Below, piece by piece: positions 1-39,636 of a stretch of DNA of 39,636 nt; position 1 is the stretch's first letter, and every line of letters begins with the position of its first letter. Source of the DNA: Ferrovibrio sp. (lineage in GTDB: Bacteria > Pseudomonadota > Alphaproteobacteria > Ferrovibrionales > Ferrovibrionaceae). A model generated the notes under the pieces. The model ran no database searches and was not told the origin of the DNA. It saw only the letters and a program-made list of their open reading frames with translations. The position numbers were made by a program, and so were the translations under genes. The stretch spans positions 20,965 to 60,600 of the forward strand of contig NZ_JANLJJ010000039.1 in the NCBI RefSeq assembly GCF_029255545.1. The letters run 5' to 3'.

Positions 1-1641
1 AAGACCATCGCCGACGACATCCCCTTCGAGAAGCAGCGGCTGGACGCCGCCGTTGCCTCGATGCGCGACCAGGTCAACAGGATGCTGGAGGCGCCCGACA
101 GCGACATCGTCGGCGAAAGTCGCGACGTGCTGGAAACCTACAAGATGTTCGCCCATGACACCGGCTGGCTGGCCAAGCTGCACCAGGCGGTGGAATCCGG
201 CCTGACGGCAGAGGCCGCCGTGCTGCGCGTGCAGGGCGACACGCGTCACCGCATGCAGGCGATCACCGATCCGTACCTGCGCGAACGCCTGGCCGACCTG
301 GACGATCTGGCCAACCGCCTGCTGCTGCATCTGGCCGGCAAGCCCTATCATTCGGCGGCCGAGAACCTGCCTGACAATGCCATCCTGCTGGCGCGCAGCA
401 TGGGGCCGGCGGAGTTGCTGGACTATGACCGCCGCAAGCTGCAGGGCGTGGTGCTGGAGGAAGGTTCCAGCGTCAGCCATGTCGCCATCGTGGCGCGCGC
501 GCTGTCCATTCCGGTGATCGGCGGCGTCGAAGGCGTGATCGCCAAGGTCGAGCCGGGCGATACCGTGGTGGTCGATGGCGACCATGCCCAGGTTTTCGTG
601 CGGCCGGCGCCCGACGTGGTCTCGGCCTTCCATCAGGGCGTCAGCCTGCGCAAGGCGCGGCTAGCGAAATATGCCGCCCAGCGGGACGATCCGCCGGTGA
701 CGCGGGACGGCCAGCGCATTGCCATGCTGGTGAATGCCGGCCTGTTGATCGATCTGGGCCATCTGGACGAGACCAATGCCGACGGCATCGGGCTGTATCG
801 CACCGAATTGCAGTTCATGGTGCGGCCGACCATGCCCAAGGCAGAGGCGCAGACCGCGATCTACCGCCGCGTGATCGAGCATGCCGGCGAACGTCCGGTG
901 GTGTTCCGCACGCTGGATATCGGCGGCGACAAGGTGCTGCCCTATCTGGTGAAGTATCCGGAAGAGAACCCGGCCATGGGCTGGCGCGCCATCCGCCTGG
1001 CGCTCGATCGCCCGGCCCTGCTGAAGGTGCAGCTGCGCGCCATGCTGGAGGCCGCCGCCGGCCGCAGCCTGCATGTCATGTTCCCGATGATCGCCGAAGT
1101 AGATGAATTCCGCCGTGCCCGTCGGCTGCTTGATCGCGAGGTGCAGCGGCTGGTGTCCCTGCGCAAGCCCGTGCCGCTGAAGATCGCGGTGGGCACGATG
1201 CTGGAGGTGCCGGCGCTCGCCTGGCAGTTGCCGGCCCTGCTGCCGCTGGTGGATTTCGTCTCGGTCGGCTCGAACGACCTGATGCAGTTCATGTTCGCTG
1301 CCGACCGCGGCAATCCGAAATTGGCCGACCGCTACGATCCCATGAGTCCGGCGATGCTCAGCTTCCTGCATTGGGTGGTGCAGCAATGCCACGCGGCGGC
1401 CAAGCCGATCACCATGTGTGGAGAGATGGGCAGCCGGCCACTGGAGGCCATGGCCCTGCTTGGGCTCGGTTTCCGGCGCCTGTCCATGCCGGCCAGCGCG
1501 GTCGGCCCGGTCAAGGAAATGCTGCGTAGCCTGGATGTTCTCCATTTGGCTGATTTTATGTCTAAGTTGTACGCCTCGCCCGATCACAGCATACGCGCCC
1601 AGCTAGAAGAATTTGCCCGGGAAAACGGGGTAATTGTTTGA
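1..1641 (+). CDS. ptsP: PtsP, nitrogen-PTS phosphoenolpyruvate-protein phosphotransferase (EI-Ntr), 5' truncated
   Basis: This is the C-terminal 546 residues of enzyme I of the nitrogen phosphotransfer system, which autophosphorylates from PEP and passes the phosphate to NPr. The frame is open from base 1, so the true start and the usual N-terminal GAF domain lie outside the window. Visible domains in order are the helical NPr-binding part, the swivelling phosphohistidine domain with the active-site motif EEGSSVSHVAIVARAL (the His is the phosphorylation site), and the PEP-binding TIM barrel with GLYRTELQFM, RTLDIGGDK, SVGSNDLMQF and the active-site Cys in TMCGEMGSRP. The domain order fits the family. 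EI-Ntr is cytoplasmic and usually links nitrogen status to potassium or carbon control. The gene ends 66 bases before the rodZ-like gene. I am sure of the family; PtsP rather than the sugar EI is inferred from the motif style and the alphaproteobacterial neighbourhood. Confidence 0.93.
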   Translation, partial: KTIADDIPFEKQRLDAAVASMRDQVNRMLEAPDSDIVGESRDVLETYKMFAHDTGWLAKLHQAVESGLTAEAAVLRVQGDTRHRMQAITDPYLRERLADLDDLANRLLLHLAGKPYHSAAENLPDNAILLARSMGPAELLDYDRRKLQGVVLEEGSSVSHVAIVARALSIPVIGGVEGVIAKVEPGDTVVVDGDHAQVFVRPAPDVVSAFHQGVSLRKARLAKYAAQRDDPPVTRDGQRIAMLVNAGLLIDLGHLDETNADGIGLYRTELQFMVRPTMPKAEAQTAIYRRVIEHAGERPVVFRTLDIGGDKVLPYLVKYPEENPAMGWRAIRLALDRPALLKVQLRAMLEAAAGRSLHVMFPMIAEVDEFRRARRLLDREVQRLVSLRKPVPLKIAVGTMLEVPALAWQLPALLPLVDFVSVGSNDLMQFMFAADRGNPKLADRYDPMSPAMLSFLHWVVQQCHAAAKPITMCGEMGSRPLEAMALLGLGFRRLSMPASAVGPVKEMLRSLDVLHLADFMSKLYASPDHSIRAQLEEFARENGVIV

Positions 1642-1707
1642 AATAGCTGGCCTGATCGGTCAATTGCCGTAATATGGCCAGGCGCGAACAAGGGTAGGCA
1701 ATCCGAC

Positions 1708-2802
1708 ATGAATGCCCAGTCCGGCGAACAGGCGGCTGCCGCCGCGACCGTCGTAGCGGATAGCTATGATGGAGTTGGCCATAGCCTGAAGGTGGTGCGT
1801 GAGCGGCGTGGTCTCGCCCTTGCGGATGTATCCGCGCGCCTGCGCATCCGCCGTCCCTATCTCGAAGCGATCGAAGCCGGGCGGTTTGCCGAACTGCCTG
1901 GCGCGGTCTATGTCAGCGGCTTCCTGCGCCAGTATGCCGAGTTCCTCGGCCTCAATCCCGAACAGGTGCTGAAGACCTATCAGGCCGAGGCCGATGGCCA
2001 GGTACAGCGCGTGGTGTTGAATTTCCCGCTGCCGCGTCCCGAAGAGCGTACGCCGCGGCTCTGGCTGGTGATCGGCGCCCTGATCCTGGCGGGCATCGTT
2101 TACGCCCTGTGGTACAGGCATCAGGAAACGCTGCGCCTTGGCCAGGACCTGATCCAGGCGGTGCCGGCGCGGCTGGCCGACCTCGTGCCCAGCCCGCAGC
2201 CCATTGCGCCTGCGGTTGTCCCGCCGCCTGCTGCGCCACCGCCTTCTGTTGCCCCGGCGCCCGTTGCCTCGCCGGCGCCGCCATCCGTCACACCGCCGGT
2301 CGCTACGGCGCCGCAGGCGCCGGCCGAGCAGACCGCCGCCGCTCCGGCCAGCCCCCCGGTTTCCCCGCCGCCCGCTGCCGCGCCGCCGGTGGTAGCTCAG
2401 CCTGCTGCCTCCGAAGTTTCACCACCTCCTGTCCAGGTCCAGGCACCAGTTGCCGCGCCCTCGCCGGCCACGCCAGTGCCTGTGGTGAGTGCAGCGGCAC
2501 CGGCCGCCAGCAGCTTCGGGGCGCCGGAAACGGAGGGAAGCCGCATCCGGGTCGAGGCCACCGGACCGGCCTGGATCCAGGTGCGCGGCCCGAATAACGA
2601 GCAGGTTTTCACCCGCCTGCTGAATGCCGGCGAGCGCTATGTGGTGCCGGATCGCGAGGGCCTGACCCTGCTGACTGGCAATGCCGGCGCGGTGCGCATC
2701 GTCGTTGATGGCCAGCCGCTGCCGCCCTTTGGCGGCGAGGGCGAGGTCAAGCGCGGCATCCCGCTTGATGCCGAACGCCTGAAATCCGGCGGCCAGGGTT
2801 AG
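1708..2802 (+). CDS. rodZ: RodZ-like helix-turn-helix protein with DUF4115 domain
   Basis: A 364-residue membrane protein with RodZ architecture. There is a cytoplasmic HTH_25-type domain at about residues 24-92 (SLKVVRERRGLALADVSARL, then PYLEAIEAGRF). One transmembrane helix lies at about 117-136 (LWLVIGALILAGIVYALWY). A long Pro/Ala/Val-rich linker covers about 150-270, and a DUF4115 beta domain about 278-350 (RVEATGPAWIQVRGPNNEQVF). In other bacteria RodZ ties MreB filaments to the elongation machinery, and in alphaproteobacteria a gene of this shape often sits directly before ispG, as here. The start at 1708 gives full length, though the ribosome-binding site is weak. The low-complexity linker causes several spurious overlapping frames. 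Role in cell shape is inferred from architecture and position. Confidence 0.88.
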   Translation: MNAQSGEQAAAAATVVADSYDGVGHSLKVVRERRGLALADVSARLRIRRPYLEAIEAGRFAELPGAVYVSGFLRQYAEFLGLNPEQVLKTYQAEADGQVQRVVLNFPLPRPEERTPRLWLVIGALILAGIVYALWYRHQETLRLGQDLIQAVPARLADLVPSPQPIAPAVVPPPAAPPPSVAPAPVASPAPPSVTPPVATAPQAPAEQTAAAPASPPVSPPPAAAPPVVAQPAASEVSPPPVQVQAPVAAPSPATPVPVVSAAAPAASSFGAPETEGSRIRVEATGPAWIQVRGPNNEQVFTRLLNAGERYVVPDREGLTLLTGNAGAVRIVVDGQPLPPFGGEGEVKRGIPLDAERLKSGGQG

Positions 2803-2825
2803 CGATTTGGCCTGACGGCAACGTC

Positions 2826-2900
2826 CCCGCTGGCTTGTCATGGCGGGGTAAAGACGCCATGTTACGCCGCATCCAGCCTCGCCCCTGACAAGCCAGTGGG
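2826..2900 (+). repeat. Large inverted repeat (hairpin) between rodZ and ispG
   Basis: Bases 2830-2840 (CTGGCTTGTCA) are perfectly complementary to 2886-2896 (TGACAAGCCAG). The helix extends outward through one G-U pair to about 2826/2900, giving about 15 pairs, and inward after a 4-base bulge through GGGG/CCCC (2845-2848 with 2882-2885). It sits 55 bases before the ispG start. There is no T tract after it, so an ordinary intrinsic terminator is unlikely. It could be a leader structure for ispG or a dispersed palindromic element. Confidence 0.6.
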
Positions 2901-2954
2901 TGACCAGCCAGCGGCGCGGCGGGTTTAGGCAGCAGCCATGAGCATTCGGCAGCG

Positions 2955-4094
2955 ATGAGCATCCGACCGTATCGTGATATCCAGCGCCGCAAGTCGCGGC
3001 AGGTTTTTGTCGGCAAGGTGCCGGTGGGCGGTGGCGCCCCCATCACCGTGCAGACCATGACCAACACGCTGACCTCCGATGCCGTGGCGACGATCGAGCA
3101 GATCCGCCGCTGCGAGGAGGCGGGCGCCGATATCGTGCGCGTGTCCTGCCCCGACGAGGATTCGACCCGGGCGCTGAAACAGATCGTGCGCGCCGCGAAG
3201 GTGCCGATCGTGGCCGATATCCATTTTCACTATAAACGCGCCATCGAGGCGGCCGAGGCGGGTGCTGCCTGCCTGCGCATCAACCCGGGCAATATCGGCA
3301 GCGCGGATCGCGTGCGCGAAGTGGTGAAGGCGGCCAAGGGTCATGGCTGCTCGATGCGCATCGGCGTCAATGCCGGTTCACTGGAAAAGCACCTGCTGGA
3401 GAAATACGGCGAGCCCTGTCCGGAAGCCATGGTGGAAAGCGCGCTGGATCACGCGCGCATCCTGGAAGACCATGATTTTCGCGAATTCAAGATCAGCGTG
3501 AAGGCCTCCGACGTCTTCCTCGCGGTCGCAGCCTATCAGGGCCTGGCCGAGGCCTGCGACTACCCGCTGCATATCGGCATCACCGAGGCCGGCGGCCAGC
3601 GCATCGGCACGGTGAAATCCTCCATCGGTCTCGGCATGCTGCTGTGGTCGGGCATCGGCGACACGTTGCGTGTCTCGCTGTCGGCGCCGCCGGAGGAAGA
3701 GGTGCGCGTCGGTTTCGATATTCTGAAGTCGATGAACCTGCGCCATCGCGGCGTGAACGTGATTTCCTGTCCATCCTGTGCGCGGCAGCAGTTCGACGTG
3801 ATCAAGACCGTCGAAGTGCTGGAGCAGCGCCTGGCCCATATCACCACGCCGATGACCTTGAGCGTGATCGGCTGCGTGGTGAACGGCCCGGGCGAGGCGC
3901 GCGAAACCGATATCGGCTTTACCGGCGGCGGCAAGGGCTCGCACCAGGTCTATCTCGCCGGCCAGCCGGCGCACCGGCTGCAGAACGAGGATATCGTCGC
4001 GCATCTGGTCAGGCTGGTCGAAGACAAGGCGCGCGAGATCGAGGCCGCCAAAGCTTCAACAGAGTCTGCCGAAGCGGCCGACGCCGCTTCCTAG
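2955..4094 (+). CDS. ispG: 4-hydroxy-3-methylbut-2-enyl diphosphate synthase (flavodoxin), IspG/GcpE
   Basis: This 379-residue cytoplasmic enzyme carries out the penultimate step of the MEP isoprenoid pathway, converting MEcPP to HMBPP with a [4Fe-4S] cluster. The N-terminal TIM barrel contains the conserved [19 protein letters not shown] start, the [11 protein letters not shown] motif and RINPGNIG. The C-terminal domain carries the cluster ligands Cys272 and Cys275 ([14 protein letters not shown]) and Cys307, with Glu314 in [16 protein letters not shown]. Length matches the short bacterial form. The ATG at 2955 was chosen because the nearer upstream ATG at 2938 reads only a few codons to a stop. 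A long hairpin precedes the gene. hisS begins 29 bases after its stop, so the two are probably co-transcribed. Confidence 0.97.
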
Positions 4095-4123
4095 CTTCCA
4101 CCTTTCAACGACGGAGACACGCC

Positions 4124-5362
4124 GTGGCCCAGTTGCAGCCCGTGCGCGGCACGCATGACATTCTGCCCGACGACTATGCGCGGTTCCGCCATGTGGTGGA
4201 TGTCGCCCGCCAGGCCGCGCTTCTGTTTGGTTATCGCGAGATGGCGACGCCGATTTTCGAATTCACCGAGGTCTTCGCCCGCTCGATGGGCGAAACCTCC
4301 GACGTGGTCTCGAAGGAGATGTATTCCTTCACCGACAAGGGCGGCGAGGGGTTGACGCTGCGGCCGGAATACACCGCCGGCATCTGTCGCGCCTTCATTT
4401 CCAACGGCCTGCAGCAGCATGTGCCGTTCAAGGCGTTCGCCTGGGGGCCGATGTTCCGTTTCGAGCGGCCGCAGAAGGGGCGCCAGCGCCAGTTCCACCA
4501 GATCGACGTCGAGGTGATCGGCGCCGCCGAGCCGCAGGCCGATGTGGAAGTGATCTCGGTGGCGGCCGAAATCCTGCGCCGGCTCGGCATCCTCGATAAA
4601 TGTGTGCTGGAGCTGAATACCCTGGGCGATCCGGAAAGCCGCGTCGGCTATCGCGAGGCGCTGGTGAGGTATTTCAGCGGCCATGCCGATGCGTTGTCGG
4701 AAGACAGCCGCAAGCGGCTGGAGAAGAATCCGCTGCGCATTCTCGATTCCAAGGACGAGGGCGATCGCCGGCTGGTGGCCAATGCGCCGCTGATCCAGGA
4801 CTATCTCACGCCAGCGGCCAGCGACTTCTTCAAGGCATTGCAGGATGGCCTCGGTGCGGCCGGCGTGCCGTTCAAGGTCAGCCCGCGCCTGGTGCGCGGA
4901 CTGGATTACTACACGCATACGGCGTTCGAATTCACCACCGACATGCTGGGTGCCCAGGGCACCGTGCTGGCCGGCGGGCGGTATGATGGCCTGATCGAGC
5001 AGCTTGGCGGCAAGCCGACGCCGGGCATCGGCTGGGCCGGCGGCATCGAGCGCCTGGTGTTGCTGTCCGACCCGCAGCCGGTGCCGCCGCGCAGCGTCGC
5101 CATCATCCCGATCGGCGCCGCCGCCGAGGCCGAGGCCGCGAAACTGGCGGCCGAGCTGCGCCGTGCGGATGTTGCGGTCGAGCTGGCCTATGGCGGCAAT
5201 GCCGGCAAGCGCTTCAAGCGCGCCGACAAGCTGGGCTGCTTCGCTGCGGTGGTGATCGGCGATGACGAGCTGGCTGGGGGCGTGGTCAAGCTGAAGAACC
5301 TGACGAGCGGCGAGGAAACCACGCTGCCGCGCGGCGACCTGCTGGCGAAGCTGAAAGCGTAA
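4124..5362 (+). CDS. hisS: Histidyl-tRNA synthetase
   Basis: A class II aminoacyl-tRNA synthetase charging tRNA-His, 412 residues and normal in length. It opens with the hallmark [17 protein letters not shown]. Motif 2 is at [27 protein letters not shown], the histidine-binding [15 protein letters not shown] follows, and motif 3 is in [19 protein letters not shown]-terminal anticodon-binding domain covers about the last 90 residues. The frame is open far upstream inside ispG, but the GTG at 4124 is preceded by GGAG at 4113-4116 and gives the canonical N-terminus, so the longer version is rejected. prfA follows after 4 bases. The hisS-prfA-prmC run looks like one translation operon. Confidence 0.96.
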
Positions 5363-5366
5363 CATC

Positions 5367-6455
5367 ATGGACGTCGCCGGCCTGCCCGAGGCCAAGCTCG
5401 ACAAGGTGATCGAGCGCTATGAGATGCTGCAGGCCCAGATGGCGGCCGGGGGCTTGGCCGCCGATGTCTTCGTCAGGCTGTCGAAGGAATATGCCGAGAT
5501 CGAGCCGCTGGTGCAGGGCATCAACGACTGGCGCCGGCTGCGCCGCGAGGTCGCCGATCTGGCGGCGATGCGCGACGATCCAGCTTCCGACCCGGAGATG
5601 CGCAATCTAGCCGAGGCAGAATGGAAGCAGGCCCAGGCGGCCCTGCCCGATGCCGAGCGCCGCGTGCTGGTCATGTTGCTGCCCAGAGACGAGGCCGACG
5701 AGAAAAACGCCATCCTGGAAGTGCGCGCCGGCACCGGCGGCGACGAGGCGGCTTTGTTCGCGCGCGACCTGTTCGAGATGTATCGCGGCTATGCCGCCAA
5801 GCATGGCTGGCGTTTTGAAGTGGAAAGCATTGCCGATACCGAGCTCGGTGGTTTCCGCGAAGCCATCGCCACCATCTCGGGCCGCAGCGTCTTCGCCCGG
5901 CTGAAGTTCGAGTCCGGCGTGCACCGGGTGCAGCGCGTGCCCGATACCGAAACCCAGGGCCGCATTCACACGTCGGCCGCCACTGTCGCGGTACTGCCGG
6001 AAGCCGAGGATGTCGATATCGACATCAACGAGAACGACCTGCGCATCGATGTTTACCGTTCCTCGGGCGCCGGCGGTCAGCATGTGAACACGACCGATTC
6101 AGCAGTGCGCATCACCCACATCCCATCCGGCATCGTGGTGGCCCAGCAGACCGAGCGGTCGCAGCACAAGAACAAGGCCAAGGCGATGAAACTGCTGCGC
6201 GCCAAGCTCTATGAGGCGGAGCGCGAGAAGCTGGCCTCGGCGCGCGCCGCCGACCGCAAGGGGCAGGTCGGCTCGGGCGACCGCTCGGAGCGCATCCGCA
6301 CCTACAATTTTCCGCAGGGCCGCGTCACCGACCACCGCATCAACCTGACTCTGTACAAGATCGAACAGGTCATGACCGGAGAAGCGCTGGACGAGGTGAT
6401 CGAGGCGCTGATCGCCGAAGATCAGGCCAGCCGTCTGGCCGAACTGAATGCCTGA
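5367..6455 (+). CDS. prfA: Peptide chain release factor 1
   Basis: A 362-residue class I release factor that recognises UAA and UAG and triggers hydrolysis of the finished peptide. An N-terminal helical PCRF domain is followed by the codon-reading tripeptide P-x-T at residues 192-194, here Pro-Asp-Thr. The catalytic Gly-Gly-Gln is at residues 236-238 within [19 protein letters not shown]. The basic C-terminal part carries the usual QKNKAKAM-like segment ([19 protein letters not shown]). The PxT motif, rather than SPF, identifies RF1. The gene starts 4 bases after hisS and its last 8 bases overlap prmC, whose product methylates the Gln of the GGQ motif, so translational coupling is likely. Confidence 0.97.
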
Positions 6456-7299
6456 CATCGCTGGCCTGCTGCTCGATGCAACGCGCCGCCTGAAGCAGGC
6501 CGGCATCGAAGGGCCGCGCCAGGATGCCGTGCTGCTGCTCAGCGAAGCCACCGGCCTGACGCCGGATCGCGTGCGCCTTGAGCCGGCTATCGCTGTGGTG
6601 CCCGATATCGCCGCGCGTTTCGAAGCCTTGCTGCTGCGTCGTCTCGCCTATGAACCGATCTCGCACATCCTGGGCACGCGCGAATTCTGGAGCCTGCCGT
6701 TCCGCGTCACCCGCGATGTGCTGGATCCGCGGCCGGATTCCGAAACGCTGGTCGCCGGCGTGCTGGCCGCGATCCCGGATCGCGGGGCAAAGCTGAAGCT
6801 GGTCGATTTCGGTACCGGCTCGGGCTGCCTGCTGCTCAGCCTGTTGCATGAATTGCCCAATGCCTCCGGCCTTGGCGTCGATGCCTCGCCGGCCGCGCTG
6901 AAGATCGCGCAGGAGAATGCCGAACGCCTCGGCCTGGCCGCGCGCGCGCGCTTCCGGCACGGCGACTGGGGTGCGGGAATCGAGGAGCGATTCGATATCC
7001 TGATCTCCAATCCCCCCTATATCGAAAGCGCCGTGGTGCCGGGATTGGCGCCGGAGGTGGCAACCTACGAGCCGCTGCTGGCGCTGGATGGCGGGGCTGA
7101 CGGCCTCGCGGCCTATCGCCGCCTGGTGCCCGATCTGGCGCGACTGGCGGCCCCGGGGGCTTTCGTCGCCCTGGAAATCGGACTGGGACAAGATGTCGCA
7201 GTATCGGCCCTGCTGGCCGGGGCCGGATTTGCCGGTATTGCCGTGCTGCCCGACCTCGCCGGCATCGGTCGGGTCGTGACCGGGCGGAAATCCCTGTAA
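6448..7299 (+). CDS. prmC: Release factor glutamine N5-methyltransferase PrmC (HemK)
   Basis: An AdoMet-dependent methyltransferase of 283 residues that modifies the GGQ glutamine of release factors. An N-terminal helical bundle for release-factor binding covers about residues 1-75. The Rossmann methyltransferase domain has the AdoMet loop [15 protein letters not shown] (about 119-133) and the substrate-Gln binding NPPY at 188-191 ([12 protein letters not shown]). The start overlaps the 3' end of prfA by 8 bases in another frame. It is followed by a 271-base gap before the DUF4167 gene, which is the usual downstream neighbour in alphaproteobacteria. Confidence 0.95.
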
Positions 7300-7500
7300 A
7301 TTCCGAGCAAAAAGGGGTTGGCAGCCGCAGTCGCCCCCCTTATCTTGAGAGTCGGGATGACGCGGTCCCAAGGAAGCACGCCCAAGGCATTGATCTCAGG
7401 GGTGAGTGGCCCGGGCGTATAAGGCAGGCAGCGTCATCGCCTCTTCGACTGAAACCGGGTGATTGGATTCGATGGAGAGGCCGACTGCATCGCGCGCGCA

Positions 7501-7556
7501 TGTTTCAGCGACGCGATACGGTGCGCAACCAGCCTGATGCGCGATTTGCTGAAACA
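7501..7556 (+). promoter_or_regulatory. Putative structured 5' leader of the DUF4167 gene
   Basis: A 9-base inverted repeat, TGTTTCAGC at 7501-7509 and GCTGAAACA at 7548-7556, encloses an inner 5-base stem, GCGCA at 7523-7527 and TGCGC at 7538-7542. This would fold into an elongated hairpin ending 14 bases before the GTG start at 7571. The remaining gap from 7300 to 7500 shows no gene I can support. A structured leader is inferred from pairing alone. Confidence 0.45.
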
Positions 7557-7570
7557 AGCGAGATGAACCT

Positions 7571-8050
7571 GTGAACAACAAGAATCGTCAACGTGGCGGC
7601 CGGCCCCAGGGCCGGAGGCCGCATGGTGGTGGTGGCGGTGGTGGCGGGGGAATGAACAGTTCCCACCGCAATTTCGACTCCAACGGTCCGGACGTCAAAA
7701 TCCGCGGCACCGCCAACACCATCTTCGAGCGCTACTGCCAGCTCGCCCGCGATGCCAACGCCTCGGGCGATCGCATCGCGGCGGAGAATTACCTGCAGCA
7801 TGCTGAGCACTATTACCGCATCATGCTGGCTCAGGGCGTGACGCCGATGCAGCGCGCCAATAATGGCCAGCAGGGGGGGCAACAGCAGCCGCAGGCTCCT
7901 CAGCAGGGCGGTCAGCAGCCGCCGCAGCAGCAGGCAGCGCCTACCGTCGATGGCGAGCAGCCTAGCCTGGAAATGGAGTTGGAAGCGGCCCTCGACCCGA
8001 ATGCCGAGCCCGGCGCGCAGCCGGCCGAGCGCGACGAAGCCGCCGCCTGA
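7571..8050 (+). CDS. DUF4167 domain-containing protein
   Basis: A 159-residue small basic-to-acidic protein of a family typical of alphaproteobacteria. It begins with an Asn/Arg/Gly-rich segment (NNKNRQRGGRPQGRRPHG), runs through nine consecutive glycines, then the conserved DUF4167 core (about residues 38-97, VKIRGTANTIFERYCQLARDA, then AAENYLQHAEHYYRIM). It ends in a Gln/Pro-rich and acidic tail. The RGG-like N-terminus suggests nucleic-acid binding, but that is inference. The GTG start at 7571 overlaps the stop of a three-codon frame (ATG at 7563, stop at 7572-7574), and the ribosome-binding site is weak. No enzymatic motif is visible and the function is unknown. A strong terminator closes the transcript. 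Confidence 0.88.
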   Translation: MNNKNRQRGGRPQGRRPHGGGGGGGGGMNSSHRNFDSNGPDVKIRGTANTIFERYCQLARDANASGDRIAAENYLQHAEHYYRIMLAQGVTPMQRANNGQQGGQQQPQAPQQGGQQPPQQQAAPTVDGEQPSLEMELEAALDPNAEPGAQPAERDEAAA

Positions 8051-8064
8051 ACCCACGCCGTTCA

Positions 8065-8101
8065 AACAAAAAGGCCGCCGGATACCGGCGGCCTTTTTTT
8101 G
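8065..8101. terminator. Bidirectional intrinsic terminator
   Basis: A perfect 9-base stem, GGCCGCCGG at 8073-8081 and CCGGCGGCC at 8085-8093, has a 3-base loop, seven Ts at 8094-8100 and an A-rich tract on the other side (8066-8072). It can stop transcription from the DUF4167 gene on the plus strand and from the hydrolase gene ending at 8123 on the minus strand. Confidence 0.92.
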
Positions 8102-8122
8102 TTTCCAAAGAAACCGGTAACT

Positions 8123-9196
8123 TCAGTTCCCCGGCGCCGGATCACCCTGTTCGGCCCGGGCCCACAAGGCCTCATCGGCGATGGTGAGTTCGCGGATCGG
8201 CAGGGTCTCGGTCTCCGGCACCATCGGCGCCAGGGCGATGTCGATTTCCAGTTCCTTGTCGAGCAGGCCGCGGTCGCCGCCAAGATAGCGTTCAAAGAAG
8301 TCGACGGTACGGCTGATGCTGTCTTCCTTGGCGTCGCCACGGAAGGTATGGCCCTGCCCCTTGTAGATCTTCACTTCGTGCTCGGCGCCGATCTCGCCCA
8401 GCAGGCTGGCCAGTTCATAGGCGCGGCGCACCGGCACGGTGGCATCGCGGTCGCCATGCAGCACCAGGGTTGGCGGCATGCGGTGCACGCCCCTGCGCTG
8501 CACTTCCGACGGCATCGCCCCCACCACGTTCACCACGGCCTGGATGCGTTGGTCGCGGCTGCCCAGGCTCAGGGCATGGAAACCGCCCAGCGACAGACCA
8601 AACACGCCGATACGCTCGGCATCGACATAGGCCTGCTTGGAAACATACGAGACGGCCTCGGCAATCACGCGCTCACGCTCGTCATGCAACGTCGGGGCGG
8701 CCTTGCGGGCCTGCGGGATGCCGTCGAAATAATGGATCACGAAAGCGGTGATGCCGCGCTCGGCCAAAGCCTTGGCCTGCGGATAGAACAGTGAGCCGTC
8801 GCCCAGGCCATGGGCACCGTGCAGGATCAGCACGGCAGGGGCGCGGCCATCCGGGCCCAGCATGTCGGTTTCGGCCTTCACCACGTCGACCCGCACGCGA
8901 CGGCCGTCGATGTTGAAGCCGTTTGTATTCTCGGCTTCCGCCGCGCGGCGCGCGCCTTCGGCGGATTTCTGGCGGCGCGGGGTCAGCTTCGCCGGCTTGG
9001 CATCGGGCTTCGGCGTCACGGCGGCTTTGGCGTGGCCGGCGCGTGGCTGGGCCTGCGCGGCGCCGGGAACCACGACAGGGGCCATGGCGACACTGCCTAG
9101 AATCAGCGCAAGCGCAGAAACGCGGCAAAAGCGGCGCAGGGCGGCTTCCACCAGCGGCTTGGCATTCAGCAGTGTCGTGGCGTTGCCCCCGGCCAT
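8123..9196 (-). CDS. Exported alpha/beta hydrolase, dienelactone-hydrolase-like
   Basis: A 357-residue protein with a hydrophobic N-terminal export segment (about residues 24-49, ending AAQAQ), an Ala/Lys/Pro-rich stretch, and an alpha/beta hydrolase fold of the dienelactone hydrolase group. The nucleophile elbow is GVFGLSLGGFHAL, so it has Ser rather than the Cys of true dienelactone hydrolases. The acid is in LHGDRDATVPV and the His in YKGQGHTFRG. The oxyanion region LILHGAHGLG is present. The frame is open to 9331, but the ATG at 9196 follows a GGGGGATCG ribosome-binding site and gives a sensible signal peptide. Substrate is unknown; an esterase or peptidase role is possible. It is divergent from trxA. 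Confidence 0.85.
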   Translation of the reverse strand: MAGGNATTLLNAKPLVEAALRRFCRVSALALILGSVAMAPVVVPGAAQAQPRAGHAKAAVTPKPDAKPAKLTPRRQKSAEGARRAAEAENTNGFNIDGRRVRVDVVKAETDMLGPDGRAPAVLILHGAHGLGDGSLFYPQAKALAERGITAFVIHYFDGIPQARKAAPTLHDERERVIAEAVSYVSKQAYVDAERIGVFGLSLGGFHALSLGSRDQRIQAVVNVVGAMPSEVQRRGVHRMPPTLVLHGDRDATVPVRRAYELASLLGEIGAEHEVKIYKGQGHTFRGDAKEDSISRTVDFFERYLGGDRGLLDKELEIDIALAPMVPETETLPIRELTIADEALWARAEQGDPAPGN

Positions 9197-9250
9197 CGAT
9201 CCCCCGTTAAGCCTTTGTTGAACCTTTTGGCGGGTCTGGCCCGCCGAGCT

Positions 9251-9265
9251 GTTACGAGTTGTAAC
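9251..9265. promoter_or_regulatory. Inverted repeat GTTAC-N5-GTAAC in the hydrolase/trxA divergent region
   Basis: GTTAC at 9251-9255 and GTAAC at 9261-9265 form a short palindrome about 55 bases upstream of the hydrolase start. Another GTTAC half-site preceded by TT lies at 9336-9342 on the trxA side. It could bind a dimeric regulator, but the arms are short and chance occurrence cannot be excluded. Confidence 0.3.
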
Positions 9266-9357
9266 AAGGCCCGGCGGGGCTTGTCCACCCTTGATTCTCA
9301 GGCGGTTCTGCCGGTTTTTCAGGAAAATCATAGGGTTGTTACATTTTTTCGGCCCGC

Positions 9358-9386
9358 TTGACGCTTCCGGGGCACCTTCTTACCTT
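9358..9386 (+). promoter_or_regulatory. Putative sigma70 promoter of trxA
   Basis: TTGACG at 9358-9363 and TACCTT at 9381-9386 are separated by exactly 17 bases, about 70 bases before the trxA start. The same -35 hexamer and spacing recur before the threonine leader at 19925, which supports both calls. Confidence 0.6.
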
Positions 9387-9455
9387 TATCCGCCTCTGCT
9401 GGAGTCGCCTGATCAGGCTGCTCCCGGCACTCCCCATCCCAACGAGGATTCCCGC

Positions 9456-9779
9456 ATGTCCGCGCCCACCAAAGTTACCGATGCCTCCTTCGAGAGCGAC
9501 GTCCTCAAGTCTTCCAATGCCGTGCTGGTCGACTTCTGGGCCGAATGGTGCGGTCCCTGCAAACAGATCGCGCCCGCCCTGGACGAGATCGCCGGCGAGA
9601 TGGCCGGCAAGCTGACCATCGCCAAGGTCAATATCGACGAGAACCCGATGACGCCGTCGAAATTCGGCGTACGCGGCATTCCGACCCTGATCCTGTTCAA
9701 GGACGGCAAGCCGGTGTCCACCAAGGTCGGCTCGATGCCCAAGAGCCGCATCCTGGAGTGGATCAACTCGGCGATTTAA
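9456..9779 (+). CDS. trxA: Thioredoxin 1
   Basis: A 107-residue classic thioredoxin that reduces protein disulfides in the cytoplasm using electrons from thioredoxin reductase. The active site WCGPC is at residues 31-35 in [16 protein letters not shown], and the cis-proline is in [12 protein letters not shown]. The frame extends upstream to 9291, but the ATG at 9456 has GAGG at 9444-9447 and gives the normal length. Its stop overlaps the stop of the convergent folC gene, the usual alphaproteobacterial arrangement at the end of the trp/accD/folC cluster. Confidence 0.96.
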
Positions 9780-11110
9780 GCATTTTCCGCTAACACCCGG
9801 CCCGCGAGATACAGCGAGCCGGTGATGATCACCCGGGCCGGTGCCGTCGAGGCATCGGCCCGGATCATATCTGCGATCTGCCGCATTGCGGTTTCGGCGC
9901 TCCCTGCTGACATGGCCTGAAGCCCGACGCTGCGCGCCGCAGCCGCCAGGTCTTCGGCCGACAGCGAATTCGCCTCGCCCGGAATGCTGATGCAGCATGC
10001 CGCCCGCATCAGCGGCGCCAGCGGCCGCAGCAGGCCGGCGGCATCCTTGGTGTTCAGCATGCCGGCCAGCAGCCAGGTTGGTTTCCGGGGCAGGGTTCGC
10101 AGCGTTTCGGCCAGGGCCACGCCGGCCATGGCGTTATGGGCGCCATCCAGCCACAACTCGGTGTCCGGCGGCAGCAGATCGACCAGCGGGCCTTTGTCCA
10201 GACGCTGCATGCGGGCTGGCCAATTTACCTCGCGCAGGCCGCGGGCGATGGCGGCTGTCGGAATCTCGAAGCCGGCCAGATTGCGCGCGCAGGCCACCGC
10301 CATGCCGGCATTGACGATCTGGTGCGCGCCCAGCAGGGCGGGGCGGGGCAGGTCGAGGTCCTGATCGCCCTGTCGCCACAGCATGCCGTCGGCGGTTTCG
10401 CGCACGATCCACTCGTGGCCGTGGCGGATCAGCGGCGCGCCGCAGGCCGCCGCCCGTGCTGCGATCACCGCCATCGCTTCATCGGGTTGCGGCCCGACCA
10501 CGCAGGACACACCAGGCTTGATGATGCCGGCCTTGGCTTCGGCGATTTTCGTGATGGTGTCGCCCAGGAAGGCGACATGGTCGATGCCGATCGGCGTGAT
10601 CGCGGTAAGTCGCGGCTGCGGGATCACGTTGGTGGTGTCGGCGATGCCGCCCAAACCGGTTTCCAGCAGCACCAGATCGGCCGGTGTTTCGGCGAAGGCC
10701 AGATAGGCGGCCGCCGTGGTGATCTCGAAAAAGGTGATCGGCTGACCGGCATTGACGTGTTCACAATGTTCCAGCAGGGCGATCAGCCTGTCGTCGTCGA
10801 TCAGGCGGCCAGCCAACCGGATACGCTCGTTGAACCGCACCAGATGCGGCGAGGTATAGGCATGCACGCGATAGCCGGCCGCCTCGGCCATGGCGCGCAG
10901 GAAGGCGGTGGTCGATCCCTTGCCCTTGCTGCCGGCCACGTGAAAGACCGGCGGCAGCGCCAGATGCGGATCGCCCAGCCGAGCCAGCAGGGCGCGGATG
11001 CGCTCCAGCGACAGATCGATCGCCTTGGGGTGCAGCGCCATCAGGCGCTGCAGGATGGCCCCGAGATGATCTTCCTTGGGGTCAGCGGGCGCGGGGCGCG
11101 GGGGCGCCAT
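9776..11110 (-). CDS. folC: Bifunctional folylpolyglutamate synthase / dihydrofolate synthase
   Basis: A 444-residue ATP-dependent ligase that adds L-glutamate to dihydropteroate and extends folate glutamate tails. The Mur-ligase-like ATP loop is [20 protein letters not shown]. The region [19 protein letters not shown] and the [14 protein letters not shown] segment follow, with the C-terminal domain starting around [11 protein letters not shown]. The ATG at 11110 was chosen. It lies 28 bases inside the end of accD, and residues upstream of it are low-complexity readings of the accD region. It is last in the minus-strand operon, converging on trxA. Confidence 0.94.
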
Positions 11111-12029
11111 GCGGAATCTCACCGGTCGGCGGGATTTCCAGGCCCGGCCGCGGCAGCGACACCACATCGGCCTTCGGCGCCGGATCGAGCAGCAGGCTGA
11201 CGATGCGGCCCAGCGTGTCGCGCATCTCGCGGCGATGCACCACCATGTCCAGCATGCCATGCTCCAGCAGGTATTCGGCGCGCTGGAACCCCTCGGGCAG
11301 GGTCTCGCGGATGGTCTGCTCGATCACGCGCGGACCGGCGAAACCGATCAGAGCGCCCGGCTCGGCGATCTGGATGTCGCCCAGCATGGCATAAGACGCG
11401 GTGACGCCACCGGTGGTCGGATCGGTCAGCACCACGATGAAGGGCAGATGCGCCTCGCGCAGGCGCTGCACCGCGATCACGGTGCGCGGCATCTGCATCA
11501 GGCTCAGGATTCCTTCCTGCATGCGGGCGCCGCCGGCGGCCGCGAACAGGATCAGCGCGGCGCGCTGGGTGATCGCCAGGTTGGCGGCGGCGATCAGCGC
11601 CTCGCCGGTGGCCATGCCCATCGAGCCGCCCATGAAGGCGAAGTTCTGCACGGCGATCACGGTATCCTGCTCATGCAGGGTGCCATGGGCAACGGCGAAG
11701 GCATCGCGCTGGCCGGTCTTGGCGCGGGCATCTTTCAGACGGTCGGGGTATTTCTTGGAATCGCGGAAATGCAGCGGGTCCTGCAGCACGTCGGGCAATT
11801 CGATGGTCTGGTATTCGCCCTTGTCGAACAGCGCGGCGAAACGCTCCTTCGGCCCGATGCGCAGATGGTGGTCGCATTTCGGGCAGACATGCTGATTCTC
11901 TTCCAGTTCCTTGGCATAGATCATCTGCCCGCAGCTCGGGCATTTCTTCCAAAGATTGTCCGGCGTGTCTTTCTTGGTGCGGGTGATCTCGCGGATCTTG
12001 GGCAGGACGGTACGGGTCAACCAGTTCAT
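11082..12029 (-). CDS. accD: Acetyl-CoA carboxylase carboxyltransferase subunit beta
   Basis: A 315-residue beta subunit of the carboxyltransferase that makes malonyl-CoA for fatty-acid synthesis together with AccA. An N-terminal four-Cys zinc ribbon is visible ([18 protein letters not shown], then CPKCDHHLR), followed by the crotonase-like carboxyltransferase domain with [21 protein letters not shown] and [19 protein letters not shown]. The start at 12029 has an AAGGAG ribosome-binding site. It follows trpA by 19 bases and overlaps folC by 28, in the conserved trpBA-accD-folC order. Confidence 0.96.
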
Positions 12030-12048
12030 GGCGATGCTCCTTAAACCT

Positions 12049-12870
12049 TCAGGCGGCGGCCTTGGCGACGCCGCGGATGGCCTTGCTCAGGTCGCGCACC
12101 AGGGCCAGCACATGGTCGGCCGGGTCGATGCCCTTGATCTGGGCCTCCGCCACGCGTTCCACAAGGGCGGTACCGACCACGGCGGCATCGGCCACCCTGG
12201 CAATCTCGGCGGCGCGCTTGCCGTCACGGATGCCGAACCCGACGGCGACGGGGATTTTCGTGTGCTTCTTGATACGCGCCACCGCCTTGCCCACCGCATC
12301 CGGGTCGGCCGCGGCCGCGCCGGTGATGCCGGCGATCGAGACGTAGTAGAGGAAGCCCGAGGTATTGGCCAGCACGGCGGGCAGGCGCTGCTCGTCGGTG
12401 GTCGGCGTCGCCAGGCGGATGAAATGGATGCCGGCCTTTACGGCGGGAAGGCAGAGCTCGTCGTCCTCTTCCGGCGGCAGGTCGACCACGATCAGGCCGT
12501 CGACGCCAGCTGCCTTGGCATCGACCAGGAACCGGTCGACGCCATAGGCCGAAATGGGGTTGAAATAGCCCATCAGCACGATCGGCGTGTCGTTGTCCTT
12601 CTGGCGGAAGTCGCGCACCAGCTTCAGCGTCATCTGCATGCTGGCGCCCTTGGCCAAGGCGCGCAGGCCGGCGGCCTCGATGGAGGGACCATCGGCCATC
12701 GGATCGCTGAAGGGCATGCCGAGTTCGATCACATCGGCGCCGGCGGCGGGCAAGCCGGCCAGCAGGCGGGCGCAGGTCTCGTGATCCGGATCGCCGGCGG
12801 TGATGAAGGTGACGAAGCCGGCACGGCCTTCGGCCCTCAGCGCGGCAAAGCGTTTGTCGATGCGGCTCAC
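12049..12870 (-). CDS. trpA: Tryptophan synthase alpha subunit
   Basis: A 273-residue TIM-barrel subunit that cleaves indole-3-glycerol phosphate to indole and glyceraldehyde 3-phosphate. The catalytic Glu49 and Asp60 fall at the same numbers as in the enterobacterial enzyme ([16 protein letters not shown]). The phosphate-binding end [17 protein letters not shown] and VVGTALVE are present. The start overlaps the trpB stop by 4 bases, consistent with coupled translation of the alpha2beta2 complex. Confidence 0.97.
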
Positions 12871-14078
12871 AGCTTCACCCCCAGCGCCTTGGCAACGGTG
12901 TAGATATCCTTGTCGCCGCGGCCCGACAGGCAGACCGCCATCAGGTGGTCTTTTGGCAGCTTCGGCGCCAGCTTGATCACATGGGCCAGCGCATGGCTCG
13001 ATTCCAGCGCCGGGATGATGCCCTCCAGCCGCGAGCAGAGCTGGAAGGCATCGAGCGCTTCCTTGTCCGTGGCCGAGACGTAGTTGGCGCGACCGACATC
13101 ATGCAGCCAGGCATGCTCCGGGCCGATGCCGGGATAATCCAGGCCGGCGGAAATGGTGTGCGCCTCGGTGATCTGGCCGTCGGCATCCTGCAGCAGATAG
13201 GTGCGGTTGCCATGCAGCACGCCGGGCACGCCCTTGGCCAATGATGCGGCATGGCGCGTGGTCTCAAGCCCTTCGCCGGCCGCCTCGACAGCATAGATCT
13301 GCACGTCCTTGTCGTCGAGGAAGGGGTGGAACAGGCCCATCGCATTCGAGCCGCCGCCGATGCAGGCGACCAGGCTGTCGGGGATGCGGCCTTCCTTTTC
13401 CATCATCTGGACGCGGGTTTCCTCGCCGATCACCGACTGGAAGTCGCGCACCAGCATCGGATAGGGATGTGGGCCGGCCACGGTGCCGATGATGTAGAAG
13501 GTGTCGTGCACGTTGGTGACCCAGTCGCGCAGGGCCTCGTTCATCGCATCCTTCAGCGTGCGCGAGCCGGATTTCACCGCGCGCACCTCGGCGCCGAGCA
13601 GCTTCATGCGGAACACGTTGGGCTGCTGGCGCTCGATATCGACTTCGCCCATGTAGATCACGCAGGGCAGGCCGAAACGCGCCGCCACGGTGGCGGTGGC
13701 CACGCCATGCTGGCCGGCGCCGGTTTCGGCGATGATGCGCGTCTTGCCCATGCGCTTGGCCAGCAGGATCTGGCCGATGCAGTTGTTGATCTTGTGCGCG
13801 CCGGTGTGGTTCAGCTCCTCGCGCTTGAAATAGATCTTGGCGCCGCCGAGATGCTTGGTGAACGGCTCGGCGTAATAGAGCGGGCTGGGCCGGCCGACGT
13901 AATCCTTCAGCAGGTAGTCCATCTCGGCCCTGAAGGCCGGATCGCTCTTGGCGGCGGCGTAATGCTTTTCCAGGTCGAGGATCAGCGGCATCAGCGTCTC
14001 GGCGACGAAACGCCCGCCGAACTTGCCGAAATGGCCCTTTTCATCGGGGCCGGAGCGATAGGAATTCAGCATGGTCAT
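12867..14078 (-). CDS. trpB: Tryptophan synthase beta subunit
   Basis: A 403-residue PLP enzyme that joins indole to serine. The PLP lysine is Lys96 in [16 protein letters not shown], and the phosphate-binding [13 protein letters not shown] and the C-terminal [11 protein letters not shown] are intact. Length and start ([25 protein letters not shown]) match the family. It precedes trpA with a 4-base overlap and follows trpF by 21 bases. Confidence 0.97.
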
Positions 14079-14099
14079 CGGTTCGGTCCTGAAAAAGCG

Positions 14100-14741
14100 T
14101 CAGAGGCGGCGGGCGGCGTCGAGGAAGGCGCGGATCCTGGCCGGATCCTTCTTCCCCGGGGCGCTTTCCACCCCCGATGATACGTCGACGGCACTGGCGC
14201 CGGATTGCTCCACCGCCAAAGAAATATTCTCCGGCGTCAGGCCACCCGAGAGCAGCCAGGGCCGGTTGAACTTCGCGCCCTGCAGGATGCTCCAGTCAAA
14301 GCTGGCGGCGTTGCCGCCCGGCCGGGTGGCGCCCTTGGGCGGGGCGGCATCGAACATCAGCCAGTCCACCACATCCTCATAGGCCCTGGCCGCCTTCAGG
14401 TCGGCCCTGGTCGAGACCTTGATCGCCTTGATGATCGGCAGGCCGAAATAGATGCTGATGGCGCGGCAGCGTTCCGGCGTCTCGTCGCCATGCAGCTGCA
14501 AAAGGTCGAGCCGCGCCCTGGCCAGGATTTTGTCGAGGAAATCGGTTTCCGGATCGACGAAGACGCCGACGCGGTCGATCCCTGACGGCACGTCGCGCAA
14601 CAGTTCTTCCGCCTGCTCGGCCGAAAGGTTGCGCGGCGAGGCCGGAAAGAACACGAAGCCCAGCATGTCGGCGCCGTGCTGCACGGCGGTCTCCACGGCG
14701 GCGGCATCGGTCAGGCCGCAGATCTTGGTCAGCACCGGCAT
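14100..14741 (-). CDS. trpF: Phosphoribosylanthranilate isomerase
   Basis: A 213-residue TIM-barrel enzyme of tryptophan synthesis (Amadori rearrangement of phosphoribosylanthranilate). The general-base Cys8 is in LTKICGLTD, the general acid Asp region is AVDVSSGVESAPGKKD, and LLQLHGDETPERC is typical of the family. The frame continues upstream through pyrF, but the ATG at 14741 gives the canonical N-terminus and lies 2 bases after the pyrF stop. It is part of the pyrF-trpF-trpB-trpA run. Confidence 0.95.
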   Translation of the reverse strand: MPVLTKICGLTDAAAVETAVQHGADMLGFVFFPASPRNLSAEQAEELLRDVPSGIDRVGVFVDPETDFLDKILARARLDLLQLHGDETPERCRAISIYFGLPIIKAIKVSTRADLKAARAYEDVVDWLMFDAAPPKGATRPGGNAASFDWSILQGAKFNRPWLLSGGLTPENISLAVEQSGASAVDVSSGVESAPGKKDPARIRAFLDAARRL

Positions 14742-14743
14742 GG

Positions 14744-15475
14744 TTACACGGCCACCGTTTCGCGCAGTTCCTGCGCGATGGCCCTGGCGCTGGCCTCGGG
14801 GCTGTCGGCCTCGGTGATCGGCCGGCCGATCACCAGATGGTCGGCGCCGAGCCTGAAGGCCTCGCCCGGCGTCATCACGCGTTTCTGGTCGCCAGCCGCC
14901 GAACCTTTCGGCCGGATGCCCGGCACCACCAGCTTGAAATCGGGGCCGCAGGCCTGGCGCAGCATCTCGATTTCGGTGGCGGCGCAGATCACGCCATCGG
15001 CGCCGTTCTCCTGCGCCAGTTTGGCCAGCCGCACCACATAGGCGCTGACGTCCTCGGTCACGCCAATCGCGCGCAGGTCGGCGGTATCCAGCGAGGTCAG
15101 CGCGGTGACCGCCAGGATCATCGGCTTCTGCTTGGCGGCGCGCGCGGCCTCGACGGCGGCGCGGATCATCGCCGGCCCGCCTGAGGCATGCACGGTGAGC
15201 ATCATCGGGCCCATGGCGGCGGCGGCCGAGCGCACCGCGCCGGCCACGGTGTTGGGAATGTCGTGGAATTTCAGGTCGAGGAACAGCGGCGTGCCCTGGG
15301 GCAGGATGGCGCGGACCTCGGCGGGGCCGTGGGCGGTGAAGAATTCCTTGCCCAGCTTGACCCCGAAACCGGCGGCGGCGGCGGCACGGGCGCAGCGGGT
15401 GGCGAAGGCCAGTTCGATGGTGTCGATGGCGCAGAAGACGGGGGCGATGCGGCCCGGATTGGCTGTCTGAGGCAT
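14744..15475 (-). CDS. pyrF: Orotidine 5'-phosphate decarboxylase
   Basis: A 243-residue enzyme making UMP from OMP in pyrimidine synthesis. The catalytic set is visible: Asp18 in FCAIDTIEL, Lys40 in GVKLGKEFF, and the Asp67-Lys69-Asp72 array in LFLDLKFHDIPNTV. The phosphate-binding VVPGIRPKGSAAGDQKR and LVIGRPITEADSPEA close the barrel. It is the first gene of the minus-strand cluster, divergent from the deacetylase 71 bases away. Its pairing with trpF is a common alphaproteobacterial arrangement. Confidence 0.95.
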   Translation of the reverse strand: MPQTANPGRIAPVFCAIDTIELAFATRCARAAAAAGFGVKLGKEFFTAHGPAEVRAILPQGTPLFLDLKFHDIPNTVAGAVRSAAAAMGPMMLTVHASGGPAMIRAAVEAARAAKQKPMILAVTALTSLDTADLRAIGVTEDVSAYVVRLAKLAQENGADGVICAATEIEMLRQACGPDFKLVVPGIRPKGSAAGDQKRVMTPGEAFRLGADHLVIGRPITEADSPEASARAIAQELRETVAV

Positions 15476-15546
15476 GGGCCGGGCTTATAGCGGAAACTGC
15501 CGGCCAAGTCTCCCCTTTGCCGCGTGGCCGGGCTATGCTGGCGGCC

Positions 15547-16587
15547 ATGAAAACCCGGAAATTTACCTTTTCTGCCATGGGGCTGGCCGCGACCCTGGCC
15601 TGCGCCGCCCCGGCCGCCAGCGCTGATCATGCCAGCATCCTGATGTACCACCGCTTCGGCGAGAATACCGTGCCGAGCACCAACATCCGGCTGGAGCAGT
15701 TCGACGCCCATATCGCCGAGCTGACCTCGGGCAAATACCACGTGCTGCCGCTGCCCGAGATCGTGGCCATGCTGAAAGCCGGGCAGGCGCTGCCCGACCG
15801 CGCGGTCGCGATCACCGCCGACGACGCCTATGTCTCGGCCCTCACCGAGGGCTGGCCGCGCCTGAAGAAAGCCGGCCTGCCGTTCACGCTGTTCGTCGCC
15901 ACCGAGCCGGTGACCTCGAAGCTGCGCGGTTATCTGACCTGGGACCAGATCCGGCAGCTCAAGAAAGAGGGCGTCACCATTGGCGCCCACAGCCACCGCC
16001 ATCCCTCGCTGCCGGGCTTAAGCCCGGAAAAAGCCCGCGAGGACCTGGAAACCTCGATGCGTCTGTTCGAGCAGGAACTGGGCGAAAAACCCGCCCTGTT
16101 CGCTTATCCCTTCGGCGAATGGGATGCCATGTCGCTCAAGCTGGTGAAGGACATGGGCTACAGTGTCGCCTTCGGCCAGCATTCCGGCATCGCCCACTCA
16201 AAACACGACATGTTCTGGCTGCCGCGGTTTCCGATGAACGAAAGCTTTGGCAGCGTCGAGCGCGTGCGCCAGGCGCTGAATGCCCTGCCGCTGCCGGTCA
16301 GCGACGTCGAGCCGGCCGACGTGCTGGTGAAGCTGGGCCAGACGCCCAACCCGCCGACGCTGCGCTTCACGGTGGCGCCGGGCATCGAGCGGCTGAACCA
16401 GATGGTCTGCTATACCGGCCAGGGCAAACCGATCCAGCCCAGGACGGTGAGTGGCGCCGAACGCCGTTATGAACTGAAGCCGCCCGAGGCCTTCGCCCCG
16501 CCGCGCGACCGTATCAGTTGCACGCTGCCGTCGGCCGAACAGGGCCGCTTCCGCTGGTTTGGCATCCAGTTCACGGTGATGAAGTAG
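15547..16587 (+). CDS. Secreted polysaccharide deacetylase family protein
   Basis: A 346-residue protein with a cleavable signal peptide (about residues 1-26, ending PAASA) and a NodB-homology domain. The metal-binding and catalytic motif TADDAY is at residues 90-95, where the usual form is TFDDGY. The zinc histidines are in GAHSHRHPSL (His148 and His152). FAYPFGEWD is the third motif. A C-terminal extension of about 110 residues has no domain I recognise. It probably deacetylates an N-acetylated polysaccharide in the envelope, substrate unknown. An alternative ATG at 15535 would add four residues, and neither start has a clear ribosome-binding site. Confidence 0.87.
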   Translation: MKTRKFTFSAMGLAATLACAAPAASADHASILMYHRFGENTVPSTNIRLEQFDAHIAELTSGKYHVLPLPEIVAMLKAGQALPDRAVAITADDAYVSALTEGWPRLKKAGLPFTLFVATEPVTSKLRGYLTWDQIRQLKKEGVTIGAHSHRHPSLPGLSPEKAREDLETSMRLFEQELGEKPALFAYPFGEWDAMSLKLVKDMGYSVAFGQHSGIAHSKHDMFWLPRFPMNESFGSVERVRQALNALPLPVSDVEPADVLVKLGQTPNPPTLRFTVAPGIERLNQMVCYTGQGKPIQPRTVSGAERRYELKPPEAFAPPRDRISCTLPSAEQGRFRWFGIQFTVMK

Positions 16588-16929
16588 CGGTTTGTTGCCC
16601 CGGTTCCGGCTAACGCATTGATTGGAAAAGGCCGGATTCGACCCGGCTGAAGCCGGTTGGCGACCAATGCCGGCCCGTTGGCGGCCAGTTCGATCCAAGT
16701 GATGGCCAATTGAAGCCAGTTGGATGCCAATTCGATCCCGTTCGATCCGATTGGATCCCATTCGATCCCATGGGCGGCCGGGGCAGTGTGCAGATTCACG
16801 ATGGGCAAGAACGGATAATCTGGAACATATAGGAAACATTTTCCTTACGACTAGAGGTCATCACTCCGCAAGATTTATCAAACCGGCCTCTGCTAGCGTT
16901 CGTCTCAGTCACTCACCGCCGAGGCCGTC
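16588..16929. other. Intergenic region with degenerate 10-base tandem repeats
   Basis: No gene is supported in this 342-base gap. Bases 16731-16770 hold four head-to-tail 10-base units that start at 16731, 16741, 16751 and 16761, reading TTCGATCC (once TTGGATCC) plus two variable bases. More degenerate units extend upstream to about 16656, including TTCGATCC at 16689-16696, TTGAAGCCAG at 16710 and TTGGATGCCA at 16720. Downstream is AT-richer sequence likely to hold the promoter of the AraC-type gene. Confidence 0.6.
16831..16845. promoter_or_regulatory. Palindrome AGGAAA-CAT-TTTCCT upstream of the AraC-type gene
   Basis: A perfect 6-base inverted repeat with a 3-base centre lies 85 bases before the regulator start, in the AT-rich part of the gap. 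It may be an operator for autoregulation. AraC proteins usually bind direct repeats, so the link is weak. Confidence 0.3.
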
Positions 16930-17802
16930 ATGTCCGTGTCCCCGCCATCCGAGTCCACCAGCCAGGCCGGTTACGTCCGCCGCTTCACCCGCGTCGTGGA
17001 ATACATCTACGCCCATCTGGATGAGGCGCCCGACCTCAACACCCTGGCCGATGTGGCCGCGCTCTCGCCCTGGCACTGGCACCGCACCTGGCAGGCGGTC
17101 TATGGCGAGTCCGTCGTCAACACCGTGAAACGCCTGCGGCTGCAACGCGCCGCCGCCGACCTGGCCCATACCGACATGGCGCTGGACGCCATCTGGCCGC
17201 GCGCCGGTTATGGCAGCCTGGCGGCCTTCACCCGCGCCTTCCGCGATGCCTATGGCCTGCCGCCGGCGGAATTCCGCAAGGCGGGCAGCCATACCCGCTT
17301 TGCCATGCTCAATGCCCCGAAAGGATTTTCGCTTATGCATGACGTCGCGATCAAAACCCTGCCGCCTGTTTCGCTGGCCGTGATCCCGCACAAGGGTTCG
17401 TACATGGAAATCGGCAAGGCCTTCGAGATGCTGTTCGGCACGCTGGGGGCGCGGAATCTTCTCAGGCCGGACCTGTGCATGAAGGGCCTGTTCTATTCCG
17501 ATCCGACCGCGGTGCCCGAGGCCGAGCTGCGATCGGCCGCCGCCATCGTGCTCCCCGACGCGCAATTCCCCGTCGAGGCGCCGTTGCAGCGCGCCGAACT
17601 GCGCGGCGGCGAGTATGCCGTGCTGCGCCACAAGGGGCCGTATTCCGGCATGAAGGCGGCCTATGACTGGCTGTTCGGCGAGTGGCTGGTGAAATCGGGC
17701 CGCGAGGCCGCCGATGCGCCGGTGTTTGAGGATTACCTCAACAACCCGCGCGAAGTGCCGCCCACCGAGCTGCTCACCGATATCTGTTTGCCGCTGAAGT
17801 GA
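16930..17802 (+). CDS. AraC-family transcriptional regulator with GyrI-like effector domain
   Basis: A 290-residue regulator. The two AraC helix-turn-helix motifs are N-terminal (about residues 15-112: LDEAPDLNTLADVAALSPWHWHRTWQ, then AGYGSLAAFTRAFRDAYGLPPAEFRK). A GyrI/SbmC/Rob-type ligand-binding domain follows (about 135-290: VAIKTLPPVSLAVIPHKGSYMEI and GGEYAVLRHKGPYSGMKAAYDWLFGEWL). This order, HTH first, is that of Rob-like regulators, which sense hydrophobic or cationic small molecules. The target is unknown; neighbouring genes do not point to one. A 12-base hairpin overlaps the stop codon. Confidence 0.9.
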   Translation: MSVSPPSESTSQAGYVRRFTRVVEYIYAHLDEAPDLNTLADVAALSPWHWHRTWQAVYGESVVNTVKRLRLQRAAADLAHTDMALDAIWPRAGYGSLAAFTRAFRDAYGLPPAEFRKAGSHTRFAMLNAPKGFSLMHDVAIKTLPPVSLAVIPHKGSYMEIGKAFEMLFGTLGARNLLRPDLCMKGLFYSDPTAVPEAELRSAAAIVLPDAQFPVEAPLQRAELRGGEYAVLRHKGPYSGMKAAYDWLFGEWLVKSGREAADAPVFEDYLNNPREVPPTELLTDICLPLK

Positions 17803-17826
17803 CCGCAGCATCCTATGCTGCGGTCA
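17800..17826 (+). terminator. Hairpin overlapping the regulator stop codon, terminator-like
   Basis: Bases 17800-17811 pair perfectly with 17815-17826 across a 3-base loop (TGACCGCAGCAT / ATGCTGCGGTCA). The left arm starts with the TGA stop itself. Only a short TTTT occurs 9 bases downstream, so termination may be inefficient. Confidence 0.5.
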
Positions 17827-17933
17827 CCCCGGGCTTTTGACCTGGGGTCTCATTGAGAGACGTGGTGAATGAAATGGGATGCCGGCCCGGGAAAACTCTC
17901 TGGGGCTGGCAGGACGTCAGGAGAGTGAAAACC

Positions 17934-18365
17934 ATGCCGACATCCTGGACCGACAAATTGCGCAACGGCCGGCCGCACCAGGTGAAGCGCGTGCCGATCG
18001 ATATCGCCGGCATGAAGGCGGGGCAGGTGATGCTGGTGCCCTCGCCGCAACTGGTGGACGGCTTCATCCGCCGCTTGCCGAAAGGCCGTGGCATGGCGCT
18101 GCCGGAGCTGCGCCTGGCGATGGCGCGGCGCCATCGCGCCGAAGTGACCTGCCCGATCACCATGGGCTTCCAGTTGCGCATCGTGGCCGAGGCGGCCTGG
18201 GAGATGCATAACGCCGGCGCGAAGCCGGCCGACCTGGCGCCGGTCTGGCGCGTGCTGGACGATGCGTCGCCCACCCTGAAGAAACTGTCGCGGCCCGCGA
18301 TCGCCTTCATGCGCGAATGCCGGCGCCGGGAAGGCTTGCCAGCACGGCCACCCGACGCGCTATAG
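17934..18365 (+). CDS. Conserved hypothetical protein
   Basis: A 143-residue soluble protein that I do not assign to a function. Visible features are an amphipathic start (TSWTDKLRNGRPHQVKRVPID), a central RLPKGRGMALPELRLAMARRHRAEVTCPITMGFQLRI stretch and a helical C-terminus ending in basic residues. The order of a basic helix, a TCPITxGF motif and a WRVLDDASPTLKKLS segment resembles small conserved proteins I have seen in proteobacteria, without a secure name. The ATG at 17934 was preferred over upstream starts because AGGAGAG lies at 17919-17925. It is a single gene between the regulator and the amidase. Confidence 0.75.
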   Translation: MPTSWTDKLRNGRPHQVKRVPIDIAGMKAGQVMLVPSPQLVDGFIRRLPKGRGMALPELRLAMARRHRAEVTCPITMGFQLRIVAEAAWEMHNAGAKPADLAPVWRVLDDASPTLKKLSRPAIAFMRECRRREGLPARPPDAL

Positions 18366-18407
18366 TGCCGACACCGCCGCCGGTCCAGGCAGCGCGGCCC
18401 CGCCTAC

Positions 18408-18433
18408 ATACATCATATCCCCATACATCATAT
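18408..18433. repeat. Direct repeat ATACATCATAT upstream of the amidase gene
   Basis: The 11-base sequence ATACATCATAT occurs at 18408-18418 and again at 18423-18433, a 15-base period, ending just before the amidase ribosome-binding site (GGAGAG, 18437-18442). It is AT-rich against a GC-rich background and could be a regulator site close to the translation start, or a small local duplication. Confidence 0.45.
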
Positions 18434-18446
18434 TTTGGAGAGTCGT

Positions 18447-19928
18447 ATGGAGTTCCGCACGGCAAGTGAACTCGTTGCCGCCCTGCGCGCGCGACAGGTT
18501 TCCGCCCTTGAGCTGGCCGAACAGGCCATCGCCTGCATCGAGCGCGAGGACACCCGCCTGAATGCCATCCCGGTGCGCGATTTCGAGCGCGCTCGCCAGG
18601 CCGCGAAAGCGGCCGATGCGGCGCTGGCGAAAGGCGAGGGTGGCGCGTTGCTCGGTCTCCCGATGACGGTGAAGGAGAGCTTCAACATCGCCGGCCTGCC
18701 GACCACCTGGGGCATCCCGAACACGGCCCAGATTCCGGTGACGCAGGATGCCGTGGCGGTGGCGCGGCTGAAGGCGGCCGGCGCCGTGATGCTGGGCAAG
18801 AGCAACGTCTCGATGGTGCTGGCCGACTGGCAGGCCACCAACCCGGTCTATGGCACAACCAACAATCCCTGGGACGTGACGCGCACGTCGGGTGGCTCGT
18901 CGGGCGGCGCGGCCGCGGCTTTGGCGGCTGGTTTCGTGGCGCTGGAGCTGGGCTCCGATCTGGGCGGCTCGCTGCGCATTCCGGCGCATTTCTGCGGCGT
19001 CCATGCGCATAAGCCGACGCTGGGCCTGGTGCCGATGCGTGGTCATGCGCCGCCGGGCATTCCCGTGTTGTCGGTGGCGCCGAATCACGGCCTGCCGGTG
19101 GTGGGGCCGATGGCGCGCTCGGCCGCCGATCTCATGCTGGCGCTCGACGTGCTGGCCGGGCCCGACGAGGCCGAGGCCATCGCCTATGAGCTGCGCCTGC
19201 CGCCGCCGCGCCATGCGACGCTGAAGGATTTCCGCGTGCTGGTGATCGACGCGCATCCCGATGCGCCGACCGATGCCGCCATAGGCGCGGCGATCGCGGA
19301 CCTGGCCACGAAGCTGGAAGGCGCGGGCTGCCATGTCGGCCGCTCCAGCGCGGCCCTGCCCGATCTGTCGCTGGTCGGCAGCACGTATCTGCGCATGGTG
19401 ATGGCCTTCATGGGCGCCAACATGCCCGAGCCGGACTACGTGGCGGCGAAGGCGCGTGCCGCCGGCATCCCCGAAGCGGCCGCCGACCGTGCCAGCGTCT
19501 CGGCGCTGAGCGTGGTGGCGAGCCATCGCGCCTGGATGCAGGCGGGCAACATGCGGCTGGCGCTGATGCACCAGTGGCGCGACTTCTTCCGCGACTGGGA
19601 CATCCTGCTCTGTCCGGTTTCGCCGGTGGCCGCTTTCCCGCATGACCAGCGGGCCTGGGAAGAGCGCATCATCACCGTGAATGGCAAGCCCGCGCGTTAC
19701 GGCGACCAGTTCCAGTGGCCGGGCCTCGCCACGCTCGGCGGCCTGCCGGCCACCGCGCTGCCGGCGGGATTCTCGCAGGATGGCCTGCCGGTCGGCGTGC
19801 AGGTGATTGGCCCTTATCTGGAAGACCGCACGCCAATCCAGTTCGCCATGCTGGTGGAACAGGCCTTCGGCGGCTTCAAACCGCCGCCGCAACTGGCGCC
19901 GGCATTGCGGCAGGAAATTCCGGCTTGA
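18447..19928 (+). CDS. Amidase (amidase-signature family)
   Basis: A 493-residue hydrolase of the amidase-signature family. The Ser-cisSer-Lys triad is visible: Lys76 in LPMTVKESFNIAG, the cis-Ser at 151 in TSGGSSGGAAAALAAG, and the nucleophile Ser175 in GSDLGGSLRIPAHF. The usual GATB interaction context is absent, so this is a stand-alone amidase acting on an unknown small amide, not the tRNA amidotransferase subunit. The ATG at 18447 was chosen over a TTG at 18435 because GGAGAG lies 5 to 10 bases before it. The stop codon overlaps the -35 element of the downstream leader promoter. Confidence 0.92.
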   Translation: MEFRTASELVAALRARQVSALELAEQAIACIEREDTRLNAIPVRDFERARQAAKAADAALAKGEGGALLGLPMTVKESFNIAGLPTTWGIPNTAQIPVTQDAVAVARLKAAGAVMLGKSNVSMVLADWQATNPVYGTTNNPWDVTRTSGGSSGGAAAALAAGFVALELGSDLGGSLRIPAHFCGVHAHKPTLGLVPMRGHAPPGIPVLSVAPNHGLPVVGPMARSAADLMLALDVLAGPDEAEAIAYELRLPPPRHATLKDFRVLVIDAHPDAPTDAAIGAAIADLATKLEGAGCHVGRSSAALPDLSLVGSTYLRMVMAFMGANMPEPDYVAAKARAAGIPEAAADRASVSALSVVASHRAWMQAGNMRLALMHQWRDFFRDWDILLCPVSPVAAFPHDQRAWEERIITVNGKPARYGDQFQWPGLATLGGLPATALPAGFSQDGLPVGVQVIGPYLEDRTPIQFAMLVEQAFGGFKPPPQLAPALRQEIPA

Positions 19929-19953
19929 CGCATCCGGCCGCGACGCTTACCGT
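19925..19953 (+). promoter_or_regulatory. Putative promoter of the threonine leader / thrS-like operon
   Basis: TTGACG at 19925-19930, overlapping the amidase stop, and TACCGT at 19948-19953 are 17 bases apart. The predicted transcription start falls near A19961, only 3 bases before the leader ATG at 19964. The leader mRNA would then be almost leaderless, which explains why no ribosome-binding site is seen. Confidence 0.6.
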
Positions 19954-19960
19954 CGCGGCC
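19936..19960. promoter_or_regulatory. Perfect 10-base inverted repeat across the -10 region
   Basis: GGCCGCGACG at 19936-19945 is perfectly complementary to CGTCGCGGCC at 19951-19960 with a 5-base centre. It covers the promoter spacer, the -10 hexamer and the bases just before the predicted start. It has no T tract, so an operator is more likely than a terminator of the amidase gene. Confidence 0.5.
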
Positions 19961-19963
19961 ACC

Positions 19964-20038
19964 ATGCAGAGCATTATTCTCACCGTAGTCACCATTAAGG
20001 TTACCGCCACCGGCGGGGAGCCCAGGTGTCGCGCGTGA
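19964..20038 (+). CDS. Threonine/branched-chain-rich leader peptide (attenuator)
   Basis: A 24-codon frame encoding a peptide whose core is IILTVVTIKVTATGG. Four of residues 7-16 are Thr, all ACC codons (19982, 19991, 20003, 20009), and three Ile and three Val flank them, much like the Thr/Ile-rich leader of the enterobacterial thr operon. It starts 3 bases after the predicted transcription start and has no Shine-Dalgarno sequence. The final Thr codon runs directly into the antiterminator strand at 20010-20018. Its stop is 110 bases before the ThrRS-like gene. I infer that ribosome stalling here controls the downstream genes. The mix of Ile and Val codons leaves open that it senses more than threonine. 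Confidence 0.7.
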   Translation: MQSIILTVVTIKVTATGGEPRCRA

Positions 20039-20091
20039 GCAGATAACGCATCGCAACCACCCAGGGGCCCCGCCGGAAACGACGGGGCCCC
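20004..20091 (+). promoter_or_regulatory. Transcription attenuator: alternative antiterminator and terminator-like hairpins
   Basis: The terminator-like hairpin pairs 20064-20075 with 20080-20091 (11 of 12 pairs) around a GAAA tetraloop. Its left arm overlaps CCCCGCCGG at 20068-20076, which is a perfect 9-base complement of CCGGCGGGG at 20010-20018. Pairing can continue through CCC at 20021-20023 with GGG at 20065-20067 across a 2-base bulge. A small protector hairpin, CCGCC 20004-20008 with GGCGG 20012-20016, would block the antiterminator. The weakness is the tail: only TTT at 20097-20099 follows, not a clear T tract, so termination might need a factor. Confidence 0.6.
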
Positions 20092-20148
20092 GGTCGTTTC
20101 AGGGTCCCGTCGCTGCCCGGCCGCTCCGCAGATGAAGGAGTTTTCGCC

Positions 20149-21348
20149 GTGAATCAGAGTATGGACGCCTACGATCACCGGGTGCTGGGCACCAAGCTCG
20201 ACCTGTTCCACCAGCAGGAGGAAGGGCCGGGCATGGTGTTCTGGCACCCGCGCGGCTTCGCGCTGTATCGCGTGGTGGAGGATTATATCCGCCGCCGCAT
20301 GCGCGAGGCCGGCTTCCTGGAAATCCGCACGCCGCAGCTGCTCAGCTATTCGCTGTGGGAACAGAGCGGCCATGCCGAGAAATTCGCCAACGAAATGTAC
20401 CGGGTCAATTCCGGGAACCGGCCCTATGCGCTGAAGCCCATGAGCTGCCCCGGTCATGTGCAGGTGTTCAACAAGACGCTGCGCTCGGTGCATGACCTGC
20501 CTTTGCGCTACTGCGAATTCGGCGCCTGCCACCGCGACGAGCCCTCGGGCGCCTTGCAGGGCCTGATGCGCACGCGCAGCTTCGTGCAGGACGATGCGCA
20601 TATCTTCTGCACGGAGGCGCAGATCGAGGCCGAAGTGCAGCATTTCTGCGAATTGCTGCGCGGCATCTACAGCGATTTCGGTTTCGGCGCGCCGTTGGTG
20701 TTTTTTGCGACAAGGCCGGCGAAGCGGGCGGGCGACGATGCCACCTGGGACCGCGCCGAGGCAGCCCTGGTGGTGGCGGCGCGCAAGGCCGGGCTGGATT
20801 TCGCCATCCGCAACGGCGAGGGCGCCTTCTACGGGCCGAAGCTGGAATTCCATCTGCGCGACAGCCATGGCCGCAGCTGGCAATGCGGCACGGTGCAGCT
20901 CGATTTCGTGATGCCTGAGCGCCTGGGCGTGGAGTATGTCGGCAGCGATAACGGGCGGCAGCGACCGGTGCTGATCCATCATGCCGTGCTGGGCAGCCTG
21001 GAACGGTTCATCGGCATGCTGCTGGAGCATTACAGGGGCGCGTTGCCCTTGTGGCTGGCGCCCGAGCAACTTGTCGTGGCCAATGTGACCGATGCCCATG
21101 CCGGCTATGCCCGCAAGGCCGCCGCCACCCTGGGCCGCGAAGGCTATCGCGTTGCGGTCGACAGCCGGCCGGAGCGGTTGAGCCGCAAGATCGCCGAGGC
21201 GCATGACCAGGGCGTGCCGCTGGTGGCGGTGGCTGGCGAGCGCGAGGCGGAACGCGGCTCGCTCAGCTTACGCTGGCGCGGCGGCCGGCAGATGGAGCTG
21301 CCGATCGCCGAAGCCGCGCGGCGTCTGCGGCATGAGGCGTTCCGGTGA
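20149..21348 (+). CDS. Short threonyl-tRNA synthetase paralogue lacking TGS and editing domains
   Basis: A 399-residue class II synthetase, against about 640 for a standard ThrRS. It starts directly at the catalytic domain (DHRVLGTKLDLF, then GPGMVFWHPRGFALY). The zinc ligands Cys100 (MSCPGH), His151 (QDDAHIFCT) and His277 (VLIHHAVLGS), motif 2 (FGACHRDEPSGALQGLMRTRSF) and motif 3 (LGSLERFIGML) are all intact. A C-terminal anticodon-binding domain covers about 302-399. The N-terminal TGS and Ser-tRNA-Thr editing domains are missing, with no remnant upstream. The GTG at 20149 has AAGGAG at 20135-20140; an ATG at 20161 is too far. It probably charges tRNA-Thr without proofreading under threonine limitation. 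A full-length thrS may exist outside the window. Confidence 0.9.
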   Translation: MNQSMDAYDHRVLGTKLDLFHQQEEGPGMVFWHPRGFALYRVVEDYIRRRMREAGFLEIRTPQLLSYSLWEQSGHAEKFANEMYRVNSGNRPYALKPMSCPGHVQVFNKTLRSVHDLPLRYCEFGACHRDEPSGALQGLMRTRSFVQDDAHIFCTEAQIEAEVQHFCELLRGIYSDFGFGAPLVFFATRPAKRAGDDATWDRAEAALVVAARKAGLDFAIRNGEGAFYGPKLEFHLRDSHGRSWQCGTVQLDFVMPERLGVEYVGSDNGRQRPVLIHHAVLGSLERFIGMLLEHYRGALPLWLAPEQLVVANVTDAHAGYARKAAATLGREGYRVAVDSRPERLSRKIAEAHDQGVPLVAVAGEREAERGSLSLRWRGGRQMELPIAEAARRLRHEAFR

Positions 21349-21848
21349 GCGCCGTCACCCTGCATCTTCCCACCCTGCATCTCCTCTGTGGCAAGATCGC
21401 GGCCGGCAAGTCGACGCTGGCGGCGAATCTTGCCGCACAGGCCGGCACGGTGCTGATCGGCGAGGATGCCTGGCTGGCGCGGCTCTATCCGGATGAGATT
21501 CTCACCGTGACCGATTACAGGCGCTGCGCCGCCCGGCTGCGCGAGGCCATGGCGCCGCATGTTGAAAATCTGCTGGGCTGCGGCCTGTCGGTGGTGCTCG
21601 ATTTTCCGGCCAACACGCGGGCGAGTCGGGCCTGGATGCGCGGCATTATCGCGCGTTCGGGCACGGCCCACCTGCTGCATTTCCTGGACGTGCCGGACGA
21701 AATCTGCCGTGCACGCCTGCATCGCCGTAATGCCGCCGGCGGCCACGACTTCGCCGCCGGCGATGCCGAGTTCGATATCATCACCAGTTATTTCGAGGCG
21801 CCAACCAGAGACGAAGGTTTCAACATCCGGTGCTACACCGCAGGCTGA
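21345..21848 (+). CDS. P-loop ATPase/kinase (AAA_33-like) coupled to the ThrRS paralogue
   Basis: A 167-residue protein with Walker A GKIAAGKST at residues 16-24 and a fold like small-molecule or zeta-type kinases: DAWLARLYPDE after strand 2, VVLDFPANTRASRAWMR with the second acidic strand, and a LID-like CRARLHRRNA segment rich in Arg. The GTG start at 21345 overlaps the ThrRS stop (GTGA), so the two are translationally coupled. The substrate is not evident. Possible roles are phosphorylating an antibiotic or a metabolite linked to threonine or tRNA; this is speculation from the neighbourhood. It converges with the barrel gene ending 5 bases further on. Confidence 0.82.
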   Translation: MSAVTLHLPTLHLLCGKIAAGKSTLAANLAAQAGTVLIGEDAWLARLYPDEILTVTDYRRCAARLREAMAPHVENLLGCGLSVVLDFPANTRASRAWMRGIIARSGTAHLLHFLDVPDEICRARLHRRNAAGGHDFAAGDAEFDIITSYFEAPTRDEGFNIRCYTAG

Positions 21849-21852
21849 TGCC

Positions 21853-23313
21853 TCAGAACGAATAGCCGAACACGATCTGGCCGAGATAGGTCTTGCGGTC
21901 ATTCGCATCCGTGCTGCCGAGCGCCTGGCGGCGGCCGTCGCCGGCTTTCGCCGCGCCGAGGATGCTGGTGACGCTCAGGCCCGGCACCGGGGTATCCCAC
22001 TGGGCATAGACGTTCAGCTCGGTCAGCAGGTCGTCGGAGGTGACGCCGTTGGCGGTATCGGGCTTGTCGTAGAAATGGCGATAGAACAGCGCGCCGACGG
22101 CAAGCTCTTCCATCGGCTGCAGCGCCACATGGGTCATGTGGCTGTTCAGGTTGGAATTGCCGCCGGGCGTGTAGCGCGTGTAGATCTCGCCCAGGTCCCA
22201 GGTGCCGAAGCCGCGCGCGCCGCCGCCGGTGTAGAGCGAATCCCAGGCGGTGTTGCGGCCGTCATTGGAATTGTTGTCGCCGCTGAAATGGGCATAACGG
22301 TAGCTGACCCGCGGCGTCCAGGGCAGGCCTGAGAAACTGTATTGCGGCTCGACATACCAGGCCTGCGCCCGGCTCTTGCGGCCGGTCTCGTCATTACGCT
22401 GCAGGCCGAGCTCGGAATAGAGCGCGAAATCCCGGAAAGCCTCGCCCAGGCTGCTCAAGAGCGCGCCGCCGGCCCGCAGGGCATAGACATCCAGCCCGTC
22501 GCGGTTGGCCGAGACGCCGGTATCCGCCTCGTAGACGGTGAGCGCGGTGAAGCCGACATACCATTGCCGCTCCTCGTATTCGAAACGGCCATGATCCTTG
22601 TGGCTGGAGGCGAACCATTCGATGTTGCCGCCATAGAGGCTGGTGGCGGCGGCATCGCCGGCGCGCATGAAGCGCTGGTCGACATTGCCTTCGAGATGGA
22701 AGAGGTCGGCGCGCACCGGCTCGGTGTTCAGCTTGAGGATCGCGGTGCGGTCGAAGCTGGCGCGCGGGCCCATCACATAGGCGGCGCGGCGCTGGCCTTC
22801 CGCCGTGCCGTCGACCAGCAGGAAGCCGTCGCCGACGGAAAACGGCTGGCGGCCGGCCGAGATGTCGATGGCATCCTCGCCCAACGAGGCGAAGGTCAGG
22901 CCGGATTTCCAGCCCAGATAGGCGTCCTCGACGCCGAGCGCCTCGGGCTGGTCGCTGGTCGAGGAATTGCGCTGCGCGTCGCCCTGGCCGCGCGTGGCGC
23001 TGCCGAGCAGCTTGAAGCCGCCATAGACGCTGCTGTCGCCGGCATGCCAGTCGGCGGCGAGGCCTGGCGCGATGAAGCCCTCGCTCCAGGCGCGGCCGCC
23101 GGCGCGCTCATCGCTGCGATACGACAGGCTGCCCAGGCCATGCTGGGCATTGGCGACGCTGAACAGGCCGAAGCCGGCATCCAGCGTCAGGGTCAGGTCG
23201 AGGTCACCGATGCTGTGGGTGAGGCCACGCTTGTCGTGGTCGTCTTCGGCATGGACAGGCAGGGCGACGAAGGCAAACAGGGCGGCGGCAGTGCAAAGGA
23301 GGCGGTTGCGCAA
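21853..23313 (-). CDS. Outer-membrane beta-barrel protein, alginate-export-like
   Basis: A 486-residue exported protein with a signal peptide (LLCTAAALFAFVALPVHA), then alternating amphipathic strands and a C-terminal Phe (QIVFGYSF), the mark of BAM-assembled barrels. GRQPFSVGDGFLLVDGT and the overall layout resemble AlgE/alginate-export proteins, so a porin for an anionic or sugar solute is a fair guess, no more. The TTG at 23313 gives the best-shaped signal peptide and follows GGGGAT. An ATG at 23373, 7 bases after the -10 hexamer, would be a near-leaderless start with a longer N-terminus. No transport partner gene is adjacent. Confidence 0.75.
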   Translation of the reverse strand: MRNRLLCTAAALFAFVALPVHAEDDHDKRGLTHSIGDLDLTLTLDAGFGLFSVANAQHGLGSLSYRSDERAGGRAWSEGFIAPGLAADWHAGDSSVYGGFKLLGSATRGQGDAQRNSSTSDQPEALGVEDAYLGWKSGLTFASLGEDAIDISAGRQPFSVGDGFLLVDGTAEGQRRAAYVMGPRASFDRTAILKLNTEPVRADLFHLEGNVDQRFMRAGDAAATSLYGGNIEWFASSHKDHGRFEYEERQWYVGFTALTVYEADTGVSANRDGLDVYALRAGGALLSSLGEAFRDFALYSELGLQRNDETGRKSRAQAWYVEPQYSFSGLPWTPRVSYRYAHFSGDNNSNDGRNTAWDSLYTGGGARGFGTWDLGEIYTRYTPGGNSNLNSHMTHVALQPMEELAVGALFYRHFYDKPDTANGVTSDDLLTELNVYAQWDTPVPGLSVTSILGAAKAGDGRRQALGSTDANDRKTYLGQIVFGYSF

Positions 23314-23375
23314 GATGGGATCCCCAAAATTTCTCAGGCTTGGCAGCCGGTTGCTGGTCAGCATGGGCCGCATGT

Positions 23376-23409
23376 TTGTTATAATATAACAATAAGACGC
23401 TGGCCGCAA
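23376..23409 (-). promoter_or_regulatory. Promoter with embedded palindrome for the barrel gene
   Basis: On the minus strand TTGCGG (23404-23409) and TATTAT (23381-23386) are 17 bases apart. The -10 lies inside a perfect palindrome, TTGTTATAATATAACAA at 23376-23392. The plus strand of the palindrome also reads TATAAT at 23380-23385, which could serve as the -10 of rph, although no good -35 is seen at the right distance. Confidence 0.55.
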
Positions 23410-23491
23410 CGCCCACGGGCCGGTTGTCCGGGCCGGCGGTATCGACTAGAACCGCAGCCACTTGCCGGAATCCATGATCAAGGAGACAGCC

Positions 23492-24208
23492 ATGCGTCCG
23501 AGCGGCCGCAAAGCCGACCAGTTGCGCCCGATCCGCCTGGAGCCGGGCTTCGCCAAATACGCCGAAGGCTCCTGCCTGGTGAAATTCGGCGAGACCCATG
23601 TGCTCTGCGCCGCCACGGTGGAAGAGAAGGTGCCGCCGTTCCTGCGCAATACCGGCCGCGGCTGGGTGACGGCGGAATACGGCATGCTGCCGCGCTCCAC
23701 GCACAGCCGCACCGAACGCGAAGCCTCGCGCGGCAAGCAGTCGGGCCGCACCCAGGAAATCCAGCGCCTGGTCGGGCGCTCCCTGCGCGCCGTCACCAAC
23801 CTGTCGGGCTTCGGCGAGCGGCAGATCCGGCTTGATTGCGACGTGCTGCAGGCCGATGGCGGCACGCGCACCGCGGCGATCACCGGCTCCTGGGTGGCGC
23901 TGCATCTCGCCTTTACCGGACTGGTAAAATCCGGCGCGATCGCGCAGATTCCGCTGATCGGCCAGGTCGGCGCGGTGAGCTGCGGCCTGTGCGACGGCCA
24001 GCCGGTGCTCGATCTCGATTACGCCGAGGATTCAACCGCGCAGGCCGATGCCAATTTCGTCCTCACCGATACCGGCGCCATCGTGGAAGTGCAGGGCACG
24101 GCCGAGAAGGACCCGTTCTCGGAAGAGCAGTTCGCCGCCATGCTGAAGCTGGCCAAGAGTGGCATCACCGAGCTGATGGCCCTGCAGCGGCAGGCCATCG
24201 GGAAATAA
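23492..24208 (+). CDS. rph: Ribonuclease PH
   Basis: A 238-residue phosphorolytic 3'-5' exoribonuclease that trims the 3' ends of tRNA precursors. It begins [14 protein letters not shown], and the phosphate-binding region is [55 protein letters not shown] and [14 protein letters not shown] complete the family signature. The ATG at 23492 follows AGGAGA at 23481-23486; an upstream frame start at 23462 is rejected. rdgB follows after 5 bases, then hemW, a widespread alphaproteobacterial order. Confidence 0.97.
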
Positions 24209-24213
24209 GCCCC

Positions 24214-24837
24214 ATGTCTCGACGGCATTTCGATGGCGGCCGGCTGGTGATCGCCAGCCACAATGCCGGCAAGCTGCGCGAAATCGCCGACCTGCTGGCG
24301 CCCTATGCCGTGCAGGCGATCTCGGCCGGCGAGCTTGGCCTGCCCGAGCCGGACGAGACCGGCGAGACCTTCGTGGCCAATGCCGAGCTGAAGGCGCTGG
24401 CCTCGGCGCGCGGCGCCAACCTGCCGGCCCTGGCCGATGATTCCGGCATGAGCGTCAACGCGCTGGATGGCGCGCCGGGCATCTATTCGGCGCGCTGGGC
24501 CGGACCGAAGAAGGATTTCAACCACGCGATGGACAAGGTGTGGCGCGCCGTGCAGGAAAAGGGCGTCGAGCCGCCCTTCCGTGCCCAGTTCGTCTGCGCC
24601 CTGTCGCTCGCCTGGCCCGATGGCCATGTGGAAAGCTTCGAGGGCGTGGTGCATGGCCGGCTGGTCTGGCCGCCGCGCGGCACATTCGGCTTCGGCTACG
24701 ATCCGATATTCCTGCCCGAGAGCGAGGTTGGCTTCGGCGATCGCACCTTCGGCGAGATGCCGCCCAGGGAAAAGCATGCCATCAGCCACCGCGCGCTGGC
24801 ATTCAGGCAACTGATCGATGCCTGTTTCCGGCGCTAG
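24214..24837 (+). CDS. rdgB: XTP/dITP diphosphatase (non-canonical purine NTP pyrophosphatase)
   Basis: A 207-residue Ham1/RdgB house-cleaning enzyme that removes dITP, XTP and related nucleotides. The nucleotide-binding start is [44 protein letters not shown] is the core motif, and [14 protein letters not shown] and [15 protein letters not shown] complete it. The frame is open upstream within rph, but the ATG at 24214 gives the canonical N-terminus. The last 20 bases overlap hemW. Confidence 0.96.
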
Positions 24838-26005
24838 CAGCAGCATCCCGCGGCGCGGCTTCGGCCTCTATGTGCATTGGCCGTTCTGCGTCTCGAAATG
24901 CCCCTATTGCGACTTCAATTCCCATGTGCGCGCGTCGATCGACACCGCGCGCTGGCATGTCGCCTACCAGGCCGAACTGGCGCATTACGCCGCTGCCGGG
25001 ATCGGGGCCGGCGAGAAGATCACCTCGGTCTTCTTCGGCGGCGGCACGCCGTCGCTGATGCCGCCGGAGACCGTTGCCGGCATTCTCGAGGCGGCGCGCT
25101 GGCACTGGGGCTTCGCCGATGATGTCGAGATCACGCTGGAAGCCAATCCGAATTCGGCCGAGGCCGGCAAATTCGCCGACTTCGCCGCCGCCGGCGTCAA
25201 CCGGTTGTCCATCGGCGTGCAGAGCTTCGACGAGGCCGTGCTGAAATTCCTCGGCCGCGCCCATGGCGCGGCGGAAGCGCGGCACGCGATCGCGGCGGCA
25301 CAGAAAGCCGTGCCGCGCTATTCCTTCGATCTGATCTATGCCCGGCCCGGCCAGACGGCGGAAGCCTGGCGCACCGAACTCGAGGATGCGATCAAACTCG
25401 CCGGCGATCATCTTTCGCTCTACACGCTGACCATCGAGCCCAATACCGGCTTCGCCGGCGCGGTGGCGCGCGGCGCGCTGAGCCCCATGGCGGATGACGA
25501 CCAGGCGGCCTTATATGACCTGACGCAGGAGATCATGGAGCAGGCCGGCCGGCCGGCTTACGAGATTTCCAACCACGCCCGACCCGGCGGCGAGAGCCGG
25601 CACAACCTGGTCTACTGGCGCAGCGGGCAGTATCTCGGCCTTGGCCCCGGCGCCCATGCGCGGCTGCAGACGGCGCAAGGCTGGCTGGCGATCCAGAACC
25701 GGCGCAAGCCGGAAGCCTGGCTGGAGCAGGTGGAAGGCCAGGGCGAGGGCCGCGAGAGCGCAACGCCGGTCAGCAGCGCCGAGCGCGCGGAAGAGGCGCT
25801 GATGATGGGCCTGCGCCTGGCCGAAGGCGTTTATGCAAAGAATTTCCATGCAGCCTGCGGCCTCGACCTGGACACGGTGATACCCCCGGCGCGTTCTGCG
25901 CCGCTGGAAGCTGCCGGGCTTCTGATCCGCACGCCGGAGAAGATCGTGGCCACGAAAGATGGCCGCGCCGTGCTGGACGGGTTGCTGGCGAAACTGCTGG
26001 CCTAG
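24818..26005 (+). CDS. hemW: Radical SAM heme chaperone HemW
   Basis: A 395-residue radical SAM protein formerly called an oxygen-independent coproporphyrinogen III oxidase. The CxxxCxxC cluster motif is at Cys24, Cys28 and Cys31 ([19 protein letters not shown]), with the HemW-type [10 protein letters not shown] and [19 protein letters not shown]. The C-terminal HemN-like domain ([12 protein letters not shown]) is present. The cluster arrangement, with Phe after the last Cys and the short length, supports HemW, which delivers heme to membrane proteins, rather than HemN. It overlaps rdgB by 20 bases. Confidence 0.93.
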
Positions 26006-26015
26006 ACAGGCAGGA

Positions 26016-27104
26016 TCATTCCCACAGGCTGAGAATCAGGCCCTCATCGGCCTTGGCCTGGCCGGCCAGCGTTGCGGTCCATGCGGCGGAAACGCTGGTG
26101 ACGCCGCGTCCCTCGATCACCCGCAGGCAGCGCCGCGCCAGCGGCAGGAAATCCGCCATCGCATCGGCGAAGCGGGCGTCGATCACGCCGCGGCCCCAGT
26201 CCTGGGTGCGTTTCTTGATGCGATCCGGGGCGAAGAAGAAGACCGGCCTGGGTCCGGGCAGTTCCTTGCCGGGCGGATTCATTTCGCGATGCGACAGGCC
26301 GACGGCACAGGAATATTTCAGCGCGTCGCCGAAATGCCGGTGGATGGCGGTGCGTACCGCGCCGCTGCCGGCGAAGTCGACATAGACGGTGGGGCGGCCG
26401 GCATCCAGGCTGGTGATCTCATCGTAGAGCACGACCTGGTGATAGCTGCCGAGGTCTTGCACGAAGCCGCGGTTGCCTGCGGAGGTGAGGCCGACCACCT
26501 CGATCCCGCCGCGCCGGTGCAGCAGATGGGCCAGGCCGAAGGCGGTCTTGGCCGAGGCGCTGGACAGGATCGCACGTTGCGCACCGAAGAAATGTTCATC
26601 GGCCAGGAAATCGTCGATCAGGAAAGAGGTGATGAAAAGCGGGCGGAACAGCGCCTGGAAGGGCTGGAGTTCCGGCAGGAAGGCGGTGTCGCCGGTGGTG
26701 CGGATATAGAAATTGTAGGCCGGCGGCAGCTCGCGGCGATGCGCAGCGGCGTCGACGAAGCTGCTGTCGGCGACCTTCGCCGGTTGCAGTACCGCATGGC
26801 TGGCCATCGGCAGGAAGCCGAAAATGCGTTCGCCCGCCACGATGTCGTCATGCCGGCTTTCCAGCACGTCGCCGAAGCCCCAGGCCGGTACGACGCCGTA
26901 GCCTTCCTCCGCGGCGGGATAGAACTTCCAGTAGGCCAGGCGTTCGCCCAGCTCGGCATAGGTAATGTTATTGGCGGTGAAGGCGAAGCTGTCGATTTTC
27001 ACCAGCACCTCGCCGGGCTGCAGCACCGGCAGCCTGGCCGTGATCAGCTTGGTGTTTTGCAGATTGGTTTTGTCGATCCCGAACTGGGTCAGGGTCGCGG
27101 TCAT
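26016..27104 (-). CDS. DUF2855 family protein
   Basis: A 362-residue protein of the DUF2855 family, which resembles medium-chain dehydrogenases without their usual cofactor motif. It begins with a GroES-like part (LPVLQPGEVLVKIDSFAFTANNITYAELG), has EGYGVVPAWGFGDVLESRH, then a Rossmann-like half with AILSSASAKTAFGLAHLL and YVDFAGSGAVRTAIHRHF. The biochemical role is unknown. It starts 130 bases downstream of the efflux permease stop, on the same strand, and could be read from that operon. It converges with hemW 10 bases away. Confidence 0.88.
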   Translation of the reverse strand: MTATLTQFGIDKTNLQNTKLITARLPVLQPGEVLVKIDSFAFTANNITYAELGERLAYWKFYPAAEEGYGVVPAWGFGDVLESRHDDIVAGERIFGFLPMASHAVLQPAKVADSSFVDAAAHRRELPPAYNFYIRTTGDTAFLPELQPFQALFRPLFITSFLIDDFLADEHFFGAQRAILSSASAKTAFGLAHLLHRRGGIEVVGLTSAGNRGFVQDLGSYHQVVLYDEITSLDAGRPTVYVDFAGSGAVRTAIHRHFGDALKYSCAVGLSHREMNPPGKELPGPRPVFFFAPDRIKKRTQDWGRGVIDARFADAMADFLPLARRCLRVIEGRGVTSVSAAWTATLAGQAKADEGLILSLWE

Positions 27105-27233
27105 GGGTTCCTCCAGTGCTCACAGTATCCATGGGCATTGTAGGCCGTCCGGGCCGGCGCATGCGTGACAAAATTTAGATGGCTCGGTGGCGAGGCCGTT
27201 GGAATACGAACGAACCCGTGGCGTGGCGCTGCC

Positions 27234-30200
27234 CTATTCGGCCGGCTGTTTCGCCTCTGCCGCAGCGTCATGATGATCCGACGCTTTTGGCAGCCTGCGG
27301 CTGACCCAGGCGCCGAGGTCGTCGAGATAGGTGAAGATCACCGGCGTGACGATCAGGGTGAGCAGGGTGGAGGATACCAGGCCGCCGATCACCGCATGGG
27401 CCATGGCCGAGGTCTGTTTGGCGCCTTCGCCCAGCGCCAGCGCCAGCGGCAGCATGCCGAAGATCATCGCCAGCGTCGTCATCATGATCGGGCGCAGGCG
27501 GATTTCGCCGGCTTCCAGGATCGCCTCGGTGCGGTCCAGTCCGCCGCGGCGGGCATGGTTGACGAAGTCGATCAGCAGGATGGCGTTCTTGGTCACCAGG
27601 CCCATCAGCATGATGAAGCCGATGATCGAGAAAATGTTGAGCGTGGAGCCCCACAGCCACAGGCCGAGGATGACGCCGATCAGCGACAGCGGCAGCGAGG
27701 CCATGATGGCAAACGGCTGCAGGAAGCTGCCGAACTGCGAGGCGAGGATCAGGTAGATGAAGATGATGGCCAGCAGCAGGGCGGCGGCGGCGAAGCCGGC
27801 CGATTCCTTCATGTCCTTCGAGGCGCCGCCGAACCAGAAGCGGTAGCCGGGCGGCAGCTTCATCTGCTCGAGCTTGGCCTGGATCTCGCGGCCGGCCTCG
27901 CCGACCGGGCGGTTATAGGTGGCTGCCGTCAGCAACACCTCGCGGGCAAGATCGCGGCGGTTGATCTGGGTCGAGCCGAGCGAGGGCTGGATCTGCACCA
28001 CCTGGGCCAGGGCGATCATCTTGGGATTGCCGTCGGGATTCATCTGGTTGGAGGCGACATAGATGCGCTCCAGGTCGGGCAGGCCGGTGCGGTCGTCGCG
28101 CGGCAGGCGCACGAAGACGTCGTAATCCTCGTCATCCGGTCCCTTCCAGGTGCCGGCTTCCTCGCCGGCCAGCAGCGGGCGCAGGGTGGCGGCGATGGAG
28201 GCGACGCTGACGCCCAGATCGGCGGCGAGCTGGCGGTCGACATCCAGCGCCACGGTCGGCTTGTTGGCCTTGAGGCTGGATTCAAGGTCGACCACGCCCG
28301 GCACGGTGCGGATGATCGCCATGGCTTCCTGCGACAGGCGGTCAAGCTCGGCGATATCCTGACCCTTCAGCGCGATCATGATCGGCTTGTTCAGGCCGCC
28401 GCCCAGATTGGGCAGGCCGATATTGACGTTGTCGATGCCGGCGATCAGCGACAGGCGGTCGCGGAAGGGCTGGGTCATCTGCTGCGGCGTGCGCTTGCGC
28501 TGCTCCAGCGGCACGAAGCGCACATACAGCGTGCCGACATTGCGCCGCGCGAAGGCGCCGGCATTGATCGAGGCGAAGCTGTACTGCACCTCGGGGAATT
28601 CCTTCAGGGCATCCTGCACCTGGCGGATCTTGGCCTCGGTATAGTCGATGGCCGAGCCGGGCGGCGTGGTGATCTCGACCAGGATTTCCGACAAATCCGG
28701 CTCGGGCACGAATTCGGTGCCCAGCTTGCCAACCAGCATGACGCTGCCGACCAGGCTGAACACGGCGATCAGCAGCACGACCCAGCGCCAGCGCAGGCTC
28801 CAGCGCAGCACATGACGATACAGCCGGCCGAGCCGCTCCATGCCCTTGTCGACCAGCGCGACGGCGCGGCCGACCGGGCCGCGCTTGGCATTGGGCAGGC
28901 TGTGCGGATCGTGCCAGACGCTGGACAGCATCGGGTCGAGGGTGAAGCTGACGAACAGCGAGATCAGCACCGCCACCGTGACGGTGATGCCGAATTGCAG
29001 GAAGAACCGCCCGATGATGCCGCCCATGAAGGCGACGGGCAGGAAGACGGCGACAATCGAGAAGGTGGTGGCCAGCACGGCCAGGCCGATCTCGTTGGTG
29101 CCGTCCAGCGCCGCCTGACGGTGGCTTTTGCCCATGGCGACATGTCGCGTGATGTTTTCCCGGACGACAATCGCATCGTCGATCAGGATGCCGATGGCCA
29201 GCGACAGGGCCATCAGAGTCAGCTTGTTGAGCGTGAAGCCGGCCGCGTAGACCGCGGCCAGCGTGCCGATCACGGCAATCGGTAGCGTGAGCCCAGTGAT
29301 GATGGTGCTACGCCAGGAATTGAGGAACAGGAAGACGATCAGCACGGTGAGGATGGCGCCCTCGATCAGGGTGCGCTGCACGCCGTTGACCGAGATCAGG
29401 ATGGCGCGGCTGTCGTCGCGCATGAACTGCAGGGTGATGTCGGAGGGCAGGTCGGCCTCCAGCTCCTTCACCGCCTGCTTCAGGCCGGTGATGACCTCCA
29501 GGGTATTGGAGCCCTGCACCTTGATGAAGGAAATCGCCAGCAGGCGGTCGCCATCAAACAGGGCGACGGCATCCTTTTCCTCGGTGCCGTCCTCCACCGT
29601 GGCGACATCACCGAGCGTGACCGAGGCGCCGCCGCGGCGCGCCAGCACCAGCTGAGCCAGCTTGCGCGGATCGGTGACGCGGCCTTCGATCTGCACGACG
29701 AATTCGGTCTGCGGCCGGGTCAGGGTGCCGACGGGAAGCTGCTGGTTCTCGCTTTTCAGCACGTTGATCAACTGATCCATGCCGATGCCGTAGGCCTGCA
29801 TCTTTTCCGGATTCGGCAGGATGTTGATGCGCCGCTTCACGCCGCCGACGATGTAGGCTTGGCCCACGCCGCGCACGGTCTGCAGCCGTTTCAGGATCAC
29901 CTGGTCGGCGAGCGTGGTCAGCTCACGCAGGTCGCGGCGCTCGGTGCGCACGGCGATGGAGGCGACCGGCTGGCTATCGGGCGAGAAACGGGTGATTTCC
30001 GGCGTCTTGATCTCGTCGCGGAATTTCGGCGTGACCTGGGCGATCTTCTCGCGCACGTCCTGCACGGCCTCCACCGCGTCGACGGTCAGCTCGAATTCGA
30101 TGATCACGGTCGAGCGGCCTTCCAGCGACCGCGAGGTCAGCGTGCGCACGCCGCTGATGGTGTTCACCGCATCCTCGATCGGCCGGGTGACTTCGCTTTC

Positions 30201-30377
30201 GACGCTTTCCGGCGTTGCGCCGGGATAGGAGGTGGCGACGACCACGATGGGGAATTCCACATCGGGGAACTGCTCGATGCTGAGCTTGAAATAAGCGAAC
30301 AGGCCGACCACCAGCAGCGACGCCATCATCATGGTGGCGAAGACCGGATTGTTGACGCTGATGCGGGTGAGCCACAT
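27234..30377 (-). CDS. RND efflux transporter permease subunit (HAE1/AcrB-like)
   Basis: A 1047-residue inner-membrane proton/drug antiporter with the two-repeat RND fold of 12 helices. The proton-relay Asp400-Asp401 is in the fourth helix ([16 protein letters not shown]), and the matching Lys of the tenth helix region is in [13 protein letters not shown]. The porter domains contain [27 protein letters not shown] and similar AcrB-family landmarks. Full length and intact. It is co-transcribed with the adaptor gene 24 bases upstream; no TolC-like outer-membrane gene is in the window. Substrates cannot be read from sequence; closest in style to the MdtC/AcrB group of drug and bile-salt exporters. 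Confidence 0.94.
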
Positions 30378-30401
30378 GGTCTGCCTCTCCCTGCCGGCCG
30401 G

Positions 30402-31529
30402 TCAGCGGCCGGCGATGCGGGCGGGCAGCCCGTCGCTCAGGCGGAGGCCGGGCGTGGCCACGACAGTCTCGCCGGCGGCGACGCCGCTGCTGATCGCCAC
30501 GCGGCCATCGGGCGTGCCGGCGAGGGCGACGCTGACGGCGCGGCGCTCCAGGCGGCTGTCTTTCAGCACATAGACGATGTCGGCGTTGTTGTTGTCCCGC
30601 CGCAGCGCCTCGACCGGAATGGCGACGGCGCCGCGTCGCTCGGCCAGCACGGCCTCGCCGCTGCCGAACATGCCGCCGCGCAGCACGTGCTCGGGATTTT
30701 TCAGCAGGACGTAGACCGGGATCGAGCGCGACCCGCTCTGCGCCGTCGGGTTGATGCGCTCGACATGGCCCTCGAACGGACGGTCGGCGAAACCTTCGAC
30801 GTTCAGCAGCACTTTCTGGCCGATTTTCAGTTGCGGCACGTCGCGTGCCGGCACCAGGGCCTCGACCTCGAGCACATCCAGATCGGCGATGACGAACAGC
30901 TTGGCGTCGACGGCGACGCGCTCGCCCGGATTGACGTAGCGCTCGGCCACCAGGCCATCCAGCGGCGCATAGATCGCCGCATCGCCCTGCGCCTTGCGCG
31001 CCATCGTCACCTGCTGCTCCAGGGCGGCGACATTGGCGCGCGCGTTGCGCCAGGCATTCTCGGCCTCGTCCAGCGCGGTCTGCGATTTCACGCCGCGCTG
31101 GGTCAGGGTGATCGCCTTGTCGCGGTTGATCTGGGCGAGATTGAGGGCGGAGCGGGCGCTGTCGAGGTTGCTCTGCTTCTCGCGCAGCCGGGCATTGAGG
31201 TCGGCGGTGTCGAGCCGGGCCAGCAACTGGCCTTTTTTCACGCTCTCGCCACGCCGCACGGAAATGTCCTGCACCACGGCGGCCACCTCGGCGCGCACCA
31301 GGCTCTGGTTCAGCGGCTGCAAGGTGCCGCTCAGGCGGACCACCTGGCGCAGATCGGCGATTTTCGCCTCGGCCAGATCGGCGGGCGAGAATTCGATGCC
31401 CTCGAAACGGGCCGGTTCGGCGGTGCTGATCGCCTTGACCGGCTGGCGGCCTTTGAGCAGATAAAGCCCGCCGCTGGCCATGATGGCGAGGGCAAGCACG
31501 GACAAACCGATCTTGGCTAAACGCGTCAT
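30402..31529 (-). CDS. RND efflux periplasmic adaptor subunit
   Basis: A 375-residue membrane-fusion protein. An N-terminal anchor or signal (about residues 7-24), a barrel-sandwich segment (LSGTLQPLNQSLVRAEVAAVVQDISVRRGESVKKGQLLARLD), a coiled-coil hairpin (about 105-165), the second half of the lipoyl-like domain (IYAPLDGLVAERYVNPGERV) and a beta-barrel plus membrane-proximal domain follow in order. It bridges the RND permease to an outer-membrane channel. First gene of the operon; two adjacent palindromes lie 86 to 118 bases upstream of its start. No local TetR or MarR regulator gene is seen. Confidence 0.93.
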   Translation of the reverse strand: MTRLAKIGLSVLALAIMASGGLYLLKGRQPVKAISTAEPARFEGIEFSPADLAEAKIADLRQVVRLSGTLQPLNQSLVRAEVAAVVQDISVRRGESVKKGQLLARLDTADLNARLREKQSNLDSARSALNLAQINRDKAITLTQRGVKSQTALDEAENAWRNARANVAALEQQVTMARKAQGDAAIYAPLDGLVAERYVNPGERVAVDAKLFVIADLDVLEVEALVPARDVPQLKIGQKVLLNVEGFADRPFEGHVERINPTAQSGSRSIPVYVLLKNPEHVLRGGMFGSGEAVLAERRGAVAIPVEALRRDNNNADIVYVLKDSRLERRAVSVALAGTPDGRVAISSGVAAGETVVATPGLRLSDGLPARIAGR

Positions 31530-31576
31530 GACGCCATTATCCCCCTGCGGCTTTCCATCCCTGCCAAGCCGCGCTG

Positions 31577-31605
31577 TATATATAGATACGCTGAAAATCC
31601 GTCCA
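31577..31605 (-). promoter_or_regulatory. Putative promoter of the RND operon
   Basis: On the minus strand TGGACG (31600-31605) and TATATA (31577-31582) are 17 bases apart, which puts the transcription start near 31570, about 40 bases before the adaptor start codon. Confidence 0.45.
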
Positions 31606-31614
31606 TCCTGCGTA

Positions 31615-31647
31615 AGTTACCAATAAGTAACTGTGATGTTGGTCACA
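31615..31647. promoter_or_regulatory. Two adjoining palindromes upstream of the RND operon (TetR-like and CRP/FNR-like)
   Basis: AGTTAC-N6-GTAACT at 31615-31632 is directly followed, sharing one base, by TGTGA-N6-TCACA at 31632-31647. The latter is the exact core of the CRP/FNR-family consensus. Their centres lie about 54 and 70 bases upstream of the predicted start of the efflux operon, a common activator distance. Which proteins bind is inference. Confidence 0.5.
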
Positions 31648-31652
31648 ATCGG

Positions 31653-31680
31653 CTGATCCGCAATCACGCGATGCGGTCAG
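31653..31680 (-). terminator. Weak hairpin at the end of the GIY-YIG gene
   Basis: CTGA-T-CCGCA at 31653-31662 pairs with TGCGG-TCAG at 31672-31680 with one bulged base, overlapping the stop codon (31677-31679). There is no T tract on the minus strand, so this is a weak terminator candidate. Confidence 0.3.
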
Positions 31681-32012
31681 ATCGCCTCAGCGGGCAGCGT
31701 GGTGCACCAATGCATCAGCCGGTCCTTCAGCAGCCGGTCGCGAACATAAGGCAGCGATTCGTCCGCCAGCCGCTCGATCTCTTCGAAGACGAAGCCCTCT
31801 GGGCCGTATGTCCTCCAAGCCGCCTGCAGCACCGGGTGGTGATGGCCGCCTTGACGTAACGTGAACCAGAGGCGGTTCTGGATTTTGCCAAGGTCGGCGG
31901 CCCGTCCGGCCCAGCGTTGACCTGTCGACAGGCAGCGCAGACCATAGATGCCGGCCGAGGCCTTGCGCTCTTTATACGTGGCCAAAGCGGCTTTCCGGTC
32001 TTGCTTGTTCAT
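31677..32012 (-). CDS. GIY-YIG nuclease family protein
   Basis: A 111-residue protein with a degenerate GIY-YIG-like start (SAGIYGLRCLSTGQRWAGRAADLGKIQNRLWFTLRQGGHHHPVLQAAW) and the Glu-containing EGFVFEEIERL. Small single-domain members of this shape occur widely in proteobacteria with no agreed function. Catalytic competence is doubtful, since the second motif reads WAGRAADL rather than a canonical YIG. It is divergent from DUF2239-DUF488 and shares with them a 33-base near-palindrome in the promoter region. Confidence 0.8.
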   Translation of the reverse strand: MNKQDRKAALATYKERKASAGIYGLRCLSTGQRWAGRAADLGKIQNRLWFTLRQGGHHHPVLQAAWRTYGPEGFVFEEIERLADESLPYVRDRLLKDRLMHWCTTLPAEAI

Positions 32013-32064
32013 GTCGCCGTTCCTGTCTGACTCTGGCCTGTCAGGCTCTGGCCAATCGGTCGAA

Positions 32065-32093
32065 TTGTGAGGTAAATATCATCCGGATAATAT
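32065..32093 (+). promoter_or_regulatory. Putative promoter of the DUF2239-DUF488 operon
   Basis: TTGTGA at 32065-32070 and TAATAT at 32088-32093 are 17 bases apart, giving a start near 32100. The -10 lies in the left arm of the near-palindrome at 32083-32115. Confidence 0.55.
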
Positions 32094-32102
32094 TATAGTC
32101 AA
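32073..32102 (-). promoter_or_regulatory. Putative divergent promoter of the GIY-YIG gene
   Basis: On the minus strand TTGACT (32097-32102) and TATTTA (32073-32078) are 18 bases apart, with a start near 32066 and a 5' leader of about 54 bases. It overlaps the plus-strand promoter face to face. Confidence 0.5.
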
Positions 32103-32115
32103 TAATTATATCCGG
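32083..32115. promoter_or_regulatory. Near-palindromic operator candidate with CCGG-ended arms
   Basis: CCGGATAATATTAT at 32083-32096 and ATAATTATATCCGG at 32102-32115 match as an inverted repeat in 12 of 14 positions around a 5-base centre. Viewed as direct repeats, ATCCGG(A/G)TAATATT occurs at 32081 and 32110. The element covers the core of both divergent promoters and ends beside the ribosome-binding site of the DUF2239 gene. Confidence 0.55.
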
Positions 32116-32133
32116 GTAATATTGGAGCGGCCC

Positions 32134-32733
32134 GTGCCTGAGACCAAACCGCAGACCTATACCGTCTTTGCCGGCAGTCGCCGTGTTGCCACCGGTTCCC
32201 TGACCGACGTGGCGCTGGCGGCGAAAGCGGCCATTGAGCAGATGCCGGAGATCACCACGCTGGTCTTTGATGACGCCACCGGTACGGTGATCGACCTGGA
32301 TCTGCGTGGCAGCGCCGCCGCGATCGCCGCACGTTACGCCGCGCTGACCGTGGCGGAGGAAACCGCGTTCTCGACCCGTGGCCGCGGGCGCCCGAAGCTT
32401 GGCGTGATCGCCCGCGAAGTTACCCTGCTGCCGCGGCACTGGGATTGGCTGGCGGCGCAACCGGGCGGCGCCTCGCAAGCGCTGCGTCGTTTGGTCGACG
32501 AAGCCCGCCACGCCGATGGCGGCCGCACGGAACGTCGCCGCATGCAGGAGGCGGCTTATCGTTTCATGGCGGCAGTCGCTGGAGATCTACCCGGCTTCGA
32601 AATGGCGGCGCGGGCTCTGTTTGCCGCCGACCAGCCGCAGTTCAGCGCGATCGTCGCGACCTGGCCGCAGGATATCTCCGGTTATGCGCAGAAACTCGCC
32701 TGGGGCGAACCTGCCGCTGCTGCGGCGTCGTGA
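32134..32733 (+). CDS. DUF2239 family protein
   Basis: A 199-residue soluble protein of the DUF2239 family: YTVFAGSRRVATGSLTDVALAAKAA, then TTLVFDDATGTVIDLDLRG, RGRGRPKLGVIAREVTLLPRHWDWL, and the helical PGGASQALRRLVDEARHADGG. The central RGRPKLGV-EVTLLPRHWDWL section looks like a ribbon-helix-helix style DNA-binding or toxin-antitoxin-like segment, but the role is unknown. The GTG at 32134 has GGAG at 32124-32127; a TTG at 32122 is possible. DUF488 follows after 10 bases, so they form one unit. Confidence 0.85.
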   Translation: MPETKPQTYTVFAGSRRVATGSLTDVALAAKAAIEQMPEITTLVFDDATGTVIDLDLRGSAAAIAARYAALTVAEETAFSTRGRGRPKLGVIAREVTLLPRHWDWLAAQPGGASQALRRLVDEARHADGGRTERRRMQEAAYRFMAAVAGDLPGFEMAARALFAADQPQFSAIVATWPQDISGYAQKLAWGEPAAAAAS

Positions 32734-32743
32734 GGCGAAGGAC

Positions 32744-33220
32744 ATGGCGCCAGTCATCTACAGCATCGGTCATTCCAACCACGCGCCGGCGCGCTTTCAG
32801 GCCCTGTTGCAGCAGCATGGCATCAACCAGCTCGCCGATCTGCGCTCGGTGCCGGCCTCGCGTTACGCGCCGCATTTCAACCGGGCGGCGCTGCAGGCAG
32901 CCCTGGCCCGGGCCGGGATCGCCTATCGCTGGTTTGGCGAGACACTCGGCGGCAAGCCGCGCGCGGCGGAGCCGGATTTCCGGCGCGGCATTGCCGCATT
33001 GATGGCCTGGGTGGAACAGGGGACGGAACAGGGGGCGACGGCAATGATGTGCGCCGAGGCCGATCCATGGCAGTGCCATCGCACGCATCTGGTGACGCCG
33101 GCTTTACTGCTGTGCGGGGGAAGTGTGGTGCATATTCAGCCCGAAGGCGTGTTGCTATCGCATGACGCGCTGCAACACGAGAAATCAGCAGCCCCGCCGC
33201 AGCTCGATCTGTTCCGCTGA
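32744..33220 (+). CDS. DUF488 domain-containing protein
   Basis: A 158-residue protein of the DUF488 family. The conserved start is IYSIGHSNHAPARFQALLQQHGINQLADLRSVPASRYAPHFN, followed by FGETLGGKPR and the Cys/His motif MMCAEADPWQCHRTHLV. The family is widespread and often found near DNA-processing or defence-related genes, without a proven reaction. The ATG at 32744 has GAAGG just upstream; longer frame starts within DUF2239 are rejected. It is the second gene of the DUF2239 unit. Confidence 0.88.
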   Translation: MAPVIYSIGHSNHAPARFQALLQQHGINQLADLRSVPASRYAPHFNRAALQAALARAGIAYRWFGETLGGKPRAAEPDFRRGIAALMAWVEQGTEQGATAMMCAEADPWQCHRTHLVTPALLLCGGSVVHIQPEGVLLSHDALQHEKSAAPPQLDLFR

Positions 33221-33231
33221 CTGATCTTTGC

Positions 33232-33260
33232 TTGACGCGACGGCATTGGCTGAGCACACT
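33232..33260 (+). promoter_or_regulatory. Possible promoter of the TAXI transporter genes
   Basis: TTGACG at 33232-33237 followed after 17 bases by CACACT at 33255-33260, about 30 bases before the start codon. The -35 matches the trxA and leader promoters; the -10 is poor. Confidence 0.35.
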
Positions 33261-33290
33261 TCCCGCACAAAAATATATCGGGAGGATACC

Positions 33291-34256
33291 ATGCGTCACA
33301 GCACCATCGGTCGTGCAGCATTCATTGCGGCCGTTACCCTCGGCTTAGCCGGACTGGCCGGCGCCGAAGCCCGGGCACAGACCTACAAGCTGATGACCGG
33401 CCCGCAGGGCGGCGTCTGGGTGCCGCTGGGCGGCACCATGAAGGCGATGTTCGAAAAGGCCGTTCCCGGGGTGACGATCCAGACCCTGCCCGGCGCCGGC
33501 ATCGCCAACGTGAAGGGCGTGCAGGAAGGCAAGGCCGATTTCGGCTTCGGCAACTCGATCTCCACGGTGGACGCGGTCAACGGCCGCCCGCCCTTCGGCG
33601 AGAAGACGGCCAATGTCTGCCAGGTTGCCAACCTGTATCCGCAGTTTTTCCAGGTGGTGGTCCTCGCCGATTCCAAGATCGACAAGATCGAGGACATGAA
33701 GGGCAAGTCGATCGCCGTGCAGACCAAGGGCAACACAGCGGAAGCGATCTCGGCCGATATCCTCAAGGCGCATGGGCTGTCCTATGACGCCATGGGCAAG
33801 GTCAATTTCATGGCCTCCTACAACGATGCCGCCGCCCTGCTGAAAGACGGCCATGCCCAGGTATTCACGCTCGGCACCACGATCCCGGCCTCGTCGGTGA
33901 TGGACCTGGCCACCGCCCGCGACGTCAAGCTGATTCCGATCACCGACAAGGGCCTGGCCGACATGAAGAAGATCAATGCCGGCTACAACAAGGTGATCGT
34001 GCCGGCCGGCACCTATCCGAAACAGGACAAGGACGTGCCGGTAATCGGCTATTCGACGCATTTCATCACCTCGTGCAAGCTGCCAGAAGACAAGGTCTAT
34101 GCCGTGACCAAGGCGATGGCGACCCATGTCGCCGACATGGCCGCGGTGAACAAGGCGATGGCCAAGCTGACGCCGAAGGAAATGGCCCAGGATATCGGCG
34201 TGCCGCTGCATCCCGGCGCGGCGAAGTATTACCGCGAAGTCGGCGCACTGAAGTAA
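33291..34256 (+). CDS. TAXI-family TRAP transporter solute-binding protein
   Basis: A 321-residue periplasmic binding protein with a signal peptide (about residues 1-29, cleavage after EARA). The TAXI-type core is visible: YKLMTGPQGGVWVPLGGTMKAMFEKAVPGV, GKADFGFGNSISTVDAVNG, NLYPQFFQVVVLADSKI, and the C-terminal TKAMATHVADMAAVNKAMAKL. It delivers an unknown ligand, probably a carboxylate, to the fused permease encoded 99 bases downstream. The ATG at 33291 follows GGGAGG. A terminator-like hairpin separates the two genes. Confidence 0.93.
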   Translation: MRHSTIGRAAFIAAVTLGLAGLAGAEARAQTYKLMTGPQGGVWVPLGGTMKAMFEKAVPGVTIQTLPGAGIANVKGVQEGKADFGFGNSISTVDAVNGRPPFGEKTANVCQVANLYPQFFQVVVLADSKIDKIEDMKGKSIAVQTKGNTAEAISADILKAHGLSYDAMGKVNFMASYNDAAALLKDGHAQVFTLGTTIPASSVMDLATARDVKLIPITDKGLADMKKINAGYNKVIVPAGTYPKQDKDVPVIGYSTHFITSCKLPEDKVYAVTKAMATHVADMAAVNKAMAKLTPKEMAQDIGVPLHPGAAKYYREVGALK

Positions 34257-34272
34257 CCGTTTGAGGCGTACT

Positions 34273-34313
34273 GGCCGGCGTCGCTTCAGGACGGGCGGCG
34301 CCGGTCCTTTTTT
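34273..34313 (+). terminator. Intercistronic terminator between TAXI protein and permease
   Basis: A stem of about 12 pairs (34273-34284 with 34295-34307, one bulged T at 34305), a 10-base loop and six Ts at 34308-34313. Partial read-through would make more binding protein than permease. Confidence 0.75.
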
Positions 34314-34355
34314 CGCGGGCCCCGCAGCGGGCCGGCGCAATCGACCGGGGGGCGG

Positions 34356-36215
34356 ATGATGGAGAGTAAAACTCTGATCGCGCGGGTGATCGCGCCGATC
34401 GGCGTGGCGATGGCCCTGTATCATATGTGGGTGATCGCCATGGGACCGCCGCAGGCGCTGGTGTTCCGCGGCATCCATCTGGCCTTTGCCTTGGCGCTGG
34501 TATTGCTGATCTATCCCTTCGCCCGGGACGAGAGCGGCCGGCGGCGCCTGATCTGGCTCGACGCGCTGATGTTCGCCGGCGCCATCCTGGCGCTGGGCCA
34601 CCTGTTCATCAATCTCGACTATTTCATCAATCGCATCATCTATATCGACGACCTGAAGCCGCTCGATGTCGTTGCCGGTATGGCGCTGGTCGTGATCGTG
34701 CTGGACTGCACCCGCCGCGTGATCGGCTGGGCTCTGCCGATCACCGCCCTGCTGTTCATGGGCCATGCGCTGTTCGTCACCCAGGTTGATCCGCTCACCC
34801 TGCTGGATCAGCTTTACATGACCACCGAAGGCATCTTCGGCTCCACGCTGGGCGTTTCGGCATCCTATGTGATGATCTTCGTGCTGTTCGGCGCCTTCAT
34901 GGAACGCACCGGCACCGGTAAGCTGTTCATGGATTTCGCCCTGGCGCTGACCGGCCGGCAGGCCGGCGGGCCGGGCAAGGTGGCGGTGGTATCATCGTCG
35001 CTGTTCGGCACCATCTCGGGCTCGGCGGTTGCCAACGTGATGGTCGACGGGCCGATCACCATTCCGCTGATGAAGCGCACCGGCTTCCGCCCGTCCTTCG
35101 CCGCGGCGGTGGAATCGGTCGCCTCGACCGGCGGCCAGATCATGCCGCCGATCATGGGCGCGGCGGCCTTCGTGATGGCGGAATTCCTTGCCGTTCCCTA
35201 TGCCACGGTGGTGGTCTGGGCGCTGATTCCCTCGCTGCTCTATTACATTGCCTGCTTCGGCGCGGTGCATTTCGAAGCCAAGCGCCGCGGCCTGCATGGC
35301 CTGCCGGCGCATGAAGTGCCACGCATGCTCGCCGTGCTGAAGCAGAGCGGCCATCTGTTCATTCCGGTGGCGGTGATCCTCGGCGGCATGTTCATGGGCT
35401 ATTCGGCGCCGCTCTGCGCCCTGGCCGGCACGCTCGCCTGTTTCCCGGTCGCAATGCTGCGCGCCGGCACGCGTGAGGGCCTGCGGATGGACATGGTGTG
35501 GGACGCCCTGCAGGATGGCGCGCGCAACACGCTGGCGGTGGCGCTGGCCTGCGCCTGCGCCGGCCTGGTGATCGGCTCGATCACCCTGACCGGCCTGGGC
35601 ATCACCTTCACCAACTGGGTGGTTGGCCTGTCGCAGAACAGCCTGCTGCTGGCGCTGCTGCTCACCGCGGTGGCCGGGATCATCCTCGGCATGGGCATGC
35701 CGACCACGCCAGCCTATATCGTCATGGTGTCGCTGATGGTGCCGGCGATCATGAAGCTGGGCGTGATCGAGCCAGCCGCGCATATGTTCGCCTTCTACTT
35801 CGCCATCCTGTCGGCGATCACGCCGCCGGTGGCACTGGCGGTCTATGCCGCGGCCAGCCTGGCCAAGGCCAATATATGGGAAGCCGGCTGGGCGGCGGTG
35901 CGCACCGGCGCGGCCGGCTTCATCGTGCCGTTCATGTTCGTCTACGAGCCCGCCCTGCTGGCGATCGGCGAATGGCCCGACATCCTGCATGCGGCCGCCA
36001 GCGCCACCATCGGCTGCCTCGCGCTCGCCGCCGGCCTGTATGGCTACCTGATCCGGCCGGCCCTGATGTGGGAGCGCGCGCTGCTGGTGGCGGGTGCGCT
36101 ATGCCTGATCAAGCCGGGACTGGTTACCGATCTGATCGGCATCGGCCTGATCGCGGTGGTGTTCATCGCGCAGAAGGCGATTGCCCGCGACCCGAATTTG
36201 GGCAGGGCGTCATAG
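34356..36215 (+). CDS. TRAP transporter permease, fused small and large subunits
   Basis: A 619-residue integral membrane protein combining the four-helix DctQ-like part (about residues 1-140) and the twelve-helix DctM-like part, the form that goes with TAXI binding proteins. Signature segments are ERTGTGKLFMDFALALTGRQAGGPGKVAVVSSSLFGTISGSAVANVMVDGPITIPLMKRTGF, and GIILGMGMPTTPAYIVMVSLMVPAIMKLG with FAFYFAILSAITPPVALAVYAAA. It imports the ligand with a sodium or proton gradient. A second ATG at 34359 would drop one residue. The last bases overlap the convergent DHFR-like gene. Confidence 0.93.
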   Translation: MMESKTLIARVIAPIGVAMALYHMWVIAMGPPQALVFRGIHLAFALALVLLIYPFARDESGRRRLIWLDALMFAGAILALGHLFINLDYFINRIIYIDDLKPLDVVAGMALVVIVLDCTRRVIGWALPITALLFMGHALFVTQVDPLTLLDQLYMTTEGIFGSTLGVSASYVMIFVLFGAFMERTGTGKLFMDFALALTGRQAGGPGKVAVVSSSLFGTISGSAVANVMVDGPITIPLMKRTGFRPSFAAAVESVASTGGQIMPPIMGAAAFVMAEFLAVPYATVVVWALIPSLLYYIACFGAVHFEAKRRGLHGLPAHEVPRMLAVLKQSGHLFIPVAVILGGMFMGYSAPLCALAGTLACFPVAMLRAGTREGLRMDMVWDALQDGARNTLAVALACACAGLVIGSITLTGLGITFTNWVVGLSQNSLLLALLLTAVAGIILGMGMPTTPAYIVMVSLMVPAIMKLGVIEPAAHMFAFYFAILSAITPPVALAVYAAASLAKANIWEAGWAAVRTGAAGFIVPFMFVYEPALLAIGEWPDILHAAASATIGCLALAAGLYGYLIRPALMWERALLVAGALCLIKPGLVTDLIGIGLIAVVFIAQKAIARDPNLGRAS

Positions 36216-36737
36216 CAGCTGCTTGTAGACCAGTTTCGTCACGCCGCGGGACAGCGCCTCGGACTCGACCAGTTCGAGGCGCAGGTCGCGCCGGCCCGGC
36301 GGCAGCAGGGGCATTCCTTCGCCGATCATATGGGGGATAACATACAGCTCGAAGCGGTCGATGGCGCCGATGTCGAGGAAACCCGCCCAGAGCTGCGGAC
36401 CACCGAAAAGCCAAACATCGCCGTGCGAGGTCTGTCGCAGTTCAGCGGCCAGGGTTGCGAAATCCGCACGATGGGTTCGCGTATCGCGCGGCAGGCTCTG
36501 CAGGTCCTGCGCGGTGACAACATAGACCGTTTTTCCGGCATAAGGCCAGACGTCGCCGAAACTGCGGCTCATTTCGTAGGAGGCGCGACCCATGACGATG
36601 CTGCCGATCCCGGCCATGAAGGCTTCAAAGCCGAACTCAGCCGGATCGTAATCGTGCAGCCAGTCAACCGAACCATCGGGCCGGGCGATGAAGCCATCGG
36701 CGCTGATCGCCAGGTAGGCGCGGAACAACGGCGGCAT
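36210..36737 (-). CDS. Dihydrofolate reductase family protein (RibD C-terminal-like)
   Basis: A 175-residue protein with the RibD-C/DHFR fold: FRAYLAISADGFIARPDGSVDWL, SIVMGRASYEMSRSF, VWLFGGPQLWAGFLDIGAIDRFELYVIPHMIGEGMPLLP. It probably binds NADPH. Such stand-alone members are common and rarely have a known substrate; it is not the folate enzyme FolA. It starts 1 base after the FAD oxidoreductase stop and converges with the TRAP permease, overlapping it by 6 bases. Confidence 0.88.
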   Translation of the reverse strand: MPPLFRAYLAISADGFIARPDGSVDWLHDYDPAEFGFEAFMAGIGSIVMGRASYEMSRSFGDVWPYAGKTVYVVTAQDLQSLPRDTRTHRADFATLAAELRQTSHGDVWLFGGPQLWAGFLDIGAIDRFELYVIPHMIGEGMPLLPPGRRDLRLELVESEALSRGVTKLVYKQLL

Positions 36738-36738
36738 A

Positions 36739-38163
36739 TCAGGGCCACACGACCTTGCCGGGATTGAGGATATTGTCGGGATCGAAGGCGCGCTTGATTC
36801 TGCGCATCATTTCGATTTCGACCGGCGATTTGTATTGCGTGATCTCGTCGATCTTCATGCGGCCGACGCCATGCTCGGCCGAGATCGAGCCTTTCATCTC
36901 ATGGGCGATGTCGTGCACGATCTGGTGCACGCGGTCCCAGTAGGCCATGAAGTCTTCCGGCTTCCAGCCCACCGGCTGAGACGGATTGAAATGCACGTTA
37001 CCGTCGCCGATATGGCCGAAGGCAACGATGCGCACGCCGGGGATCAGGTCTTCCACCGCCTTGCTGGCGCGCTCAATGAACAAAGGCATCTGCGACACCG
37101 GCACCGAGATGTCGCATTTGATGCTGCCGCCCTCGGGCTTCTGCGAACTGGACATCGCCTCGCGGATTTTCCAGAAGGCGGCGCGCTGGGCATCCGACTG
37201 GGCGATGGCGGCATCCAGAACAAGGCCCTTCTCGAAGCCCTCCGCCAGCACGGCCTCCATGGTTTCGCCAATGGCGCCATCGTCGCGGCCCGAGGAGAAT
37301 TCCAGGATCAGGTACCAGGGATGGCGCTCGGCGATGGGGTCGCTGGTGGCCGGCGTGTGGCGCAGCACGTAATCGAGGCCGATGCGCGGCATGATCTCGC
37401 AGCCCGTCACCTGGCCGCCGGTGGCGGCCTTGGCCAGGGCCAGCAATTCGATGGCCGCCTGCGGGCTGGGAATCGCGGTAAACGCGGTGGCCATCGCCTT
37501 GGGCAGCGGATGCAGCTTCAGCACCGCGGCGGTGATAATGCCCAGCGTGCCCTCGCCGCCGATGAACAGGTCGCGCAGGTCGTAGCCGGTATTGTCCTTG
37601 CGCAGGCCACGCAGGCCGTCCCAGATCTGGCCATCAGCCAGCACGACCTCTAGGCCCAGCGTCAACTCACGGGTATTGCCGTAACGCAGTACGGCATTGC
37701 CGCCGGCATTGGTGGAGAGGTTGCCGCCGATGGTACAACTGCCTTCCGAGCCGATGGACAGCGGAAACAGCCGCCCGGCCTCGCGGGCCGCCTGCTGCAC
37801 GGTCTGCAGGATGCAGCCGGCTTCCACCGTGACAGTGTCGTTCAGCGGATCAATGGCGCGGATTTTGTTCATGCGCTGCAGCGACAGCACGATTTCGTCA
37901 CCGGCATCGAAGGGGATGCCGCCACCGACCAGGCCGGTATTGCCGCCCTGCGGCACCAGCTTGGTTTTTGTCTCGCGCGCCAGCTTCACGATGGCGGCGA
38001 CCTCTGCCGTGCTGGTCGGTTTCAGCACCAGCGGCGTCGTGCCGGCATAGAGGTCGCGCCACTCGCGCACATGCAGGGCCAGCGCGTCGGGATCGGAAGT
38101 CCAGCCTTTGGGGCCGACGATGGCGCGGAAGCGGTCGAGCAGATCGGGAGCGAGAGCGTTCAT
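36739..38163 (-). CDS. FAD-binding oxidoreductase, GlcD / D-2-hydroxyacid dehydrogenase type
   Basis: A 474-residue flavoprotein with an N-terminal PCMH-type FAD domain (VPQGGNTGLVGGGIPFDAGDEIVLSLQRMNKI, SIGSEGSCTIGGNLSTNAGGNAVLRYGNTRELTLGLEVV) and a C-terminal oxidase domain with FGHIGDGNVHFNPSQP and ISAEHGVGRMK, which hold the metal and substrate contacts. It oxidises a D-2-hydroxyacid such as D-lactate, glycolate or D-2-hydroxyglutarate; which one cannot be told. The Sua5 gene upstream stops 27 bases before its start, so the three minus-strand genes are probably one unit. Confidence 0.93.
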   Translation of the reverse strand: MNALAPDLLDRFRAIVGPKGWTSDPDALALHVREWRDLYAGTTPLVLKPTSTAEVAAIVKLARETKTKLVPQGGNTGLVGGGIPFDAGDEIVLSLQRMNKIRAIDPLNDTVTVEAGCILQTVQQAAREAGRLFPLSIGSEGSCTIGGNLSTNAGGNAVLRYGNTRELTLGLEVVLADGQIWDGLRGLRKDNTGYDLRDLFIGGEGTLGIITAAVLKLHPLPKAMATAFTAIPSPQAAIELLALAKAATGGQVTGCEIMPRIGLDYVLRHTPATSDPIAERHPWYLILEFSSGRDDGAIGETMEAVLAEGFEKGLVLDAAIAQSDAQRAAFWKIREAMSSSQKPEGGSIKCDISVPVSQMPLFIERASKAVEDLIPGVRIVAFGHIGDGNVHFNPSQPVGWKPEDFMAYWDRVHQIVHDIAHEMKGSISAEHGVGRMKIDEITQYKSPVEIEMMRRIKRAFDPDNILNPGKVVWP

Positions 38164-38190
38164 TGTGTCACCATAATCGCGGCGGCGATC

Positions 38191-39126
38191 CTAGCGTCCG
38201 CGCGCCGCGCGCGTAAGCCTGTCGTTGATGGCCTGGCCCAGACCATGCGGCGGGATCGGCATGACGGCGATGCCGTCCAGCCCCGGCGCATGATCCAGCG
38301 CATGTAGGCCGGCATAGAGATTGGCGGCAGCCTCGGCCAGATCGCCGGCATCGCTTAAACGCCAGACGCTGGTGAAACCGGGCGGCGGCGGGCCGAAGCT
38401 GAGCAGCCCTTCATTTTTCCCTGGCTGCGCTGCCGTGGCTTCCAGTCGCACCGGCAGGCGCGGCGCGTAATGCTTCAGCAGCATGCCGGGCGATTCACGC
38501 TTCACGTCGGTCGGCCGGGCCAGCGTCTCGCCCAGCACGCGCTCGATCTCCTCGGCCGCCACGCCGCCAGGCCGCAGCAAAGTGGCTTGTGGACCGGTCA
38601 GGCCGATCACGGTGGATTCCAGGCCCACCGGGCAGGGCCCGCCATCCAGCACGGGAACCTCCGGGCCGAGGCTGTCGCGGACATGCTGCGCCGTGGTGGG
38701 CGAGACATGGCCGGAGCGGTTGGCCGAGGGTGCGGCGACTGGGCGACCGACCAGACGCAGCAGCTCGCGCGCCTGTGGATGCGCCGGCATGCGCAGGGCC
38801 AGCGAGGGCAGCCCGGCCGAAACCGCCGGCGCCACCGGGCAATCGGGCCGGCGCGGCAGCACCAGGGTCAGCGCGCCTGGCCAAAAGGCTTCAGCCAGCC
38901 GGCGGGCGCGGGCATCGGCCATCACCAGATCGTCGAGCTGGGCCAGATCGGCGATATGGCAGATCAGCGGGTTGAAATCCGGCCGCCCCTTGGTGGCAAA
39001 AATCCTGGCCACGGCGGCGGGATTCGTCGCGTCGGCGCCCAGCCCGTAGACCGTTTCGGTGGCGAAGGCGACCACCTCGCCAGCTTTCAACTTCCCGGCG
39101 GCCTCTGAAATCGTTACGTCAACCAT
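38191..39126 (-). CDS. L-threonylcarbamoyladenylate synthase, Sua5 type
   Basis: A 311-residue enzyme that makes threonylcarbamoyl-AMP from threonine, bicarbonate and ATP for the t6A37 modification of ANN-decoding tRNAs. The YrdC domain fills about residues 1-200 (VVAFATETVYGLGADATNPAAVARIFATKGRPDFNPLICHI, and SANRSGHVSPTTAQHV). The linker SPGMLLKHYAPRLPV and the C-terminal Sua5 domain make it Sua5 rather than the short TsaC. It uses threonine and acts on tRNA-Thr among others, a loose thematic link to the threonine leader unit, but it is 17 kb away. It is divergent from the acyl-CoA dehydrogenase gene. Confidence 0.94.
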   Translation of the reverse strand: MVDVTISEAAGKLKAGEVVAFATETVYGLGADATNPAAVARIFATKGRPDFNPLICHIADLAQLDDLVMADARARRLAEAFWPGALTLVLPRRPDCPVAPAVSAGLPSLALRMPAHPQARELLRLVGRPVAAPSANRSGHVSPTTAQHVRDSLGPEVPVLDGGPCPVGLESTVIGLTGPQATLLRPGGVAAEEIERVLGETLARPTDVKRESPGMLLKHYAPRLPVRLEATAAQPGKNEGLLSFGPPPPGFTSVWRLSDAGDLAEAAANLYAGLHALDHAPGLDGIAVMPIPPHGLGQAINDRLTRAARGR

Positions 39127-39223
39127 AGCCCAAGTTTAAGCCGGCGGGCATTGGCCTTGCTAGGCGTTCCAGACCATATTATGCAGCGCCCACAGCATGA
39201 TCGTGGGTCAAAGGGAGACCGAG

Positions 39224-39636
39224 ATGGAATACGCCGCCCCCGTCAAGGATATGCGTTTCACCCTGGAGCAGATTGCCGGCCTGGCCGATCTGGCCAGCTT
39301 GCCGGGCCTGGAGAACGCCGAGGGCGAAATCGTCGGCGCCGTACTGGAAGAGGCGGCGAAATTCGCCGCCGGCGTGCTCTCGCCGCTCAATCGCGGCGGC
39401 GACAAGGAAGGCGCCAAAATCGACAATGGCGTGGTGCGTACCGCGCCGGGCTTCGCGGCGGCCTACAAGAAATTCGTCGAGGGCGGCTGGAACGGCATGC
39501 CCTTCCCGGAAGAGCTCGGCGGCGGCGCGATGCCCTGGGCCGTCACCATGGCGGCGCAGGAAATGGTACAGGCGGCCAATCTGTCCTTCTCGCTCTGCCC
39601 GCTGCTGACCCAGGGCGCCATCGACGCCATCATCGC
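39224..39636 (+). CDS. Acyl-CoA dehydrogenase family protein, 3' truncated by the window
   Basis: The first 137 codons of an acyl-CoA dehydrogenase of the long form: YAAPVKDMRFTLEQIAGLADL, then LEEAAKFAAGVLSPLNRGGDKEGAKI, GWNGMPFPEELGGGAMPWAVTMAAQEMVQAANLSFSLCPLLTQGAIDAI. The PVKDMRF N-terminus is typical of the FadE-like alphaproteobacterial group with an extra C-terminal domain. It is an FAD enzyme of beta-oxidation. The ATG at 39224 follows AGGGAGA. The gene runs out of the window, so length and catalytic Glu cannot be checked. Confidence 0.9.
   Translation, partial: MEYAAPVKDMRFTLEQIAGLADLASLPGLENAEGEIVGAVLEEAAKFAAGVLSPLNRGGDKEGAKIDNGVVRTAPGFAAAYKKFVEGGWNGMPFPEELGGGAMPWAVTMAAQEMVQAANLSFSLCPLLTQGAIDAII

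Follow-up and report, generated by a model that had tools for sequence, protein, structure and literature searches.

A short threonyl-tRNA synthetase (ThrRS) gene, apparently a backup copy, is very probably controlled by ribosome-mediated transcription attenuation that responds specifically to threonyl-tRNA. It lies in the window, the 39,636-nt stretch of Ferrovibrio sp. DNA analyzed here. A preliminary description of this DNA had read the region as ribosome-mediated attenuation, and that reading was supported by a conserved leader frame, conserved Thr codons, competing helices and the geometry of the promoter. The features of the region are as follows.

19925..19930, + strand: -35 box TTGACG, which shares bases with the amidase stop codon; 5-6 of 6 matches to TTGACA in 26/26 short-ThrRS loci
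19948..19953, + strand: -10 box TACCGT, a poor consensus match; spacing 16-18 in 26/26 loci
19964..20038, + strand: leader peptide gene, 24 codons, MQSIILTVVTIKVTATGGEPRCRA followed by a stop
19991..19993, + strand: Thr codon and probable control codon, 7 codons ahead of the antiterminator arm
20004..20016, + strand: protector hairpin (1:2), CCGCC-ACC-GGCGG; 4 bp or more in 24/26
20010..20018, + strand: arm 2 of the antiterminator, CCGGCGGGG; 6-9 contiguous bp with arm 3 (G-U allowed) in 26/26
20064..20091, + strand: terminator hairpin 3:4 with a GAAA loop
20068..20076, + strand: arm 3, CCCCGCCGG, common to antiterminator and terminator; GCCCCGCCGG invariant in 18/18 aligned
20092..20100, + strand: weak T tail, GGTCGTTTC; lowest T content among 26
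20135..20140, + strand: AAGGAG, by its sequence Shine-Dalgarno-like, for the synthetase gene, 8 nt ahead of GTG
20149..21348, + strand: short ThrRS of 399 aa, consisting only of the catalytic core and the anticodon-binding domain
21345..21848, + strand: AAA_33 P-loop kinase-like gene whose frame overlaps the stop of the synthetase gene

The Short Synthetase Is an Intact Member of an Editing-Less Clade

The 399-codon gene is a second, shortened ThrRS copy without editing. Its product scored 455 bits against TIGR00418 (cut-off 383.65), and the alignment started at model position 170 of 565. The domains found were tRNA-synt_2b and HGTP_anticodon and no others; the N-terminal TGS and editing domains of the canonical bacterial form were not found by the domain and family-model search. 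The gene had been called truncated, but it is intact: the 26 short ThrRS proteins form one branch of the tree (support 100/100), and the window gene is a member of this old editing-less paralogue clade, not a broken thrS. The residues at the zinc-ligand positions C100, H151, and H277, which we take to be C334, H385, and H511 of E. coli ThrRS, were conserved in 26/26 short forms. Residue 333 (E. coli numbering), which adjoins Cys334, was Ser in 26/26 short forms and Asn in 45/46 full forms, and residue 512, which adjoins His511, was His in 25/26 short and Arg in 46/46 full forms. The short enzyme is expected to be active as a synthetase but to lack cis editing.

The Upstream Unit Accompanies the Short Synthetase

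Short ThrRS genes were gathered by protein similarity and not by their leaders. The whole unit of promoter, leader, and helices was present in 27/27 genes examined, one of which (L235) was judged by eye, and the same upstream arrangement accompanied the short ThrRS in distantly related bacteria. The comparison of orthologues that had been proposed as a check thus found the frame, the Thr codons, and the competing helices all conserved, with a promoter-like pair in 26/26. A sample of 398 genomes from the phylum held at least 9 short forms, with the unit in 9/9, and 385 genomes of the class gave at least 13 short forms among the matches listed, all with the unit. The protein matches were listed with the best E-value first, and short forms outscored by many full-length ones could be missed. 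Outside these counts are two open frames of the class sample (534 and 544 aa; G232, G212) and the phylum-sample frames of 411-467 aa with full-length-like scores (G617, G520, G599, G637, and G523), of which G617, G520, G599, and G637 start no more than 174 bases from a contig end. Loci L180-L183, L185, and L187 were fetched as covariance-model loci, yet the same genes were found by the protein search. A scan of genome contigs was dominated by full-length ThrRS: none of its 80 loci was recognisably short, and two of them, L128 and L131, run off a contig end.

The covariance model R1 was built from 12 of 20 sequences. Its training set included 4 sequences with arm 2 in another frame and left out L005 and 7 sequences with a shorter terminator loop, the window among them. 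R1 found 27/27 short-ThrRS loci, of which 15 had not been used to train it, and a covariance model trained without the window gave the window site 62.7 bits, whereas the next best match in that genome reached 23.5. R1 also gave 16 weak reverse-strand matches on hairpins of the short-ThrRS loci (E 0.0002-0.007), which a palindrome would be expected to produce. None of 29 full-length thrS loci, the window's genus included, matched R1 up to E 0.01, and neither a Thr frame nor a hairpin was seen in the 11 upstream regions of full-length thrS that were read. For L148 the region was taken above a probably too-early start; the R1 search covered the whole locus. Nor is the element restricted to the short form: L174, a thrS with N-terminal domains (outside the 29), also has a Thr leader. 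The same layout was also found ahead of asd, with Thr/Lys codons, which suggests that such attenuators form a broader group; the window genome's own asd had no such leader.

Competing Helices and the Mode of Termination

Two helices of the preliminary description hold in the sequence. Positions 20010-20018 are the exact reverse complement of 20068-20076, which gives the perfect 9-base antiterminator pairing, and the 12-position GAAA hairpin at 20064-20091 consists of 11 pairs and one C/A mismatch. In all 27 short-ThrRS loci the terminator-like hairpin takes the form CCCCGCC...GGGG. The CCGCC/GGCGG protector hairpin is an element absent from that description; by the same pairing rule it has 3 bp in L137 and 2 bp in L183. 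Translated, the GGCGG arm gives Gly-Gly in 22 leaders, but 4 leaders read it in a different frame, as Arg-Arg or Trp-Arg, and its retention across reading frames indicates that the RNA is conserved and not the peptide.

Nested helices, with 5 bp or more in 1:2 and 6 bp or more in 2:3, were observed in 21 of 26 leaders against 2.9 expected from codon permutation; the other 5 failed this strict two-helix test. Leader by leader, the 2:3 pairing reached p < 0.05 in 7/20 (p 0.003 in the window) and the 1:2 hairpin was significant in 3/20 (p 0.289 in the window), weak values that reflect the GC-rich leaders. Covariation in the five outer terminator pairs was slight and mixed (1000 shuffles per pair): one pair, paired in 26/26, was reached by 2 of 1000 shuffles, and the others by 22, 34, 122, and 944. 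The compensatory changes looked for among orthologues were few, the arms being nearly invariant, so this comparison is weak and mixed. In the 4.11-Mb genome the exact pattern of the hairpin is present once, and a repeated terminator cassette of the genome was rejected on this count; a backwards control pattern also occurs once, so the single occurrence alone is uninformative against chance.

The T tract reported as missing is indeed poor in the window, with 3 T in the first 10 bases past the core stem, but this is untypical of the family, as the other 25 members have 4-8. A simple consensus scan gave neither a promoter nor a terminator in 19700-20400, which is explained by the poor -10 box and the weak T tail. 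Control through Rho or at the level of synthetase translation, in place of intrinsic termination, would fit this weak tail and the scan without a terminator-like site. It is nevertheless unlikely, given the T-richer tails in 25/25 other members and a synthetase Shine-Dalgarno sequence that starts 44 nt past the last hairpin base and is thus outside the hairpin.

The Predicted Leader Peptide and the Amino Acid Probably Sensed

The 24-codon frame with four Thr codons described earlier is present at 19964-20038, with the Thr codons at 19982, 19991, 20003, and 20009. Thr leaders were predicted as translatable frames in 27/27 short-ThrRS genes examined, with lengths of 21-28 codons and a Thr-rich content: across 26 leaders, 144 of 671 codons specify Thr, with 3-10 Thr per leader. 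All four synonymous codons are used (ACC 97, ACG 34, ACT 12, and ACA 1), so it is the amino acid that is conserved and not the letters.

The leader had been called Thr/Ile/Val-rich, and the Thr part of this label is borne out across the family. The Ile/Val cluster belongs to the window's five-species clade alone, where each leader has 3 Ile and 3-4 Val. A leader that senses Ile and Val besides Thr, as the enterobacterial thr leader does with Thr and Ile, would account for this cluster and for the 90-100% identity of 48 nt of the window leader among the five clade species. We consider this improbable, slightly more so than control by Rho or translation. The other 21 leaders contain 0-1 Ile and 0-3 Val each, and the cluster positions are there mostly Thr, some leaders having Ala, Trp, Lys, or Pro instead. 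Moreover, a Thr codon is kept 7 codons ahead of arm 2 in 23/26 leaders and 3 codons ahead in 24/26, the window clade included. Since the cluster is confined to five species, the codon pattern suggests that Thr alone is likely sensed.

The Predicted Promoter and the Upstream Amidase Gene

The proposed promoter TTGACG-17-TACCGT was found, with a spacer of 17 nt and the leader ATG (19964) 10 nt past the -10 box. A promoter-like pair sits 6-10 nt ahead of the ATG, counted from the -10 box, in 26/26 short-ThrRS loci, and the match level of the -35 box was reached by at most 4.3% of 300 random sites per locus. The sequence just above the promoter has diverged, with 29-43% ungapped identity among L001-L005. 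From this geometry, the predicted transcription start coincides with the leader ATG or lies a few nt from it.

The upstream amidase gene ends at 19928, its stop codon TGA (19926-19928) being overlapped by the -35 box, and a perfect 10-bp inverted repeat (GGCCGCGACG-CTTAC-CGTCGCGGCC, 19937-19961) lies directly past it. This repeat and the hairpin at 20064-20091 might be mere terminators of the amidase gene and the Thr-rich frame a product of chance, as an amidase homologue is also found upstream in L002-L005 (5/26 loci with the window) and the frame alone has just 4 Thr in 24 codons. Such an origin is very improbable. The amidase match stops 150-610 nt short of the leader in L002-L005, where the inverted repeat is absent by eye while the hairpin is present. 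The promoter, frame, and hairpin persist in the other 21 of 26 loci, where no amidase homologue was found in the 0.7-2.8 kb of upstream sequence searched, and an amidase terminator only was rejected for this reason.

T-boxes, which are tRNA-binding riboswitches, regulate ThrRS genes in Firmicutes, but a T-box or a protein-binding leader is the least credible explanation here, as no Rfam family reached its gathering score in the window and the four weak matches in 19900-20160 (best 19.3 bits against a cut-off of 96) include neither a T-box nor a threonine leader. A known Rfam element was rejected on the same result, which applies to the window's copy.

Proposed Mechanism

In the attenuation model preferred here, transcription would start at or next to the leader ATG, giving the ribosome an almost leaderless RNA to begin on. 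With ample Thr-tRNA the ribosome would pass the Thr codons and depart, helices 1:2 and 3:4 would form, and the 3:4 hairpin would presumably end transcription ahead of the synthetase gene. With scarce Thr-tRNA it would stall on the Thr codons and cover arm 1; arm 2 would then pair with arm 3, and RNA polymerase would proceed into the synthetase gene. The short synthetase would thus be made on failure of the housekeeping enzyme or lack of threonine.

More speculatively, the attenuator and the short ThrRS could be a self-contained emergency module that is transferred whole between bacteria. Such a module would fire as charged tRNA-Thr falls on failure of the housekeeping ThrRS, for instance through an inhibitor or a shortage of metal, and its enzyme would differ from the housekeeping one at the zinc site. 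We regard this as possible but doubtful. If true, the zinc-site differences (333 and 512) could make the short ThrRS insensitive to the insult, at the cost of Ser mischarging.

Relation to Known Systems

The leader of the enterobacterial thr operon contains Thr and Ile codons, forms alternative helices, and controls biosynthesis. The window resembles it in its Thr-rich leader and alternative helices; it differs from this biosynthetic control with Thr and Ile codons, and is without an Rfam match.

The putative attenuator of the window is a variant of a kind already reported in Streptomyces lividans TK24. There, thrL-thrS has a leaderless leader peptide with Thr codons ahead of the threonine-tRNA ligase gene, and one hairpin without a U-rich stretch at which termination is unclear (PMC8079986). 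That leader is actinobacterial, has 2 Thr in 18 residues, and precedes a gene annotated thrS (PMC8079986), whereas the proteobacterial family described here has 3-10 Thr per leader and defined 1:2, 2:3, and 3:4 helices, and it precedes an editing-less paralogue. PMC7298713 describes for trpL-trpE(G) of Sinorhizobium meliloti a transcript from the leader ATG and transcription attenuation in an alphaproteobacterium, but with Trp codons and a biosynthetic gene; the attenuated trpL RNA also acts in trans. The T2 ThrRS of Anabaena is likewise a second, editing-defective enzyme, near-silent in standard growth and induced by stress, where the signal is zinc shortage via the Zur repressor (PMC4787780) and that of the window would be Thr-tRNA. 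No proteobacterial thrS or asd attenuator was found in the PMC literature searched, including passages of PMC2965389, PMC4833913, PMC4117421, PMC9437257, and PMC1273637, although an earlier prediction may exist; a small leader CDS ahead of Caulobacter trpS is mentioned in PMC4117421.

The attenuation model links charged-tRNA attenuation with proofreading-deficient backup synthetases, topics that are usually kept apart. If it is true, failing tRNA-Thr charging is answered by a second, error-prone synthetase, and the unit offers a defined, movable reporter for charged tRNA-Thr in Proteobacteria as well as a clear test of whether editing is surrendered in emergencies alone.

Neighboring Genes

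A constant downstream partner of the short ThrRS was sought and rejected: frames within 500 bases past the synthetase, compared all-against-all, link near relatives alone. The AAA_33 gene is probably cotranscribed with the short ThrRS gene, and an AAA_33 homologue lies within 1.5 kb downstream in 2 of the 9 other loci searched (L002 and L004). Two members of the short clade are on plasmid or chromid records, and Caballeronia sp. SBC1 is a further listed match outside the examined set.

Organization of the Short ThrRS Locus

The leader frame, promoter, antiterminator and hairpin proposed in the preliminary description were each found in place, and the gene behind them encodes, as had been claimed, a ThrRS without an editing domain. 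The protein matched TIGR00418 with 455 bits (cut-off 383.65), and its matched domains were the class II core and the anticodon-binding domain. Since the match started only at model position 170, the N-terminal TGS and editing domains are absent. The features of the locus are as follows.

19964-20038 (+), Thr-rich leader frame of 24 codons
20135-20140 (+), Shine-Dalgarno-like AAGGAG
20149-21348 (+), short ThrRS gene of 399 aa, with GTG start at 20149
21345-21848, small gene for a P-loop kinase-like protein (AAA_33); it overlaps the stop codon of the synthetase gene

Two of the four near relatives, L002 and L004, have a homologue of the AAA_33 gene after the synthetase. The same genome encodes a second, full-length ThrRS (G000:C98, open frame of 663 codons).

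Association of the Putative Attenuator With Short ThrRS Genes

Short ThrRS genes were gathered by protein similarity from relatives, a 385-genome class sample, plasmid and chromid records, and a 398-genome phylum sample, the last searched with a 21-sequence alignment as query. The resulting 27 loci were L001-L010 (L001 being the window locus), L031-L038, L136 (Burkholderia arboris), L137 (Caballeronia sp. SBC2), L180-L183, L185, L187 and the divergent L235; L136 and L137, both plasmid or chromid records, belong to Betaproteobacteria. L180-L183, L185 and L187 had been fetched first by R1, a covariance model of the putative attenuator, and the same genes were recovered by the protein search. Directly upstream of all 27 genes we found -35 and -10 boxes, an ATG a few nt further on, a Thr-rich frame and a CCCCGCC...GGGG hairpin. 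The -35 box was of the TTGAC type, with TTTACA in L032. Among the matches listed for the phylum sample, nine short forms stood out at 637-742 bits, the next match being full-length at 623 bits, and all nine were preceded by the attenuator. The class sample contained at least 13 short forms, and each of those listed carried it.

R1 matched all 27 short-ThrRS loci, 15 of them outside its 12-sequence training set, and none of 29 full-length thrS loci (L011-L030, L141-L149) up to E 0.01. The same search gave 16 further weak reverse-strand matches in short-ThrRS loci, which we attribute to the palindromic character of the element. By reading, neither a Thr frame nor such a hairpin was found upstream of 11 full-length thrS genes; the start used in reading L148 was probably too early. 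Within the window's genome, the window site scored 62.7 bits and the next best 23.5.

Conservation of the Predicted Promoter and Leader

In the 26 loci counted (L235 was assessed by eye), the -35 box shared 5 or all 6 bases with TTGACA, a fit equalled by no more than 4.3% of 300 random sites in any locus. The promoter spacer was 16-18, and the -10 box ended 6-10 nt before the ATG. As transcription usually starts about 6-9 nt past the -10 box, the start is predicted on the ATG or a few nt away.

The leader had been described as rich in Thr, Ile and Val. When the regions upstream of the orthologous short ThrRS genes were compared, the Thr codons and the frame proved to be conserved. Thr accounted for 144 of 671 codons over 26 leaders (ACC 97, ACG 34, ACT 12, ACA 1) and stood 7 codons before the GGCGG of arm 2 in 23 leaders and 3 codons before it in 24; the intervening positions held Thr in 15-20. 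The Ile/Val cluster did not hold as a general trait; it was confined to the window's five-species clade, L001-L005 (3 Ile and 3-4 Val per leader, vs. 0-1 Ile and 0-3 Val in the remaining 21).

Within this clade, the DNA 43-100 nt upstream of the ATG was 29-43% identical (ungapped), and identity over the leader's opening 48 nt (window 19964-20011) was 90-100%. The third codon positions were 94-100% identical in the leader compared to 66-82% in the synthetase gene, which points to a constraint beyond peptide coding. This extra constraint on the first 48 nt in the five species is perhaps an RNA acting in trans.

The amidase gene that neighbours the window's leader has a homologue upstream in the four nearest relatives, its match ending 150-610 nt short of the leader; in the remaining 21 of 26 loci no homologue turned up in the 0.7-2.8 kb searched. 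Between the -35 box and the ATG of the window, a perfect 10-bp inverted repeat, GGCCGCGACG-CTTAC-CGTCGCGGCC (19937-19961), spans the -10 box. Inspection by eye did not reveal it in the four closest relatives, and it could be read as an amidase terminator, an operator or chance.

Alternative Helices and the Predicted Terminator

The 1:2 protector hairpin reached at least 4 bp in 24 of 26 leaders, being of the CCGCC/GGCGG or CCCGC/GCGGG type with a loop of 3 or 4, and arms 2 and 3 paired over 6-9 bp (G-U allowed) in all 26. The strict combination called for a 1:2 hairpin of 5 bp or more and, for its 3' arm, a pairing of 6 bp or more with arm 3; it occurred in 21 of 26 leaders, with 2.9 expected under codon permutation. 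In L009, L010, L033 and L034 the GGCGG stands in a shifted frame and encodes Arg-Arg or Trp-Arg, not Gly-Gly, indicating that the RNA is conserved and not the peptide. Single leaders, however, were seldom significant: p < 0.05 was obtained for the 2:3 duplex energy in 7 of 20 (window p 0.003) and for the 1:2 hairpin in 3 of 20 (window p 0.289). The pairing of the proposed helices was conserved in the orthologues, but their covariation was slight and mixed.

The exact terminator hairpin pattern occurred once in the 4.11-Mb genome, as did the backwards control pattern. The poor T tract noticed earlier is real: the window has 3 T in the first 10 bases past the core stem, compared to 4-8 in 25 relatives. 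In L001-L008 the stem is also extendable, which shifts the T run away. Given these two features, the window's terminator may be leaky or depend on help.

The window's leader fits the classical attenuation scheme. With ample Thr-tRNA, or by default, the terminator would form, and ribosome stalling at the Thr codons would permit readthrough into the synthetase gene. On a transcript running in from the amidase, the leader would have no Shine-Dalgarno sequence, and termination would be expected.

Phylogeny and Relation to Known Systems

A 72-protein tree separated the 26 short forms from the rest by a single branch (support 100/100), in a bootstrap that was not fully settled. The window's position next to named relatives in this tree suggests Alphaproteobacteria as its class. 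The window's genus contained two short-ThrRS lineages (L001-L005 and L006-L008), and copies from Betaproteobacteria were placed among the others; support for these inner forks was moderate, with values such as 82/89 and 83/95. No gene was constantly found downstream of the short ThrRS. This placement, together with the lack of a constant downstream gene, suggests that synthetase and attenuator were transferred as one unit.

The zinc-ligand positions (C100, H151 and H277 in the window ThrRS) were conserved in 26 of 26 short forms; the E. coli residue numbers (C334, H385 and H511) were assigned using the offset seen in the match to 1qf6. Beside these ligands, residue 99 was Ser in 26 of 26 short forms and Asn in 45 of 46 full forms, and residue 278 was His in 25 of 26 and Arg in 46 of 46, respectively.

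Attenuation upstream of synthetase genes is already known. PMC8079986 describes, from RNA-seq, a leaderless Thr leader before thrS in Streptomyces lividans, which resembles the near-leaderless arrangement predicted in the window. Transcription of S. meliloti trpL likewise begins at the ATG of its leader (PMC7298713); in the window the start is predicted at or near the ATG. The editing-defective stress ThrRS of Anabaena is Zur-controlled (PMC4787780), whereas the window's editing-less ThrRS lies behind a putative Thr attenuator. No report pairing a conserved Thr attenuator with an editing-less ThrRS clade in Proteobacteria was found in the PMC literature searched, where comparative attenuation studies were covered incompletely.

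Similar Putative Attenuators Before Other Genes

Upstream of asd, too, R1 detected this layout; the leaders there carry Thr and mostly Lys codons, such as MMRFATKTTTTKTTTFGGPARTCA in L157 and MPSFMFKKTTTTTKTTAGGACAELFG in L207. The asd product, aspartate-semialdehyde dehydrogenase, was identified by NCBIfam or Pfam in L157-L159, L164, L171, L178, L179 and L197, and the gene was assigned by eye in L207-L209, L212, L213 and L219-L223. No ATG-started leader frame was found in L222, and the asd of the window's genome has no such leader. L163 and L170 resemble the asd-linked attenuators in appearance.

A Thr-rich leader, MRTHPVLRSTATTTTTATGGRWRMRA (by eye, within a longer TTG frame), was found at L174:1501-1606 before a thrS having the N-terminal part; the match starts at model position 1, and the locus stops before the gene end. 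Thr-run leaders also preceded isochorismatase-domain genes in L184, L186, L193 and L195 (Pfam for L184, L193 and L195), all from other classes of the window's phylum. Similar small frames of the MIKSSRTFNRNHMTRFGWAVGGVAR type, with the same terminator and no single-amino-acid run, occurred in L162, L166, L188-L192, L215, L216 and L218, and in several loci adjoined DUF1127-like proteins (by eye; Pfam for L190 only). A weaker match, L225:343-451, had a leader containing Ala and Lys before a dihydrodipicolinate-synthase-family gene (Pfam DHDPS) and is perhaps a Lys attenuator.
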